Positions 1 to 64,000 of a stretch of DNA of 64,000 bases are shown in pieces. A program made the position numbers and the translations under genes. The notes beneath the pieces are model-generated. The model was given only the letters and a program-made list of their open reading frames with translations, was not told where the DNA came from and did not search any database. This stretch comes from Pelagomonas calceolata (Eukaryota; Sar; Pelagophyceae; Pelagomonadales; Pelagomonadaceae), in the NCBI GenBank assembly GCA_918797485.1, contig CAKKNE010000003.1:3038001-3102000 (forward strand), in the 5' to 3' direction. Position 1 is the first letter of the stretch. Every line of letters begins with the position of its first letter.

Positions 1-1819
1 TCGGCCGGTGCCGCAAGTTACTCCTTTCAGCGGCGGCGTTGGGGTAGGTCCCGTGGTCGATCGTCGCATCTAAATTGGTAGCGACGACTTTTGCCGTTTG
101 CTTGAGTCCCTCGAGGTCCACTTCATTATTCTTCACGAACCGCGGCAATACGAGGGAAGCCAGGTTGCAGACCGCAATTTCATCATTATTCGCGAACTCG
201 ACGATCTCGCAGCACAGGTTCGAGCACTTGATCGGCCCGAGGTGCTGCTGGTTCGACTTCTTGTTGCAGGCGTCCTTATAAAGCATGTACGGCGTGCCGG
301 TCTCCATCTGGGCATCTAAGATGGCCCGCCAGAGCTTCCGAGCTTTCACTTTGCGCTTGAACTTGCCCTGCGCCTCGTACGTCTCATAGAGGTTGTCGAA
401 GGCGTTGCCGATCGCGTCCGTCAAACCCGGGCACTCGTCCGGGCACATCAACGCCCATTCAGCATCATCTCGGACGCGTCTCATAAATAAGTCGGGGACC
501 CACAGCCCATAAAACAAATCCCTCGCTCGTCGCTCTTCCTTCCCGTGGTTCTTCTTGAGGTCCAACACATCAAATATATCAGCGTGCCACGGCTCGACGT
601 AGGCCGCGAAGGCTCCTGGTCTTTTACCTCCTCCCTGGTCGACGTACCTCGCCGTCGCGTCGAAGACGCGCAGCATGGGCACCAAACCATTGCTCTCGCC
701 GCCCGTGCCCTTGATCTTCGAGCCCGCGGCCCGCACGTCGGCGACGGACAGCCCGATGCCGCCCGCCGCTTTCGAGATTCGAGCGCATTCACCTAACGCC
801 TTGTAGATGCCCTCGATGGAATCGTCCGTCGATCCGAGCAAAAAGCACGAGGATAAATGGGCCCGCTTCAGGCCGGCGTGGAACAACGTCGGCGACGCGT
901 GGATGAAGTGGCCCCGGCTCATCAGGTCGTAGGTCTCCAGGGCCCGTTCCAACTGCTCGGAGCTCTCCCAGCCTGCGTTTGCGTCGTGTCATCTTCGTGT
1001 CTCTCGGCGCGCGGCGACATCTCTGCGCGTTGCGCGTTCTTCTTTGCGTCTCTCTGCGCGAAGGCGACGTGCCCGCGTCGACGGCGCCATCGCCGCGCCG
1101 GTCGATCTCGATACCTCTCGCTCGCGCGTTCAGACGCTGTATCACATACCGCGGTGAATACCTAAAGCAACGCGCATCAGCAGGTGCTGGGGCCGCTCCG
1201 CGATGCCGTTCCCGTGGACGCCCCCGCGGTGCCGCAGCAAGTAAGACTTCTCGAGCGTCTTGTAGCCAAAATAGTCAAATCCATCAAAATCGCGCTCGTC
1301 GGAGATCGCCCCCTCGACTTGCGCGACGAAGTACTTATCGTTCTCGAGGGCGGCGCGGAAGCCCGCGTCCAGGATGTGGCAGGGCTCGCCCGTCGTGGGA
1401 TTCGGCTCGTCGTCTAAGGTTAACAACGTCTCCTTGAACGACGAGGACGTCGTGGCGTGGAGGCGGTCGACGGCCAGGCGCGCGGCGAGGCGGCCGTAGT
1501 CCGGGTGCTCCGTCGCGGCGTAGGCGGCGTTCTCGGCCAGCGTTTGCTCGACGGTCGCGTAGTCGAGCGCCGCGGCGCCGGCCAACGCCTTCTTCACTAC
1601 TTTTTCCGGCTTCACGTAGGCGTCCAATCCTCTTGCGTAGACCCTAACCTTCTCGAGGAGCTGGCGCTCCAGAGGCGTTGTCGTGTCTTCATTGGGCGGC
1701 TTGAGCGTCTTCGGGGGCGGCGGCGGCGGCCGCGGCGCGACGGAGCCGCCGCGCCACTTTAGTGGTGCCGGCGGCCGCGCGCCAGCCGTCGCGGCGAGGG
1801 CGGCGAGGAGGACGCGCAT
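1..1819 (-). CDS. RNR1: Ribonucleoside-diphosphate reductase large subunit (5' part, runs off left edge)
   Basis: Class I ribonucleotide reductase large subunit, which reduces NDPs to dNDPs. Two exons are visible: 1150-1819 and 1-973 (C-terminal part outside the window). The GT-AG intron 974-1149 joins GIHR to GWESSEQL. Exon 1 has an ATP-cone-like helical region and the family signature [14 protein letters not shown]. Exon 2 has [17 protein letters not shown] (first redox Cys), [15 protein letters not shown], the [15 protein letters not shown] block, and NLCCEIVEF and AVCNLASL (thiyl-radical and second redox Cys). The usual N-terminal VIKRDG strand of the ATP cone is missing and is replaced by a signal-like leader, [14 protein letters not shown], then a Pro-rich stretch. 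An upstream in-frame Met at 2011 is only 3 bp from a promoter motif copy, so the Met at 1819 is preferred. Divergent with the ankyrin gene. Family is certain; plastid or other targeting is inferred. Confidence 0.95.
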
Positions 1820-2013
1820 TACTTTGACGCCTTGAAGCGCAGAAACAGGGGCAGCTGAAGTCTTGGTGATGCTCTTGTGCCGCCCGACGGTGCTTGACGC
1901 GGCCCGGGCCAGGTGACGGCTAGGCGATGAAGCGCTGTTGTGTGTGTTGGCAGCTTTCAGGTTGGCTTTCGCAGAGAGAACGCCGGCGAGAGTCTCCCGC
2001 GCTTGGACCAATT

Positions 2014-2037
2014 GCTAGTGTCTTACGCTACGCTAAC
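2014..2037 (+). promoter_or_regulatory. CTAGTGTCTTAC promoter motif, copy 1
   Basis: GCTAGTGTCTTAC followed by GCTACGCTAAC, in the divergent gap between the ribonucleotide reductase and ankyrin genes. It is 195 bp from the chosen start of each gene. The right half is imperfect (GCTAAC instead of GCTAGC). Confidence 0.6.
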
Positions 2038-2108
2038 ATGAATCGGTTTCCTGGCAGCGTCCCGTGCGTCCAGGCCTACCGAGCGCGAGGCCGCGGCAGC
2101 CACAAGAA

Positions 2109-2212
2109 GCCGTCGAGCGCGCGAGACGATCGGGCAGCGCGACGCGTAGCGGCGGACACATTAGCTGGGGCAGCCGTCGAGCGCGCGAGACGATCGGGCC
2201 GCGCGACGCGTA
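2109..2212 (+). repeat. Tandem 41-bp direct repeat in the ankyrin gene leader
   Basis: Two nearly identical copies at 2109-2149 and 2172-2212, offset by 63 bp, both beginning GCCGTCGAGCGCGCGAGACG and differing at about one base. They lie in the 5' leader just before the start codon at 2232. Confidence 0.85.
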
Positions 2213-2231
2213 TCGGCAGCCCACACGAACC

Positions 2232-3293
2232 ATGGCCTTCGGCATGGACTACGAGAAGATCTTGCGGCGCCACGTCCTCGAGGAGGAGCTGCGCGGCGGC
2301 ACCGACGCCGTGAAGGACGCGGACCTCAAGCTCACAGCCCCGCCAATCAAGCCGCAGAACAAAACAAACACCACAAAACTGTGGTGGGACGCGATCATGA
2401 ACGACCGGTCCGTCGCCGCCGCCGCGCTCGTGCGGCAGCGGAACGTCGACGTTAATGCCAGAGACGGCTGCGGCCGCACGGCGCTCTGGCACTACGCGTG
2501 GCGCGGCGACGATACGGGTTTAAAACAGCTGCTGGACCTGGGCGCGGACGCCTCCGTGGTAGATGGAGACGGCGACGGCCCGCTGGCCGCCGTCGCGCGC
2601 CGGGGCGAGGCGCGCTGCATCGAGTGCGTCGAGATTTTATTGAAACATAATGCACCTACGGACGCGCGGAACGACGACGGCCGGACGGCGCTCTGGCACG
2701 CGTCGAACTACGGCCGGACGAAGGTCGTCGACGCCTTATTGAGAGGCGGCGCGGACGCGAACGCCGGCGACCGGAACGGGGCGACGCCGGTCCACGCGGC
2801 GTGCGCCGCCGGCCGCGCGGCCTGCGCGGGTCTGTTACTCCGACACGGCGGCGACGCCCGCCGCTTGGACGGCGACGGGCGGAGCGGCCTCCACGCGGCC
2901 TGCAAGAGCGGCGACGTTGAAATCGTCGCCGCGATGCTGGACGCCCCCGTAGATATAGATGGGAGGGACGCGCTCGGCCAGACGGCGCTCTGGCAGGCGT
3001 GCCGGGACGGGTTCGCGGACGTCTGCGCGTTGTTACTGACGCGCGGCGCGTCTCCCGACGTCGCGGCGCACTCGGGGCGGCTCCCCCGGGAGATCGCCGA
3101 GCTCCACGGCCACGCCGCGGTCATCGCGACGTTCGATGCGCCGGCCGCGCCCCCGGTGCGCGTCGAGGCCGCCGCGGCGCCTCCGCCGGCCGCGCCGCGC
3201 GCCGCCCCGGCGGCGGAACCCGTTCCCCAGAAGCTCGGCCCGAGGCGGGCGCTCGAGAGCGGCTTCGTTCGTTCTCCGGTGTTTGACGACTAG
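2232..3293 (+). CDS. Ankyrin-repeat protein
   Basis: 353-residue soluble protein made mainly of about six to seven ankyrin repeats (residues 70-310). The repeat pattern is clear: GRTALWHYA, LLDLGADASVVD, GRTALWHAS, LLRGGADANAGD, GATPVHAAC, GRSGLHAAC, GQTALWQAC, LLTRGASPDV. The N-terminus is short and charged; the C-terminal 45 residues are Ala/Pro-rich and probably disordered. The start was chosen at ACCATGG, a good eukaryotic context. An upstream in-frame Met at 2064 would add 56 basic residues read through the leader repeat. The role is presumably protein-protein interaction; no catalytic domain is visible. Confidence 0.9.
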   Translation: MAFGMDYEKILRRHVLEEELRGGTDAVKDADLKLTAPPIKPQNKTNTTKLWWDAIMNDRSVAAAALVRQRNVDVNARDGCGRTALWHYAWRGDDTGLKQLLDLGADASVVDGDGDGPLAAVARRGEARCIECVEILLKHNAPTDARNDDGRTALWHASNYGRTKVVDALLRGGADANAGDRNGATPVHAACAAGRAACAGLLLRHGGDARRLDGDGRSGLHAACKSGDVEIVAAMLDAPVDIDGRDALGQTALWQACRDGFADVCALLLTRGASPDVAAHSGRLPREIAELHGHAAVIATFDAPAAPPVRVEAAAAPPPAAPRAAPAAEPVPQKLGPRRALESGFVRSPVFDD

Positions 3294-3363
3294 CCTTTTG
3301 CATATGTTACCGGGGGAGAACAAGGGGGTGCATCCCGAATGAAGAAAGAGCGGGTGGTGGGGT

Positions 3364-4537
3364 TCACGGGGCGACCGCGGTGACGTAGAGGCACGTGTTG
3401 GTCGGGAAGAGCAGTCCCTTCTTTAGGCCGTCGGGGTTGTCGACGCCCGCCCACTCGGGGACGTGGTCCGCGAGCTCGACGATATCAAAGCCGGCGACGT
3501 TGGACGCCAGGAGCCGCCGGGCCTCCTGCAGCAGCGGCGCGCCGCCCGCGTCGAGGATGTCGTTGTGGAACGGCGTCCCCTCGAGGAAGCGCGCGGCGAC
3601 GTCGTCGACGTCGGCGCCCGCGATGACGATCGGGTAGCTCCACTCCTCGGCGGCCACGCGGCCGAAGCCCGCGTTCGCAAGCGCGTCCCCGAGCGCCCCC
3701 GGCACGCTGTCTGCCAGGTTGCAGGGGTTGGCCGGGGGGTTGGCCGGGTCCGGCTTCGGCAGCTTGCCCGCCTCGCGCAGCGCCAGCACCGTCTTCATCA
3801 GGCCCGCGCCGAACATGTCCACCTGTGTGGAAACCAACCAGTGTGTCGGGTGCACCCGACAATTCTTCACTAAGTCATTTCTCGGCGATGACGGGGCCGA
3901 CCTGGCTCGGTCGAGCGGCGAGGAACCGGCATCGCCACGCCATCGAGCAGGCGTCGCGTCGATGGCGTGGAGGACGACGCGATGATTCAGCACGAACGCG
4001 CCGTAAAATTTTGATTTCCACACAGATGTTTACCCGGGCGGGCGGCTGCCACACCGTGGTGATGAACGGCGCGCCCGGCTTGAGCACGCGCCGCACCTCG
4101 CGGCAGACCCTCTCGACGTCGGGCGTGAACATGAGGACGTACGTGCCGACGCAGGCGTCGAAGGTGCCGTCGCCCCACCGCGACAGGTCCTGGGCGTCCG
4201 CCGTGTGGAACTCGACCATATCGCTCAGGCCGAAGGCCGCCGCCCTTTTCTCCCCCAGATTCTTGTTCGGCGGCGCGAAGTCCGTGGACACGACGCGGAA
4301 GCCGCGGCTCGCGATCGTGAGGCTCGGCTCGCCCGCCGACGCCCCCAGGTCCAAGACGCGCGCGCCGTTCGGTAGGCCCCGCTGCGCGAGGTCGTCGGCG
4401 ACCCGCGAAAAGCACCGCTGGTTCCCACGCATCACGTTTCGCGCAAAAATAGCAAAGCCTTTGCTCGGGTCGGCCGAAAGGGCATGCGTTTTGCATGTTA
4501 GGACCAGCAGCAGAGTCGCGTGCTGCATCGCATGCAT
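3364..4537 (-). CDS. Class I SAM-dependent methyltransferase with one introner intron
   Basis: Two exons (4034-4537 and 3364-3822), about 320 residues. The intron 3823-4033 is an introner element inserted antisense to the gene. Splicing joins WQPPAR to VDMFGAG in frame. The Rossmann methyltransferase core has motif I VLDLGASAGEPS, an acidic strand-2 end (STDFAP), DAQDLSRWGDGTFDACV and LKPGAPF, closest in style to UbiE/COQ5-like enzymes. The N-terminus MQHATLLLVLTCKTHALSADP looks like a signal or targeting peptide. A further upstream Met at 4639 is possible but would start only 9 bp from the promoter motif. Substrate is unknown. Confidence 0.88.
3823..4025 (+). mobile_element. Introner element, full length (203 bp), antisense within the methyltransferase gene
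   Basis: Terminal inverted repeats CTGTGTGGAAACCAA at the left and TTGATTTCCACACAG at the right. Flanked by an imperfect 8-bp target duplication, ATGTCCAC (3815-3822) and ATGTTTAC (4026-4033). On the coding strand the left duplication supplies the GT donor and the element end CACAG supplies the acceptor. Same length (203 bp) and same ends as the element at 20319-20521, but opposite with respect to transcription. Confidence 0.92.
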
Positions 4538-4647
4538 GTGGCAGAGGGCAGCCCTCGCAGCGTTCTGCGGTCCGGCTGGTGATTTATTGGCTGCCTCGGC
4601 CTTGGAACTAGCGTCTTTGAGCCCGTAAAGGGCTGCCACAAAACGGT

Positions 4648-4670
4648 GCTAGCGACAGTAAGACACTAGC
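4648..4670 (-). promoter_or_regulatory. CTAGTGTCTTAC promoter motif, copy 2
   Basis: On the minus strand GCTAGTGTCTTAC, 3 bp, CGCTAGC. Sits between the methyltransferase (minus) and the Josephin gene (plus), 165 bp from the Josephin start. Overlaps ACGGTGCTAG, a companion sequence also seen at 5901 and 52217. Confidence 0.6.
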
Positions 4671-4834
4671 ATCGGCCGGCGTTTTGTCAGTGCCGGCCCA
4701 GCCTGCCTCTGAGGACGCGCGCACGCTTATCGCGCGAGCGTTTAACTCCTCCACCAAAGCCGTCACACGCCGCGCTGCGCCGAAAGGCACCGCTCCGCCC
4801 GAGTCAAGCCTAGGTGACCAGGCGACATTCCACC

Positions 4835-5755
4835 ATGCCGATCGCCTCGATGAAGGAGCTCAAGGAGCGCGAGGAGCTAAAGGATAAGATGACGGGCGAC
4901 CACCACGCCGGCGACGACGGCGACGTGCCCAAGGAGGCGCTCGAGATGCCCGTCGACGGCGAGCGCCTGCCGACGGACTTCCACGGCATCTACCACGAGA
5001 AGCAGATCGGCGCGCTCTGCGCCGTCCACGCGTTGAATAACTTGGTGCAAGCTCGATGGTTCGACGAGGTGGGCCTGGCCGAGGTCGCGCGCGACCTCGA
5101 CCGCCGCGAGGCGGCGCTGTTGTCGAGTCCGGTCGCGGACCACGAGTCGCAGAACGTCCGGGGCGACGGCTTCTTCTCGGTCCAGGTCATCCTCCAGGCG
5201 CTGCAGCGCGCGGGCCTCGCCTGCGGCCAGCTGGGCTCGACGGCGAACCGGGAACGCGGCGACGCGGGCTACATTTTGAACCGGAGGGAGCACTGGTTCG
5301 CGCTGCGGCGCATCGGCGACCGCCACTGGTTCGACCTGAATTCCATGGCGAAGACGCCGCAGGAGATGTCGCCCGCGCACGTCGACCTCTTCCTCCAGGC
5401 GCACTTCGAGAAGGGCTACTCGGTCTTCGCCGTGCGCGGCGCCTTTCCGTCCCATAGATTGGAGCGCGACGCGGGCGCGCTGGCCGCGGCCGTCGCCGCC
5501 TGCGCGTCCTCCGGCGCGGCGCCCGCGTCGTCTTCTACGAAGCCGGCCACCCAGGCCTTCTCGGGCGCGGGCCGCGCGCTCGCGCCGTCGGAGCCCGAGG
5601 TCGACCCGGCGCTCGCCGCCGCCGCCGCCGCGGACCCGGAGCTCGCGGCGGCCATCGCCGCGTCCATGGACGACGTCCGCGCGAAGAAGGCCAAGACGTC
5701 CGCCGCCGACGACCGCGACGCGATCCGCGCCGCGCGGCTGGCGCGGTTCGGCTAG
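4835..5755 (+). CDS. Josephin-domain deubiquitinase (ataxin-3-like)
   Basis: 306 residues. The Josephin cysteine-protease domain (about residues 50-215) has all expected elements: catalytic Cys in EKQIGALCAVHALNNL, GDGFFSVQVI with the conserved Gln/Phe region, catalytic His in NRREHWFALR, and catalytic Asn in HWFDLNSM. The Ala-rich linker is followed by a ubiquitin-interacting-motif-like helix, DPELAAAIAASMDD, near the C-terminus. This matches ataxin-3 architecture (Josephin plus UIM), which trims polyubiquitin chains; no polyglutamine tract is present. Start at ACCATGCC; the Met at 4814 is also in frame. Confidence 0.93.
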   Translation: MPIASMKELKEREELKDKMTGDHHAGDDGDVPKEALEMPVDGERLPTDFHGIYHEKQIGALCAVHALNNLVQARWFDEVGLAEVARDLDRREAALLSSPVADHESQNVRGDGFFSVQVILQALQRAGLACGQLGSTANRERGDAGYILNRREHWFALRRIGDRHWFDLNSMAKTPQEMSPAHVDLFLQAHFEKGYSVFAVRGAFPSHRLERDAGALAAAVAACASSGAAPASSSTKPATQAFSGAGRALAPSEPEVDPALAAAAAADPELAAAIAASMDDVRAKKAKTSAADDRDAIRAARLARFG

Positions 5756-6109
5756 TCGGCTTTTTCGTCCCCCCCCCCGGTGTGTCGTGGTATAACCTCG
5801 TTTCCTCGTTGAACTCTCTGCGCGTCTCTCACTTAAAAGTTGGAAGGCGGGTAGCTCGTGCTCTCGAGGCCGCCGGACCGACGCCTTTCTCTCTCATGTT
5901 ACGGTGCTAGGACTAGTACGGCGCGTCAAGCTAGCGGCTGTAAGACACTAGGCAACGCAGGACCTAGCGGTACAGCGCCAGCCCGCGATTTGTAGGACAG
6001 CAGTAAGTCACTGTACTGCGTCGCCTCTCGCAACACAGCGAGCGCTGCGGGCTCACGCGACGCCCAGCCGCCACAGTAAAAAAAGGCGACAAGGCCTCCG
6101 CGATAAAAA
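5756..6109 (+). other. Intergenic promoter region before the DUF1279 gene
   Basis: 354 bp without a gene. Holds a C-run just after the Josephin stop, the companion motif ACGGTGCTAGGACTAGT at 5901-5917 and a promoter motif copy at 5930-5952. No other recognisable feature. Confidence 0.6.
5930..5952 (-). promoter_or_regulatory. CTAGTGTCTTAC promoter motif, copy 3
   Basis: Minus strand CCTAGTGTCTTAC, AGC, CGCTAGC. Lies 158 bp upstream of the DUF1279 start and follows the companion motif ACGGTGCTAGGACTAGT by about 15 bp. Confidence 0.6.
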
Positions 6110-6874
6110 ATGCTCGCCACCCGCGCCCTCCACCGCGTCGGGACCGCCAGAGCGTTTTCCACGACGACGTCGACGACGGCGCGCGCGGCGGCGGCGCGCG
6201 CGGCGCTCGCGGCGTCGACGCGCCACGTCGGCGCGCGCTGGACCGCCGCCGCGGCGCCGCGCGCGCGCTGGCGCGACGCGATGAAGGCGCGCGCGGCGGC
6301 GACGACGGCGCCCGTGCGCGCGCGCCTCGCGCTGGCGGCGCCGCGGCTCCGGCTCCGCGAGCTCCTCGCGCCGCGGCTCCGGCTCCTCGCCGCGCGGCGG
6401 CCGCGGCGCCTCGCCCGGCTCAAGGCCGCGGCGGCGGCGCACGCCGCGGCGGTCAAGGAGCGCGCGCGGCGCGCCGCGGCGCTCGCGGTCGCGTTCCGCG
6501 CGCGCCGCGCCGGCTACGCGGGCCAGCTCGCGGACGCGTGGCGCACGTACGGCTGGACGGCCGTGGGCACGCACTTCGCCGTCTACGGGACGACGCTGGC
6601 GGGGCTGACGGCCGCCGTCGACGTCGGCCTGCTCGGCGGCGGCCGCGCGCGCGACGAGGCGGTGGCGAAGCTGTCGGCGCTCGTGGCGCCCGTCGCGCCG
6701 CGCGCGCTCGTCGACGGCCTCCGCTCGTCGCCGACGGCGGGCGCCTTCGCCGTGGCCTGGGTGCTGGCGAAGTTCACGGAGATCCCGCGGCTCGCCGTGA
6801 CGCTCGCGCTGACGCCGCGCGTCGCCGCGATGCGGTCCGTCGTGCGGCTGGCGGTTCGGGGCGTCGTATCTTAA
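6110..6874 (+). CDS. DUF1279 (FAM210-like) mitochondrial membrane protein
   Basis: 254 residues. The first 35 residues (MLATRALHRVGTARAFSTTT) form a classic basic, hydroxylated mitochondrial presequence. A long Ala/Arg-rich helical stretch (35-140) follows. Residues 145-245 fit the DUF1279/FAM210 domain: YGWTAVGTHFAVYGTTLAGL is the first membrane segment, and AWVLAKFTEIPRLAVTLALTPRV carries the conserved KxxxxPR and LTP elements. FAM210 proteins are inner-membrane proteins linked to mitochondrial translation and metabolism. Ends 32 bp from the convergent pseudouridine synthase. Confidence 0.85.
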   Translation: MLATRALHRVGTARAFSTTTSTTARAAAARAALAASTRHVGARWTAAAAPRARWRDAMKARAAATTAPVRARLALAAPRLRLRELLAPRLRLLAARRPRRLARLKAAAAAHAAAVKERARRAAALAVAFRARRAGYAGQLADAWRTYGWTAVGTHFAVYGTTLAGLTAAVDVGLLGGGRARDEAVAKLSALVAPVAPRALVDGLRSSPTAGAFAVAWVLAKFTEIPRLAVTLALTPRVAAMRSVVRLAVRGVVS

Positions 6875-6906
6875 CTTTAACACTGTGTTATAAACAACAA
6901 AATAGC

Positions 6907-8216
6907 CTAGGCGCGCGCCACGAGGTCGTCCAGCGCCGCCGCGACGTCGCTCTCCCTTAATTCGGGCGCGGCGGCGCAGGGCAGCGCGCGCGGCGGCCCC
7001 CGCGCGCCGGCGAGGCCCACGGCGCCGAGGAGCGCGTCGACCTCGCGCGGCGTCAGGCCCCGCGCGGCGCCGACGGGCAGGTCGCCCAGGGCCAGCGGGC
7101 CGAGCCGCACGCGGTGGAGCGCGGTCACTTTTAAATCGGCGCGCGCCGCGAGCCGGCGGATCTGGCGGTTGCGGCCCTCGGCGATGGTGACCTCGAGCGT
7201 CGCCTGCGTCGTCGTCTTTGTACTGGCGCAGCACCTCGGACGCCATCGACGCGACGCGGGCCCAACGCCACGCCATCGACGCGCGGCCGGTTGAAGGAAA
7301 GGACGGACGCCGCCTCGATACCGCGGTCGCGTCGCGCCTCAGGACCGCGACGTCGGCCGGGGCCGTGCGGACGGCCTCTCGCGTATGCAGCGTGACGTCG
7401 TCGAGCGGCGTCGCCAGCGACGCGAGCGCGGCGTCCGTGACGTCGCCCGCCACGTCGAGCACGTAGGTCTTGCTGCAGGTTCCGGCCGCGACGAGCCGCT
7501 TCGCGAGGCCGCCGTCGTCCGTGAACAGCAGCAGGCCCGTCGTGGCCTTGTCGAGGCGGCCGACGGGGCCGAGCCTGTGGAGCGCCCATCGTTTTTCGAA
7601 CTTTGCATAGTCCCGCGGGTGCCAGGGCGGGGCTTCACGATCGCCGATGTCTACTCGACAGGCGTCGAGTTCCAGGTGCGTCGCGGCGATGGCGACTTTT
7701 GCCGTCGAGCCTTACGCTGTCGCCGCGATCCCGTGAAGGCACCTCACGTTTTGACGCGGGCCCGCGCGGCGGAAACCCCGGCGGCAGGACGTCGAAGACC
7801 GTCGACGCGGTCTCGTCGCGCTGCGTCACGCAGCCGGCGGGCCTGCGTGTTTGCACTCGTCGCCTTCACGCCGTCGAGCAGACGCTGCGTTCAAACTTGT
7901 GCAACGCAAAGTAAAAGTGGCGCCGCCGCGCGAACGTCTCGCGCCGCTTCTGCGCCGGCGCCTCGCCGTGCCACGGCCGCGCGCACCGCCCGGACCGCGC
8001 GCTCCTCGCGATGTGGTGCACCTGCTGCGCGCTCAGGCCGGTGAGCGTCGCGAGCCGGCGCGTCGTGTCCTTCGACGGGTACGGCACGAGGCTTCGCTTG
8101 ATTCTCGGGTCGCACAGGAGGTCGCGCGCGTGGCGCTTTGCTGCTTGCTGGCGTCGTTTTTTGCGGCGTCTCAGGTAGTAGGCGAGCACTGCTGCTGCTG
8201 CTAAGAAGGTGAGCAC
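6907..8216 (-). CDS. RsuA/RluB-type pseudouridine synthase, four exons
   Basis: Exons 7897-8216, 7756-7842, 7322-7574 and 6907-7203 (318 residues). Introns 7843-7896 (54 bp), 7575-7755 (181 bp) and 7204-7321 (118 bp) are all GT-AG, and each restores the family alignment: HFYFALHK to PAGCVTQRDE, PPRGPA to LGPVGRLDK, DATA to ATLEVTIAEG. The catalytic Asp lies in GRLDKATTGLLLFTDDG, and the C-terminal signature is EGRNRQIRRL. The N-terminus has a membrane segment (MLTFLAAAAVLAYYLRRRKK) or an organelle leader, then an S4-like region. Probably modifies organellar rRNA. Introns at 7241-7287 and 7864-7889 carry the introner core CCATCGACGCG or CCGTCGAGCAGACG. The 5' end is less certain than the catalytic part. 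Confidence 0.85.
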
Positions 8217-8848
8217 TGCATTTTGCTTGAGGTGGGGGGACGCCAGCTTGCTTTTTTGGTGGATCCGGTCGCACCAGGATTTTGGCAGGAATGTGAATGT
8301 GATGCGTCAGGCTGTTTACTTTTTGGTGTGTAGCAGTGAGAGCATGCTCTTTGTCTGCTTACTTCACAGGCCGCTAGGGAGGGAGCCCCTTGGGTTTTCT
8401 AAGAGGGCAACGAGAAGCTTCCAACCCCCACGGACACGGCTCTGTGCATTTCCCACCCCGCGGCCCGGGCCGAGGCCGCGCCGACGACGAGCGAGCCGCG
8501 GACCACGCGGTCGGAATTTCTCGCCCGCGATACGCCTCCGACGCGCTGCGGTGGACGAGGGTGGCGGGGTTTCAGGGGTCGGTCGGGGTGTTGTTGTATA
8601 AACGCGGGTCAGTCGGACCTTGCGTATGTTGGAAGGGAGTATGGGGCAACAGGCTTCGCGAAGCATGGCTCTGAGCTGCCTCGGGTGGCTTTCCGAGGTC
8701 TGACGATGTCGCGGGCGCGGCTGTGGGGCGGGCAACACAAGCCGTGTTAACTCACGGGTTTTCCTTTGCTTTCCTACTAGTCCATCATTTTTGTCCTCTT
8801 GATCCCTCCAGATGTCGGTGAATGCTCGCAGACATCGGTTGAACATGT

Positions 8849-8950
8849 GCTTGGGTGGTCTAGTTGGTTATGACGTCCTACCTAGTGCTAAACTGGGTAC
8901 GTCCTTGCTTCACACGCAGAAGGTCGCGAGTTCGAGTCTCGCCTCGAGTA
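8849..8950 (+). tRNA. tRNA-Val (CAC) with a 28-nt bulge-helix-bulge intron at position 28/29
   Basis: Acceptor GCTTGGG (8849-8855) pairs with CTCGAGT (8943-8949), including G-U pairs. D-arm 8858-8874 with intact A box TGGTCTAGTTGG. Anticodon loop TTCACAC at 8909-8915 (CAC at 8911-8913). T-arm GCGAG/CTCGC with loop TTCGAGT, discriminator A8950, then a T-run. Removing 8878-8905 leaves a perfect anticodon stem TCTGC/GCAGA and a normal 74-nt tRNA. The insert folds as central helix GACG (8872-8875)/CGTC (8900-8903), bulges TC|C (8876-8878) and CT|T (8904-8906), and a 7-bp intron stem TACCTAG/CTGGGTA with a 7-nt loop. Cutting between bulge nucleotides 2 and 3 gives exactly this excision. No intron at the usual 37/38 site. 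Confidence 0.9.
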
Positions 8951-8966
8951 CATTTTTTTTTTTTTT
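8951..8966 (+). terminator. Pol III T-run terminator of tRNA-Val
   Basis: A long T tract starts 3 nt after the discriminator base, typical of RNA polymerase III termination. Confidence 0.8.
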
Positions 8967-9107
8967 TCTACCCCCCCTATGCCCTAAGGCGCCGCAACGC
9001 GCTTTTTGGGTCTTTTTTGCAAGAAAAATTTTTATAAAATCCTCTGTTTTGCCCTTCGCCGGCCTCCAAATCCCTGCAAAGTGCAAAGGGGGGGGTGCTG
9101 GCTTCAA

Positions 9108-9122
9108 AAATAAAAAAAAAAT
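9108..9122 (-). terminator. Pol III T-run terminator of tRNA-Ala
   Basis: On the minus strand a T tract begins one base after the discriminator base of the tRNA-Ala gene. Confidence 0.8.
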
Positions 9123-9242
9123 TGGAGATAATACTGATTTATGCATATTTCGCATATAGAATCGAACTCATGACCTCCCGCATGCTAAGCAGGCGCTTGC
9201 GATTCCGTTGTTGTACGGATCTACCAACTGAGCTATATCCCC
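9123..9242 (-). tRNA. tRNA-Ala (AGC) with two bulge-helix-bulge introns (22/23 and 62/63)
   Basis: Acceptor GGGGATA (9242-9236) pairs with TATCTCC (9130-9124), discriminator A at 9123. Anticodon stem CCTGC/GCGGG, loop TTAGCAT (AGC = Ala). Intron 1, 9198-9220 (23 nt), splits the D-stem GAGC after its first G. Intron 2, 9134-9157 (24 nt), splits the T-stem CTTAT after CT. Total 120 nt minus 47 gives a normal 73-nt tRNA. Intron 1: central helix TGGT/ATCG (two G-U pairs), bulges AG|A and CA|A, stem TCCGT/ACGGA. Intron 2: central helix GATT/AATC, bulges CT|A and AG|T, stem TATGC/GCATA. Each cut falls between bulge nucleotides 2 and 3. The A box and the GTTCGATTC B box are uninterrupted. Confidence 0.92.
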
Positions 9243-9449
9243 AAGGCTGCGAGAAAGACCGAGCTTTGCAATTTAAAGTCTATAATAGAAAAACCCGTTT
9301 TGGGATTGAGGTGCGTGCGTCCGTTTTTTTGCGCCCGTCGCACCGCCTCCGGCCCTCGGCCTCTCGCCGGGGCGAGTCTCCCGCCAGTGCAGCAGCCCCC
9401 GGAACACCACGCGAAGAGGAACCACCCAACAGCAACACCGCAAAAAAAA

Positions 9450-11460
9450 ATGCTGGTTGTCCTAAGAACCGCAAGGCCGCTCGTGCCGCGCGGGACGCAG
9501 CGCCGCCTCCTCAGCGTGAGCGTCGGCGCCGTCGCGGGCGGCTGCGCCATGACGAGGGCGAGCCGCGCGCGCCTGCTCGAGGCCGCGCCGCCGCCGCCGC
9601 CGGCGACCGCGATTCTCGCGCAGCGGCGCCGCGCGGGCGCCGACCTCGACGACGACGCCAACGTCCTGCAGCACCTCGCGCGGGCGTGCTTCCGGCTCGC
9701 GCGCATCGTCGAGACGTCGATCCGGCTCGGCGCGCTCGCGACGCCGCTCGTGCTCGCGGTTCGCGGGACTGTGTGGAAATCAAGCTTCACGATGTTGTCT
9801 CCGTAGCTGCGTCTGCTCGATGGCGTGGAGTTTCTACGCCATCGCGGCGACGTTGTTCTCGTCACAACCTCGATGGCGTTGAAGTCCGCAAAGTCCGCGA
9901 AGTTTCGACGTCTCGCGGCGATGGCGTCACCCGCCGACGCGAGAGAAATGAACAAAACACCGCGCGCAGGCCCCCCTCCGCCGCTTCGACGAGGACCGCT
10001 GGTGGCGCTACTGCCTCTGGGCGACGCGCGCGGCGGGGCCGACGGCCGTCAAGCTCGCGCAGTGGGCCTCGTCGCGCGAGGACCGCTTCCCGCGCGCGTT
10101 CTGCGACCGCTTCGCCCATTTGCAAGACCGGGCGCCGGCGCACGCGTGGCGCGACACGGAGCGCGCCCTCGAGGCGTCGCTCGGCCCCGACTGGCGCGAC
10201 GTGCTCGACGTCGACGCGGCGCCCGTCGGCACGGGCTGCGTCGCCCAGGTGCACTCGGCGGTCCGAGGCGGCGTCTTGTTTTTTGGGGTCGTGCAAGCGG
10301 TAGAGACGACGACGCACGCGACAGAGAGCCGACAACAACACCGGCGCAGGTCCTCAAGAAAGACGTAACAAACGGCGGCCGCCGGGGCGACCGCGTCGCC
10401 GTCAAGGTCGTGCACCCGGCGGCGCGGCGGCGCGTCGCCTCGGACCTCGACTTCCTGCGGGCCTGCGCGCGCGCGGGCGAGGCGCTCATCCCGCGCGCCA
10501 AGTGGTTCAACCTCGCGGCGGCGGCGGACGAGTTCGCGGCGACGCTCGGCGCGCAGATGGACATGCGCGCGGCGCGCGGCCGGCGTCCGGAGACGCGTTT
10601 GCTGGTTGTTGCGGGGGGAGCCACGCGTCGACGGCGTCGCGGGGGGAGCCACGCGTCGAAGACTTCGAGAGAAACCACAAAGCACCGCGACACGCGATCA
10701 ACCAACGCAGGAGGCCGACAACCTCGAGCGCTTGCGAGAAAACTTCCGGAACCAGAGCAGCGTGAGCTTCCCGGCGCCGCGGCGAGCATTGGTGAGCGAG
10801 GACGTATTGGTAGAGGACTTTGTGGAGGGGCCGTCGATGCGCGAGTACCTCAAGCGCGACGTCGACGACGCGCGGCGCAAGGCTTTGGCTCGGGTGGGCG
10901 TCGACGCGGTCTGCAAGATGATCTTCCACGACAATTTATTGCACGGCGACCTGCACCCGGGCAACATCCTCGTGACGCGCGACGCGACGCGCGACCCGGC
11001 GGTCTGTTTTTTGGACGCGGGCATCTGCGTCGAGCTCGGCGCGAAGGAGCACGTCCACCTCGTGCGCGTGCTCTCCGCGCTCATGCGCCACGACGGCGAC
11101 GCCGCGGGGCGGCTCCTCTGCAAGGGCATGGACGGCGCGCGCGCGTTGAACAACGGCTTCGGCACGGACGAGGCCTGGCAGCGGGCCCAGGATTCTTTTT
11201 GTGAGTGCATGCGGGACATCACGTCCCGGAGCGTCGAGGAGGAGTTCTTCAACAAGTACTCGGAGTACGCGTCGCGCATCTTCGCCGAGGCCGAGAAGTG
11301 CCGCGTGGCCCTCGAGGGCTTCTTCGTGTCGACGGCCGTGGCCATCCGGGTCATGGAGGGCGTCGCCAACGCCCTGGACCCCGACGTGCCGATCGGGCAG
11401 CTCGCGCTGAAGTGGATCGCGTCCTCGCCGTACGTCGCGGCGGGGCTGACGCGGTCCTGA
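9450..11460 (+). CDS. ADCK2: UbiB/ABC1-family atypical kinase, ADCK2-like, four exons
   Basis: Exons 9450-9758, 9970-10272, 10350-10571 and 10711-11460, 527 residues. The N-terminus MLVVLRTARPLVPRGTQRRLLS is a mitochondrial-type presequence. Family motifs: APVGTGCVAQVH (glycine/Ala loop), VAVKVVHP (catalytic Lys), QMDMRA+EADNLERLRENF, VLVEDFVEG, HGDLHPGNILVT and CFLDAGICVEL (LDAG in place of DFG, as in ADCK2). ADCK proteins support coenzyme Q and lipid handling in mitochondria. Intron 1 (211 bp) starts like an introner; intron 2 is 77 bp; intron 3 (139 bp) would need a GC donor at 10572, so that exon edge is the least certain. Start chosen at the presequence Met. Confidence 0.88.
9769..9969 (+). 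mobile_element. Degenerate introner element in intron 1 of the ADCK2-like gene
   Basis: The left end CTGTGTGGAAATCAA matches the introner terminal repeat and the interior (9783-9860) matches the reverse complement of the 20319-20521 element. The right terminal repeat is gone and the intron ends CGCGCGCAG. No 8-bp target duplication remains. The host intron 9759-9969 is still 211 bp, the same as intact copies. Confidence 0.75.
10611..10659 (+). repeat. Direct repeat inside intron 3 of the ADCK2-like gene
   Basis: Two 21-bp copies sharing GGGGGGAGCCACGCGTCGA (10611-10631 and 10639-10659), separated by 7 bp. It may have been created by slippage or by nested insertion. Confidence 0.8.
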
Positions 11461-11756
11461 GGTGGTCCCCTCCTGTAATGCTACTTTTATCTACTACTTA
11501 CCTGCGCCCGTGGCGCTGCGGCCGCGTCTGCTCGACGGCGTGGTGCCGGGTGAACAGTCGTCCAGTGAAGAAGGCGTGTTCCGCCATCTCGTGAACTCGC
11601 TCGCTTCCACGCTTTCGGCGTGCCGACTCCCGACTTAACTACCGTCGTCGCCTCCGAGCTAACACTCCGGGGCGACGGTGTATGAGGGCCGGGGCGGGAC
11701 CGGCTCAACGGTCGAAGCAAAGCAAGCAAAAAACAGGCAACTGAAAGCCAGGTAAA
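11461..11756 (+). other. Convergent intergenic region with an introner-core fragment
   Basis: 296 bp between the ADCK2-like gene and the giant coiled-coil gene. It holds CGTCTGCTCGACGGCGTGG at about 11524-11542, the interior core of the introner family, outside any coding region. Nothing else is recognised. Confidence 0.5.
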
Positions 11757-14700
11757 TTACGCCCAAGCGTCCCGCAAGAACTCCGGAGGAGGAGAAGACT
11801 CGGAACAAGCGTCGACCTGCGTCTCGTACACGTGCGCGAGCAGGCACCGCACCTCGCGGCCGACCGCGCGCGCGGCCCGGCCGAGGGCCTCGTCCGACGC
11901 CGGCGCGCGCGCCACGGCCCGGAACGCGTCCACGAAGTCCGAGGCCTCGTAGCCGAAGCTCAGGCCGCTCCAGGGCGCCGCGTCGTCCTCGGGGTCGCGC
12001 GCCCCGCCCTGCAGCAAGTCGACGGCGGCGTCGAGCTTCGCGAGCAGCCCCTTGAGGTTCTGGATCCGCTCGCGCGCCGGGTCGGGCTCGAGGTCGTCCT
12101 GCGACGTCTCCTTCTTTTTCAGGGCCTCGCGCCGCCGCACCTGCGCGTCGGACGGCGTCGAGAGAGGAATCACAAAACAGAGGGACGCCGCTGTGCACCG
12201 CGTCCGCCTTCTTCATGGCCTTGGTGATCTGCGTCACGTGGTCGCGCACGACGGCCTCGTACTGCGCCCAGTTCGCCGCGACCGCGCGCCGCGCGCGCGC
12301 GCCGTCCTCGGCGCTACGCGGCGCCGCGCCGCGCAGCGTTCTGATATGATAGCGCCGCAGCCCGAGCATCACGGCCTTCACCGGCGACGGCGCGGGCGTC
12401 CGCTCGACGTGGGCCACGGCCGCGTGATACGAAGCGACGTCGGCCGCCTCATCATAAACCAGGCCCCACAAACCCAACCTCCGGCGCAGCGCGACGAAGT
12501 GGTCCAGCGAGAGCAGCGCCTTCCGCGCGACCTCCTCCGCCTCCTCGACCATCTCCTGGTTATTGTAGGAGGCGACACCATTCAACATCGCGGCGATGGC
12601 CTTCGTCGAGCTCAGCTCGCGGCCGTCCAGGACAAGCTCGCGCCAGTGCTGGAGCAGCAGCCAGAGGACGGCGTCCGCGTCGACGCGGCCGTCTTCATCA
12701 ATCGCCAGGTCCCGCAGCCGGAACAGCAAATCGTCGAAGGCCTTGGCGGCCTCGATCCGGCCCTTCCGGGGCGGGTCCGTCGCCGGCGGCGCGTAGCACG
12801 GCGCCGCGTCCCGGTTGAACGCGGCGCGGGCCGCGCCCTCCACCGCGGCTTTTGGAACGAGCCACCGCTCCTCGTCGTCCGACGGGAACGCCAGCCCGTC
12901 GTCCCGCAACAAGTCCACGCAGTGGAAGAAGAAGCGTCGCGCCGCGGGGGCCGTCGCCGCCTCGAACAGGAGCCGCGAGGACCCCACGCGGTGGCCCATC
13001 TTCGAGATCGGGTCATTGTCAATACCGGAGAAGGCCGCGAACAACAGGCACCGCCGCGACGTCGGCGCGTGCCTTCTTACGTTGTAGTAGAGGTCGTGCG
13101 CCGCGCGGTCCGCGAGCGAGGGCGCGCCCCACGCGTCCAGACAGTAGCGGTACACGACGTCGCCGAAGGGCGCCTCTCCATCAGCGTCGCGGACCCAGTC
13201 GTAGATCTGCGCGACGCGCGCGCCGGTCCAGGCGGCGTCGCGCGTCACGGCCCGGCGGTGGACGCCGCCCCGGCCGCGGCCCGCGAGGCGCCGCATCGCA
13301 TTTAATACAGCCGGCGGCGGCCCGAGGCTCCGCTCCGCGCGGGCGCGCAGCGTCGCCTGGATCTTCCGCACGGCGACCGACTGGCGGAACCGCAGGAACT
13401 TCTCGGACAGGGCGAGGCGCGCCGCGATGTCCGCGGGAGACGCGCCGGTGCCGTCGCCCTCTCCCACAATGTCGTGCGCCCGGAGCGCCTCCTCCAGCCT
13501 TCCGAGTTCCGCGTCCGCGCGGAGCCCCGCGTACCGGTCGGGGCCCGCGAGGAACTCGGATGACGACGCGACCTCTAATTTGAGCGACCGCAGCGCGAGG
13601 GCCCTCCTCAAAACCTCGCGGTACGCGCAGAGTGCCCGCACGCCCCGCGTCGGCGACGCCGACCCGAGCTCGCGCCGGAGGTGCTGGATGAGATCCGAGA
13701 AGCGCTTGGCCGCGGGCTGCGGCAGCGCGGCCCGGATACGATCCAAGAGAGGCTCGGAGAAGTGCAGGCGGCGCGTGACGACCGTCGTGAGGGAAGTCGA
13801 CAGCGAGTCGGCGAGCGCGTTCGCGAAGCCGCAGCCCTCGAAGCGCGGCAGGTTGAGGCAGCGCGTGAAGACGCGGTGGCGCGCCATGACCTTTTCAAAG
13901 GCCGCGTGGTCCACGCGGCCGTGGGCTTGGTCGAAGGCCGCGCGGTACATGGCCGCCGCCTCGACCTGCGAGCACTTGGGCCAGAGCGCCCGCGTGATGG
14001 ACGCGAACGTGTCGAAGGACAGCGTCAGGTTCCGCGGGAGCCGCGCGTAGGCCAAATCCTTGTCCCGCGCCAGCATGTCCTGCGTCTTCGCGACGGCCCG
14101 CTCCGAGTCCGCGGTTAATGACGCAAAGGATTTGTCGGCCACGGCGCCGAACATGACGCGCACGGCGGCGGCGCGCGTCGCCTGCTCCTCCTTGAAGACG
14201 TGCGCCAGGACCTGGATGAGGCTGAAGAGGTCGCAGCCCCTCTTGATGGAATCCTTGTCGACCTTGTACTTGAGGCAGTGCTCGGGGAGCTTCTTCGGGT
14301 CCGTCGGCGCCGGCCCGAAGAGCAGCCAGACCGGAGATGCCGGAGAGGGCAGCTTGGCCGCGTCGTCGAAACAGGCGAGTTTTTGGGTCGCGCACGGCTG
14401 GCTCAGGCCGCGCACTGCCGACCTGATGAGGGGCAGGCGGTTTTGCAAAGGCCCCGCGAGCACCGCGTCCAACACGGCGTAGGCCTGGGCCACGTAGACA
14501 AACACCGCGCCGCCCATGGTGCTCAACGAATCCAGGGCCTTCACCAAGTCCGCGCGGTCGTACCTCTTCAGGTCCGTCCCCGGGACGCCCTTCTTCTTGA
14601 GGGTGGGGTCCGCCTCCGCCGCCAATAAACACGTCTGGTGGTAGCTCAGGCCCCGGGCCGCGATGCCCAATTGATTACCTAACGTATTGCCGCAGCACGC

Positions 14701-16638
14701 GACGAGCGCTTGGAAGGAGTGGAGAAAAAAGCACCCGTAGTCGTCGCCGTGCGTCTCGTCCAGCAGCAACCAGAACATCTTGGCTTCGATGCTATCTAGC
14801 GCCGCGAGCTCCTTGATCTTAAAATAGAACGCCCACCGGTCGACATCGTCGGGATCCATCTCTTCACTCACTTCCACTTTTTGGGCCATGCCCAGCTCGC
14901 GCGCCACCATGCTGTTGCGCTCCTTGTCCGTGAGCTCGACGACCGCTTGCGACGAGAACCACGCGTGGACGAACTCCGGGAACCGCGTCACTAGAGATTC
15001 GTCTCGATGGAGGCGGTCGTGGTTCAGCTTGGCTATGAGTATCGTGCGCATGCAGACCTGGCCCCAGGCGTGGGACCGCGCCGGCAGTTCCAGGGACGCC
15101 GGGAGTTGCGGCAGTAACGCCCGGTACCCGAGGCACCGGACCCGCTTCTTGTGGTCGTGGGCCTTGCCGCGCTTTTCCTCCTCCAAAGCGTCCATGGACC
15201 GCTGGCATCGGACACATAATGCCTGGGACGGCTCGATCTGGAGGGACGCCTCCTGCGCCGCGTCCTCGACGCAGTCCGGAGGCTTGAAATCCAGCACCTG
15301 GCCTTCCTCTCTAGAACCACCTTTCAGGGTCTTGGCCTCCTCGCGCTTCTGGCGGTCCGTCGTCACGTAGTGCTCGAGCTCGGCGCGCGCCATCATGAGC
15401 TCGTTGACGCGGTCCGCGCGCGCGTCGAGTTCTCGGGTGTGTGCGGCCGTGGCTGTCCTTTGTGCCTTGAGTTCCCGTCGCGCCCGCGCGACCTCGGCGC
15501 GGTCCATCTGGGCGCCGTCCCTCAACAATCGCAACTCCTGGAGCTCCTTCATCGACTCCGCGAGTTCCCGCCGCATCCGTTGGACGTCGTCGCGCGCGTC
15601 CATCTTGGCCAGGTCCGTCTTGTCCTTGCCCATGTCCAGAAACAGCTCCTTCATCGCTTCCAAAGCGTCTCTAGATCTCTTCACTTTGGCCTCGGCCTGC
15701 CGCTCGAATAACGTGCGGTCCGCGTCGCGATTCCTTTCGAGGTCCGCGATCCTCTCTTTTAACGCGGCTATTTCGACATTCTTCTCCTCTACTAAAGCGT
15801 CGTGCTTCCGGGAAGCTTCAACCAAAGCGTCGCCCTTCTTTTCCATCAAGGCGCACGCCCGGTCGTGGCGCCACAACGCGTCGGAGTGCAACCTCAGAGC
15901 CTTGTCGAGCATCGCCGCCCGTTTGAGCCGCAATTTATGCAACAGGGCGCCGTGCTCGCGCGTCTGCTCCTGTAGCAGATCGGCGAGCTTCTGCGAGAGC
16001 ACGTCGGTCCACTTGGCCTCGCACCAGAGCCTCGAGATGTCCTTCTGCTCCTTTGTCCAATTGAGCTTGCCCTCTTGGTCCAAACTTGCTTCGAGTGACG
16101 TCCGCTTGGAAAACGCCTGTGCAACGTCATGCTTCGCCGCGATCATCTCGCCGAGGATGTTTGCTGCTAGTTTTTGGCCGTCGGGCTCGTCTGGCGCGGC
16201 CGCTTCATTTATGGAAGCCTTCTCGACGGCGTCCATGGCGACCTCAAAGGCTCGTAGCAGCGACCCGGCCTGCTCGCGCACCCCGGGGTCCTTGGCGCCT
16301 CCCCCCACCGTCCGCCACGTGTTCGACGCGGGGTCCCGGGTCATGGCGTGTGTGAGTGATCGCGTGTCGAAGGGCGCCGGCTTCTCCTCCTCCTGTTGTA
16401 CTTCTTCGGCGCTGCGGAAGACCAGGCGCGCGTCGCTCGTGGGCTTGCGGCGCTGCGGGTCGAGCAACGCACTTCCTCTTTTCGCCAGCAGCCCGCGCAT
16501 GTGCAGCCGCGGCTCGCGGAGCTTCGACGCGGCCTTGGGCGCGTCTCCCTTATTGGTCTTCTCGTCGGGCGACGCCGGCTGGGTGGCGGACAGGTCGAAG
16601 CCGCCGGTCCGCCAGTCGCCGCGCGCCGGCGGCGCCAT
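11757..16638 (-). CDS. Giant coiled-coil protein with IQ-like motif (unknown function)
   Basis: Two exons: 12199-16638 and 11757-12140, 1607 residues. The 58-bp GT-AG intron 12141-12198 joins KKADA to VRRREALKKK; reading through it would change frame into low-complexity Arg/Gly. Residues 160-430 are predicted coiled coil (long runs of charged heptads such as EKNVEIAALKERIADLERN). The middle part (500-950) is globular with WAFYFKIKELAALDSIEAKM and an EF-hand-like segment without clear calcium ligands. VRKIQATLRARAER at about 1110 resembles an IQ calmodulin-binding motif. No enzyme signature is visible. It could be a cytoskeletal or flagellar scaffold, which is inference only. Divergent with RPF1. 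Confidence 0.85.
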
Positions 16639-17048
16639 GGCGTTGCTGGGGCTGCCCCGGGCTACGTTTTGATGTGTTTGTGCACCACGCGTGCAGCCCG
16701 GAGTCGTGGGGTCGCCCTGCGAGCGCCGCGCTTAGCTGCCGCGCAACGCGGGCCTGAGAGCGCCTACTTGAGCGCCTCTCACTGGTCCTCTTGATGGAAA
16801 GCGCGTCGAGCCTTCGGAAGAAGATGCGCTGCGAGGCGAAGAGGTGTGCTTGTGATGTTCTGAAAAACCCGTGCTGAGGAGCTACAGATGCGCATATGCG
16901 CGCAGCGAGACGACGCAGCATACTACTGCGCACGCCGAGCCGCATCGGTGCTTGCACGTTGCCAGTGATAGCGCACAGCAACACTGCAGCAGCGCTCGAC
17001 GCCGTCGACGCGCAAGCGAGCAGTAGCAATACAATAACTGCAGCAACC
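16639..17048 (+). other. Divergent promoter region, coiled-coil gene / RPF1
   Basis: 410 bp with no gene. No copy of the CTAGTGTCTTAC motif was found here, unlike most other divergent gaps in the window. Confidence 0.5.
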
Positions 17049-18032
17049 ATGGGCCGCACGCGACCGACAATAGGCAACAAGCAGCAGCGCGCCAAGATCT
17101 GGGCGCGCGAGAAGACGCAGAAGCGCGAGGAGAAGGACAAGCGGAAGGAACAAAGACGGAAGAAGCGGAGCCGCCAGCACGATTTATTAAGGGACGGCGG
17201 CGAGCTGGGCGAGGGCCTCGAGCCCGCGCTGCAGCCGCGCACGCTGGAGAACACGCGCGAGGAGGAGCCGACGCGCGTGTTGGAGGGGGACGCCGAAATC
17301 TTGCGGGACGAGGCCGACGACGAGTTCGCGGCGCACGAGTACCGCGAGGGGTTTAGTGGCGAGCCGCACCCGGACTTCGTGCCGCCGAAAGTCCTCGTCA
17401 CCACCAGACCGCGGCCGTCGAAGGAATTGTTTCGGTTCGTGGCCGATTTAATAAGCGTCGTGCCGAACGCGTTCTTCTACCCGCGGCGGCACTTCAGCGT
17501 GCAGGACATTTGTAGGAAGGGGTCGGAGCAGAACTTTTCTCACGTCATCGTCTTGTCGGAGCGCGCGAAGAAGTGCAACGGTCTCATACTCTCGAAGCTG
17601 CCCCACGGCCCGACGGCCTTCTTCAAGGTGAGCAACGTGCAGGTCTCGGACAGCGTCCCGGGCGCGGGGCGGCGGACGGAGCACCAGCCCGAGATCCTGC
17701 TGAACAACTTCACGACGCGGTTGGGGCGGCGCGTCGGCCGCATGCTGTCGTCCCTGTTCTACAGCAAGCCGGCGTTCCAAGGCAGGCAGTGCGTGACCTT
17801 CCACAACCAGCGCGACTACATTTTCGTCAGGCACCACCGGTACATCTTCGAGGAGCGGCCCGTCGACAAAAGGAAAAGAAAAGTCATCGCGCGGCTCCAG
17901 GAGCTCGGGCCGCGCTTCACGTTACGATTAAGGTGGCTCCAGGACGGCACCTTCGACACGAAGTTCGGCGCCTACGAGTGGCTCCACCGGCGCAAGCAGA
18001 TGGACGTGTCGCGGCGCAAGTTCCACCTTTGA
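17049..18032 (+). CDS. RPF1: Ribosome production factor 1 (Brix domain)
   Basis: 327 residues. Basic coiled N-terminus (KIWAREKTQKREEKDKRKEQ), then a Brix domain from about residue 115 to 305: KVLVTTRPRPSKELFRFVADL, NAFFYPRR, FSHVIVLSERAKKCNGLILSKLPHGPTAFFKVSN, QPEILLNNFTTRLGRRVGRML, GRQCVTFHNQRDYIFVRHHRY, and ELGPRFTLRLRWLQ near the end. This is the typical RPF1 order and length (human RPF1 is about 350 residues). Acts in the nucleolus in 60S subunit assembly and 27S/5.8S rRNA processing. Start at AACCATGG. Confidence 0.96.
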   Translation: MGRTRPTIGNKQQRAKIWAREKTQKREEKDKRKEQRRKKRSRQHDLLRDGGELGEGLEPALQPRTLENTREEEPTRVLEGDAEILRDEADDEFAAHEYREGFSGEPHPDFVPPKVLVTTRPRPSKELFRFVADLISVVPNAFFYPRRHFSVQDICRKGSEQNFSHVIVLSERAKKCNGLILSKLPHGPTAFFKVSNVQVSDSVPGAGRRTEHQPEILLNNFTTRLGRRVGRMLSSLFYSKPAFQGRQCVTFHNQRDYIFVRHHRYIFEERPVDKRKRKVIARLQELGPRFTLRLRWLQDGTFDTKFGAYEWLHRRKQMDVSRRKFHL

Positions 18033-18059
18033 TTAACCTTGTGTCACGTTACTTGCTTT

Positions 18060-18157
18060 GCTTAGAGCTAGGCCGCCTAGCCACCAAGCCGCCCGGAAGT
18101 CCGCCCGGGCCGCGGTGCAGGCAGGCTGAGGCAGCAGGCCGGTGCTTAGAGCTAGGC
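18060..18157 (+). repeat. Dispersed repeat GCTTAGAGCTAGGC (two copies here)
   Basis: GCTTAGAGCTAGGC at 18060-18073 and 18144-18157, the second followed by CTCATACGCCGT. A third, diverged copy (GCTTGGAGCTAGGC, then CCCATACGCCGT) is at 42047-42060. Located in the short gap between the convergent RPF1 and GDSL genes. Confidence 0.6.
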
Positions 18158-18219
18158 TTGCTTGGCCCTCATACGCCGTCGCTCCGGTGCAAGTTCCGGT
18201 GCACACACACAAGTAGTAC

Positions 18220-19170
18220 TTAGTTCCGGAACCGCACGCGCCGCGGCCGCCGCGTCAGCGCGAGGAGAACCACGCCGCACGCGACGCCCAGCAAAAACGC
18301 GCCCGCGGGCACGCCGCCGTAGGAGTACGGCTCCCCGGCCCCGGGCAGCGGCCGCGACTCCCCCCGATCCACCCCCAGTACGCCGCTGTTGGCCTGGAGC
18401 GCGCCGCGGTGGCGCGCGAAGTGCGCGCGCAACGACGCGGCCGGTTCGTTCGCGTCGACCTCGAAGCCCCACGGCGCGTCGTAGGCCAGCGCGTCCCGGT
18501 CGAGCCCGAGCGTCGGCAGCAGCGCCAGCAGCTTCTCCGCGACGAAGCGCTGGCCCGCGCCCGACAGGTGGAGGCCGTCGCCGTCCTCCGTCCCGGCGCC
18601 GACGTACCGCGGCCAGTCCGCCTCCCGCAGCATGAGCTGGTGCACATCCAGCAGTGCGCAGCCGTGCCGGCCCGCGACGCGCGCCGCCACGTCGCCGTAG
18701 CGCCCGGCCACCTCCGTGGACCGCTCCTCGACGCCCGTCGCCCTCGCGCCGTACTTCCGCTTCTGGTAGGCCAGCCGCGAGGGCCCGTGCACCGGCGGCG
18801 GCGTCATGACCACGACGACGCGCGCGACCTGGCGCGCTTGTTGTACTATCGTTTCAAGGTTCGCCTCGAACTCGAGCAGCGGCACGTGCGCGCGCTCCGT
18901 GCTTATGCAGGCGTCGTTCGCGCCGAACCACACCGTCGCGAGCAGGTGGGCCTGGCCCTGGGGCGGCCGCGCGAAGAGCGCGGGGGCCAGCTCTCGCGCC
19001 CAGCGCGTGTTGTAGCCGCCGTAGCCCCTATTATACACGTCCGCGCGCCGCCCGTAGTAGTGCGCCAGCGCCGCGGCCCAGCCCTCGGGCTCGAAGCCGC
19101 GCTGCGTGAGTGAGTCGCCGAAGAGGACGATCGTAGACCGCGCGAGGACGCCGGGGAGGGCTGTGGGCAT
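18220..19170 (-). CDS. SGNH/GDSL esterase, IAH1-like, with C-terminal membrane anchor
   Basis: 316 residues. SGNH hydrolase blocks: block I TIVLFGDSLTQRGF (nucleophile Ser), block II Gly in GYGGYNTRW, block III VWFGANDA, and block V DGLHLSGAG (catalytic Asp and His). The order and GYNTRW wording match isoamyl-acetate-hydrolysing esterase 1 (IAH1)-type lipases. Unusually it ends with a membrane segment, GAFLLGVACGVVLLAL, followed by RRPRRVRFRN, suggesting a tail-anchored enzyme. Divergent with the NSUN/RsmF gene; 135 bp from a promoter motif copy. Confidence 0.92.
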   Translation of the reverse strand: MPTALPGVLARSTIVLFGDSLTQRGFEPEGWAAALAHYYGRRADVYNRGYGGYNTRWARELAPALFARPPQGQAHLLATVWFGANDACISTERAHVPLLEFEANLETIVQQARQVARVVVVMTPPPVHGPSRLAYQKRKYGARATGVEERSTEVAGRYGDVAARVAGRHGCALLDVHQLMLREADWPRYVGAGTEDGDGLHLSGAGQRFVAEKLLALLPTLGLDRDALAYDAPWGFEVDANEPAASLRAHFARHRGALQANSGVLGVDRGESRPLPGAGEPYSYGGVPAGAFLLGVACGVVLLALTRRPRRVRFRN

Positions 19171-19304
19171 GGTTGCTTTGCTCTCTTGCAGCTGCGTCGA
19201 TGGCGTGCAGGAATTTTCCCTGGGCCGCGTCGACGGCGGCGTAGAGGTGTCGAAACAAGCGCGAAACCGACCGATACGATCTCTCTCGTGTTTTTGCAGG
19301 CCGA

Positions 19305-19328
19305 GCTAGCGGTCAGGAAGACACTAGC
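19305..19328 (-). promoter_or_regulatory. CTAGTGTCTTAC promoter motif, copy 4 (variant)
   Basis: Minus strand GCTAGTGTCTTCC, TGAC, CGCTAGC: one change in the core. Placed symmetrically, 135 bp from the GDSL start and 139 bp from the RNA methyltransferase start. Confidence 0.55.
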
Positions 19329-19466
19329 ATTCTCAGTGCAAGCGGCACTCTTGCAAAAGCGCGCTCAGGCTTGCATCATAATAACTGTGGAAAATAGCAT
19401 AACACTTCCCATCGCCGGCGATACGCGTCGCAACCTCTGAGTGACCTCTATGTGACAACTGAGGAC

Positions 19467-21301
19467 ATGCCTGCCCGCTGCACCGCAGCAGCACTGCTGG
19501 CGCTCAGTGCCAGCCTGCAGCCGCCCGTCCCACGCCGCACGCATCTAAAAAGGCACGCATCGACTGACGACGCGGCGCTGCTGGACGCATATAGAGCGGA
19601 GATCGCCCCGGACGCGGCCGACGACTGGTGGCGGGAGTTCGTCGCCGCGACGGAGCGGCCGCCGCGGCCGGCGGTGCGCTGCGTCGACGCCGCGGCCGCC
19701 GCGGCGCTGCGCGCCTCCACGGAGTGCGAGGAGATCCCCTGGGCGCCCGGCCGCGGCTACTGGTTAAATGAAGAACCGAGCAAGCGCGTGGCGCACGTCG
19801 CGGGCGACTATTATGTGCAGGAGGCCGCCGCGATGGTCGCCGTCGCGGCGCTGCTGCGGGGCGAAGACTTGCGGAGGCGCGTCGTCGCCGTCGACGCCTG
19901 CGCGGCGCCCGGCGGCAAAACCGTTCAACTGGCGACGGCGCTGCGCGACGCGGGCGCGGACGCGGTCGTCGTGGCGAACGAGCCGTCGTCGAGCCGGTTG
20001 GGGGCCCTCGTCGCGAATGCGGTCCGGTGTGGCGTGGGCCCCTGTGTGGAATCAACCAGTGTGTCGGGTGGAGGTCGACGCGGCGATTCAGGACGAACGC
20101 GCCGTAAATTTGATTTCTACACAGGTGGGCCCGTGGCTGCGGTGCACGCGGACGACCGGCCAGAAACTCTTCGCGGCGCTGCCTCGGGAATGCGCCGATT
20201 TCATACTGCTCGACGCGCCGTGCTCGGGCGACACGCTCGCGCGGCGGGAAGGGCGGGGCCTCGCGAAGCACCTGCGGGGCCAACCCGACGCCGCCTCGAT
20301 GAAGGAGATCGTCGCGACCTGTGTGGAAATCAACCAGTGAGTTAGGTTATCCTGAGAAATGTTGCGTGGACCTTCGTGAGCCTCCACGCCATCGAGCCGA
20401 CGCGATCACGGCGACAACGTCGCGTCGATGGCCTGGAAACTCCACGCCATCGAGCAGACGCAGCTACGGAGACAACATCGCGTCGAAGGCGTGGGGCGCC
20501 CGAAATTTGATTTCCACACAGGTCGCGACGCAGCTTGAAATAGTGCGGGCCGCCTGGCCCTGCTTGCGGCCGGGCGGCGCGCTCGTCTACGCGACCTGCT
20601 CGCTGCGGCCGCGCGAGGACGAAGACATCGTAGATCAGGTCCTGAAAGAATTCGGCGACGCCGAGCTCGAGGACCTCTCGGGCCTCGCCGCGGGCGGCGA
20701 CGCGACGCTGCGCCTCTGGCCGCAGACGCACGACAGCGCCGGCTTTTTCGCGGCGAAGCTGCGCAAGGCCGGCGACGGCGGCGGCGCGGCCGTCGCGACC
20801 GACGCGGACGAGGACGTCGCCGACGCGGCGCGGGACTACCTGCGGGACGCCTGGGGCGTGACGTCCCTCGTGGGACCGGCGTCATCACGACTCGTGGGCC
20901 GCGGCGCGAACCTCTGGCTCGCGCCGGCCGCGCCGCCCCTCGCAAAAAACCTCCGGTACGAGCGCGCGGGCGCGAAGCTCGTCGAGGCCCTCAAGGTCCG
21001 CGGCAAGGCCGTGCCCCTCGGGCAGGCGCTCCGGTCGGGCCGTGTGCGCGCGACGCACGAGTTCGCGACGACGCTCGGCGGCGCCGTCGACGGCGCGCGG
21101 CGGGCGTCGCTCGACGACGCGTCGGCGCTGGCGTACCTGCGGGGCGACGACGTCGACGCGGCCCCGCCGTCCGGGGAGCCCGGGGACCAGTGCCTCGTGG
21201 CGCACGGCGGGCGCGTTCTCGGGCTCGCCAAGGTGTTGAAGGGCGGCCGCCTGAAGAACCAGCTCCCGCGCGAGTGCGTCCGGCGGGACCTCGCGTTTTA
21301 G
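19467..21301 (+). CDS. RsmF/NSUN-type RNA m5C methyltransferase interrupted by two introners
   Basis: Exons 19467-20033, 20125-20310 and 20522-21301, 510 residues. Splicing joins NAVRCG to VGPWLRC and MKEI to VATQLEI. Motif I-like VVAVDACAAPGGKTVQLATAL, catalytic motif IV DAPCSGDTLARR and motif VI YATCSLRPREDE (TC Cys) define the NSUN/RsmF family; the C-terminal domain (about residues 330-510) ends NQLPRECVRRDLAF, as in RsmF/YebU-like enzymes with a PUA-type tail. It methylates cytosine C5 in rRNA or tRNA. The Ala/Leu-rich start MPARCTAAALLALSASLQPP looks like a targeting leader. The Met at 19452 is also in frame. Confidence 0.93.
20042..20124 (+). mobile_element. Introner element, short derivative (83 bp)
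   Basis: Terminal repeats CTGTGTGGAATCAACC and TTGATTTCTACACAG. Exact 8-bp target duplication GTGGGCCC at 20034-20041 and 20125-20132. It keeps the left and right ends of the 203-bp element at 3823-4025 (CCAGTGTGTCGGGTG and ACGAACGCGCCGTAAA) and lacks the middle. The intron is 20034-20124: the donor GT is the first two bases of the duplication and the acceptor AG is the last two bases of the element. Confidence 0.95.
20319..20521 (+). mobile_element. Introner element, full length (203 bp)
   Basis: Terminal repeats CTGTGTGGAAATCAA and TTGATTTCCACACAG, perfectly inverted over 15 bp. Exact 8-bp target duplication GTCGCGAC at 20311-20318 and 20522-20529. The intron is 20311-20521 (211 bp). The interior carries imperfect palindromes of CCACGCCATCGAG / CTCGATGGCGTGG. 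It encodes no protein and so is non-autonomous. Confidence 0.96.
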
Positions 21302-21360
21302 CGTTTGTTTTGTAAGTTGTTGCTGATCTATCTTACTTACCTTTACGCACTCCCCGACGG

Positions 21361-21540
21361 CGTCTCGCGGGCGCGGAGCGCGGCTCGCGCTGCTCGCAAA
21401 TTAGCTTCAATATTCATTGTGATCGGGTGCGCGCCGCCGAGCGCGCGCCGCGTGGTTCGCGACGATTTCTCGAGCGTCGTCACGGCCTCGTGTAGGGAGC
21501 TCGCTTCTTCGCGGGCGCGGAGCGCGGCTCGCGCGTATCG
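21361..21540 (-). pseudogene. Fragment of a TPR (RINGv/MYND-TPR family) gene
   Basis: The minus strand encodes EAVTTLEKSSRTTRRALGG then AHPITMNIEANLRAARAALR, which matches the C-terminal TPR of the gene at 63018-64000 (VTTLEETKRIARRVLGGAHP, LARAALRARE). The nucleotide similarity is also direct. RAALRARE occurs twice (about 21366-21390 and 21512-21536), so the fragment joins the tail of one copy to the inside of another. It is short, with no start or context, and lies at the broken 5' side of the antiporter remnant. Confidence 0.75.
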
Positions 21541-22679
21541 TATCGGCGCGCCGTCGCTCGTGGGCGAGATACTGGTGGGCGTGCTGCTGGGCCCGCCGGT
21601 CCTGGACTTTGTACCGAATCCCGGGGTGCTGATGCTTGTGGGTGAGGTGGGTCTCGTGCTCCTAGTCGTGGAGGCGGGGCTTCACGTCGACGTCGAGATG
21701 CTCGAGATCATCGGCGCGCGCGGCCTCGCCGTGGGTCTCCTGGGCTCGGCGCTGCCCCTGGCGCTCGCGCTGACCGCCGCGTATTTCTGGGGCGCGACGC
21801 TCGTCGAGGCCTTCGCCGTCGCCGCCTGCATGGCGACGACAGTGGCACCCGAACGACCACTTTGGCCTGGCACACTGCGTGCAGGAGCTCTACGTGCGCG
21901 ACGGAACCCTGCTGCTGCCGACGGCCGTCGACCTGCCTCGGGAAGATGAGGCGGAGCTCGAGCGTCGGACGGAGGTCATCGTGGCGACGATCCGCCACGC
22001 CCTCGGCGACGACGACCAGAACGAAGTACAGCTCCGGCGATGGCTGCCGGGCTGCCACGTCGTCGACGGCGCGGGGCGCCTCGAGCCGATCGCGGACGCG
22101 GCGGACCGGTGCCGGTTCCTCGCGACGAACGCCGACGGGCGTCTCAGACGGACGGGCCACAGCGAGTCGCGGCTGAGCTTGTTGGTCGAGGCGTCGCCGC
22201 CGCCGCCTCCGACCTTGCAACGCAGCCAGTCGAGTCTGCAAATGCTCGTCGCGGCCGCGCGCCACGTGCTCGATCCCGACGCGGCCACGCGGGCGTTCCA
22301 GACCGAGACGCAGTCGGCGGCGCTCCACGCCGACGCGCACCACGAATTGGACGGTTTTGTCCACCGCGGCGCGCACCATCCCTTCGCGTTACCCGATGAT
22401 GACGATCACGAGGCCGAGGAGGCGCTCGTGTTCGGCACGCCGCAATACACGCGGCCGGCGGCGCCGCACCACCTGCACGACGTCGAGCTCGCGCCTGACG
22501 GCGGCACGCTCCTCGACGACTCGGCCCACATCCGGCGCCGGAGCTTCTCGCACAGTGACCTCACGCGCCTGTCGCCGCCGCGGCCCACGGCCGCAGAGCG
22601 GGCCTCGTCCGACGGCGCGGCGATGCGTGTATCGCCGATGCGCGGATCGAAGTCGAGCGGCCAGCTTACCCACGTGTGA
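21541..22679 (+). pseudogene. Na+/H+ antiporter (CPA2/KefB-type) remnant
   Basis: The first part (21541-21840) reads APSLVGEILVGVLLGPPVLD, LMLVGEVGLVLLVVEAGLHV and GLAVGLLGSALPLALALTAA, the typical first helices of a CPA2 cation/proton antiporter, but without the true N-terminus. At about 21840 the frame shifts by one and the remaining ten or so helices are absent. The second frame (to 22679) reads WHPNDHFGLAHCVQELYVRD followed by a long soluble Asp/His-rich tail, perhaps the antiporter's cytosolic C-terminus. The simplest view is a gene with a large internal deletion and a 5' replacement. An assembly collapse would look the same. Confidence 0.65.
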
Positions 22680-22765
22680 CCGATGCGCGGATCGAAGTGG
22701 AGAGGAACTCCGCGGTGATCCCCCAAATCCTTTGCTCGTTGTCTAAAGTTGTAATCATGTAATTT

Positions 22766-22789
22766 GCTAGTGTCTTACAGACCGCTAGC
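22766..22789 (+). promoter_or_regulatory. CTAGTGTCTTAC promoter motif, copy 5
   Basis: GCTAGTGTCTTAC, AGAC, CGCTAGC; perfect halves. 109 bp upstream of the HTTM protein start. Confidence 0.6.
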
Positions 22790-22897
22790 TAATCGCGATC
22801 GGAGACGACGCTGCATTCAACATCAAGGTACGCGTGGTGATGCAATAGCAATAATTTGACGACGCATCCGCAGCAGCACTGCAGCGCTCCTGCAACC

Positions 22898-24400
22898 ATG
22901 CCGAAGGACGCATCCCTGGACCTCTTCCTGGGCCTCTACGTGCAGGTCTGGTGCCTGCAGCTGCTCAAGGAGCGCGCCCGCGGCGCGTTGCTCACGCCCT
23001 GCGTTTTGGCCTTGGCCGCGGCCGTCGCTTTTGCTGGTGCCGCGTTGGTACGACGACGGCACAAGCACGAGGCGCGGAAAGCCGTCGCGGCCGCCGGCCT
23101 CTATTACTTAGTGAGGCGCGGCTCGTCGAGCAACCACGTGCTGCTGCAGGCGCTCCTCGCCGTGGCCGTGCTCGAGGCGAGGGACGGCGCCGCGCTGCGC
23201 GCCTACGGCCGCCAGCTCCTGGGCGCGCTGTACGGCATGACCGCCCTGGCGAAGCTCAACGACGGCTGGGTCGACGGCCGGGGCAGCTGCGTGGCGCTCA
23301 TCGCGGCGGCGGGCGTCCACGAGCTCGGGCTGCCGCCGCCGCCGCGGGCGGTCTTCGCGGCGCAGCCGTACGTCGGCATCGTCGCCGAGGTCGCGCTCGC
23401 GGTCGCCTTCGCGCTGCGCTCGGCGGGCCGCCTCGGTTCCCGGCGCTGGACCATCGCGCTCGCCGTCGCCGGCGGCGCGTTCCACGTGCTGCTCGCGGCG
23501 CCGCGGCCGCCGCTGTCGGTCTACCCCTTCTCGGCGCTCATGGCGCCGCTCTTCGCGCTCGGGCTCAGCGACGGCAGCGACCTGGACGGTGCGAAGGCCT
23601 CGCTTGGGCTGGCCCTCGGGTCGGTCGCGCTCGCCGAGGCCCACAAAGTAGCGGTCGGCGCGGCCGCCGCGCGCGTCGAGTACCCGCCCTACGTGTCCTG
23701 GGACCTCGGCCTGTCCTGGTGCGCGCTGGCGTTCGTCCTGGTCGCGCGCGACGCCGTCGCGGCGCCGCCGCGGCGGCCGGCGCGTGTGCATCGGACGTCG
23801 CTGGCCGCGATGCTTCTATTGCTCGCGAGCGCGCTGCCCTACGTCGGCCTGCGGACGCACCCGTCCTTCATCATGTTCTCGAACCTGCGCATCGAGGGTG
23901 GCCGGTCGAACCACTGGTTCCTTTCCAGTAGTGTCTTGAGGCGGATCGACCTCGGCGGCGGCGCCATGGCCGACACCGTTATCGTGTATAAGGCGTCTCC
24001 CGCAATCCGCGACCTCGAGGTCGACCTCGGCCGGTACATGGACCCGCGCGTGGCGGCCGCCGTGGACGCCGCGAACGCGTCGCGGCGCTTCCTCATCTCG
24101 CCTCCACTAGGTGCGTGGCCCCTGCCGGACTGGCCGGCGCCGGCGGGCCGCGCCGCCGACACCTTCGCCGTGCCCTTCGTCGAGCTCCGGCGGCGCGTGA
24201 GCGCCGCGGCGGCGGCCGGGCTCGACGCGGCCGTGACGTACGGGCGGGCCGGCGCGCGGCGGACCTTCGCCATAAAACGGGACGGGTCCCTCGCGGCGGG
24301 CTCGGACCCGCTGCTGCGGGAGCCGCTGCCCGCCCCGTGGCGCTGGGTCTACCGCTTCCGGCCCTTCGACGCGGAGGGCGTCGTCCACTGCCGCCACTAG
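22898..24400 (+). CDS. HTTM/vitamin K-dependent carboxylase-like membrane protein
   Basis: 500 residues with about eight hydrophobic segments between residues 10 and 330, then a soluble C-terminal part. Segments include LTPCVLALAAAVAFAGAALV, the HTTM-like ALYGMTALAKLNDGWVDG, and ALPYVGLRTHPSFIMFSNLR followed by IEGGRSNHWFL. The last is a conserved block of HTTM (horizontally transferred transmembrane) proteins related to gamma-glutamyl carboxylase. No carboxylase Lys-based active site can be assigned, so the activity is unknown. Start at ACCATGCC; the Met at 22856 is also in frame. Confidence 0.8.
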   Translation: MPKDASLDLFLGLYVQVWCLQLLKERARGALLTPCVLALAAAVAFAGAALVRRRHKHEARKAVAAAGLYYLVRRGSSSNHVLLQALLAVAVLEARDGAALRAYGRQLLGALYGMTALAKLNDGWVDGRGSCVALIAAAGVHELGLPPPPRAVFAAQPYVGIVAEVALAVAFALRSAGRLGSRRWTIALAVAGGAFHVLLAAPRPPLSVYPFSALMAPLFALGLSDGSDLDGAKASLGLALGSVALAEAHKVAVGAAAARVEYPPYVSWDLGLSWCALAFVLVARDAVAAPPRRPARVHRTSLAAMLLLLASALPYVGLRTHPSFIMFSNLRIEGGRSNHWFLSSSVLRRIDLGGGAMADTVIVYKASPAIRDLEVDLGRYMDPRVAAAVDAANASRRFLISPPLGAWPLPDWPAPAGRAADTFAVPFVELRRRVSAAAAAGLDAAVTYGRAGARRTFAIKRDGSLAAGSDPLLREPLPAPWRWVYRFRPFDAEGVVHCRH

Positions 24401-24439
24401 CTTTTGCATCGTTGCACATAATTCATCATTAACTCGCAA

Positions 24440-24964
24440 CTACTGGGCGGGCGCCGGGGCGAAGTGGTAGGACCCGGACCGCGGCCGCCAGGTCGCGTGC
24501 GTCCTCGTCGCCCGTTCGGCCACCTCCGCGAGCAGGAGCCCCCGGATGGCCGTGAACTGCTTCATATGTTGTTTCACTAGCCGCCATCGCGCCGGGTCCG
24601 TTCGCCGGAGCGCCTCGAGGAACCTCGGCGTCCGTGTCTCAGTTGCGTCGGTCCAGAACTTCGACGAGAGCGCGAGCAGGTCGACCTCGCCGCCGCGCGC
24701 CGCGGCGTCGACCAGTTTGAGGGCGGCTTTGGCCTCCGGAGTCGTTTTCGTGCGCTTGACCCGGCGTGCCGGCGGCGTGATCGGGGATGCAATCGGCCGG
24801 GGCTTGCAGCCGCGGCGCGGTGGCGGCGAGGTCGGAGGCCTGGGCTTGCATCGGCGGCGTGGAGGCGGTGTAATTGGTGGTATCGGTGGCTTCAGCGTGC
24901 GCGTTGGCAAGCGAATCGGCGGCAGCGCGTTGCGCACGAGTGTCGGCGGTTGTTGCATGGGCAT
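24440..24964 (-). CDS. Pro/Arg-rich protein, unknown
   Basis: About 174 residues from the Met at 24964 (an in-frame Met at 25054 would give 204). The N-terminal half is a low-complexity Pro/Arg tract with repeated CKPRP units. The C-terminal half is a compact helical region (EAKAALKLVDAAARGGEVDL, FLEALRRTDPARWRLVKQHM) that looks folded. No known domain is recognised. Ends 39 bp from the convergent HTTM gene. Confidence 0.6.
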   Translation of the reverse strand: MPMQQPPTLVRNALPPIRLPTRTLKPPIPPITPPPRRRCKPRPPTSPPPRRGCKPRPIASPITPPARRVKRTKTTPEAKAALKLVDAAARGGEVDLLALSSKFWTDATETRTPRFLEALRRTDPARWRLVKQHMKQFTAIRGLLLAEVAERATRTHATWRPRSGSYHFAPAPAQ

Positions 24965-25054
24965 TTTGTGCTTTCTGGATTGACCCGGCGGTCCAGAGAT
25001 GGCGTTCGAGTTTGGGCAGCCGGTGATGGCGTCTGGGGTTCTCTGATGCGTCAA

Positions 25055-25452
25055 TTCTGTGCGCTTGAGCTACTCTCGTTGCTTCGTTCGTTTGTATCAG
25101 CCGCGAGAGCCAGCGCCAAAATGACCTGAGAGTGAGCGCCGGCGGTCGATGTACATTCCGATGGGTCCGATCGTTTCAAGGGCTTGGCTACTCGATCGTA
25201 CGAGAAAAAAGATCTAGTCTGCGGCATGCTAGTGTCTTACACCGCTAGCATCACGCCGTTTTGGCTTGGTTTTTTGCGTCCTACGGTGGCCTGCGTCCAC
25301 CGTCGAGCTCAAGATTCTCGTCAGAGCGCAGGCAGTAGTCCCGCTACGCGCCACGAAGCGGAGCCCGCGAGAAACCGCCCTCCACACAGTTTTTTGCCGC
25401 AAGCATCGTTACCTGGTCAATAACAACCACAAGAAACCGCGCCGAAGCTACA
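25055..25452 (+). other. Divergent promoter region
   Basis: 398 bp between the Pro/Arg-rich gene (minus) and the Ala-rich protein gene (plus). Contains promoter motif copy 6 at 25228-25249. Nothing else is recognised. Confidence 0.5.
25228..25249 (+). promoter_or_regulatory. CTAGTGTCTTAC promoter motif, copy 6
   Basis: GCTAGTGTCTTAC, AC, CGCTAGC, the shortest spacer among the copies. 204 bp upstream of the plus-strand start. Confidence 0.6.
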
Positions 25453-27231
25453 ATGGCCACGAACGAAAGCGATGCCCTCGTCGCCGCCTGGTGCGCGGCG
25501 CTCCCGTACCCGGCCGAGGACCTGGTCGGCACCGCCAACGACGCGTGGGCGGTGCCGCAGACGAGCCAGACGGCGCTCGGCGCTAGTGTTGCTGCGAGCC
25601 TCTCAGCTCTAAGCGCCGACGCGGCCAAGGCGGCGCTGCCGCCGTGGCTTGACGCGAGCCTGGCCGCGGCGGCGACGACGTACTGCGTCGACGCGGCGGC
25701 GGCCCTGGACGGTGTCTACCGCGCGCGCGAGGCGGCGTTGCACGCGCGGCGCGAGTTGGAGGCCGCCGCGACGGAGGCGGCCGCCACGCGCACGAACGGC
25801 GAACCCGAAACGGGTCGAGGGCTGGCGGCCGAGGCGCTGGCGCGGGCGGACGCCGCGCGGGCCGCGGCCCGGGCCGTGGAATTAAGTGTGGAGGCGTGCT
25901 GCGGGACGCTGGCCGCACTCGCGAAGGAAGAGGACGCGTCGCTCGGCGAGGCCCCGCGGCGCTTCGCGCGCGCGGCGCGCGCGGCCGTCGAGGCGATCGC
26001 CGTGCGAGCCAACGACCGGGCCGCCGCGTGCCTGAAGGACGCGTCCGTGCTCGAGGGCCTCGTCGACCGCGCGCCCGCCGAGGCCCCCGAGAGCCTCGAC
26101 AAGTGGGCGCTCGACGAGGAAGAGAAGCGCCGCGACGCGCGGGCCGTGCGGGCGGCGCGGGCGGCGCGGCGCGCCGCCCTGCAGCGCGAGGCGGCCGACG
26201 CGCGCGCGGTGATCGACGCGCGCTGCCACGACGCGCTGGCGCGGCGCGACCGGCCCGCGTACCTCGAGGCGGCGGCGGCCCTGGCGGCGTGCGACGCGGC
26301 ATCGGCGGACGCGGACCTGGCCGAGTGTCGCACGGTCGCGGCCGTCGCGGCGACGGAATCTAAGGACGCGCGCGGCGCGGCGGACGCGGGCGCGGCCGCT
26401 GACGAGCAGCGCCTCGACACGGCGGCGCAGGCGGCGGCCAAGGTGCTCAGTGAGGGCGGCCGGCTGACGCTCCTTAAGAAAACGGCCAAGGTCCTGCGCG
26501 CGAGCTCCGGGCTGACGGAGCGCCTCGGCCGCCTGGCCTCGGTCGTCGCGCAGGGCGTCTGCGAGGCGCTGAACGCCGCCCGGAAGGACCACCTCGCCCT
26601 GAACGACGCCGCGGACGCCATGACCGCGGTGCTGGCGGCGCACGCGGTCGGCGCCTTCGACCCGCGGGACCGGCGGGTCGAGGCCCAGCGGGCCCAGCAG
26701 GCGCTCGAGGCCGCCATCGCGGGCGTCGCCGCGGCGCAAGGAACGGAGCGAGACGCCGCCGCGGCGCGCCTGAGCGAGGCCAAGGCCGCCTTCCAGGCAA
26801 AGCGCGGCGCGGACCTGGCCGCGGCGGACGCGGTGCTCGGCGTCGAGGCGCGCGACACGCGCGCCGGCGCCTGGCCGCCGGCGCCGCCGGAGACGGACGG
26901 GGACGCGCTGCTGCTGCGCTGCCGCGCGGACGCGCTCACGAACGCGGCGCACGCCGTCCGGACGGCGGACCCGGCCGCCGCGGACTGCGCGGACCGCCGG
27001 CAGAAGCTCGACGCGGCGCTCCAGCGGCACGCGCTCGTCGTGGGCGACGCCGACCCGCCGACGGTGGACGTGGCGTACCACTGCGCCCTCGACCTGCTCG
27101 TGCGGGGCCGCGCCGTCGAGCCGCCCCTCGCCGCGCCGCAAGAAGAACCGACCGCACCGGCGCCGAAGCACCTGGAGCCCACGAGGGCGGCGGCGGCGGC
27201 GCTCGGCGACGCGACCAACGTCGTGCACTGA
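25453..27231 (+). CDS. Ala-rich helical protein, unknown
   Basis: 592 residues, almost entirely Ala/Asp/Arg/Glu-rich helix (for example AREAALHARRELEAAATEAA and RAVRAARAARRAALQREAAD). It begins MATNESDALVAAWCAALPYP. The overall look, a helical protein with a central region around ADEQRLDTAAQAAAKVLSEG, recalls V-shaped or BRO1-like helical scaffolds, but no signature proves it. The high Ala content partly follows from GC-rich codons. Convergent with the next gene (37 bp gap). Confidence 0.7.
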   Translation: MATNESDALVAAWCAALPYPAEDLVGTANDAWAVPQTSQTALGASVAASLSALSADAAKAALPPWLDASLAAAATTYCVDAAAALDGVYRAREAALHARRELEAAATEAAATRTNGEPETGRGLAAEALARADAARAAARAVELSVEACCGTLAALAKEEDASLGEAPRRFARAARAAVEAIAVRANDRAAACLKDASVLEGLVDRAPAEAPESLDKWALDEEEKRRDARAVRAARAARRAALQREAADARAVIDARCHDALARRDRPAYLEAAAALAACDAASADADLAECRTVAAVAATESKDARGAADAGAAADEQRLDTAAQAAAKVLSEGGRLTLLKKTAKVLRASSGLTERLGRLASVVAQGVCEALNAARKDHLALNDAADAMTAVLAAHAVGAFDPRDRRVEAQRAQQALEAAIAGVAAAQGTERDAAAARLSEAKAAFQAKRGADLAAADAVLGVEARDTRAGAWPPAPPETDGDALLLRCRADALTNAAHAVRTADPAAADCADRRQKLDAALQRHALVVGDADPPTVDVAYHCALDLLVRGRAVEPPLAAPQEEPTAPAPKHLEPTRAAAAALGDATNVVH

Positions 27232-27268
27232 CTCCTTCCCCCTCGGCGTAACTACATAAACAGATTCA

Positions 27269-28051
27269 CTAGGTCCACGCGACGCGCGCCGCGCCGTCCG
27301 CGCCGACGACCACCCGTCCGCACCGGAGCGGCGGCGCCGTGGCCGCGAGGGCCGCGGGCGGCATCGGCGGCACCGGAGGCCGCGCGGCCATCGAGCTGGC
27401 GGCGCGCGCCACGCGGTCGTCGGCGTCGCGCGCCCTCGCCTCGGCCGCGCCGAGCTGCGCCGCGAGGCGCGACGCGGCGGCCTCGGCGTCGGCGCGCTTG
27501 CCCTCGGCCGCGGCGTTCGCGTCGCGCGCCGCGGCGAGCGCGGCCTCGTGGCGCGCCCGCTCGTGGCGCCAGGCGCGGTCGCGGCGCGCCGCCTCCTGGC
27601 GCGCGAGCGAGTCCCGCGCGGCGGCCGCCGCGCGCGCCTCGTCGAGGTCCGCCTTCATGGCGTCGCGCTCCGCTTCGGCCCGCTCCAGCCGCGCGCGGAA
27701 GGCCGCCCGGACCCGCGTCGCCTCGCGGCCGCGCTCCGTCGCGTCGCGGCGGTCGCGGTCGCGCGCGCCCTCGATTTCCTGGCGCCACCGCTCGAGCGTC
27801 GCCTCGTCGCGCGCCCGCGCGGCGCGCAGCCGCTCGTCGCTCAGCGCCGCGCGGGCCGCGTCGCGCTGCGCCGCGGCGAGCGCCTCGCGCAGCTGGCCGT
27901 TCTCGGTCGACAGCCGCGCCACGGCGCGCCGCGCCGCCGCGAGCGACGCGAGGGATTCCCTATCCAAAGCCTCGACCTCGGCGGCGAGGGCCGGCGTCTG
28001 GGGGGCGCGGGCGGCGCTGCCCCCGGTGGCCGGCGTGCGCACCGATGCCAT
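27269..28051 (-). CDS. Coiled-coil protein, unknown
   Basis: 260 residues from the Met at 28051 (MASVRTPATGG). Residues 25-215 are a continuous Ala/Arg/Glu/Asp coiled coil (ESLASLAAARRAVARLSTEN, ATLERWRQEIEGARDRDRRD). The short C-terminal Pro/Val tail ends GADGAARVAWT. An in-frame Met at 28198 would add 49 residues of unconvincing sequence. No domain is recognised. Confidence 0.65.
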   Translation of the reverse strand: MASVRTPATGGSAARAPQTPALAAEVEALDRESLASLAAARRAVARLSTENGQLREALAAAQRDAARAALSDERLRAARARDEATLERWRQEIEGARDRDRRDATERGREATRVRAAFRARLERAEAERDAMKADLDEARAAAAARDSLARQEAARRDRAWRHERARHEAALAAARDANAAAEGKRADAEAAASRLAAQLGAAEARARDADDRVARAASSMAARPPVPPMPPAALAATAPPLRCGRVVVGADGAARVAWT

Positions 28052-28150
28052 GTCTGAGGCTCCTGCCTTCGGTGTCTCGACTTTCCGGGCGATTGACTCG
28101 TTACCGGTCTTCTCGGGCTGCCCCAGCGCCGGTCCGCATGGCAAACTTAA

Positions 28151-28170
28151 TCCTAGTGTGTCAATACGCT
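28151..28170 (+). promoter_or_regulatory. Possible degenerate promoter motif
   Basis: CCTAGTGTGTCAATACGCTG resembles the left half of the CTAGTGTCTTAC motif and lies in the divergent gap between the coiled-coil gene and the FAD monooxygenase gene. It is too diverged to be sure. Confidence 0.3.
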
Positions 28171-28394
28171 GAAATTTGATGGCTTTTGCAAGCCACACGT
28201 AAGTTTCATCGTCGGCAATAGCTGCAGCGGTTTAGCCCTCGGCACCAGCCGCTCAGCAGTCGTGCAACGCCGCGAGCAACAGCAACTTGCATCCATTGCA
28301 GCAAAATACCTTGACAGCACAGCCCAAGCTGGCCTGCACGACACTCGCATTAGCAATTGCGACTCGTTGCAGCAAAACGACACTTGCTTTCATA

Positions 28395-29927
28395 ATGCAT
28401 GCTATGCGCGCGTTCGTCGTAGTCTGCACAGCTCACGCCCTGATTGCACCACCCGTGCGCCTCCGCGAGCGGACGGCGCCGCGGGCCACCTCGGGGGACT
28501 ACCTCGCGGGCCTCGGGCAGTCGACGATCGAAGAGGTCGACGCCGTCGTGATCGGCTGCGGGCCCGCGGGCCTGGCCGCGGCCGTCGAACTCAAACGCCG
28601 TGGCTTCGACAGGGTCGTCGCGCTCGAGCGGAGGGAGGCGCCGGACGAGTTCGAAGTGGCGAAGGCGTACCTCTACCTCGTGGACCGCCGCGGCCAGCGC
28701 TGGACCGACGCCGTCGGGGCCACGGACGGCATCCGCGCGCGGGGCGTGTCCAACGAAGGATTTTCCCTCACGCGCATCTACCCGGACGAAAAGGGCATCT
28801 TCCCGACGAAGCCGGTGCTCGCGCGGCCGGGCGCGGCGCAGGCGGTCTGGATCCCGCGCGCGTCGCTGCTCGCCGCGCTGGCCGAGCGGGCCGCTCACGA
28901 CGGCGCCGATTTGCGGTTTGGCGTGTCCGTCGACGGGCTCCGCGCGGCCGACGACGGCGCCGTCGACATTGCGTGCGGCGCCACGACGCTCCGGACGCCA
29001 CTTGTCGTCGGCGCGGACGGGGCGCGGTCGCGAGTGAGAGACTTCCTGGCAAAAGAGCTGCCGGCGTCGAGCTTCGAGCCGCGCGAGCTCGCATCGCCGT
29101 CGGCCGGTCTCACGTACAAGATGCTCCAGGTGCCGCCGTCCTTCGACGTGACGAACAAAACGGACGGCTCGAGTTTCACGACGCGGTCGCGCGACGCCTA
29201 CACGGTGCCCTCGCGCTCGACCAAGCCCAACACGCGGCGGCTGAGGTTGGGCCTCCTGCCGTCGCGCGACCCGGAGCTGCCGCGCACGGCGAACATCATC
29301 CGCCCGGCGAACCACGAGATCTGGGGCTGCGCGACGGGCGCCGAGGTGCGCGAGTTCCTGCGCTCCGAATTCCCGCAGCTGCCCGACGCCGTGGTGTCGG
29401 ACGAGGCCTGCGAGGCTTTCGCCATCGCGGAGCCCGGCGCGTTTCCCAGTCCGCAGTACGTCGAGACGGTGGCCGCCACGGTCGGCGCCGCGCGCTGCTT
29501 CTTGGTCGGCGACGCGATCCACGCCTTTCCCCCGGATCTGGGGCAGGGCGTCAACGCGGCGCTGGAGGACGTGAAGACGCTCGGCGACGTGCTCGACGAT
29601 CAGAACGCCGTCGCCGCGTACCAGGCGGCGCGGGCGCCGGCCGCGAAGGCGATCGCGCACCTCGTCCAGCGGGGCTTCCCGTACCAGTACGACCAGTCGG
29701 TCTGGCGCCAGCGGCTGTTCACGGTGGGGCTCGTCGGGCGCGTCGCCGCGAACGCGCTCGCGGCCAAGCTCCTGCCCGAGAAGATCGCCAAGAGAGTAGC
29801 GCCGCCGCCCGCCGCGTTCTCGGTCATCGACGGCGAGGACTACGTGGGTGTCTGGAAGCATATTAAAAGGGCGACGCGCGCGACGGCGGCGCTCGCCGTC
29901 GCCGTCCTAGCGCGTGCTGTGATATAA
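28395..29927 (+). CDS. FAD-dependent aromatic-ring hydroxylase-like monooxygenase, plastid-type leader
   Basis: 510 residues. N-terminal MHAMRAFVVVCTAHALIAPP is a hydrophobic signal with a cleavage-like A-x-A-L-I-A-P-P site then a basic stretch, as in secondary-plastid bipartite leaders. FAD-binding Rossmann motif VVIGCGPAGLAAAVELKRRG, NAD(P)H/FAD DG motif VVGADGARSRVRDF, and GD motif CFLVGDAIHAFPPDLGQGVN. These are the three signatures of the kynurenine 3-monooxygenase/PHBH class. A weak membrane segment (ATAALAVAVLARAVI) closes the protein. Substrate is unknown. Convergent with PheRS, 16 bp apart. Confidence 0.88.
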   Translation: MHAMRAFVVVCTAHALIAPPVRLRERTAPRATSGDYLAGLGQSTIEEVDAVVIGCGPAGLAAAVELKRRGFDRVVALERREAPDEFEVAKAYLYLVDRRGQRWTDAVGATDGIRARGVSNEGFSLTRIYPDEKGIFPTKPVLARPGAAQAVWIPRASLLAALAERAAHDGADLRFGVSVDGLRAADDGAVDIACGATTLRTPLVVGADGARSRVRDFLAKELPASSFEPRELASPSAGLTYKMLQVPPSFDVTNKTDGSSFTTRSRDAYTVPSRSTKPNTRRLRLGLLPSRDPELPRTANIIRPANHEIWGCATGAEVREFLRSEFPQLPDAVVSDEACEAFAIAEPGAFPSPQYVETVAATVGAARCFLVGDAIHAFPPDLGQGVNAALEDVKTLGDVLDDQNAVAAYQAARAPAAKAIAHLVQRGFPYQYDQSVWRQRLFTVGLVGRVAANALAAKLLPEKIAKRVAPPPAAFSVIDGEDYVGVWKHIKRATRATAALAVAVLARAVI

Positions 29928-29943
29928 CTAACCTTACTGTGGC

Positions 29944-31179
29944 CTAGCGCAGCTCGACGGATAAAGCAGAAGCGGCCTCGTCTCTCAACGAATCCTGGAG
30001 CGCGTTGATCTCGACGTCCGTCAGCGACCGGTCCATGGAGCGGTACGTGATGCGGTAGCAGTTCGAGGTCTTGCCCGTTTTTGGATTGGTGAACGTGTCG
30101 ATGTTTTCCACGCGCTCGATGAGCTCGCCGCCGATGCTTCGCGCCAATTCGTTGAAGTCGTTCTCGACGTAGGACTCGGGGCACCAGAACGCAATGTCCT
30201 TGAAGACGGGGGGATACTTCGAGTAGGGCTTGAACGTCGATACTTGGCCAGCCTTAAACTGCTTGTGGAAGCGCTCGTCGTCCGTCCAGAACAGTCGGAT
30301 GTCCGGGATGGCGAAGAGGACCATGGCCAGCCGCTCCAACCCCAAACCAAAGGCCCAGCCCCTTCTCGACGCGAGGCCGCACCGGTCCAGCACGTCCGCG
30401 TGAATCACACCACAACCTAAGACTTCCAACCACTCGTCCTGGTAGAAGACGTCCAGCTCGAAGGACGGCTCCGTGAAGGGGAAGTAGTCGTCGCGCCATC
30501 TTGTTTGTAAGTCGGGATCGTCAAAAACGTACTTGATCAGGCCCTCGAGCGTCGCCTTCAGGTCCTTCGCAACAATATCGCATTCCGGCGACGCGAGCCA
30601 GGCCTCCTTGTCCGAAAAGTCCGTCTGGCCGTTCATCTCTTCCTCACTAAATAATTTAACGCCCTCCATCTGGTGGAACGCGGGGAAGTGCGACGCGTCG
30701 ATCTCGTCCCTTCGGTACACGTCGCCCGTGCACAAGAAGGCCTCGTGGCCCTGGCGCAGGTGCTGGGACTGGTGCGCCGACGTGTGCGTCCTTAGGAGTT
30801 CGGTGTCCGTGAGGTAGTACGTATCGGATTTAGACCTACCGGGATGCTCCGGCGGGATGTTCAAATCGTCGAAGCACTGCGTCGTCGTCACGACGGGGTC
30901 CTCACCGTCGAACACGTCATAACTCGTCTCCAGGCCCGCGAAGTACGCCTCGATCCTATCCTTGATGATGCCCAGCGGGTGCGCTGATTTTTTATGGAGG
31001 TCCCGCCCTACTAAATTGGCGATGTAGGGCGTCACGTTGCAGTCCGGGTGCCCCGTAATGAAGCGCGACTCCGCCTCGGCGACGGTGCTCCGTGGTCGCA
31101 CCGGGGTCCTGACACTGCGGGCGACCGGCCTCAGAGCCCGGGCCACGGCCAGCAGCATGACGACGCCTTGCCTCGGCAT
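29944..31179 (-). CDS. FARS2: Organellar (mitochondrial-type) phenylalanyl-tRNA synthetase
   Basis: 411 residues from the Met at 31179. Single-chain PheRS of FARS2 type: class II catalytic core with HPLGIIKDRIEAYF, the motif 2 region THTSAHQSQHLRQGHEAFLC, GDVYRRDEIDASHFPAFHQM, WLEVLGCGVIH, and motif 3 GWAFGLGLERLAMVLFAIPD. The C-terminal ferredoxin-fold anticodon-binding domain is KYPPVFKDIAFWCP to TDVEINALQDSLRDEAASAL. The basic leader MPRQGVVMLLAVARALRPVA suits mitochondria or dual targeting. Upstream in-frame Met at 31236 is less likely. Confidence 0.96.
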   Translation of the reverse strand: MPRQGVVMLLAVARALRPVARSVRTPVRPRSTVAEAESRFITGHPDCNVTPYIANLVGRDLHKKSAHPLGIIKDRIEAYFAGLETSYDVFDGEDPVVTTTQCFDDLNIPPEHPGRSKSDTYYLTDTELLRTHTSAHQSQHLRQGHEAFLCTGDVYRRDEIDASHFPAFHQMEGVKLFSEEEMNGQTDFSDKEAWLASPECDIVAKDLKATLEGLIKYVFDDPDLQTRWRDDYFPFTEPSFELDVFYQDEWLEVLGCGVIHADVLDRCGLASRRGWAFGLGLERLAMVLFAIPDIRLFWTDDERFHKQFKAGQVSTFKPYSKYPPVFKDIAFWCPESYVENDFNELARSIGGELIERVENIDTFTNPKTGKTSNCYRITYRSMDRSLTDVEINALQDSLRDEAASALSVELR

Positions 31180-31265
31180 GGATGCCCCTCGTTTGCAATG
31201 CCAGTTCGTGCGTTGCGCCTCGGTAGCAGTGCACACACGCAGTTTGAGGCTCCACGCACATCTCT

Positions 31266-31286
31266 AGTATGTCTACGCTAACATTC
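31266..31286 (+). promoter_or_regulatory. Degenerate promoter motif
   Basis: CTAGTATGTCTACGCTAACAT, which resembles copy 1 (CTAGTGTCTTAC then GCTACGCTAACATG). Located in the PheRS/methyltransferase divergent gap. Confidence 0.35.
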
Positions 31287-31624
31287 CAAGACATCCGTCC
31301 TCCAGCGCGTTTCAGGTAGGTCGTAGAGCTGGCTACTCGTCGTTGCACACGCGACAGCAGACAGCTGCGGGAGAGGCTGGCAGCAGCCAAAACACAGGGA
31401 GAGCACAAGCTAAAGTCGACCAGTCGTCTGCGAGACAGCCGTGCGAGCACCGCATCACTCGCCAAGAAAAGCTGCGAACAACTCTGCATATTTTCGATCG
31501 GTTTGCTAGCCGGCGTGGAGCTCTGCCCAAGCTGCCACACAGCTTCATAGGTCTCATAGGTCTCTCTGCGCGGTACGACTCCTCGGGCAACCGCGGGAGC
31601 TACAAGTCCACCATCATACACAGC

Positions 31625-32902
31625 ATGCCACCCAGCCAAAGCGCGCAGCTCGCAGCAGCAGCGGCCGCAGGCGTCGGGCTCGGCATCATCGCGACCCTAA
31701 GTTTCCAGCGCGGCGCGCGACGCGAGCCGGACGAGGACGACGAGGACGACCACGGCGCGGCGCGGGCACGCGTATGGCGGAGCATCGGCGGCGCCGTGAC
31801 CGCGGCCCAACTCTACGTAGGAGACAAGCTCGGCCTCTACGCGTCGCTCAAATTTCTGTGCGAAACGGCCTACGCGGCGACGCCCGAAGACCTGGCGTTT
31901 CATGCGAACATCGACGAGCGCTGGGCGCGCGAATGGCTGGCGCAGCAGGCGGCCGCGGGCTTTGTGAAATTGCTGCCCGGCACGGGCGACTCTCGCCTGC
32001 GCTTCAGACTGAAGCGGGCCTACGCCGACGTCCTCGCGGACCCGAACCACGAGGAGTACGACATCTCGCTCGTGCGCATGGTCCCCGCGCTCGTGCAGCG
32101 CGCGCGGACGGCGCTGCCGGAGGCGTTCCGCTCGGGCCGCGGCGTCGCCTACGACGACGAGGACATTTCTCGGGCCATCGACGACGCGCACGCGAAGCAC
32201 ATTCGCCTCGTGCTGCTGCCGGTTGTTTTAGGGAAGCTCGGTTCGATCGTCGGACGCCTCGAGCGCGGCGGGGCGATCGCCGACCTCGGCTGCGGCGGCG
32301 GCAACCTCGTCATCGCGCTGGCACGGCGGTTCCCGCTCGCCAAGGTCGTGGGCTTCGAGGTGTCGGACACGGCGCTCGCGGTCGCGCGCAAGCGCCTCGC
32401 AGTGCGCGACCGTGCCCATCGCCTTCGGCCATCGAGCAGACGCGTCGATGGCGTGGGGCTGACCCGTCGATCGTTCACGCAGGCGGCGAAGCTGCCGAAC
32501 GCCTCCGTCGTGGACGCGCGCGAGACGCCTATGGGCGCCGCGGGGCCCTTCGATTTGGTGACGACGTACGACGTGCTCCACGACGCGCCAAAGCCGGAGC
32601 AGCTCGTCGAGGAGGCCGCCGCGGCGCTGGCGCCCTCCGGCGTCTGGCTCCTCGGCGACATGGCCGCGCGGGACGGCGTCCGCGAGAACGTCGAGCAGCA
32701 CCCGGGCGCGGCGACGATGTACGCCTTCTCGACGTGCCTGTGCATGGCCTGCGCGCTGAGCGAGCCGGGCGGGCGCGGCCTGGGGACGCTCGGCTTCTCA
32801 GAGCGCGTCGCGCGGGAGATGGTCTTGGGCCGAGGCCTCTTCACCGAGTGCCGCGTCCTCCACGAGGCGGACAACACGCGGTGGTTCGAGGTGACGAGGT
32901 AA
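31625..32902 (+). CDS. SAM-dependent methyltransferase with N-terminal winged-helix-like region and a frame-neutral intron
   Basis: Exons 31625-32401 and 32483-32902, 398 residues. The N-terminal membrane-like segment (SAQLAAAAAAGVGLGIIATL) and acidic linker are followed by a winged-helix dimerisation-like region (VGDKLGLYASL, WAREWLAQQAAAGFVKLLPG). The methyltransferase core has GAIADLGCGGGNLVIALARR, KVVGFEVSDTALAVARKRLA, FDLVTTYDVLHDAPKPEQLV and a late SGVWLLGDM strand. The intron 32402-32482 is 81 bp with no stop codon, so an unspliced reading stays open, but the insert breaks the ARKRLA-AAKLPNASVVDARE helix and carries the introner core. Convergent with the next gene (11 bp). Confidence 0.88.
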   Translation: MPPSQSAQLAAAAAAGVGLGIIATLSFQRGARREPDEDDEDDHGAARARVWRSIGGAVTAAQLYVGDKLGLYASLKFLCETAYAATPEDLAFHANIDERWAREWLAQQAAAGFVKLLPGTGDSRLRFRLKRAYADVLADPNHEEYDISLVRMVPALVQRARTALPEAFRSGRGVAYDDEDISRAIDDAHAKHIRLVLLPVVLGKLGSIVGRLERGGAIADLGCGGGNLVIALARRFPLAKVVGFEVSDTALAVARKRLAVRDRAHRLRPSSRRVDGVGLTRRSFTQAAKLPNASVVDARETPMGAAGPFDLVTTYDVLHDAPKPEQLVEEAAAALAPSGVWLLGDMAARDGVRENVEQHPGAATMYAFSTCLCMACALSEPGGRGLGTLGFSERVAREMVLGRGLFTECRVLHEADNTRWFEVTR

Positions 32903-32913
32903 AAACCACAAAA

Positions 32914-33288
32914 CTATTTTATCAACTTGCCGTCGATCGTGTACTTCTCATTCTTCAGCGCCTTCAGCCGGGCCTCGTCGCGGAACGCGTGCCAGTCGTT
33001 GAACGGCACGGTGACCTCCTCGCTCTCGTCCGGCGGCTCGGGCGGCGCCGCGACGAGGGGCCGGGTTGCCGCGTCCAAAGGGTCTTCGTGCGGCCGCATG
33101 TCGTAGGGCCGCCACTTGTGGCCGCCGACGCCGCCCTTGGGCCAGAAGGGCGGCGGCGGCGCGAACCCCTCGTCATTCATATCCCTGCCCGGGCCCGCGT
33201 TTGCTTGATGGCCCTCGAGGATCGCAAGGTATCCGCAGCACTTGGCCGCGTTCCGTCGCGTCGCGTGCGCGAACAAAGTCGTGACCAT
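32914..33288 (-). CDS. Small conserved-looking protein, unknown
   Basis: 124 residues. The Pro/Gly-rich middle (GFAPPPPFWPKGGVGGHKWR) and the charged C-terminus VPFNDWHAFRDEARLKALKN look like a short subunit of an organellar complex, but no family is recognised. The first 35 residues (MVTTLFAHATRRNAAKCCGY) are basic and could be a mitochondrial leader. Confidence 0.55.
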   Translation of the reverse strand: MVTTLFAHATRRNAAKCCGYLAILEGHQANAGPGRDMNDEGFAPPPPFWPKGGVGGHKWRPYDMRPHEDPLDAATRPLVAAPPEPPDESEEVTVPFNDWHAFRDEARLKALKNEKYTIDGKLIK

Positions 33289-33406
33289 GGCCGCGTCCTC
33301 GCCGACCTCGCCGTCGCGCAGGCCCCTGCGTTGATGAGCGATGAGGGGCGGTTTCCGTGTCGCTACGCGTCTCTCGCGTGAACGGTCGGCTCAGACAACG
33401 AGTCTA

Positions 33407-33994
33407 TTACGTTTTCTCTCTCATGAGGTACGCCTCGCGGCGCCTCGGAACCACAGGAATGAAGTGCGTCACCGCCGATGAATGCATACGAGAGGACGCC
33501 GCGGCGACGGACCACTTGTAGCGGCCCCTTAATGTCCGCCACTCCGTCCCGATGACCTCGCCCTTGTCCCCGTACCTCCGGATGTCGCAGATGGCGTAGG
33601 GGCACGCCGTGATGTCCTTCAGGTGGAACTGCAGGGCCTGGGCGCAGCGCAGCGGCATGTCCGTCTCGATGCCGTCCTTGAGAATTTCCAACGCCTCCTC
33701 GGGTATTTGTTCGAGGGGCGGCGCGGGCGCGTGCAGCGGGCACAGCAGCGCGCGCTGGTGCGGCAGGATGCCGGCCCAGGCCCGGCGCCGGCACGGCTCG
33801 TCGGGACCACCTCCGCAGGAGAGGCCGCCGCCGTCCTGCGGGCCTTCGTCCTCGGGCTCCTCCTTCGTCTCTACCACCGTCTCCTCGGGCTCCTCCGGCG
33901 ACGGCTGCCGGGGTGCTACCGCAGACTTCTTCTTCTTGGGCGTCGACGGCGCGTCCTCGTCCGGTGCTGCTTTGCAGCACAGGAAGGAGACCAT
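33407..33994 (-). CDS. Unknown protein with N-terminal Cys pair and acidic region
   Basis: 195 residues. Begins MVSFLCCKAAPDEDAP (a possible palmitoylation site) then Lys- and Glu-rich disordered sequence. The C-terminal 110 residues look folded: LEQIPEEALEILKDGIETDM, LRCAQALQFHLKDITACPYA. No domain is recognised. Divergent with the Nup96 gene. Confidence 0.6.
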   Translation of the reverse strand: MVSFLCCKAAPDEDAPSTPKKKKSAVAPRQPSPEEPEETVVETKEEPEDEGPQDGGGLSCGGGPDEPCRRRAWAGILPHQRALLCPLHAPAPPLEQIPEEALEILKDGIETDMPLRCAQALQFHLKDITACPYAICDIRRYGDKGEVIGTEWRTLRGRYKWSVAAASSRMHSSAVTHFIPVVPRRREAYLMREKT

Positions 33995-34103
33995 GCCTCG
34001 CGGTAGTGCTGGTGGGCGCAGGCGGTGGTGGTGGTGCGTGGTGGCTGCCAGAACACGAAATCGGTGCCTAATACCAGCGCTACCACCGTAAAGCGCTACG
34101 CCG

Positions 34104-34126
34104 AGTAGCGGCGGTAAGATACTAGA
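34104..34126 (-). promoter_or_regulatory. CTAGTGTCTTAC promoter motif, copy 7b (variant)
   Basis: Minus strand TCTAGTATCTTAC, CGC, CGCTACT: two changes in the core or right half. Faces the minus-strand gene, about 110 bp from its start, and is inverted relative to copy 7a a few bases away. Confidence 0.5.
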
Positions 34127-34129
34127 AGA

Positions 34130-34152
34130 ACTAGTGTCTTACAGCCGCTAGC
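34130..34152 (+). promoter_or_regulatory. CTAGTGTCTTAC promoter motif, copy 7a
   Basis: ACTAGTGTCTTAC, AGC, CGCTAGC. 130 bp upstream of the Nup96 start, inverted to copy 7b, one for each divergent gene. Confidence 0.6.
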
Positions 34153-34281
34153 TCGGCAAATTGGCGCGGCGCGGCTGCGCAGGGCTAGCTAACGAGCCAC
34201 GGTTTCAGGGCTTCTTGAGAACAGCGACTTGCCCACGCGCAAGCGTCGCCAACACTTTGGCGCCGTCCCCACCGCGCCAAA

Positions 34282-36747
34282 ATGGTGCGCCTGGGCCTCT
34301 TGGACGCCAGCGACGACGACGAGGAATTTACGACGGCGCGGTCGCCCTACGCGGCGCCGACGGAGGCCGACGACTCCGAGGACGAGCAGCCCCACGCGGC
34401 GGCGGACCGGACGCCGCGCCGGAGCTTCTCGCCCGGCGGCCTCTTCTCGCGGAGCGACGGGAGCGGCCGGGCGGAGGCTTCGCCGGGCGCGCGCGACCGC
34501 CTCGGCCTGGCCGCCCAGCTCGATCTCGATGCCGACGCCGTCGGGCGGTGGCGCCGCGCGCTCGCGCCGCCGCGGCCCCTCGCCGGCGAGCCGGCGCGGG
34601 ACCGGCTCGTCGTGACGCCGCCGCTGCCGCCGTCGTCACCAGTCCAACAACCGAGGCAAGCGCCCGGCCCGCGGCCCGCGAGCCAGTCGAAGACGCTGCA
34701 GCTGCTCGCGGCGGCGCGGCGCGCGAGGGGCCTGCCCGAGAGGCCCTTCTCGCAGCTCGGCGACGCCGGCATGTGGTTGGCGCGGAGCTTCCGGCCGGCC
34801 TTCGGCTGCGACGGGCGCCTCGCGCGGCCCGTCGTCGGCCGCGGCGCGTTCTTCGTCGAGATCAAACGCGTCCGCACGACGGACGCGGACCCCGAGCCGG
34901 CCCTGAACGCGGCGCTCGCGCACTTGCTCCCCGAGGCCGAGGCCGCGCCGCAAGAATTACCGTTGAGGGCGCTGCCCGCGTGCCCCGCGTACGACGACGA
35001 CCTCTACGCGGCCTCGGCCGCGCGGGCCGCCGTCGCCAAGGCCGTCCACGCCTATGGGAAAGCGCACGCCGGAAGGTTGCGCGAGGCCTTCGAGCTCGTG
35101 GGCGCGCTGTGGTTGCACGACGCCACGGCTACGCACGTAGAGCGGCCGACCGTCGCGTCGGCCTGGGCGCGCGAGTTGAGGAGGGCAGCTAGAGACGACG
35201 CCGTCGGGTCGTGGCTCGCCGCGCGCGCGCGCGCCGAGGTCCGGAACACGGGAGACGGCGTCCGCGCGGCGTTCCTGCACCTCGCGCGGCACGACGTCGC
35301 GGCCGCGGCTAAAGCGTGCGCGGCGGCGGGTCGCACGCGCGCCGCGCTCTGCCTCGCGGCGCGCGACGAGCCGGATTCCGATCCCGCGATGCAGGTCGAG
35401 TTCGCGCGGGCCCGCGCGGTCGCGGCGGCGGCCGGCGGCGCGGACGCGGCGCTCGAGGCGCGCGTGCTCGGCGTGGCCGCGGGCGCCTTCGACCTCGAGG
35501 ACGATGTTGAGTTAAGTAATCCGAACTCGGCGGCGGGCCTCCGGTGGCGCACGCGGCTGGGCCTGCACGCGTGGTACGGCCGCGGCGATAACTTCGAGGA
35601 CGCGCTGGGCGCCTTCGACGAGGCCGTCTGCGACGGGCGGGCGCGAGCACCTTTAGCTGATGAAGTTGGAGGTAGAGTGCCGGCGGCGCACTACACGCTG
35701 CTCAAGCTCGCGTTCTCGAGCGACTTCGAGGACGCGGACGCTCTGTTAACAAGCTTCGCGCACGGTTTGCGGTGCGGCGAGGCGCCGGGCGGGCGGTGGC
35801 ACCTCGCCCTGTGTCTGCGGGCGCTGGGCGTGGAGGTGGCCCAGGCGTCGCTCACGCGACTCGGCGCGGCGTTCGTCGAGGACCTGTGTGGGCGGGGGCT
35901 CTGGCACTGGGCGCTTTTGGTGATTGCCGCGACGCATGATGATCCCGAAATAAGGGAGCGCCTGGCGCGCGACGTCCTCGAGCGCCACGCGTGGCCGCCC
36001 GACGCGGCGGGGACGCCGGGGGCGCAGCTGCGGCCCGGCGCGGTGGAAGCAAGGAAGCGGCTCGAGGAGGCCTATGAGTTAAGAAGGGCCTTCTGCGGCG
36101 CGGCCCTCCAAGCGCCCGACGAGTGGCTCGAGTCGGCGCTCGCGACGCGCGCCGGCGCGGCGGGCGGCGGCGGCGCCGCGCACGTCTCCCATTTAGTTGG
36201 AGCGCGCCGCTGGGCCGAGGCCGAAAGGGCGTTGAGACGCCGCTGCCCGGAAGCGCTCGTCGCGGGCCGGCCCGCGGCGCTGCGGCCCGTGCTCGAGGCG
36301 TGCGAGGCCGCGTTCGTCGCGGACGGCAAGGGCGCGGCGTGGCGCGCCGGCGCGGGCCTCTACCTGGACTACGTGCGCTTCCGGGAGGACCTCGCGGCGG
36401 CCATGGTCGCGTTGGACGAAGGCGCGCCGCCCGACGCGCAGATGCTCGCCGGGCTCGCTTCGAGTGCACGGGCGCTGCGGGCGCGCGTCGACGGCTCCGC
36501 GGCGCTCGCCGCCGATCGGGCGGTCTGCGCGACGGCCGGCGACGCGCCCGACGATTTGGTGCTGCTCGCGTGCCGCTCGTCGCTCAGTTCGGAGCTCGAC
36601 GACGCGGCGCGGAAGCTCGACGACGCGTCGGGCCTGCGCGCGGCGGCGGCCGACCCCGTCGACGACGTGCCGGTGCAGACGCCCCACGCGAACTGCAAAC
36701 AGGACGTCTGCATCGAGCTCGCCGACGCGCTCATCGCCGGTGAGTAA
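34282..36747 (+). CDS. NUP96: Nucleoporin Nup96/Nup145C-like, stand-alone
   Basis: 821 residues. The N-terminus is acidic and disordered (MVRLGLLDASDDDEEF); from residue 190 to the end it is alpha-helical solenoid. The Nup96 hallmark WRTRLGLHAWYG is followed by an EDALGAFDEAV helix and YTLLKLAFSSDFEDADALLT, the conserved centre of the ancestral coatomer-like ACE1 element. Nup96 is a Y-complex scaffold subunit of the nuclear pore. Most eukaryotes make it from a NUP98-NUP96 precursor with a self-cleaving HFS site; here it starts on its own Met with no FG-repeat or autoproteolytic domain in front. Identification rests on a few motifs over a diverged protein. Confidence 0.78.
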   Translation: MVRLGLLDASDDDEEFTTARSPYAAPTEADDSEDEQPHAAADRTPRRSFSPGGLFSRSDGSGRAEASPGARDRLGLAAQLDLDADAVGRWRRALAPPRPLAGEPARDRLVVTPPLPPSSPVQQPRQAPGPRPASQSKTLQLLAAARRARGLPERPFSQLGDAGMWLARSFRPAFGCDGRLARPVVGRGAFFVEIKRVRTTDADPEPALNAALAHLLPEAEAAPQELPLRALPACPAYDDDLYAASAARAAVAKAVHAYGKAHAGRLREAFELVGALWLHDATATHVERPTVASAWARELRRAARDDAVGSWLAARARAEVRNTGDGVRAAFLHLARHDVAAAAKACAAAGRTRAALCLAARDEPDSDPAMQVEFARARAVAAAAGGADAALEARVLGVAAGAFDLEDDVELSNPNSAAGLRWRTRLGLHAWYGRGDNFEDALGAFDEAVCDGRARAPLADEVGGRVPAAHYTLLKLAFSSDFEDADALLTSFAHGLRCGEAPGGRWHLALCLRALGVEVAQASLTRLGAAFVEDLCGRGLWHWALLVIAATHDDPEIRERLARDVLERHAWPPDAAGTPGAQLRPGAVEARKRLEEAYELRRAFCGAALQAPDEWLESALATRAGAAGGGGAAHVSHLVGARRWAEAERALRRRCPEALVAGRPAALRPVLEACEAAFVADGKGAAWRAGAGLYLDYVRFREDLAAAMVALDEGAPPDAQMLAGLASSARALRARVDGSAALAADRAVCATAGDAPDDLVLLACRSSLSSELDDAARKLDDASGLRAAAADPVDDVPVQTPHANCKQDVCIELADALIAGE

Positions 36748-36896
36748 TACCAATACTTCTAGTAGCACGAGACTTCGCCGCTGTGCTGTTCGTGGTGCTA
36801 CTGCTGTGCTTATGCGAGACTTCAGGCATAGATACTTATGTACGTCAGTACTTCTTCAGGCGGGGTGTTGAGGGCACGCGTGCGCGCACAAGATGC

Positions 36897-37589
36897 TCAG
36901 GCTGACCGCGGCGCGCGCATCTTCTCCCGCAGGCCCGGGTCCTTGAGCGTGCCGGCACCGGGCGAAGCCGCGCGCTTGCCCGGCGACTTGCGGCCGCCCG
37001 GCCGCGGCGAAGGCGACGAGAGGTCCGTGACGACCTGGGAACTCGGCGACTCCGACGGCGACGACGTCAAGTCGACGACGGAGGTGGGCGACGCCGTCGC
37101 GCGGCGCGCCTCGATGGTCAGGTGGTACATCGGGGTCCCGGCCACGAGCGCCTCGATGTCGCGCGCGGTGACGCCCGGGAAGTGCGTCGCCGCGGCGGCG
37201 GCGGAGGCGAACCGGCGCCAGGGCGCAGAAGACAGCAGCGAGCGGACCTCGACGGGCTGCTCGGGCTGCGCCCGCGGCGGGGCGACGGCGGCCGGGCGCG
37301 GGGCCGCGGCCTTCTTGGCCTTCTGCGCGTCCTTCTTGGCCTTGCAGGCGTCGCACGTCTTGCGCCGGGCCCCCGTCGTCACGAAGCGCGAGAACGTCGT
37401 GTGCGCCGGCGTGCGGCCGCACGTGCCGCAGGGGTCGTTCTCGCCGACGGGCGCGCGGCCGCCCCCGGGCACGGGCGCCGGTGCCGTCGGCCAGTGCCCA
37501 AACGGGTGGGTCGGGGCCTTGCCCTTGGACCGGTAGGGCGCCGACGCGGCGTCCGCCGGCGCCGCCCCCAGGTTAAAGAACGGCACGGC

Positions 37590-37634
<45 letters not shown>

Positions 37635-40600
37635 GTTGTCGGACACGCGCGGCACCGTCAAATCAAAGGGGCGGTCGCCGCCCCACTTGTCCATGGTTAA
37701 GGAGAGGCGCCGGCCGGCGCCGTCCGCGTAGCGCTGCTCCATGGCGATCTCCACGTTGCCCCGGCCCGCCAGGTCCAGGTTCCGCACGCCGACGTAGTGC
37801 CTCTTGACTAACTTCTCGTCCGCGAGGTCGAACGTCGTCACGCCCGAGGCCCGCACGCCGCCGCTTTCGTCCTCCGTCTGGACGAGCCAGAGCGCGCCCT
37901 GGCGCGGCGCGACCAGGTACTGAGCTAACAACTCGTGGCGCACGCGCTTGTTACCTATTCTAGCTTCGCGCGCTCTAGGCTTGCGGCCGCGCTCCAACTG
38001 GACGAACTGCAGCGCCCACGTGAGCGCATCCAATTCATACGTGCGCCACGTCTCGAAGAGTCTGTTGAGCGTCAGGTAGAGCTCCGCGGCGCGATCCTTC
38101 AGGTCCGGGCCTTCGCCGACGCCCGTCCACTCGCCGATCTCCTTCGCCAACGCTTCCGTGCTCCGAGACAGGCCGCCCTTGGCCTCGTCGTCCGCATACA
38201 AGATGGAGTGCAGCGCGTCGACGGCCGAGGCGACGCCCGTCTTCGACGTGCCGCAGCGCATGATGAAATGCGGCGAGCTCTGCGCGACCGAGAACCGCTT
38301 CTTCGCGAGCGCCGCGTCCAGGCGCATCGAGGCGTCGGGGTTCGTCTCCGCGAGGCGCGTGCGGTCGTCCCGCTCGTCCGTGCGGAGCTTCTCTCTAGGA
38401 GGAGCTTCCTGTCTCAGAGTCGTCGTATCTAACCCCGCAGCCCCGGAGATGGCCGCCGCGACGTCGTGGCCGGTCGACGATAACCCGCGGTCCTTGCAGA
38501 ACTGCTTGCAGCCCGCGCCGCAGATGATGAAGGCCGCCTGCTTCGGGTGGTTCTGGCCGAGCGCCATGAACCTTTCGCACTTGCCCTGGATCGTCGCCGT
38601 CGACGGCAGATGGTCCTCGCAGAACGCCGACGGGCACACGGCGCACCGAAACAGCAACCCACCGGCCTGCGCCGCCTTTCGTCCACAGGTCTCGCAGGAG
38701 TGGTGCGGGCAGCCCCACGAGCCGAACTTCTTCGTCGGCAGCGCGAAGCCGATCTTCTGCAAGCAGCCCGCGTGCCACGACGCCGGGCACTGGTCGCAGC
38801 AGATCAAATCGCCGCCGTCCCAGCAGTGGAGGCAGTGCTCCTCATTATCATAGTCGCGGCCGGCGATCTGTCTCCCGCCGACGGCCTCGAGCGCGGCCTT
38901 CGCGGCCTTGGCCTCCCAGCGCGCCGCCTGCTCGTCGACTTGCTTCGCGTCCTTTTTCCGCTCTTGGCCGTCGCCGTACTCCTTCGTGAGGACGTTGACT
39001 AAGCCGACGCCCTCGACGCGCTCCTGGCGCATGCGCTGCGTCCGTTTCCGCTTCTCCTGCTGGATGAATTCGGCGCTCAAGTCGCCTAATGTCGCTCTTT
39101 TCTCCCTCTTGGCGCCGTAGGTCGCGCCCTCGAACTCGCGCAGGCTCACAGCTTGCGTGTCGCTCTTGAACGACGCGGCGTCCGAGGCCTGGTTGCCCTT
39201 GACCACACCTAATGTCGCGTTGCCGTCTCTACTACGGTCGAGGATCTGATCTAAATCCTGATCGGTTAATTGCTTGTCCGCGGCGCCGTTGACGATGGCA
39301 GCCGCACCGAATTTCAGCGCGCTCAGCATGTCGCCCGCGGAGACCTGGTCGTCCGGTTCCGCCGCCCGCTGCGAGTCGCGGTTGACCATCGCATCTAAGT
39401 ACAGCTTCTTCTCGGCGCGCTGGACGATGCGCTCCTCGACGGTGCCGGCGGTCACGAGTCGATAAACGTGCACGGGCTTCGTCTGGCCGATGCGGTGGAC
39501 GCGCGCCATGGCCTGCAGGTCGGCCTGCGGGTTCCAGTCCGAGTCGAACAGTATGCACGTGTCCGCCGTCTGCAGGTTCACACCTAAGCCTCCTGCCCTT
39601 GTGGACATGAGGAAGAGGAAGACTGACGAGTTCGGCGCGTTGAAGGACTGGATGTCTACCGTCCGTTGGACGCGGTTCGTGCCGCCGTCTAATCTTGAAA
39701 ACTCGTAGCCTCTGTATCTCAGTACGTCATCTAACAAATCTAGGGTGGTGGTGAACTGCGAAAACAGCACGACCCGGTGGCCCCTATCTTTGAGCTTCGT
39801 CAGCAACCGATCCAAAACGTGGACCTTGCCCGACGCCTCGATGAGCGACTCGTCCGTGACGCCCGGGTCGGGATCGGCCCCCTCAAATAAGTAGGGGTGG
39901 TTGCAGCACTTGCGCAGCTGCATGAGTAACGATTGCAACTTCTTCCAGGCGCCCGTCTGGGGCCCGCCCGTCGGGTCGTTCAGCTGGTCGAGCAGTTCGG
40001 ACTGGCGCAGCAATAGCCGCTTGTACCACCAGCGCTGCGACTCGGCTAATGGCACTAAAATCTTCGTCTCGAGGCGCGGCGGCAGCGTCGTCTCGACCTC
40101 GGACTTGACGCGGCGCTTCATGAGGACGTTCATCATATTGTGCGCTTTGGCTAGCGCGCCCTGCTTGCCGCCCTTTCCCCGATCGAACGCGTCGTCGAAG
40201 GCCGTGCTGTCCGGAAAGACGTCCGGAAACAGGAAATTCAGCAGGGCCCAGAGCTCGTGTAGATCGTTCTGGAGCGGCGTGCCCGTTAACAGCAAAGCCC
40301 GTTCGGCGTGTAACCGCCGGACCGCCTTACTAATGTCCGCCTCCTCGTTCTTTATCACATGACCTTCATCTAACACCACTAAGCGCCACCAGGGCCGCTG
40401 GATCGTCGACTGCATGGCCGGCGCCTTGGCCATCTCGTACGTCGTCACCACCACATCATAGGCCGACGTGTCCCGCAATTGGTGCTTCAGCCGGTCCCTT
40501 TCTCGGACGTCGCCCGAGTGGAGCTTGACCATGCGCAAATCGGGCACGAACTTGCGCGCCTCCGTGAGCCAACTCGATAATACGGATAGCGGGCAGATGA

Positions 40601-41564
40601 CGAGGGACGGCCCGTGCTCGGCCGGCCGCTCGTGCTTCAGCCAGCTCAGGAAGCTTAATGTTTGGAGCGTCTTCCCCAGACCCATCTCGTCCCCGAGGAT
40701 GGCGCCGCAGCCGTCCTCGTAGCGCTGCGCGAGCCAGCGCAGACCCTCGCGCTGGTAGTCGCGCATGTCCGCTTTTATATAAGACGGCGTCCGCTCGAAG
40801 GGCTCAATCACCACCCGTTGCGGCGCCTTCTTCGCCGCCTCCTTGCACCAGTTTAGAGAAGGCTTGAAGGGCGCGAGCGCGTCCTTGTGCGCGAGCAGGA
40901 ACCGCGCGCGGCAGGCCCGCGCGGCCGGGAGCCGCGACTTCGCCGCATCCCTTTGAGCGTCGCGCGCCTGCTCGGCCTTGGCCTGGTGGCGCGGCTTCTT
41001 GGGCGCGTCCTTGGTCTTGATTGTTGTGGAAGATTTCCGCTTCGGCGGCGGCTTCGTGGAAGCGCCGAAGGCCGCCGCCGCGTCCCGATCACCGGCGAGC
41101 TCCTGGTCCCAGACGCTGCGCTCGCCCGTCTCGGCGTCGTACAGGTTCGACTTCTTCACAAAAAAACCGTCGACGTAGACGCCGACGCTCTTCTGCTCGC
41201 GCGTCGACCGGCGCACGGGCGCCGCGGCCTCCCTGGCGCGGCGCCGCTTCGGCGCCGGCGCCTCTTCTTCCTCTTCCTCTTCCTCGTCCTCCTCGTCCTC
41301 GGATTCCTCGTCGGCCCCGAACTCGAAGTCGGCCTTCTTTTTTTTGGGAGAGCGCTTGGGCTCCGCCTGCGCGTGCGCGACGCGGGCCTTGAGCGCCTGC
41401 GCCGGCGTCAGCAGCGTCGAGCTGCTGTCCTCGTTCCAGTGGACGTCGACCTTGTTTCCTTCGAAGCCGACGACCTTGCCCGTGAACACGCCGTGGCCGG
41501 GGAAGCGCATGCGCATCGCGTCGCCGACGGCGAGGTCGCCCAGCGCGTCCGTGTCCATGTCCAT
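36897..41564 (-). CDS. SNF2-family chromatin remodeller with Tudor-like, PHD-like and C-terminal zinc-binding regions
   Basis: 1555 residues. Order: Tudor/chromo-like barrel (10-60, GDAMRMRFPGHGVFTGKVVG), acidic Glu tract, SNF2 ATPase (about 265-560: GAILGDEMGLGKTLQTLSFL, VVLDEGHVIKN, LLTGTPLQNDLHELWALLNF), helicase C (about 580-720: FSQFTTTLDLLDD, STRAGGLGVNLQTADTCILF, ARVHRIGQTKPVHVYRL), a Cys/His-rich double PHD-like region (about 905-1010: HCLHCWDGGDLICCDQCPAS then CETCGRK), an unassigned domain, a 14-residue Pro tract, and a small CxxC zinc pair (CGTCGR, CDACKAKK, about 1375-1405). The DEGH box is typical of Snf2 proteins. It moves or remodels nucleosomes; the subfamily (ISWI/CHD-like) is not settled. 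Confidence 0.93.
37594..37634 (+). repeat. (GGC)n microsatellite
   Basis: About 41 bp of GGC/GCC units inside the SNF2 gene, encoding its proline tract on the minus strand. A site prone to slippage. Confidence 0.95.
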
Positions 41565-42107
41565 GCTTGTTTGCTGCTCGTGGGCTCGCGATTACTGTTC
41601 CCGCCTCTGCGAGAGAAACGCGTGCCCGGCGTGCGCGGGACCGCGGATTTCGGCGGCGCTGCAAAGAGTGGAGGCTGGCGAGTGTCTGCGCGCTGTGTTT
41701 TTCACCGTGAGTGGCCACGTGATGCGGCCGCAGATGATGATGCTCGTGGCGCGGCTTGGAGAGCTTCGCGGGCTTTTTTGACGGAGCTGTACAAACGCCT
41801 TCGAACTTCCGCTAGATGCATAGCGAGACCTCTCCTGAAAAATCCAACGGAAAAAAAATCAAAAAAGCTAAATGCTTGTCAAAAGATTTTTTGGCCTTCC
41901 CGCCCAGCGACACCAATCCGGGGCGCAAAAAATCGCCGAGCACGCACTTCGCATCGAGAGTCAGACGCCTGCATAATTTGGTCGCGCACGGGTCTGATGG
42001 CTACGAGACGCGCCGCGCGCGGCGGACGTTCCGAAGCTGTAGACTTGCTTGGAGCTAGGCCGCGTGATCGCACACCCCCATACGCCGTAGCTAGACTTAC
42101 TTGTAGA
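41565..42107 (+). other. Intergenic region between two minus-strand genes
   Basis: 543 bp with no gene; AT-richer than its neighbours (41830-41960 has A-runs). The third copy of the GCTTGGAGCTAGGC repeat is at 42047-42060. Confidence 0.5.
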
Positions 42108-43082
42108 TTACACTGCGACGACGTCGCGGTCGGGCAATTCCGCGGGCTCCTCGTAGACGACACGGGCGAACGCGTCCGGCGGCGGCGGCGGGCCGGCCGG
42201 GGGCTCCGGCGTGAGGCAGAAGCGGTGCCGGTGCGCGCGGGTCGGCGGCGGCGGCGGCGGCGGCGCCGGCCTCCGCGCTATGGCCAGCGGCTTGCAGGGG
42301 ACCTGCGTGGCCTCGTCGGCGAGGGCCGCGCGGTCGCAGCCGAGGATGGCGTGCAGCGCGTCGAGCACGCCCAAGCAGCGCGCCGGCGCCCGTTGTGGCG
42401 AGTAGGTGCGGCCGCGGCGCGGCGGCGAGTAGCACGGCGGCGGATCGGTCGGCGTCTCCGGCCCGGGCGCGCTGATGACGCGCACGGCCGGTTCGGGCGG
42501 CCACGCGTCGGCTTCGGCAGGCCACGCGGGCGGCGGCGGCGAGTCCGGCGGCGGGGGCGGCGTGGCCGGCGGCGTCGCGGCGCGCGGCGGCGCGCGCGCC
42601 GGCGGCGTGTCCCGCGCCGGCGGCCCGGGCGCCGGCGGCCGGGGCGCCGCGGCGGGCGGCTTGGGCGGCGAGCTCGCGGCCACGACGGCCGGCGGCGGGC
42701 CCGCCGGGGGCTTCGCGCTCCGCGCCCGTTCGCGCCGCGCCGCGCGGGCCGTCGCGGCGCGCACCGCTGCGGTCTCGAGCGCCTCGAGCCGCGCCTGCAT
42801 CGCCTTCATGCCGCCCCGCAGCCGCAGCACCTCCCGCTTGAGGGCCTCGCCCTCGTTGCGCAGCGCGACGCAGCCGTGGCAGATCCGGCGCGGCGCCTTG
42901 GCCCGGCCGCCCTGCTTGACCAGCGCCTCGACGCTCAGCGTGTTGCTGCTGTCGCCGAGCGCCGGCCGACTGATGGTGTCCTGCATGACCGTGTTCGTGG
43001 CCTGCCGCGCGAGGCGGTCGGCCTGGCGCGCGAGCAGCAGCGAGTCCGGCACGGCGGAACTCGTGGCGTCGAAGGACGCCAT
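42108..43082 (-). CDS. Pro-rich protein with short coiled coil, unknown
   Basis: 324 residues from the Met at 43082 (MASFDATSSAVPDSLL). A CHGCVALRNEGEALKREVLR segment begins a short coiled coil (about 65-110) and may hold a CxxC pair. Residues 115-300 are low-complexity Pro/Ala/Arg. LGVLDALHAILGCDRAALAD is the only other folded-looking part. No family is recognised. Confidence 0.6.
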   Translation of the reverse strand: MASFDATSSAVPDSLLLARQADRLARQATNTVMQDTISRPALGDSSNTLSVEALVKQGGRAKAPRRICHGCVALRNEGEALKREVLRLRGGMKAMQARLEALETAAVRAATARAARRERARSAKPPAGPPPAVVAASSPPKPPAAAPRPPAPGPPARDTPPARAPPRAATPPATPPPPPDSPPPPAWPAEADAWPPEPAVRVISAPGPETPTDPPPCYSPPRRGRTYSPQRAPARCLGVLDALHAILGCDRAALADEATQVPCKPLAIARRPAPPPPPPPTRAHRHRFCLTPEPPAGPPPPPDAFARVVYEEPAELPDRDVVAV

Positions 43083-43473
43083 CGGCGGGCGGCGCGGCTC
43101 CGCGTCGTTTGCTGGGACCACGGCCCCGCGAAACGGGGCAGGCTCTCCTCTGGCGAAACGCACGGCCTTTTTGCTGGCTTCGCGCGGCGGGCAGCGGGAA
43201 AAACGAACGGGAAAAACGAGCGGGTCGGACCGCGGGCTACGGCAACGCCCACCGGTCCTCGACCTCTCCCCGTGGATAGATCCGCGGTCTTTCGACGGAT
43301 GGCTTCTCGCGGCCGGGTTCACGGAGTCTGTGGGGCACTCTGGCAATGGGGGCAGCCAGTTTGAAACGCAAGACCTCTCGCCGCACTTCCTAAGGCAGCC
43401 GTTCGAATCAGTGCACACAAAACAAGTGGCATGCACCGCGTGCTGGAGGCAAAACGATGGACTGCGTGCTGAG
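43083..43473 (+). other. Divergent promoter region
   Basis: 391 bp between the Pro-rich gene and the sulfotransferase gene. No promoter motif copy and no RNA gene found. Confidence 0.5.
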
Positions 43474-44367
43474 ATGCGGTCGCTGTGGGCGGCCCTCCTC
43501 GGCGCCGCGCTCCGGACCGACGCCTTCGAGAGCTGCGCCGAGGCGCGGCGCTACTACAAGGCCGACGCACTCGCGGAGGAGGCGCGCCGCCTGCGCGCCG
43601 GCCGGGCGAACGTGAGCCGCCCGCTCCGGTTCCTGCACGTCCCCAAGAACGCGGGCACGACGATCCAGCGCCTGCTGCCCGACGCGCGCCCGCGGACGAC
43701 CGTGGTCGACGGGCGGACGTGCGGCAAGTGCATAAAGGTCGGCGGCCCGTGCGCCTGCTCGCTCTGGCACGTCCCGCCGCGGTACCTGCCACAACCAAGC
43801 CCCTACGCCGACCACGACACGTTCTGCGTCGCGCGCGACCCCGTCGACCGCGTCCTGAGCCAGTGGCGCATGGAGGGCGCCCACCGGAGCGCGTGCCTCG
43901 TCATGAGGGAGCGGCTCACGCACCGCTGCGGCGCCGCGATGAGCGACTGCCACCTCTGGCCGCAGCACGAGTACGTCTGGGACGCGGCCGGGCGGCGGAC
44001 GTGCGCCCACGTCCTCGCCTTCGACGACCTCTCGGACCAGTTCCGGCGCCTGATGCGCGCGGCGGGCCGGGACGACGTCACGCTGCCGCCCGTAACGTCG
44101 AGGCGGTCGGCGCTGCACCACGGCGCCGCGGCGCCGGAGACGGACCTGAGCGCGAACGTCACGCTCATGATCCGCTGCGCCTACAAACTTGACGAGTGCC
44201 TGCTGCGGGGCCGCGACATTTTCGAGGAGTGCGCGCGCTTGGATTTGACCATTGACGGCTGGACGCGCGCGTGCGACAGAAGCGCGGGACGGAAGCGCCG
44301 GTGCCGCGTCCACTGCCGGAAGCGCGGGACCGCGTCCGCCCGAGAGCGACTCCACAAAATAAGTTAG
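43474..44367 (+). CDS. Golgi-type carbohydrate sulfotransferase-like protein
   Basis: 297 residues. Signal peptide or anchor MRSLWAALLGAALRTDAF. PAPS-binding 5'-phosphosulfate loop LRFLHVPKNAGTTIQRLLPD and 3'-phosphate motif FCVARDPVDRVLSQWRM are the two signatures of the sulfotransferase-2 family. Many Cys (CGKC, CACS) and a possible N-glycosylation site (SANVTL) fit a secreted or lumenal enzyme. It transfers sulfate from PAPS to a glycan; the acceptor is unknown. Convergent with the GT8 gene, 10 bp apart. Confidence 0.88.
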   Translation: MRSLWAALLGAALRTDAFESCAEARRYYKADALAEEARRLRAGRANVSRPLRFLHVPKNAGTTIQRLLPDARPRTTVVDGRTCGKCIKVGGPCACSLWHVPPRYLPQPSPYADHDTFCVARDPVDRVLSQWRMEGAHRSACLVMRERLTHRCGAAMSDCHLWPQHEYVWDAAGRRTCAHVLAFDDLSDQFRRLMRAAGRDDVTLPPVTSRRSALHHGAAAPETDLSANVTLMIRCAYKLDECLLRGRDIFEECARLDLTIDGWTRACDRSAGRKRRCRVHCRKRGTASARERLHKIS

Positions 44368-44377
44368 ACTCAACAGA

Positions 44378-45307
44378 CTAGCAGAGCCGCCGCGGCGAAC
44401 CGTCCGCGCGCGTGGGCGGGTCCTCGAGGAGGCCGTCCACGAAGCGCCGCGCGGCCGCGGGCAGCGCGTCGACCTCGCGCCACCACCGGCGCTGCGCCTC
44501 CAGGAGCGATGCCTGGGCGCAGGCGGCGTCGCGGAGCCCGTGGCGGTGCGAGCACGCCTTGTTCTCGGCGAGGCACGCGCGGCAGCCGCCGCGCCAGGGC
44601 GCGCTCGCCGCGAAGAAGTGGACCGCGTCCGGCGTGGCGTGCTCGAGGCGGTCGCAGCTCTGCGTCACCTTCATGAGCTGCCACTTCTTGTGCAGGTCTG
44701 TCCACGCGCCGTCGAAGACGTGGTTCAGCAGGGGCTGGTCGTGGCCCTCGCACGTTTTCTTGAGAGCGTTCTGGGCGAGCGCGGCCTCGTAGGCGCCGAA
44801 GGTGGACGCGGCGGGCCGGAGGAGGAGCATGCCGCCGTTGAAGCAGCCCGCGCCGTTGCTCAGCGCGCCGATCTCACCCTTCTTGAGCGGGAGCGCCCAG
44901 AGCCCCGCGAGCGATTTTGGGAGGGTCCCGGCGTGGTCCACGAGCATCGTGTCCGCGTCGAGGTATAAGACCTTGTCGTAGGGCAGGCGCCACAGATCCA
45001 ACTTGCGGCCCGGCCACGCCGTCGCCTTGCCCAGGTCGTTGGCCGCGTCTCCGTCGATCCGATGCGTCTTGAACGACGCCGCCTCGGCGACGGCCCAGCC
45101 GCCGGCCCGCAGGGCCGCCCGGGCGTCGCCGGACACGCCGTAGACGAGCGCGGTGCGGCTCCGGCCTGGGTCGACGCGCTTCAGGACGCTGCCCAGGACG
45201 AGCGCGCCCAGGGCCGCGCCGCCGCCGCGGCCGTAGGCCAGCACCGCGTAGGTCTCGTTCTTCGCGGCGGCTAGGGTGCACAGCGTCGCAACCAGTGGTG
45301 TGCGCAT
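44378..45307 (-). CDS. GT8-family glycosyltransferase (glycogenin-like)
   Basis: 309 residues. Signal peptide MRTPLVATLCTLAAA, then the GT8 fold: TYAVLAYGRGGGAALGALVL, GRKLDLWRLPYDKVLYLDAD with the DxD metal site (YLDADTM), CFNGGMLLLRPAAS, and CEGHDQPLLNHVF. Cys-rich C-terminus (CRACLAENKACSH). It probably transfers a sugar from a UDP-sugar in the secretory pathway. Next to the sulfotransferase, which would suit a shared role in glycan building, but this is inference from proximity. Confidence 0.9.
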   Translation of the reverse strand: MRTPLVATLCTLAAAKNETYAVLAYGRGGGAALGALVLGSVLKRVDPGRSRTALVYGVSGDARAALRAGGWAVAEAASFKTHRIDGDAANDLGKATAWPGRKLDLWRLPYDKVLYLDADTMLVDHAGTLPKSLAGLWALPLKKGEIGALSNGAGCFNGGMLLLRPAASTFGAYEAALAQNALKKTCEGHDQPLLNHVFDGAWTDLHKKWQLMKVTQSCDRLEHATPDAVHFFAASAPWRGGCRACLAENKACSHRHGLRDAACAQASLLEAQRRWWREVDALPAAARRFVDGLLEDPPTRADGSPRRLC

Positions 45308-45556
45308 GCTGCGAACGCGTGAGCTTACTCAGTGCAGGGCAGCAGCAGCGGTCCAAAACAAGCTCCAGCTAGAATCGAGAACAGCCATCCTGTTTTACCG
45401 ATGGCTGCCCCAGTGCCCGCGCACTCTTTGCAGCATGAATGTTGGAAGCTCCAAACAGCGTCCTCGCCACGTATTTGGCCCAGAGCAAATGCTCTGCAAA
45501 AATTGCTTGTTAAAATTTTGAGTCAAAACCCGTCCTCGAGTCCTAGAGTTAACGAA

Positions 45557-47065
45557 TTATGCGTCCTCGAGCGACAGGGACGGCGGCAGGCGCCCCGGCC
45601 CCGCCCGCGCGAGCTGCTCCCGGAGCGCCGCGAGCGTGAGCTTGCCCGACCGCCGGAACTCGCCGTTGCCCGCGAGCTCACCCAAGACCTCCTCGGCGTG
45701 CGCCCGCGACCCCATGATCTCCTCGAGATTCTGTAAACTGACGTCGCCCGTGCCGTCGCGGTCCATCGCCCTAAAAACCTCGACCAACCGATCGTCGCGG
45801 ATCGTCCGGTTCCGCGCGAGCATCGCCGCGCTGAACTCGTAGTAGTCGATGAGCTGGTCGCCGTTCACGTCCAGGCTTCTGACTAATTCATCCAATTCCA
45901 GCTCCGTGCCGCCGTGGTGCGTCCTTAACGTTTTTTTCATGTCATTTAACGTCAAAGCGCCGTTCTTCGTCTTCGCGAGGTCCTTCCAGACCAGTGACAG
46001 TTCCGCCGCCTCCTTCTCCGTCAAATGGTGCGCGAGGACGTTCAGGGCGACCTTTCTTAATTTAGTGGCGCCGACGAACTTGCCCAGTCTCTTCGCCATA
46101 TCCACATGGGTACAGAGCGGCTTCGTCGGCGCGTCCTTCGTCAGCCAGGGGTGTTTCAAAGCTTTGGCGGCGGTCATCCTTTTGGACGGGTCGTGCACGA
46201 GGAGCTTCTTGATAAAATCTAAACAGTTTTTGGACACGTCGCCCCAGTCGTCCCGCGGGAAGCTGTGCTTGTTCAGACCCCGTTTTACCGCTCTAAATAT
46301 TTCCGCGTCCGAATCGCCCCCGAACGGCGGGTAGCCGCACAGCAGGATGTACGAGACCACGCCGACACTCCAAAGATCACATTGCGACGTGTACTCCTTC
46401 CTGAGTACTTCGGGAGCGATATAGTACGGCGTGCCCACGCGCGTCCGCAGCGGGTCCGAGATGCCCTGCACACTACAATGCTCCTCCGTCGCCAGCCCGA
46501 AGTCGATGACCTTGAGTCGCTCCAGCTTCGGCGAAATGAACAGGAAGTTCTCGGGCTTGAGGTCACGATGCACGACAGAAGGTTTCTGCGCGTGGCAATA
46601 CGCCAAGGCGTCCAGGATCTGCTTGATCAACTTCGCGGCGTCGCGCTCCGAGTAGTGGCCCTCCTTCGTTTGCGTTTTGGCAATGATCGCGTCGAACAGC
46701 TCCCCGCCCTCGCAGAGCTCGGTAACAATAAAAACATGGTGCGGGTCCTGGAAGACGTCGCGTATCTCGACGATGTTCGGGTGCTTCAGGTTCCTCAAAA
46801 TTGAAATTTCCCGTTCCAACACCTCGGGCCGGTGGATCTTCGCCCTTGGTATAGCCTTGACGGCGCACTTTTCGCCCGTCGCGCGGTTGACGCACTTCCG
46901 CACGACCCCGTAGTGGCCCCGGCCCAGGACCTTCGGGTCGACCGCATAATTATCCTCGAGGGCCCCTGCCGCCGACCGCTTGACACTACTGTCCGCGTCG
47001 TGGGTCCGCCGCACCTTCTTCGTAGGTTCTTTGGTGCTTTCGTCGCGGCTGTGCAGGATGCCCAT
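45557..47065 (-). CDS. Calcium-dependent protein kinase (CDPK)
   Basis: 502 residues. MGILHSRD is a good N-myristoylation start (Gly2, Ser6). Kinase domain about 41-305: VLGRGHYGVVRKC, AVKAIPRAKI (catalytic Lys), HRDLKPENFLF, VIDFGLAT, GTPYYIAPEVL, DLWSVGVVSYILLCGYPPFG. A junction helix and four EF hands follow: one degenerate (KTKNGALTLNDM), canonical DVNGDQLIDYYE, largely canonical DRDGTGDVSLQN, and a degenerate last hand. This is the plant/alveolate/ochrophyte CDPK layout, a membrane-linked calcium-responsive Ser/Thr kinase. Divergent with RAD16; no CTAGTGTCTTAC motif in the gap. Confidence 0.97.
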   Translation of the reverse strand: MGILHSRDESTKEPTKKVRRTHDADSSVKRSAAGALEDNYAVDPKVLGRGHYGVVRKCVNRATGEKCAVKAIPRAKIHRPEVLEREISILRNLKHPNIVEIRDVFQDPHHVFIVTELCEGGELFDAIIAKTQTKEGHYSERDAAKLIKQILDALAYCHAQKPSVVHRDLKPENFLFISPKLERLKVIDFGLATEEHCSVQGISDPLRTRVGTPYYIAPEVLRKEYTSQCDLWSVGVVSYILLCGYPPFGGDSDAEIFRAVKRGLNKHSFPRDDWGDVSKNCLDFIKKLLVHDPSKRMTAAKALKHPWLTKDAPTKPLCTHVDMAKRLGKFVGATKLRKVALNVLAHHLTEKEAAELSLVWKDLAKTKNGALTLNDMKKTLRTHHGGTELELDELVRSLDVNGDQLIDYYEFSAAMLARNRTIRDDRLVEVFRAMDRDGTGDVSLQNLEEIMGSRAHAEEVLGELAGNGEFRRSGKLTLAALREQLARAGPGRLPPSLSLEDA

Positions 47066-47414
47066 GGTGCACCTGCAGGATGGGGCAGCCCGGTGGCGAG
47101 CTTGGTTGTGGCCCTGGGCGCGAGGCTGCGCGGACCCGCACGAAGTTCGGACTCCTTCGTCGTCTATAGATCCACGCGGGCACTCGGTCCCCCGGAAACG
47201 AGCTCGTTCGTTCAAAACCCGCTCTCAAGCAAGGTCAGGCATCTCGGCTGTGCTGGTCGCAAATCGCGCCTTCTGGCACGCATTGGTGCAAGGCGAGACA
47301 TCCAGAGCTCGGACTACAGCGCGCGCGAGCGGTGCTCCAACCGCAGCGCCCAAAGCTACCGCTGCGCCGCGGTCGAGGCCCCTGAGTCAAGACAAGGAAA
47401 CTGCTTCATCGATA
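47066..47414 (+). other. Divergent promoter region, CDPK / RAD16-like
   Basis: 349 bp, nothing recognisable and no copy of the shared promoter motif. Confidence 0.5.
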
Positions 47415-50400
47415 ATGGCTTCGAACGAGTACTATTATGGTTATTGCCGGAGCTGCGAGAAGCCCTGCTGGCGGCGGCGGGCCGTCCAAGAGGACCCGGT
47501 GCACTACGCGATCGTCGAGACGGCGCGGTCGGGCCAGTCCTGCTGCACGCGGGGCTGCGGCGAGCTCATCGCGAAGGGGAGTCTGCGGATCGGCATCCCC
47601 CTCAAGGACTCGCGGGGCTGCGGCGGCGCGATCAGCGCGTGGACGCACGTCGAGTGCACGATGCTCACGCAGCTCCGGGACCCCTCATTAAAGCCGAAGT
47701 TCGACGTCGAGCGGCACGTTTATGGTTTAGACGCGTTGGACGGGGCGTCGCGCGCTTCCGTCGTCGCCGAGTTTAGTAAAGAAGACCGCGAGGCGGACAA
47801 GACCTTGGACCCCGAGGACGAGGCGTTCCTGCCGCAGCGCGCGCTGCCGCGCGTCGCGCCGCCGCCGAACATCGCGCTCCCCCTGTTACCCTACCAGGAG
47901 GAGGGCTTCGGCTGGATGCTGCGGCGCGAGCGCGAATCTAATGGAGGCATCCTCGCCGACGAGATGGGCATGGGCAAGACGCTCCAGTGCGTCTCGCTCA
48001 TGGCGCACGACGCGTGTGAAAGAGCTAAAACCAAGGCGTCGCTGCCCATTACGTTAGCTCAGGACGAAGAGGCCTACGGGTATGCATTACCGGACTCGAC
48101 GCTCGTCGTCGCGCCCTCCTCGGCCTTGTGGCAGTGGAAGGACGAGATCGAGAAGTTCTGGGTCTCGTCCAAGGACGAGAAGGGGCGCCCCCTCGAGGCG
48201 CCGACGGTCGAAGTGTACTACGGGAACCGCAAGCGCGTCACGCCCGAGAGGCTCCAGAAGGCCGACGTCGTGCTGACGTCGTACCCCGTGCTCGAGTATG
48301 AATATAGAAGGGAGCACGCGCGCTGCAAGGTGAAGTGCCCCTGCTGCGCGAAGCTCATGCTGCCGCGGAAGTTGAGGCAACATTTAAAATACATGTGCGG
48401 CCCGTACGCGCGGCGCACGGCCGGCCAGCAGAAGACCGAACGAGCGGCCGGCGACCGGGCCGCGGCTTCTTCGACGAAGAAGAAGAAGAAGAAGCGCAGC
48501 CCCGCCAAGCCCAAGCCGGCCAAGACCGCCCTCAGCTTCTACAAGGCGGCGACGCGCGACGAGGCCAAGGCGGAACTGCCCGACGGCGCCCCGAACAAGG
48601 ACATCGCCGCTTTGCAGACGAAGCAGTGGAAGGCCCTCGACGCGGCCGCGCGGCGGCCCTACGTGTCCCTCGCCGAGACGGACAAGGCGCGCCACGCGCG
48701 CGACGTTAAGACATACGAGGCCCTGCTCAAGGAATTTGAGGCCCAGGCGTCCGACGCCGACGACGAGGCCGCGGCGCCGCCGCCCGCGACGCAGGGCACG
48801 CAGCTCGCGCCGCCGCCGCGCCGCGCCGGCGTGCCGACGCCGCGCGCCATCTACCAGGAGCTCATGGCGTCCGCGGGCCGCGCGGACGAGATCATCCCGC
48901 AGTTCCAGCGCGGCCGCGCCGGGCCCGTGCCGCCGGGCGTGGCCGAGGCCGGCGCGCCGTACCGCGCGCGCGCGGCCGGGCGCGCCGCGGCGCCGCCCGC
49001 GCGCAAGCGGCGCAAGGAGGCGCCGCCGCCGCCCGACGCCGTCCTCGACATCGACGAGGCCTGCGTCGTCTGCGGCCGGCCGACGGTCGACGCCGCGGGC
49101 GCCGCCGAGGCGGGCGTGCTCGTCTGCGACGGCGACCCGACGCACGAGTGCCACCTCCGCTGCGCCGGGCTCGAGAGCGTGCCGCGCGGCACCTGGTTCT
49201 GCCCGCTCTGCCGGGGCCTGGCCGCGAGCGCCGAGGCCGCGGCGGCGCGGCGCGTCACGCCGGACGCCGTGGAGCCGTCGAAGCCGAGCTCGAAGCCGAG
49301 CTCGAAGCCGGCCGCGAAGCCGGCCGCGAAGCCGCGGGCGCGGAGGCCCGCCGCGCCGGCGCCGGCGCCGGCGCCGGCCGCGGAGGCGGCGCCCCCCGCG
49401 CCGCAGCTCGAACTCGGCGAGACCGTCCTGGTGGGTCGCACGGGGCACGTGGCGACGGTCGAGCGGGCGCCAGGCGCCGGCGACGAGGTGCTGGTGCGCT
49501 GGGAGAGCACGGGCCACTGCGAGGAGGTCGCCCTCGCCGACGTGGAGAAGCTCTCCGCGGGCCGCTCGTCGCGCCGGTCCCGGGTCCTGCACGAGCGCGG
49601 CGGCGGCGGCAGCAGCGACGACGACGACGCGCCGCCGCCGCCGCGCAGGCCGTCGCGCGCGGAGCGGGCGCTCGCGGACACACTCACGCCGGGCGCGCGC
49701 GACGGCGCGCCGTCGGCCGTCGGGACCGACCTGACGGCGAGCCGCGCGCGGCGGGCGCGCGCGCCGGCGCCGGCCGCCGCGGCGCCGGCCGACGACGACT
49801 CGGCCTCGCTCGAGTGCAAGCCGCGGAAGCGCAAGTCGGCGGGATCGGACGACGACGCCGACTTCCGTCCCGTCGCGTCGGCGTCGGACGTGTCGTCGAG
49901 CGACGACGACGGCGACGACGCCTCGGACTCCGACGACGCCATGAAGGCGAAGCGGACGAAGGTGACGAAGGTGAAGCGGGCGCCGCCGCCCGCGGCCCTG
50001 GTCGTCGACGTCGACGCCGTCGACGACGAGGCCGCGCGGCTCCGCGCCATCGACGCGCTCGTCGAGCAGGCCATCGCACGGCGCGCCGCCGAGCTCGACG
50101 TTTCAGTGAAGAAGAAGCCCGCCAAGACGAAGAAGCGCAAGTCCAAGAAGGCCGCCGCCGACGACTCGTCGTCGTCCTCGTCGTCGGAGGAGGAGGAAGA
50201 AGAGGCAAAGGACCGCCGCGTCTTCGCCGCGCCCGACTTGGTCAACGACGTGGAAGGCGTGGATCTAGCCGGGTCCTTGCTACATTGTGGTAGGTGGCAG
50301 CGCGTCGTCCTCGACGAGGCCCATCGGATCAAGGGCTTCACGTCGTCGACGGCCAAGGCGGCCTTCGCGCTGCGGGCGGAGCGGCGCTGGGGCCTGACGG

Positions 50401-52160
50401 GCACGCCGCTCCAGAACCGCGTCAAGGAGCTCCAGTCGCTCGTGCGGTTCCTCAAGGTCGACCCGTACGCGTACTACTTCTGTAGTAGGAAGGGCTGCGA
50501 CTGCAAGACGCTGCACTGGGCCTTCGGCGCGCGGGGCGCGCGCTGCGAGCACTGCGACCACCCGCCCATGTCCCACTACAACTGCTTCAACCGCAAGATC
50601 CTGAAACCGATCGAGCAGGCGGGCTACGCCGGGGCCGGAGCGAGGGCGCTGCGGACGCTACGGGGCGATATATTGAACGTGGTCATGTTGCGACGGACCA
50701 AGGCCGAGCGCGCGGCGGACCTGAAGCTGCCGCCGCTCGAGATCCGCGTCGAGGAGCTCACGCTCTCGCCGCCGGAGCAGGACTTTTACAACTGCCTCTA
50801 CAAGAAGACGAAGTCGCGCTTCGACGCCTTCGTGCGGAAGGGCACGGCGATGCACAACTACGCGCACATCTTCGAACTACTGGCGCGGATGCGGCAGTGC
50901 CTCGACCACCCGTACCTGGTCGTCCACGGCAAGGACGCCGAGCATGCGATGGACGCGGCGGCGCCGGGCTTTTATGATTTGTGCGCCTGCTGCAACGCGC
51001 AGATCCAGGACGCGGCGGACTGCGCGGTCGCGGCCTGCCGGCACACGTTCCACCGCGACTGCGCGGCCCAGATCGTCGACGAGGCGAACCAGCGGGGCGA
51101 GGCGCCCGAGTGCCCCACGTGCTTCCAGCCCCTTACGTTACAAGTATCGAGGGTCCACGGCGTCGCCGAGGAGGACGTCGACGACGGCGAGAAGCCCAAG
51201 GCGAAGCCGCGCAAGAAGCAAAAGCAGGCGACCATCGACAAGGGCCTGAAGACGCTGGGGCTGAAGAAGTCCGATCCGTTGCCGGCGCTCGCGCGCGAGA
51301 GTGATAGTGAGGAGGAGGAGGCGTTGGATCTCGAGGCATTACCACAACAAACGCAGGACGAGAATAGGGTGGACGCGGCGACGCGCGACGTCTGCGTCGT
51401 CTGTCTGGACGCGCCGCGCGACACGATGCTATTTAACTGCGGCCACGTCTGCGCCTGTGCTTCGTGTGTTGACCAGCTGAAGAAGCGGGACTTTAGCTGC
51501 CCCGTCTGCCGCGAGCCGATCAAGCGCGTGGCGCGCGTGAATAGCGAGGGCAAGGGCAGTAGGTTAGGGAGGGCCTCGATCTTGCAAAAGATTGATTTGA
51601 GGAAGTGGCGCACGTCGACGAAGGTCGAGGCCTGCTTTAACGCGATTGATAGTGATAGGAAGGCGGACCCGGCGGTCAAGTCCATTATCTTCAGTCAGTA
51701 CCGGACGATGCTGGACCTCATGGAGTGGCGCCTGAGATTAGGAGGGCAGCGCGTCGTCAAGTTAACCGGGGATATGCCGCTCGCGGAGCGCAAGAGCGTC
51801 CTCGCGCGTTTTAAAAGTGATTCGTCGATAGCGGCGATACTACTCTCGCTGAAGGCCGGCGGCGAGGGTTTGAATTTGCAGGAGGCGTCGCGCGTGTATC
51901 TGCTGGAGCCGTGGTGGAACCCGGCCGTCGAGATGCAGGCGATCCAGCGCGCGCACCGCATCGGCCAGTCGAAAAAGGTCGTCGCCACGCGCTTCGTCAC
52001 GACGTCCGCCAATGAGCCGACCATCGAGCAGCAGATGTTCCGCCTCCAGGAGAAGAAGCGCTTGGTTTTCGAGGGCACCGTCGACGGCTCGGCCGCGAGC
52101 TTCTCGAAGCTGACGCTCGAGGACCTCGCCTTCCTGTTCCACCGGGGGTCGCGATCCTAG
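47415..52160 (+). CDS. RAD16: RAD16-like SNF2 ATPase with HMG box, PHD, Tudor-like and two RING fingers
   Basis: 1581 residues. SNF2 motif I at about 178 (GGILADEMGMGKTLQCVSLM) is split from the DEAH box at about 963 (VVLDEAHRIKG) by a long insert. The insert holds an HMG box (about 370-440, KTALSFYKAATRDEAKAELP), a PHD finger (about 549-600, CVVCGRP to GTWFCPLC), a Tudor-like barrel (about 668-710) and Lys/Asp-rich linkers. RAD16 hallmarks follow: YYFCSRKGCDCKTLHWAFG, HYNCFNRKILKPIEQAG and VMLRRTKAERAADLKLPP. RING 1 (about 1188-1235), RING 2 (about 1325-1368), then helicase C (SIIFSQYRTMLDLMEWRLRL, LLSLKAGGEGLNL, AHRIGQSKKV) to LEDLAFLFH. RAD16 acts in global-genome nucleotide excision repair and as a ubiquitin ligase. 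Confidence 0.95.
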   Translation: MASNEYYYGYCRSCEKPCWRRRAVQEDPVHYAIVETARSGQSCCTRGCGELIAKGSLRIGIPLKDSRGCGGAISAWTHVECTMLTQLRDPSLKPKFDVERHVYGLDALDGASRASVVAEFSKEDREADKTLDPEDEAFLPQRALPRVAPPPNIALPLLPYQEEGFGWMLRRERESNGGILADEMGMGKTLQCVSLMAHDACERAKTKASLPITLAQDEEAYGYALPDSTLVVAPSSALWQWKDEIEKFWVSSKDEKGRPLEAPTVEVYYGNRKRVTPERLQKADVVLTSYPVLEYEYRREHARCKVKCPCCAKLMLPRKLRQHLKYMCGPYARRTAGQQKTERAAGDRAAASSTKKKKKKRSPAKPKPAKTALSFYKAATRDEAKAELPDGAPNKDIAALQTKQWKALDAAARRPYVSLAETDKARHARDVKTYEALLKEFEAQASDADDEAAAPPPATQGTQLAPPPRRAGVPTPRAIYQELMASAGRADEIIPQFQRGRAGPVPPGVAEAGAPYRARAAGRAAAPPARKRRKEAPPPPDAVLDIDEACVVCGRPTVDAAGAAEAGVLVCDGDPTHECHLRCAGLESVPRGTWFCPLCRGLAASAEAAAARRVTPDAVEPSKPSSKPSSKPAAKPAAKPRARRPAAPAPAPAPAAEAAPPAPQLELGETVLVGRTGHVATVERAPGAGDEVLVRWESTGHCEEVALADVEKLSAGRSSRRSRVLHERGGGGSSDDDDAPPPPRRPSRAERALADTLTPGARDGAPSAVGTDLTASRARRARAPAPAAAAPADDDSASLECKPRKRKSAGSDDDADFRPVASASDVSSSDDDGDDASDSDDAMKAKRTKVTKVKRAPPPAALVVDVDAVDDEAARLRAIDALVEQAIARRAAELDVSVKKKPAKTKKRKSKKAAADDSSSSSSSEEEEEEAKDRRVFAAPDLVNDVEGVDLAGSLLHCGRWQRVVLDEAHRIKGFTSSTAKAAFALRAERRWGLTGTPLQNRVKELQSLVRFLKVDPYAYYFCSRKGCDCKTLHWAFGARGARCEHCDHPPMSHYNCFNRKILKPIEQAGYAGAGARALRTLRGDILNVVMLRRTKAERAADLKLPPLEIRVEELTLSPPEQDFYNCLYKKTKSRFDAFVRKGTAMHNYAHIFELLARMRQCLDHPYLVVHGKDAEHAMDAAAPGFYDLCACCNAQIQDAADCAVAACRHTFHRDCAAQIVDEANQRGEAPECPTCFQPLTLQVSRVHGVAEEDVDDGEKPKAKPRKKQKQATIDKGLKTLGLKKSDPLPALARESDSEEEEALDLEALPQQTQDENRVDAATRDVCVVCLDAPRDTMLFNCGHVCACASCVDQLKKRDFSCPVCREPIKRVARVNSEGKGSRLGRASILQKIDLRKWRTSTKVEACFNAIDSDRKADPAVKSIIFSQYRTMLDLMEWRLRLGGQRVVKLTGDMPLAERKSVLARFKSDSSIAAILLSLKAGGEGLNLQEASRVYLLEPWWNPAVEMQAIQRAHRIGQSKKVVATRFVTTSANEPTIEQQMFRLQEKKRLVFEGTVDGSAASFSKLTLEDLAFLFHRGSRS

Positions 52161-52525
52161 GTTGGAGTTGGGGGGGGGCTCTAAGGCTCTGCATGTGATC
52201 TGAGTGGGTATTCTTACGGTGCTATGACTAGTGGACGGGCCCGTGCATGAGATCTGAACGCTCAGGCTAGTTACGTCGCGGGGTCCCCCGTACCCCTCCC
52301 GCTCCCACAGGGCCCACCCGTCCGGACGGGTCCGGCTGAACGCTTGCTAGTGTCTTACAGGACGCTAGCTCTCGGGCTCTCCGGTTGCACTGCGTCCAGC
52401 CCGGCTCAGTCCTCTATCTTGCATTCTAACAGGCCTCTGGACCCGTTGCGCGCGTGCACGCGAACTGCAGCTCTCGCTGCGCCCCGGCATCACAACTTGC
52501 AGACACTGCACACCAAGTGCCAATC
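52161..52525 (+). other. Intergenic promoter region
   Basis: 365 bp. Contains the companion motif ACGGTGCTATGACTAGT at about 52217-52233 and promoter motif copy 8 at 52346-52369. No gene. Confidence 0.55.
52346..52369 (+). promoter_or_regulatory. CTAGTGTCTTAC promoter motif, copy 8
   Basis: GCTAGTGTCTTAC, AGGA, CGCTAGC; perfect halves. 157 bp upstream of the next start codon. Confidence 0.6.
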
Positions 52526-53158
52526 ATGCCGCGCCGGCGACGAACCGGGATGGTGGTGCTGGCGTGCGGCGCGACGGCGTTCCAGCAGCCACGCGCGCGT
52601 CGCGCCTTAACGCGGCGCGCCGCCGAGGAGCCGGACCTCGCCGAGCTCAAGAGCCTCTTCGAGGCGCAGCCGCGGGCGCCGCGGGCGGACGACGACGCCG
52701 GCGACGGCGACGATGATGATGATGATGGCGACCTCGGGTCGCTCTTCGCGCCGCCGCCCGCGCGCGAGGTGAGCGCGGCCGAGCGCGACGCGTTCGTCGC
52801 GAGCCTCAAGCTCGAGGACATCGTCGACGAGGGGTACGCCCGGGCGCGCGAGACGATCGAGGAGACGGCCGACGCGCAGCGGCGGGACGAGGCCGCGGAG
52901 GTGCGGAAGGCGCTGGACGCGGCCGTCGCCGAGGTCGAGAAGAGCGAGCGCGAGGCCCTGGAGGCGCTCGAGGGCCGCGTGGGGGCGCTCGTGGACAAGG
53001 TCGGGGCGCGGGAGGCGGACTTCGAGAAGGCCGTGCGCGACGCGCGCGCGGCCGCTTCTCAAATGGAGGCGTTCGAGCGCGACGCGGGGACGTACAAGCT
53101 CGCCGCGGGCGGCGCCGCGGTCCTACTGCTGGCGACGACGTTCCTCGCGTCTCAGTAA
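52526..53158 (+). CDS. Probable plastid protein with coiled coil and C-terminal membrane segment
   Basis: 210 residues. Leader MVVLACGATAFQQPRARRAL (from residue 9) has a hydrophobic stretch ending in ATAFQQP, the kind of cleavage site with a conserved Phe used in red-derived secondary plastids. An Asp-rich tract (DDDAGDGDDDDDDGD) and a coiled coil (about 110-185, EAAEVRKALDAAVAEVEKSE) follow. Ends with a single membrane segment, LAAGGAAVLLLATTFLA. Function unknown. Ends 5 bp from the convergent FKBP gene. Confidence 0.7.
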   Translation: MPRRRRTGMVVLACGATAFQQPRARRALTRRAAEEPDLAELKSLFEAQPRAPRADDDAGDGDDDDDDGDLGSLFAPPPAREVSAAERDAFVASLKLEDIVDEGYARARETIEETADAQRRDEAAEVRKALDAAVAEVEKSEREALEALEGRVGALVDKVGAREADFEKAVRDARAAASQMEAFERDAGTYKLAAGGAAVLLLATTFLASQ

Positions 53159-53163
53159 TGATA

Positions 53164-54021
53164 TTAGTCGGAGAGCGTGAAGCCCTGCTGCCCCGGGATG
53201 GGGCTGTTGTCGCCTCTCAATACAATCACGTCCGTCTGGAGCAGCCCGTAGAAACTCAGCGCCACCCCCAAAAAGATGGCCGGGAAGGTCAGGTAGGGCT
53301 TCAGGTACCAGGGCGCCTCCTCGCCCGTCGCCGACTCGAAGAAGCCGAAGAAGTAAAAGCCCTCGTCGCCGAAGAACTTGTCGCCGAGGTCCCCAAACGC
53401 GTTCTTCACCTGATCTAGGGGCGAGGCCTCGGCGTCGCGCTCGTCGCGGAGCGCGCGGTCGCTCGACGCGCGGACCGCTTTTTCCGCCTGCCGTCGTTCG
53501 AACTCGGCCTTGATCGAGCCGGGCGTCCGCGGCGTCAGCGGCGCGTCGCTCGCGAAGCTCGCCGACGTCTGGATGTTGCCCCGATATTCCAGAGCGGTCA
53601 CGTCGAAGGTCAGCGGCTCGTTCGCGAGGACCGCGGGCGGGACGCCCTGGATACCGTACGCGTAATCACTGGAAACGGCGAAGGACGCCCGCTCCCCGAC
53701 CGCGAGGCTCCGAATACAAAGATCCCAGCCCGGGATGAACTGCTGGTCGCCGACGGTGTACTGCGTCTGCACGCCCCTGTCCAGCAATTGGCCGGACGCC
53801 GTCCGCGCCTCGTACGTCAGTAACGCGACGTCCCCGTCGTTCCCGAACGCCGGCGCGCCGTCGCCCGTCGTCGCCGTCTTCAGCACGCCGCCGTCGCCGC
53901 TCAGGTCCTGCACCGCCGTCGCCTGACGTGGGGCCGGTCGTCTCCGCAGGGAGGGCGGCGCGACGAGCGCCCCGACGCGCGCCAGCGCGAGCAGCAGCGC
54001 GGCGCGTATCCTGGTCACCAT
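53164..54021 (-). CDS. Plastid-targeted FKBP-type peptidyl-prolyl isomerase with membrane anchor
   Basis: 285 residues. Bipartite-type leader MVTRIRAALLLALARVGALV then APPSLRRRPAPRQ. FKBP domain about 50-150: GDVALLTYEARTASGQLLDR, VGDQQFIPGWDLCIRSLAVG, ERASFAVSSDYAYGIQGVPP and EPLTFDVTALEY. The C-terminal half has a membrane segment (YLTFPAIFLGVALSFYGLL), so it is likely anchored in a thylakoid or envelope membrane. Catalyses prolyl cis-trans isomerisation. Divergent with the EF-hand gene through promoter motif copy 9. Confidence 0.92.
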   Translation of the reverse strand: MVTRIRAALLLALARVGALVAPPSLRRRPAPRQATAVQDLSGDGGVLKTATTGDGAPAFGNDGDVALLTYEARTASGQLLDRGVQTQYTVGDQQFIPGWDLCIRSLAVGERASFAVSSDYAYGIQGVPPAVLANEPLTFDVTALEYRGNIQTSASFASDAPLTPRTPGSIKAEFERRQAEKAVRASSDRALRDERDAEASPLDQVKNAFGDLGDKFFGDEGFYFFGFFESATGEEAPWYLKPYLTFPAIFLGVALSFYGLLQTDVIVLRGDNSPIPGQQGFTLSD

Positions 54022-54093
54022 TACACACGTGGGAGCTTACAAATGTGGGGTCTGCAGCCTGTTTTACCTCGATGATGCGGGTGGTCTCTCGAA

Positions 54094-54117
54094 GCTAGCG
54101 GCCCGTAAGACACTAGC
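54094..54117 (-). promoter_or_regulatory. CTAGTGTCTTAC promoter motif, copy 9
   Basis: Minus strand GCTAGTGTCTTAC, GGGC, CGCTAGC; perfect halves. 73 bp from the FKBP start and 164 bp from the EF-hand gene start. Confidence 0.6.
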
Positions 54118-54280
54118 AAGAGTCGTCTACTGATACGTTGCCAATGGACCATTGCCGTAGCACTAGGCAGGGAGCTATCGCGGCGCACGGGAGAGCCGCA
54201 GCGGCACAGCACAGCGCAAGGGAGAGCAGGGAGCTCTAATTCTTGTACTTAGTACCTCTTGAGCAGGCTGCCCGGATTCC

Positions 54281-56407
54281 ATGAGGGGCTCCTTCCGCCC
54301 GCCCGGCGGGCGCTACAAGGAGCGGCGGCGGCGCCCGCCGGTCGACGGGCCCCCGCGCTCGGTGAAGGAGCGCCTCGACCGGCGCTACGACCCGCGCTGC
54401 GACAATCTCGGGGACTGGGCCGCCGCGGGCGGCGCCGTCGCGCGCCCCCACACGACCGCCGGCGTGTCCGTGCAGCGGTCGCTGCGGCTCGGCGCGCAGA
54501 AGTTTTCGAGGGTGAAGCGGAGCGCGGCGCTCGCGGCGCTCGCGCGCGCCGAGGACCGAGCACGGTTGATCGAGGCCGAAGCGCGGTCGCCGCCGCCAAA
54601 GACGTACCGCGCGCCCCGGACGACGACGCGCCCCGCGACCGTGGCCTTCACGCGGCAACTCAAGCCCGTCGCGCGCGCGGCGACGCCGAAGGACGGCACG
54701 AGGCCCGCCTCGAAGGCGTCCGAGCGGCCCTCGACGGCGCCGGAGCCGGGCCAGGACGTCGAGAACGACGCCGACGAGGAGGCCGCCTTTTCGAAACACG
54801 CGCGGGACCGCTGGGACGCCGTCGCCGCTGAGGCCGCGCCGGCGCCGGAGGGCTGGCCGAGCAACTGGCCGCGCCTCGGGGGCGAGGGCTGGGCGGCCTT
54901 CCCGGGCGGCGCCTCCACCGTCGACGAGCGCTACGACGGCCGCGCGGGCTTCTACCGACTGCTCAAGGAGTGCCGCGAGGCGGGCGACGCCGCGGCCTTC
55001 CGGGCGCTCGCGGCGTGGACGTCCGGCAGCGCCAAGTACCGGGACCTCGTCGCGGCGGCCGAGCGCGCGGGCACGGGACCCGTTCCCATCCTGGCCCTGC
55101 GGCTCGCGGACGCCGAGGCCCCGCCCGCCGTCGTCGAGGCCGCGCTCGAGGCGTGCCACGCGCTCGCGCCCCACGACGACGTTTTGAATGCCTTGGCGAA
55201 GGCTCACGTGCCGAAGCGGGCCTGCGCCGCTATAACCAGAGCGGCGGACGCGGGCGAGGAGCGGATCCTGCGGCACGGGTGCCTAGTCCTGGAGATGTGT
55301 GTGAGGACGGACGGCGCGTCCCATAATTTCGGGGAGCTCTTCGCGGCCGCGTCGCGCGCGCTCGAGGCGGCCACGGGGGCGAGCGTCGAGGCCGCGTGCG
55401 CGCTCGTCGCCGCGCTGGCTTCGAACGCGGACGAGAACCAGTTGACGAAGATGCTGCCCATCGTACCAATGCTCGAGCGCGTCGCCCAGTCCGGCAGCAA
55501 GGAGAAGATCTACGAACGGCAGGCCGCGAACTCGGCGCTCCAAAAGTTGGAGTTCGCCGCGTGCCCGACCGTCGAGGAGCTCATGGCGGCGCCGCCGACG
55601 GACGACGAGGACCCCGCGGAGGTGGAGCGGAAGCGGATCGAGGCGGAGCGCGACGCGACGGAGACGAAGTTCCTCGAGACGCCCGGCGCCGCGCACGCGC
55701 GGGCCCTCGTCAAGGCCTGCGACCTCGGCGGGCCCGGGAAGGCCCAGCTCACGCTCCAGGAGGTCGAGCTGGCGCGGTCGAACGCGGCCTACGGCGATTT
55801 CGTGAAGTGGCTCCTCCGGGACCGCGCGCGCGAATTCAAGCGGAGGGCCGTCGAGATGGCACTTGGTATTACTGAGCTGACGGCGGCGTTCGCGGACTTC
55901 CAGGCGTTGATGCGGGCGGCGCGGTTGGCGCGCGAGGAGGCGGTCCAGGAGGTCGCGCGGCGGCGGGACGCGGCGGTCGACGAGGCGCGCGAGGCGGAAC
56001 TAGAAAGGAAGCGGCTCCGGAAGGAGCGCGCCGAGAAGCGCGAGGCGGCGCTGCGAAAAATCAGCCCCGCCGAGTGGGCCGCGCGCGCGGTCCTGAAGGA
56101 CGCGGACGACTCAGGCAACGGCGAGGTCTCGAAGAACGAGCTCGAGTCCTGCCTCGCGCGCCGCTCAAAGTTCCGCGCGTTCGTCACGTGGCTCCTGCGC
56201 GACTTCCGGGGCCGGACCATCGATTTGACCGGGCTCACGCAGCAGGTGCGCGTCTACCTGCGCGAGGTCCACGACGACGACGCGCTGACCGCCGTCGCGC
56301 GGCGGCCGGACAATACGTACCCCAGCGTGACCCCCCGAGCCGCGCGCGTGAGCCACGACGACTCGAGCCTCGACGGGTCAATACGTATAGAAATAAGCTC
56401 TAGGTGA
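54281..56407 (+). CDS. Armadillo-like protein with duplicated EF-hand-type module, unknown
   Basis: 708 residues. Basic disordered N-terminus (MRGSFRPPGGRYKERRRR), then a helical armadillo-like region (about 215-430, LEACHALAPHDDVLNALAKA). A module occurs twice near the C-terminus: KAQLTLQEVELARSNAAYGD then FVKWLLRDRARE (about 485-520), and DADDSGNGEVSKNELESCLA then FRAFVTWLLRDFRGR (about 605-650). Only the second has a calcium-competent loop (DADDSGNGEVSKNE). Possibly cytoskeletal or ciliary; this is inference. Its stop overlaps the stop of the convergent MYND gene by 8 bp. Confidence 0.8.
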   Translation: MRGSFRPPGGRYKERRRRPPVDGPPRSVKERLDRRYDPRCDNLGDWAAAGGAVARPHTTAGVSVQRSLRLGAQKFSRVKRSAALAALARAEDRARLIEAEARSPPPKTYRAPRTTTRPATVAFTRQLKPVARAATPKDGTRPASKASERPSTAPEPGQDVENDADEEAAFSKHARDRWDAVAAEAAPAPEGWPSNWPRLGGEGWAAFPGGASTVDERYDGRAGFYRLLKECREAGDAAAFRALAAWTSGSAKYRDLVAAAERAGTGPVPILALRLADAEAPPAVVEAALEACHALAPHDDVLNALAKAHVPKRACAAITRAADAGEERILRHGCLVLEMCVRTDGASHNFGELFAAASRALEAATGASVEAACALVAALASNADENQLTKMLPIVPMLERVAQSGSKEKIYERQAANSALQKLEFAACPTVEELMAAPPTDDEDPAEVERKRIEAERDATETKFLETPGAAHARALVKACDLGGPGKAQLTLQEVELARSNAAYGDFVKWLLRDRAREFKRRAVEMALGITELTAAFADFQALMRAARLAREEAVQEVARRRDAAVDEAREAELERKRLRKERAEKREAALRKISPAEWAARAVLKDADDSGNGEVSKNELESCLARRSKFRAFVTWLLRDFRGRTIDLTGLTQQVRVYLREVHDDDALTAVARRPDNTYPSVTPRAARVSHDDSSLDGSIRIEISSR

Positions 56408-57731
56408 ATTTACCGCCGTCGTCGTCGGCCTCCTCGGCGAGGTAGAGCCGCCGCGTCTCCTCGAGCGACTTCTCCAGCGCGACCGCCGTGACGTCGTCGG
56501 CGCCGCCGTCGCGCGCCGCCTCGAGGCACTCCCACAAGATGTCCTCGGCCTCGGCGATGACCGAGTCCGAGCAGGCGTGGCCCCGCTCGACGAGCGCGTG
56601 CGCGAGCTTCGCGCCGCAGCTCAGGGTCGTCGCGTGCGCGTCGCCGAGGGCCCGGCGCAGGCGCGGCCAGAGCTGCTTCAGGACGGCGCGCTGCTCGTCG
56701 GTCTCGCCCGCGTCGCCGAGGGCGTTCGCGAGGCCCCGCGCGGCCTCGAGCGACATGCGGGAGAGGGGCCCCTCCCGCTTCTGGACCGCGGCGACGACGC
56801 GCCGCCGCAGCCTCAGCGCCTCGGCGTAGTTGCCCAGCTGCGTGTGGCACCGCGCCAGGTTCGCCTCGATCTGGGGCGTGTGGTTCGGGAAGTGGACGCG
56901 CCCGACCGCGAGCTCGTCCTCGCGCACGGGCAGGCACTCGCGGTGCAGCCCCATCGCGCCGAGCGCGTCGCCCAGGTTGTTCATGGCGAAGACGCGGTGC
57001 AGGTCCGTCGGGTGGAGGCCGTTGTAGACGCGCCACGCCTCGCGCGCGACCGCGAGGCGGCCGACGCCGCGGAAGTCGTCGCCGCACGCGCGGCACGCAA
57101 ACCAGGGCTGGAACCGCTCGCTCCGCGCGCCGTCGCGCGCCGCGACCGTCGCCGCGTAGGCCGCGAGGCACTCGAGGTGGAAGAAGCCCGCGCCGGCCTC
57201 GCAGCCGTCGCACGCCCGGAGCAGCTGGCCGCCCTTGCCGCAGAAGCCGCACGCCGCCGTCGCGGCCTCGGCCACGTACGTCGCCACGGCCCGCTCGCGC
57301 GCCGCGTTCGCCTGGGCGTTGGCGACGTACTGGTCGAGCCCGATCCGTCTCACGTCGTCGCAGCGGTCGCGGTGGCCGCCCGACTTCCAGTGCCGCCGCT
57401 GGCACCGCGCGCCGCAGTAGGCCAGCCGGCAGTTGCCGCAGTGCGCCTTCGCCTCCGGCGCGCCGCACGCCGCGCAGATCGTCCGCGGCCGCGGCGCGCG
57501 CGCGAGGATGAGGTCCGTGACGTCGACGCGGCGCGCGGCGACCGAGGGCCGCGGTGCGGCTCGTGCGGCTTGTGCTGCTTGCGCTTGTGCCGTGACGTCC
57601 GCCGTAACGCAACGGGGCGACGACTGGCGCGCGTCGCTTTTGGCACCGGTGGTGTCATGAGTTTTGGCGGGACCAGCTGGGGAGCTGGGTTTTGCGGTCT
57701 TGCTCGGTTTTTTTTTCGTTTCTGCACACAT
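56400..57731 (-). CDS. MYND zinc finger and TPR protein
   Basis: 443 residues. Basic N-terminus, then a MYND finger (about 85-122): CAACGAPEAKAHCGNCRLAY then CGARCQRRHWKSGGHRDRC. A second Cys/His cluster resembles a RING variant or PHD finger (CGFCGKGGQLLRACDGCEAG, FFHLECL, CRACGDDF). Kinesin-light-chain-like TPRs run from about 245 to 400 (NNLGDALGAMGLHRECLPVR, ANLARCHTQLGNYAEALRLR). The same zinc-finger-plus-TPR plan is used by the gene at 63018-64000, suggesting an expanded family of which 21361-21540 is a scrap. Probably protein-binding; no SET domain. Confidence 0.88.
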   Translation of the reverse strand: MCAETKKKPSKTAKPSSPAGPAKTHDTTGAKSDARQSSPRCVTADVTAQAQAAQAARAAPRPSVAARRVDVTDLILARAPRPRTICAACGAPEAKAHCGNCRLAYCGARCQRRHWKSGGHRDRCDDVRRIGLDQYVANAQANAARERAVATYVAEAATAACGFCGKGGQLLRACDGCEAGAGFFHLECLAAYAATVAARDGARSERFQPWFACRACGDDFRGVGRLAVAREAWRVYNGLHPTDLHRVFAMNNLGDALGAMGLHRECLPVREDELAVGRVHFPNHTPQIEANLARCHTQLGNYAEALRLRRRVVAAVQKREGPLSRMSLEAARGLANALGDAGETDEQRAVLKQLWPRLRRALGDAHATTLSCGAKLAHALVERGHACSDSVIAEAEDILWECLEAARDGGADDVTAVALEKSLEETRRLYLAEEADDDGGKFT

Positions 57732-57843
57732 GCTGCTCGAAATCTCTATGGAAAGAGCAGAGACGCGGCTCGAAAGGCTGTGGATGCACTACTTGGCGTT
57801 GACTAAAAAGAGAGCGAGCTTTGAGGTACTATACTTATATGTA

Positions 57844-57876
57844 GGGTACCGTAGGTAAGGTACCGTAGGTACCTTG
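57844..57876 (+). repeat. GGTACC/GTAGGTACC palindromic repeat, left copy
   Basis: Two overlapping units of GGTACCGTAGGTA ending GGTACC. Related sequence in inverted orientation is at 59256-59280, with single units at 60278-60294 and 62888-62900. Located just upstream of the broken gene at 57954. Confidence 0.7.
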
Positions 57877-57953
57877 GGAATAGCACGATGTCATGGGGCA
57901 GCCTCTTTTTGGTGTGTGGTTTGACATAAGTAGCGGAGCCATGCGATAGCGAA

Positions 57954-58996
57954 ATGGCCAGGCCGCATGTGCTGTGGGTCCTCGTCGCCGCGACGGCTCG
58001 CGCCAAGAGGAGCAACCCACCACAAAAGCCGCTCGTCGCGCGCACGTACACGACCGCGACGGTCGACGCGCTGGGAGCCGAGGCGGCGGCGGACGTCCGC
58101 GTGGCGTTCGACGGCGGCTGCCGGACGCTCGCCGGCGACGAGTGCGCCGGTCCGACGCCGCGCACCAACGGCACGGAGCCCGTCACGTTGGTGCTGATCA
58201 AGGCCACGCGGGACTGCGGCGCGAACGGGCTCTGGCATCTCCTGAACCGCTGCGTGACGGCGGCGGCGCGCGCGGCCGCGCAACGCCGGGCGGCGCTCGC
58301 GTTCGTGGCACACGACGGCGAGCCGCCAGAGGACCCGTGCCGCCTCGCGCCGCTCGCCGAGCGCTGGCGGCCGTTCCTCGAGGCCCTCTTCGCGGACGGC
58401 GTCTACGCGTCTCTCGCGTGTTACCGGCGCGCCCGCCCGAGCGCGCGGACCTACCGCGAGGTCGCCGTCGTCGCCGCCACGCCCGCGTCGCAGACCGTGC
58501 CCGAGAATTTCCGCGACGTCGGCTTCGCGGCGTTCGGCGTCCCGCCCCCGACCGACGCCGTCGGGGCCCCGAGGACCGTCCTGCATCTACGACGGGAGGA
58601 CCGCGAGGGGACGCTGCGGGCGCACCGGACGCTGCGCAACGCCTCGGTCCTCGAGGCCGCGTTCCGGCGCGCCGGCTTTAGGGTCGACCACTGCTGCGAC
58701 TTCCGCGCGCCGGACGAGCGCGCGCCGCCTCCCGTCGAGCGACCCCAACGCCCGTGGCGCGTACGGCAACTACGCCGACAAGATCGACCCGGCCGAGACC
58801 GCCGAGTACATCCCGAAGCTCCAGAAGCACCTCAAGACGATGCCCGGCGGCGAGGCCATGGCCAAGAAGGGTCGCCGGCTGGGGCGTCTTCCGGGACGCC
58901 GGGCGGAACACGATCTACGTGGACCGCGTCGCGAAAAAGTGCTACCGGTCGAAGCCCCAGGTCGAGGCGGCGCTCACGGCCGAGGCGTCGGCCTGA
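57954..58996 (+). pseudogene. Broken secretory glycosyltransferase-like gene
   Basis: Starts well: signal peptide MARPHVLWVLVAATARA, then a lumenal protein (VTLVLIKATRDCGANGLWHL, GAPRTVLHLRRED, TLRNASVLEAAFRRAGFRVD) that recalls the N-terminal half of GT61-like transferases, a weak assignment. At about 58735 the sensible reading moves by one base to YADKIDPAETAEYIPKLQKH, and at about 58872 by one more to GWGVFRDAGRNTIYVDRVAK, ending at 58996. Two shifts in 140 bp, and a C-terminal part that does not look like the expected catalytic half, suggest a decayed or chimeric gene. Two tiny introns or sequencing errors are alternatives. Confidence 0.55.
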
Positions 58997-59255
58997 GGTG
59001 GCGCTGGCTTATGATCGCGCGCTGATCCTGCCCACTCCCTCCCCACGGATAACATTCTCGTCGAGCTACGCTCGAGGGGGTACGCGCCGCCCGACTGTCC
59101 ATGATTTACAGGAATTACGTAAGGCTGCTTTTACTACACATAGCGCGGCACTACATATAGCAACGGAGGGGTCTTTCTTCATGAGCTGCACGAGGTCTGC
59201 CTAGAGCGAGAGCGACGCGACCCACTCGCGCATCGCCGCGAGAGACGCACGCACT

Positions 59256-59280
59256 GTAGGTACCTACGGTACCTAAGGTA
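59256..59280 (+). repeat. GGTACC palindromic repeat, right copy
   Basis: GTAGGTACCTACGGTACC followed by TAAGGTAC, the inverse of the 57844-57876 repeat. Together they bracket the broken gene. Confidence 0.65.
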
Positions 59281-59577
59281 CTGGCAACAGTAACCGTAGT
59301 TAGCCCCACTGGCACTTCAACTTATACTAGCTATATCCCCTTTTTATGCCAGCAGGGAGAAGCGTCCGGCGGCAGATGCCTCGGTACAAGCATGGCGTCC
59401 AACGGACTAAATCTAGCAGAGTTACGAGGCTTGGTGTACTCAGGCTGATCATGATCATGATAGTCCGAGTCTTGTGCCCGGAGCCGGTATTTCCCTATAT
59501 CCAAGTGGATCACACCCAGTACTAAGTAGCAGCCACAAAAACACCAGGGTGAACCTAAAGTAAGTTCACTTTACGCA

Positions 59578-59631
59578 GTCACGGTCACCGTCACCGTGAT
59601 GGTGACTGGCACTGTGACGGTCACGGTCACC
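59578..59631 (+). repeat. GTCACGGTCACC palindromic repeat cluster
   Basis: Alternating GTCACGGTCACCGTCACC and its complement GGTGACTGGCACTGTGACGG within 54 bp. It can fold into several hairpins. Confidence 0.85.
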
Positions 59632-61221
59632 TTTGTTAACTCAATCAGGGCCTCACTGTTGTGTCCCTCATGATGTTTTTGGATTCGAGAATGACGAGAC
59701 TTTAGTTGGCCTCCCCCGCGGACACACGAATGTGGCCCATGCACATGGGATGGTTTCTAGTGGAATTACGCAACGTGCAGCAATCATTGCTCATGTTGCT
59801 AGTTCCAGTGCCTCTCTTCAATACTTAGCTCAGTTTTGTTCTTCTGTAGGTCCCCGTGCCAATGCTCGAAGATGTGCTACGTGAGGCACCCTTCGCAACA
59901 CCTCGTTTTCCTTGGCTGAAAGATAGAGGTTGGCTCACGAACCAACTTGCTTTGGAGCAGAAAATTCTTGAGAGTGCGGAGCGCGTCTTCCGTGCTCAGC
60001 AGGAGAAAGTTCAGGAACTAGCCAGCCGCCTTGCTGCTCAGAAATGAGAGGCCTGCTGGACTCGAGGACCAAATGCATAATAATAACCATAATTAATAAT
60101 AAGTCACGCAGCCCCCGCGGCGGCCTGTGGCTAGGCGGCCTGGCTCTAAGCAAAGCAATAATTAGGTCTTCCTATTCTTAGGAACTTGATTTTAGATCTA
60201 TGGATAATGGTACACCAGGGCCTGACCACTCGAATTGCCTGGTTGTCTCCATTGCTTGTGGCGGGTCACACGCATAGTACCACGGTACCTAGGTAGACGC
60301 TCCTTACCTCGCAATGGGCGCCGCCGCAATTGGCAGTCCTTGCCGGTAACTGGCAGCCATGAAACTCGCTGAGGTATATTGTCAAGCAGCCCCGCGAGCC
60401 TTGATCTAGTCAAATTTATGTGGGGGCGCCGCGACGGCGTCGTGCATTTCGGCAGCGCAAAGGTGAATTTTTTTGGCGCGCAAACGAGTATTAGATACAT
60501 TGCCCGACGCGCCGCGAGGCATTGGTCCAGCCCGAGGCTTAGCACAAAAATTTCTCCTGGGGCATTGGCAGTGTGCGCGGTCTTGGGCGCTTCTCGCGTT
60601 TCGCTCACAATACCGCCACTCGACGTCAAAGAAATAAAGAGAAGTGAGAACGCACGGACGTGTTGCGTCGAGAACGATGGTATTTTTGGTGATGTACCTA
60701 TCTCATTCGTCATACTCCTTCACAATCTGTTCGATTGTGGGTTTTCATGACATATCGGATCGAGATGTTAGCGCGACGAGTTTTATCTATGGAACACGAC
60801 ACAATCGACGATCAATGTTGAACAATGCGTGAGCATGGTTACAGACTAATCGCGAATTGTGGGGTATCCACACCGATTTGTGCCTTTGGAGGTCCTATCG
60901 ACATCAACATGTAGGAGTGGGTCCATTTTGTTTGAGGGATGCGTTTCAGGGTCCCAAGACGAATTGATACTACTTGGCAGATCGTCGGTACGATTGCATC
61001 GTGTTGGAAGTACATATCGATTATGGGTAGAAATGGCCCATCGTCCTTGAACATGATGCCCCTGGCCAAAATATAAATGATGGAGCGCCCCGGGGTCCCA
61101 GAGTGACGCTCCATGCCTGACCTAGACGTCGGTAGATTACTATTTTCGGAAGTAGTAGTTGTGATGAGCTCATGTTGTCGATGGGGTTTTAGTCACATTG
61201 TGGGGCTGCAACTACTGGTTC

Positions 61222-61500
61222 CATGATTTAGTTGGGTTTAATAGGTCTGCGATCCCAAGTTCTCTGCTTGTCACAGCACGAATTGAGGTCGGCGCCGACT
61301 CTTACAGGTCCTCGAAGTCGAGACTACTCAGGGGTGTGTTCGACATGGTGTTACATGACATGGGACACCTAGCATGATTTAGCTGGGATCAGTAGGTGAT
61401 TCGCGCAAAGTCTACTGCTTGACACTTGATGGTTAGAGGTCACGGCCTCAAATTACAGGTCCTCGAAGTCGAGACTTTCGAGGGTGCTTTAGACCTAGTT
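61222..61500 (+). repeat. Diverged tandem repeat, unit about 151 bp
   Basis: Unit 1 starts at 61222 (CATGATTTAGTTGGG) and unit 2 at 61373 (CATGATTTAGCTGGG). Both contain TTACAGGTCCTCGAAGTCGA followed by GACT. The two copies are clearly related but diverged. Confidence 0.8.
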
Positions 61501-62293
61501 CCTGAGGTTTCTATCTTAGGGGATGCCTTGTCCCAGTTGCGCGGTGGCACTTCCAGGTACTTTGAGTTGTTTTTCCCAGGATAACGACGCGTTCTCGTGG
61601 TGCTGGAAATGCTCCTTGATGAGCTGTCTCGAGAAAGGTCGTACTGTTGTGCGTTGGGTCTTATGTAGATAAGAAATCATCGAGGTATTGTGGAGAGTGG
61701 CTGGGCACCTTCTGCCAGTTGAAATAAGGGTGTGGTGGTTTGTGGTCATTAAATGATGATCCGCAGCTCGAAAACTTGTGCTCCTAGGCGACTGATGGGG
61801 TGTTAGTCGTAGCAAAAATGGGATGCGACGTCCACCTGATGAAGGGCAAGCACGTGCCGTTTGCCACCGATAAAATTGGGACGCGTAGTGGCACTTTATG
61901 TGCGTTTTTGTGGGGTTCGGAACGTCTAGAGTGGTTTGTGTTGTGACTTGAATAGGGCATTGGTCCGGGAGGGGCGCGCTCGCGACTCCTCGGGGCGGGG
62001 GCGGTGTTTGTCGACTGGGCGTCGATGGTTTACAGCTCGTTCGGGGTGCCTAGAGTACGTTGTGGGCTTTCCCCGGTATTGATTGTATGCGTTCGCGAAG
62101 CCTGGGGCCGTCCCGAGGGCTAGGCAGGACGACCTCGCGGTCGGTAGAACCGCAACTTCGGGTAAAATGAATTACAACCTATAAACAAATGCGCCGTGAT
62201 CACCAAAACGTAAAGGACACGCGAGGTGGGGGTTGGGGGTCGAAGTGGGTGGGGGGGGCGGGGGTCACGACCCGGCATCAGGAGCCAGAGGAT

Positions 62294-62584
62294 TCAGGGA
62301 GGGTGGAGGGAGGAGCGTCTCGATCCCCGGGCCCGTACCGCCGCCACCGCGTCACGTTGCTCTGCGCCGGCCTGCAGCAGGAGCTCGACGATCGCTGAAG
62401 CGTTTGCCGAGTGTTCTATTGCTTGCGAAATAAGATGTTTTAAAGAAGGAAGAATGAATGGGTGGCCTTCCAGCGCTTCATCGACGAACTCGTTGCCGCC
62501 GTTTTTGAGCCATGCGCTCACCGCGACGAGGTCGCCGTCGCATACCGCGTCGACGACCGACTCGGGAATATTTTGAGCCATCAC
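62294..62584 (-). CDS. Short ankyrin-type protein or gene fragment
   Basis: 96 residues. VVDAVCDGDLVAVSAWLKNGG and IVELLLQAGAEQRDAV are the two ends of the N-terminal ankyrin repeats that open many ankyrin proteins, but the repeats in between lack the TPLH core and the protein stops just after. Probably the 5' remnant of a larger ankyrin gene truncated at the border of the low-GC region. Confidence 0.5.
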   Translation of the reverse strand: MMAQNIPESVVDAVCDGDLVAVSAWLKNGGNEFVDEALEGHPFILPSLKHLISQAIEHSANASAIVELLLQAGAEQRDAVAAVRARGSRRSSLHPP

Positions 62585-63017
62585 GTCCGCACTGCGGCAA
62601 AATGCAGAGCTGCGCTCGGTGTCCGCCTCCGAATTCGAGAGACCCGTTTACCTGGTCTTTGTCCGAGGGGGCTGCCGCGGCCGCCGGATCTCGCGGAACC
62701 GCGAGGCTCGCGGGCTTTACTTGATTTCCTCCTTCAGGTTCGGGCGCGCTGCCGGGCGCGGCGCTGCGGGCGCACGTGCGCTGCGGGCGCGTGTGCTGCA
62801 CGGTGTCTTGGTAGCGTGGAGCTGCGCGTGGGCAGTGCGGCGGGCAGCGTCTATCACTCTTGCGAGGCGAGTTGGCTTCGGACAAAAGTACCGTAGGTAC
62901 TGCTATCTACCTTATTCACTATAGGTCTATTCTGTCCGGTAAAATAAGGGGCCCGGTAATATAATGGCCGCGGAGAACGACCGGTGGGTACTACGGAAGA
63001 GTGAAGGTGCCAACAAA
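62585..63017 (+). other. Intergenic region
   Basis: 433 bp between two minus-strand genes. Contains one GTACCGTAGGTAC unit at 62888-62900. Nothing else is recognised. Confidence 0.5.
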
Positions 63018-64000
63018 TTACTTAGAGGAAGAGGCCTCGGCATCGCACGCGGCGGCCGGCACCTTGCCCGAAGAGCCGTCCGGGCCCGAGTCCACGGCTG
63101 CCGCCGGCGCGGCCGGCGTCGCGTCGTCGTCGGCGGCGCTCGGGTCCCGTGCGCTACTCGACGGCGGCGGCGCCTCACGGGCGCGGAGCGCGGCTCGCGC
63201 GAGTCCCAGATGGCGCTCAAGCGCCTTCGTGAGCGGGTGCGCGCCTCCGAGCACGCGCCGCGCGATCCGTTTCGTCTCCTCGAGCGTCGTTACGGCCACG
63301 CAGAGATCATCAAGCGTGGCGCCGTCGGCCCTGTAGAGAGTCAGCGCGTAAGTCCACCTCATCGTGAGCGTGAGATGATGACTCTCTCCGAGAAGGCGTC
63401 GCGCCACGGGAATCATTTTGCGGAACAGTGCCTTGGCTTCTTCAAAGCGCCGCAGATTATGGAGGGACGAAGCGTAGTTGTTGGCTTCTCTGATTGTGTC
63501 GAAGTGTTCCTCGCCGTGTAAATTCACGCATTCAGAGTATACTTCTCGTCGCAAGGTTAGGGCATCTTCACGCCTTTCGAGCAATTGATACGTGTTCGCA
63601 ACATTGCCCTTCACGAGGAGAATGTCGTTTTGTGGTGCGCCAATGCGCCGCAACAGAGACAACTCGGCCTCTCGCACGGACAGCGCGTCCTTGTGGTGCT
63701 TTGCATCGGATAAACCGTTCCCGAGCACGCTCATCGCAAATCTCCGAGCCATGTCCTCCTCCGGCCGCCCCGCGTACGTCTTCCAGCACGCCCACCCGAG
63801 TGCGCACCCCACGAGCCCGTGGTACTCTTGTTCGCATAGGCTGCACGTGCGCCACCGCTGCCACCTCTCATTCACTTTGTCCGTCAAATTATTTTCCTCG
63901 GCCTCGGCGATCAAAATCTTCGCCTGTTCCGCCAGACACGACACGTGCACGAATCCCGCCGTCCCGCGGCACGCGCACATACGCACGAGGCCCTCCTTCG
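63018..64000 (-). CDS. RINGv-like zinc finger and TPR protein (partial, 5' part beyond right edge)
   Basis: About 327 residues in the window; the reading is open to the right edge. N-terminal Cys/His pattern CACRGTAGFVHVSCL then WRTCSLCEQEYHG is a RING-variant (RING-CH-like) finger. Five to six kinesin-light-chain-type TPRs follow (MSVLGNGLSDAKHHKDALSV, VANTYQLLERREDALTLRRE, NNYASSLHNLRRFEEAKALF, WTYALTLYRADGATLDDLCV). The C-terminal tail is Ser/Ala/Asp-rich. Same family as the MYND-TPR gene at 56400-57731, and the source type of the fragment at 21361-21540. Confidence 0.85.
   Translation of the reverse strand, partial: KEGLVRMCACRGTAGFVHVSCLAEQAKILIAEAEENNLTDKVNERWQRWRTCSLCEQEYHGLVGCALGWACWKTYAGRPEEDMARRFAMSVLGNGLSDAKHHKDALSVREAELSLLRRIGAPQNDILLVKGNVANTYQLLERREDALTLRREVYSECVNLHGEEHFDTIREANNYASSLHNLRRFEEAKALFRKMIPVARRLLGESHHLTLTMRWTYALTLYRADGATLDDLCVAVTTLEETKRIARRVLGGAHPLTKALERHLGLARAALRAREAPPPSSSARDPSAADDDATPAAPAAAVDSGPDGSSGKVPAAACDAEASSSK

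Follow-up and report, generated by a model that had tools for sequence, protein, structure and literature searches.

Does a stretch of DNA that reads as a tRNA gene only when two inserts are taken out of it represent a gene of functional type or a decayed one? The question is raised by nucleotides 9123-9242 of the window (the whole 64-kb stretch of Pelagomonas calceolata DNA that was analysed), which lies on contig C3 (5.39 Mb), one of the six large contigs and nuclear by its match to the published assembly, in which the six nuclear contigs are accompanied by plastid (90 kb) and mitochondrial (39 kb) sequences (PMC9481584). A preliminary description had placed a 120-nt tRNA-Ala(AGC) gene here, on the minus strand, and the coordinates, lengths, strand, anticodon, cut sites and helices that it gave are all present in the sequence. 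Splicing out 9198-9220 and 9134-9157 (23 and 24 nt) yielded the 73-nt tRNA (22 + 40 + 11) with complete stems that had been claimed: the acceptor stem has 7 bp, the D-stem 4 bp, the anticodon stem 5 bp and the T-stem 5 bp, every stem is kept by the exons and the standard bases are complete after removal of the inserts. Both intron sites, 22/23 and 62/63 in standard numbering as assigned by script, are outside 37/38. The parts of the gene are as follows.

9221..9242, minus strand: exon 1, positions 1-22 (acceptor 5' strand, D-stem 5' strand, D-loop)
9198..9220, minus strand: intron 1, 23 nt, at 22/23; bulges AG|A and CA|A; 5-bp inner stem
9223-9226 and 9200-9203, minus strand: central helix of intron 1, exon TGGT with intron ATCG
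9158..9197, minus strand: exon 2, positions 23-62, with the anticodon AGC at 9184-9186
9134..9157, minus strand: intron 2, 24 nt, at 62/63; bulges CT|A and AG|T; 6-bp inner stem
9160-9163 and 9136-9139, minus strand: central helix of intron 2, exon GATT with intron AATC
9123..9133, minus strand: exon 3, positions 63-73 (T-stem end, acceptor 3' strand, U70, discriminator A73)
9224..9235, minus strand: A box, positions 8-19, unbroken, read from the sequence
9158..9168, minus strand: B box, positions 52-62, unbroken, read from the sequence; intron 2 begins right behind it
9112..9121, minus strand: run of 10 T 3' of the gene, a likely RNA polymerase III terminator, read from the sequence

The bulge-helix-bulge (BHB) motif attributed to intron 1, with two G.U pairs in its central helix, is seen in the sequence in the layout TGGT[AG|A]TCCGT-ACAACA-ACGGA-ATCG[CA|A]. 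That of intron 2 is seen in the layout GATT[CT|A]TATGCG-AAATA-TGCATA-AATC[AG|T], where the inner stem, described earlier as 5 bp, gains one G.U pair beside its five Watson-Crick pairs and so extends to 6 bp. Both exon-intron borders have 4/4 central pairs, 3-nt bulges and inner hairpins of 5-6 bp. The one-base ambiguity noted for the cut of intron 1 is real, in that two cuts are equivalent in sequence (the BHB score given is the better of the two), and BHB geometry favours the cut originally proposed. The polymerase III boxes lie in unbroken blocks, as had been stated, the role of the A box being established for this polymerase.

The Ala(AGC) gene has a disrupted, convergent neighbour 172 bases away, and T runs lie behind both genes (15 for Val, 10 for Ala):

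8849..8950, plus strand: disrupted tRNA-Val(CAC), finder score 34.4, identified by ARAGORN on the joined form
8878-8905, plus strand: Val(CAC) intron, 28 nt, at 28/29; BHB with 4/4 central pairs and an 8-bp inner stem

Scores are those of a tRNA finder that allows up to three cuts, searches both strands and scores only tRNA pairs and conserved bases, ignoring the BHB; its top loci in the window were Val(CAC) at 34.4 and Ala(AGC) at 30.3, with the third locus at 16.6. The tRNA-Tyr(GTA) gene at C3:3026706-3026833(-), which precedes the window by about 11 kb, combines a 40-nt BHB intron at 10/11 with a canonical anticodon-loop intron, and when joined by hand it is called Tyr by ARAGORN.

Disrupted tRNA genes were surveyed across the genome using B-box and A-box pattern matches, matches to Rfam RF00005 and fetched stretches, all parsed with a BHB bonus and retained at a score of at least 30. 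The survey is partial, enriched for one B-box type and no census: 100 of the 131 matches to the B-box pattern are listed (a reversed control gave 38), a further pattern requires a T that is absent from some intact genes (an intact Ala gene on C5 was missed), RF00005 scored 63 of 492 candidates, and one parse was kept per tile, so that some intact genes are outside the set. In this partial and biased sample 80 nuclear loci parsed at 30 or above, and 29 of these were disrupted, representing 13 isoacceptors (Ala AGC and CGC; Glu TTC; Gln TTG; Ile AAT; Leu AAG, TAA and TAG; Lys TTT; Pro CGG; Ser TGA; Tyr GTA; Val CAC). Three introns were found in Gln(TTG) and two each in Ala(AGC), Lys(TTT) and Tyr(GTA), with lengths of 13-40 nt among the genes parsed. 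With the canonical Tyr intron set aside, the 33 introns fall into 17 isoacceptor/site combinations, of which 16 form all four central pairs and the remaining one, Glu, forms three, a count that is biased for genes elsewhere than the window because most of their cuts were chosen with the BHB bonus; a parse blind to the BHB misplaces some cuts, for example in Pro(CGG), Leu(TAA), Lys(TTT) and Gln(TTG), and the BHB-bonus parse shifts them. ARAGORN called 31 of 31 rejoined genes (two of them permuted candidates that have no unspliced test) compared with 2 of 29 in unspliced form; the latter two, Ala(CGC) and Leu(AAG), were called from a shifted start, which offers an alternative reading for both. 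Acceptor-stem introns, at 5/6 and 7/8, are suggested by some of the parsed genes and are less certain because some shuffles of the upstream sequence reach the observed score (1/300 for Ile, 4/300 for Lys and 0/300 for Gln).

A 68-nt acceptor cut in Leu(TAA) at C1:5550097 proved false, the blind parse reading this gene as intact, and the number of disrupted genes fell from 30 to 29. A Glu(CTC) candidate at C3:958459 (28.2) and a Phe gene parsed at 23.1 are outside the disrupted counts, and a scan of viral contigs for the middle exon of Ala(AGC) gave no match. Repeated tRNA clusters were observed at C1:4451112-4452752, C1:5549517-5550179, C2:1776774-1777747, C2:5198012-5199525 and C2:6056174-6056978; these five hold Ala TGC, Arg TCG, Leu TAA, Ser TGA, Leu TAG and Trp CCA, some adding Arg TCT or CCT, and intact and intron-bearing copies of one isoacceptor adjoin in them.

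Among the sister copies of Leu(TAA), Leu(TAG) and Ser(TGA) the exons are near-identical. Leu(TAA) has at least four intact copies (C1:4451650, C1:5550097, C2:1777415 and C2:5198860) and four copies with an exact insert of 20-24 nt at 20b/21, the hairpins of which read TCATC/GATGA, TCGTC/GACGA (two copies) and TCTTC/GAAGA, so that one pair occurs in three Watson-Crick forms. The intron stems of Leu(TAG) are GCTC/GAGC (four copies), ACCC/GGGT and TAACC/GGTTA, and those of Ser(TGA) are TCGATT/AATCGA (three), TCGATT/GATCGA (two) and TTGATT/AATCAA. Pairing has been kept while sequence drifts, unlike what is expected of dead inserts. These compensatory changes come from the two Leu isoacceptors and Ser(TGA), the Ala(AGC) gene of the window having no sister copy.

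Two candidates for permuted genes, in which the 3' half lies upstream of the 5' half and the halves rejoin to a complete tRNA, were found: Ile(TAT) at C2:4253600(-), with a spacer of 3 nt, and Ser(CGA) at C2:5474172(-), its anticodon read by eye, with two further introns of 23 nt (4/4 central pairs) and 29 nt (3/4) and a T run behind the 5' half. They scored 37.9 and 32.0, respectively, against a maximum of 23.6 in 83 controls in which the B box was kept and the rest shuffled, and ARAGORN called both rejoined forms. At the junction the script found at most 1/4 central pairs for Ile(TAT) and at most 2/4 for Ser(CGA); by eye, Ser(CGA) can be joined at 37/38 with three of the four central pairs formed and with leader and trailer paired over 6 bp, and Ile(TAT) has a 6-bp leader/trailer helix without a central helix. 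An Arg-like candidate at C1:73743 (28.4) is outside the permuted set, and two high-scoring rows, at C1:1065522 and C2:979843, were rejected as an artefact of doubling, being linear genes that carry additional bases.

We regard it as very probable that Ala(AGC) is a nuclear gene of functional type whose two BHB introns are ectopic and spliced by proteins. That a permissive multi-cut parser has instead built a tRNA out of ordinary sequence is extremely improbable. Shuffled sequence does reach 19.7 (the top value among 8 dinucleotide-shuffled windows), and ARAGORN, a lenient judge of cut genes, accepts as some tRNA 114 of 2000 random double removals (23 + 24 nt) from the Ala(AGC) gene; however, none of the 8 shuffled copies reached 30, the observed score is 30.3, and all three introns of Ala(AGC) and Val(CAC) have 4/4 central BHB pairs, a feature outside the finder score. 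Nor did any of 20,000 mononucleotide shuffles of either Ala(AGC) intron reproduce the 4/4 central pairs together with the observed inner stem. ARAGORN called the spliced gene Ala(agc), and no tRNA was reported from the unspliced window by ARAGORN or by Rfam at gathering score; the minimum-energy fold of the joined form is a cloverleaf (-22.1 kcal/mol, z -1.37, with 17/200 shuffles as good). A further account, in which the inserts are real and are removed by another route, for example as one intron only or with cuts off by a base, is very unlikely. It draws on the two equivalent cuts of intron 1, on the canonical 37/38 intron of Tyr(GTA), which lacks a 4/4 BHB at the scripted cut, and on the free fold of the Ala(AGC) precursor (-31.7 kcal/mol, z -1.38, 12/200 shuffles at least as good), which differs from the BHB fold. 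A partial precursor structure containing both BHBs has -26.4 kcal/mol, above the free minimum, and folding leaves the BHBs unsupported as the thermodynamic optimum. Against this account, each insert alone breaks a stem (the D-stem and the T-stem, respectively) and a full BHB is present at both.

The account that bears most directly on function is that the window gene is silent or decayed, carrying two inserts, while an uninterrupted copy supplies Ala(AGC); we consider it unlikely. A silent locus beside uninterrupted Ala(AGC) genes had been named in the preliminary description as what would speak against its reading, and one uninterrupted gene does exist, at C5:5255748-5255820, but positions 3 and 70 of this copy are mismatched (A3.C70); G3:U70, the main alanine identity pair, is found in the window gene and in the seven further Ala genes parsed (one CGC, six TGC). 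A BLAST-type search with the joined 73-mer matched the window locus only, so that a second near-identical copy was not found; the diverged C5 gene was missed by this search as well. Insertions in the D- and T-arms of eukaryotic tRNA genes have, according to a 2014 review, mostly been taken as pseudogenes (PMC4090602), which favours decay; yet both inserts are exact BHB hairpins, all stems are kept along with G3:U70, a T run lies behind the gene, disruption recurs in 13 isoacceptors and compensatory changes are present in sister introns. Chance and pseudogene readings alike are disfavoured by the finder score, the shuffled introns, G3:U70 and the sister-intron compensation. Judged from the sequence, the functional Ala(AGC) gene is more likely the disrupted one in the window than the C5 copy. 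The latter is one of three uninterrupted genes, Thr(TGT), Ala(AGC) and Pro(CGG), at C5:5255634-5255894(-), about 33 kb from the contig end.

If Ala(AGC) is a gene of functional type with two spliced introns, RNA polymerase III would transcribe the 120-nt unit from the unbroken A and B boxes to the T run, and each intron would pair with the neighbouring exon to form a BHB. A Sen2/Sen34/Sen54 endonuclease would cut both bulges, guided by BHB geometry rather than by the fixed 37/38 position alone, and a ligase (RtcB is encoded) would join the exons to the 73-nt tRNA with G3:U70, which would then be charged and may be essential. A profile search showed that the Pelagomonas genome encodes two PF01974 proteins, one Sen2-like with an N-terminal domain (match at C5:536022-536258) and one Sen34-like (match at C2:3400105-3400335). 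These labels are likely and not firm, because archaeal endonucleases are the closest solved relatives of both by sequence, and eukaryotic Sen2 and Sen34 rank below them. A His and a Lys of the endonuclease catalytic set align with those of solved endonucleases. A Sen54-type match was found at C3:2957188 (2.1e-11) and an RtcB match at C5:639988 (2.4e-163); a search of the genome for Sen15 gave no match, which is weak evidence of absence.

The comparison with Cyanidioschyzon merolae made in the preliminary description is apt. The nuclear tRNA genes of this hot-spring red alga are reported to carry as many as three BHB introns each, in the D-, anticodon and T-arms, and permuted genes are reported beside them (PMC9602550, PMC3978253, PMC4090602); Sen2, Sen34 and Sen54 have been reported from it, with Sen15 undetected (PMC4090602). 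Pelagomonas, a stramenopile, shares the nuclear BHB introns in several arms, up to three per gene, the Sen2/Sen34/Sen54-type proteins without a Sen15 match and, as candidates, the permuted genes; it differs in having sister genes with and without an intron and in the less certain acceptor-stem introns suggested at 5/6 and 7/8. Non-canonical intron positions, with two or three introns in some genes, are also described for cryptophyte and chlorarachniophyte nucleomorphs (PMC4090602), which are reduced relict algal nuclei with introns down to 3 nt, whereas Pelagomonas has a full nuclear genome. Archaeal tRNA genes (Thermoproteales and others) are described with BHB introns at, for example, 20/21 and 22/23, up to three per gene (PMC4090602, PMC8450103), but are served by archaeal endonuclease types, in contrast to the eukaryotic-type Sen subunits and polymerase III-type internal boxes of Pelagomonas.

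Disrupted or permuted genes are on record from C. merolae, nucleomorphs, prasinophytes, Auxenochlorella (permuted) and archaea (PMC3978253, PMC9602550, PMC12636532, PMC4090602, PMC8450103, PMC4033280), and a 2014 table of multi-intron tRNA genes in eukaryote genomes has C. merolae alone (PMC4033280). Among the matches listed from the open-licence literature, including those for Pelagomonas, diatoms, pelagophytes and Aureococcus, no stramenopile report of ectopic multi-intron tRNA genes was found, and the word 'tRNA' is absent from the main texts of the genome paper (PMC9481584) and of that for a second strain (PMC13284251). The kind of gene represented by Ala(AGC) is already known, and what appears to be new, within this literature, is the stramenopile lineage. 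According to a 2021 description of the standard tRNA finder, a eukaryotic tRNA gene has at most one intron, and the search for non-canonical introns belongs to the archaeal mode (PMC8450103); genes of this type may therefore go unnoticed in algal genome annotations.

If our reading of Ala(AGC) is correct, ectopic multi-intron tRNA genes extend to a stramenopile nuclear genome. A wider proposal, which we advance tentatively and hold at a little below even weight, is that an abundant open-ocean picoeukaryote depends, for several amino acids, on tRNAs from disrupted or permuted genes only; that its SEN enzyme is position-independent and archaeal-like, cutting even acceptor stems; and that its introns are young and moving, sisters differing by a whole BHB intron, so that gain and loss would be visible within one genome. 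Sisters with and without the intron would provide a natural system for the question of tRNA intron gain and loss, and the Pelagomonas SEN complex would allow a test of what enables a eukaryotic enzyme to cleave at sites other than 37/38.

Some further tRNA-like sequences were observed. Recurrent tRNA 3' parts lie before Ser(TGA) genes (at loci L021, L024 and L029; C2:1777138 and C2:5199220), each consisting of the end of the anticodon arm, the T-arm and an acceptor strand whose last bases are ATCGGTC or GTCGGTC, and no 5' part could be recognised close to them; differences in the T-stem between copies are paired, and these may be orphan halves, parts of split genes or remnants. Intact-looking tRNA genes with stop anticodons, one CTA and two TTA, are present at C4:2222064-2222134(-), C4:3250018-3250088(-) and C6:2576357(+), and the gene at C2:979843(-) also has TTA, with a 7-nt insertion. 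Among the matches listed for the B-box pattern, pairs occur near 73.7-73.8 kb and 185.4-185.5 kb on C1 and C5, which fits the duplication reported at the ends of contigs 1 and 5 (PMC9481584).
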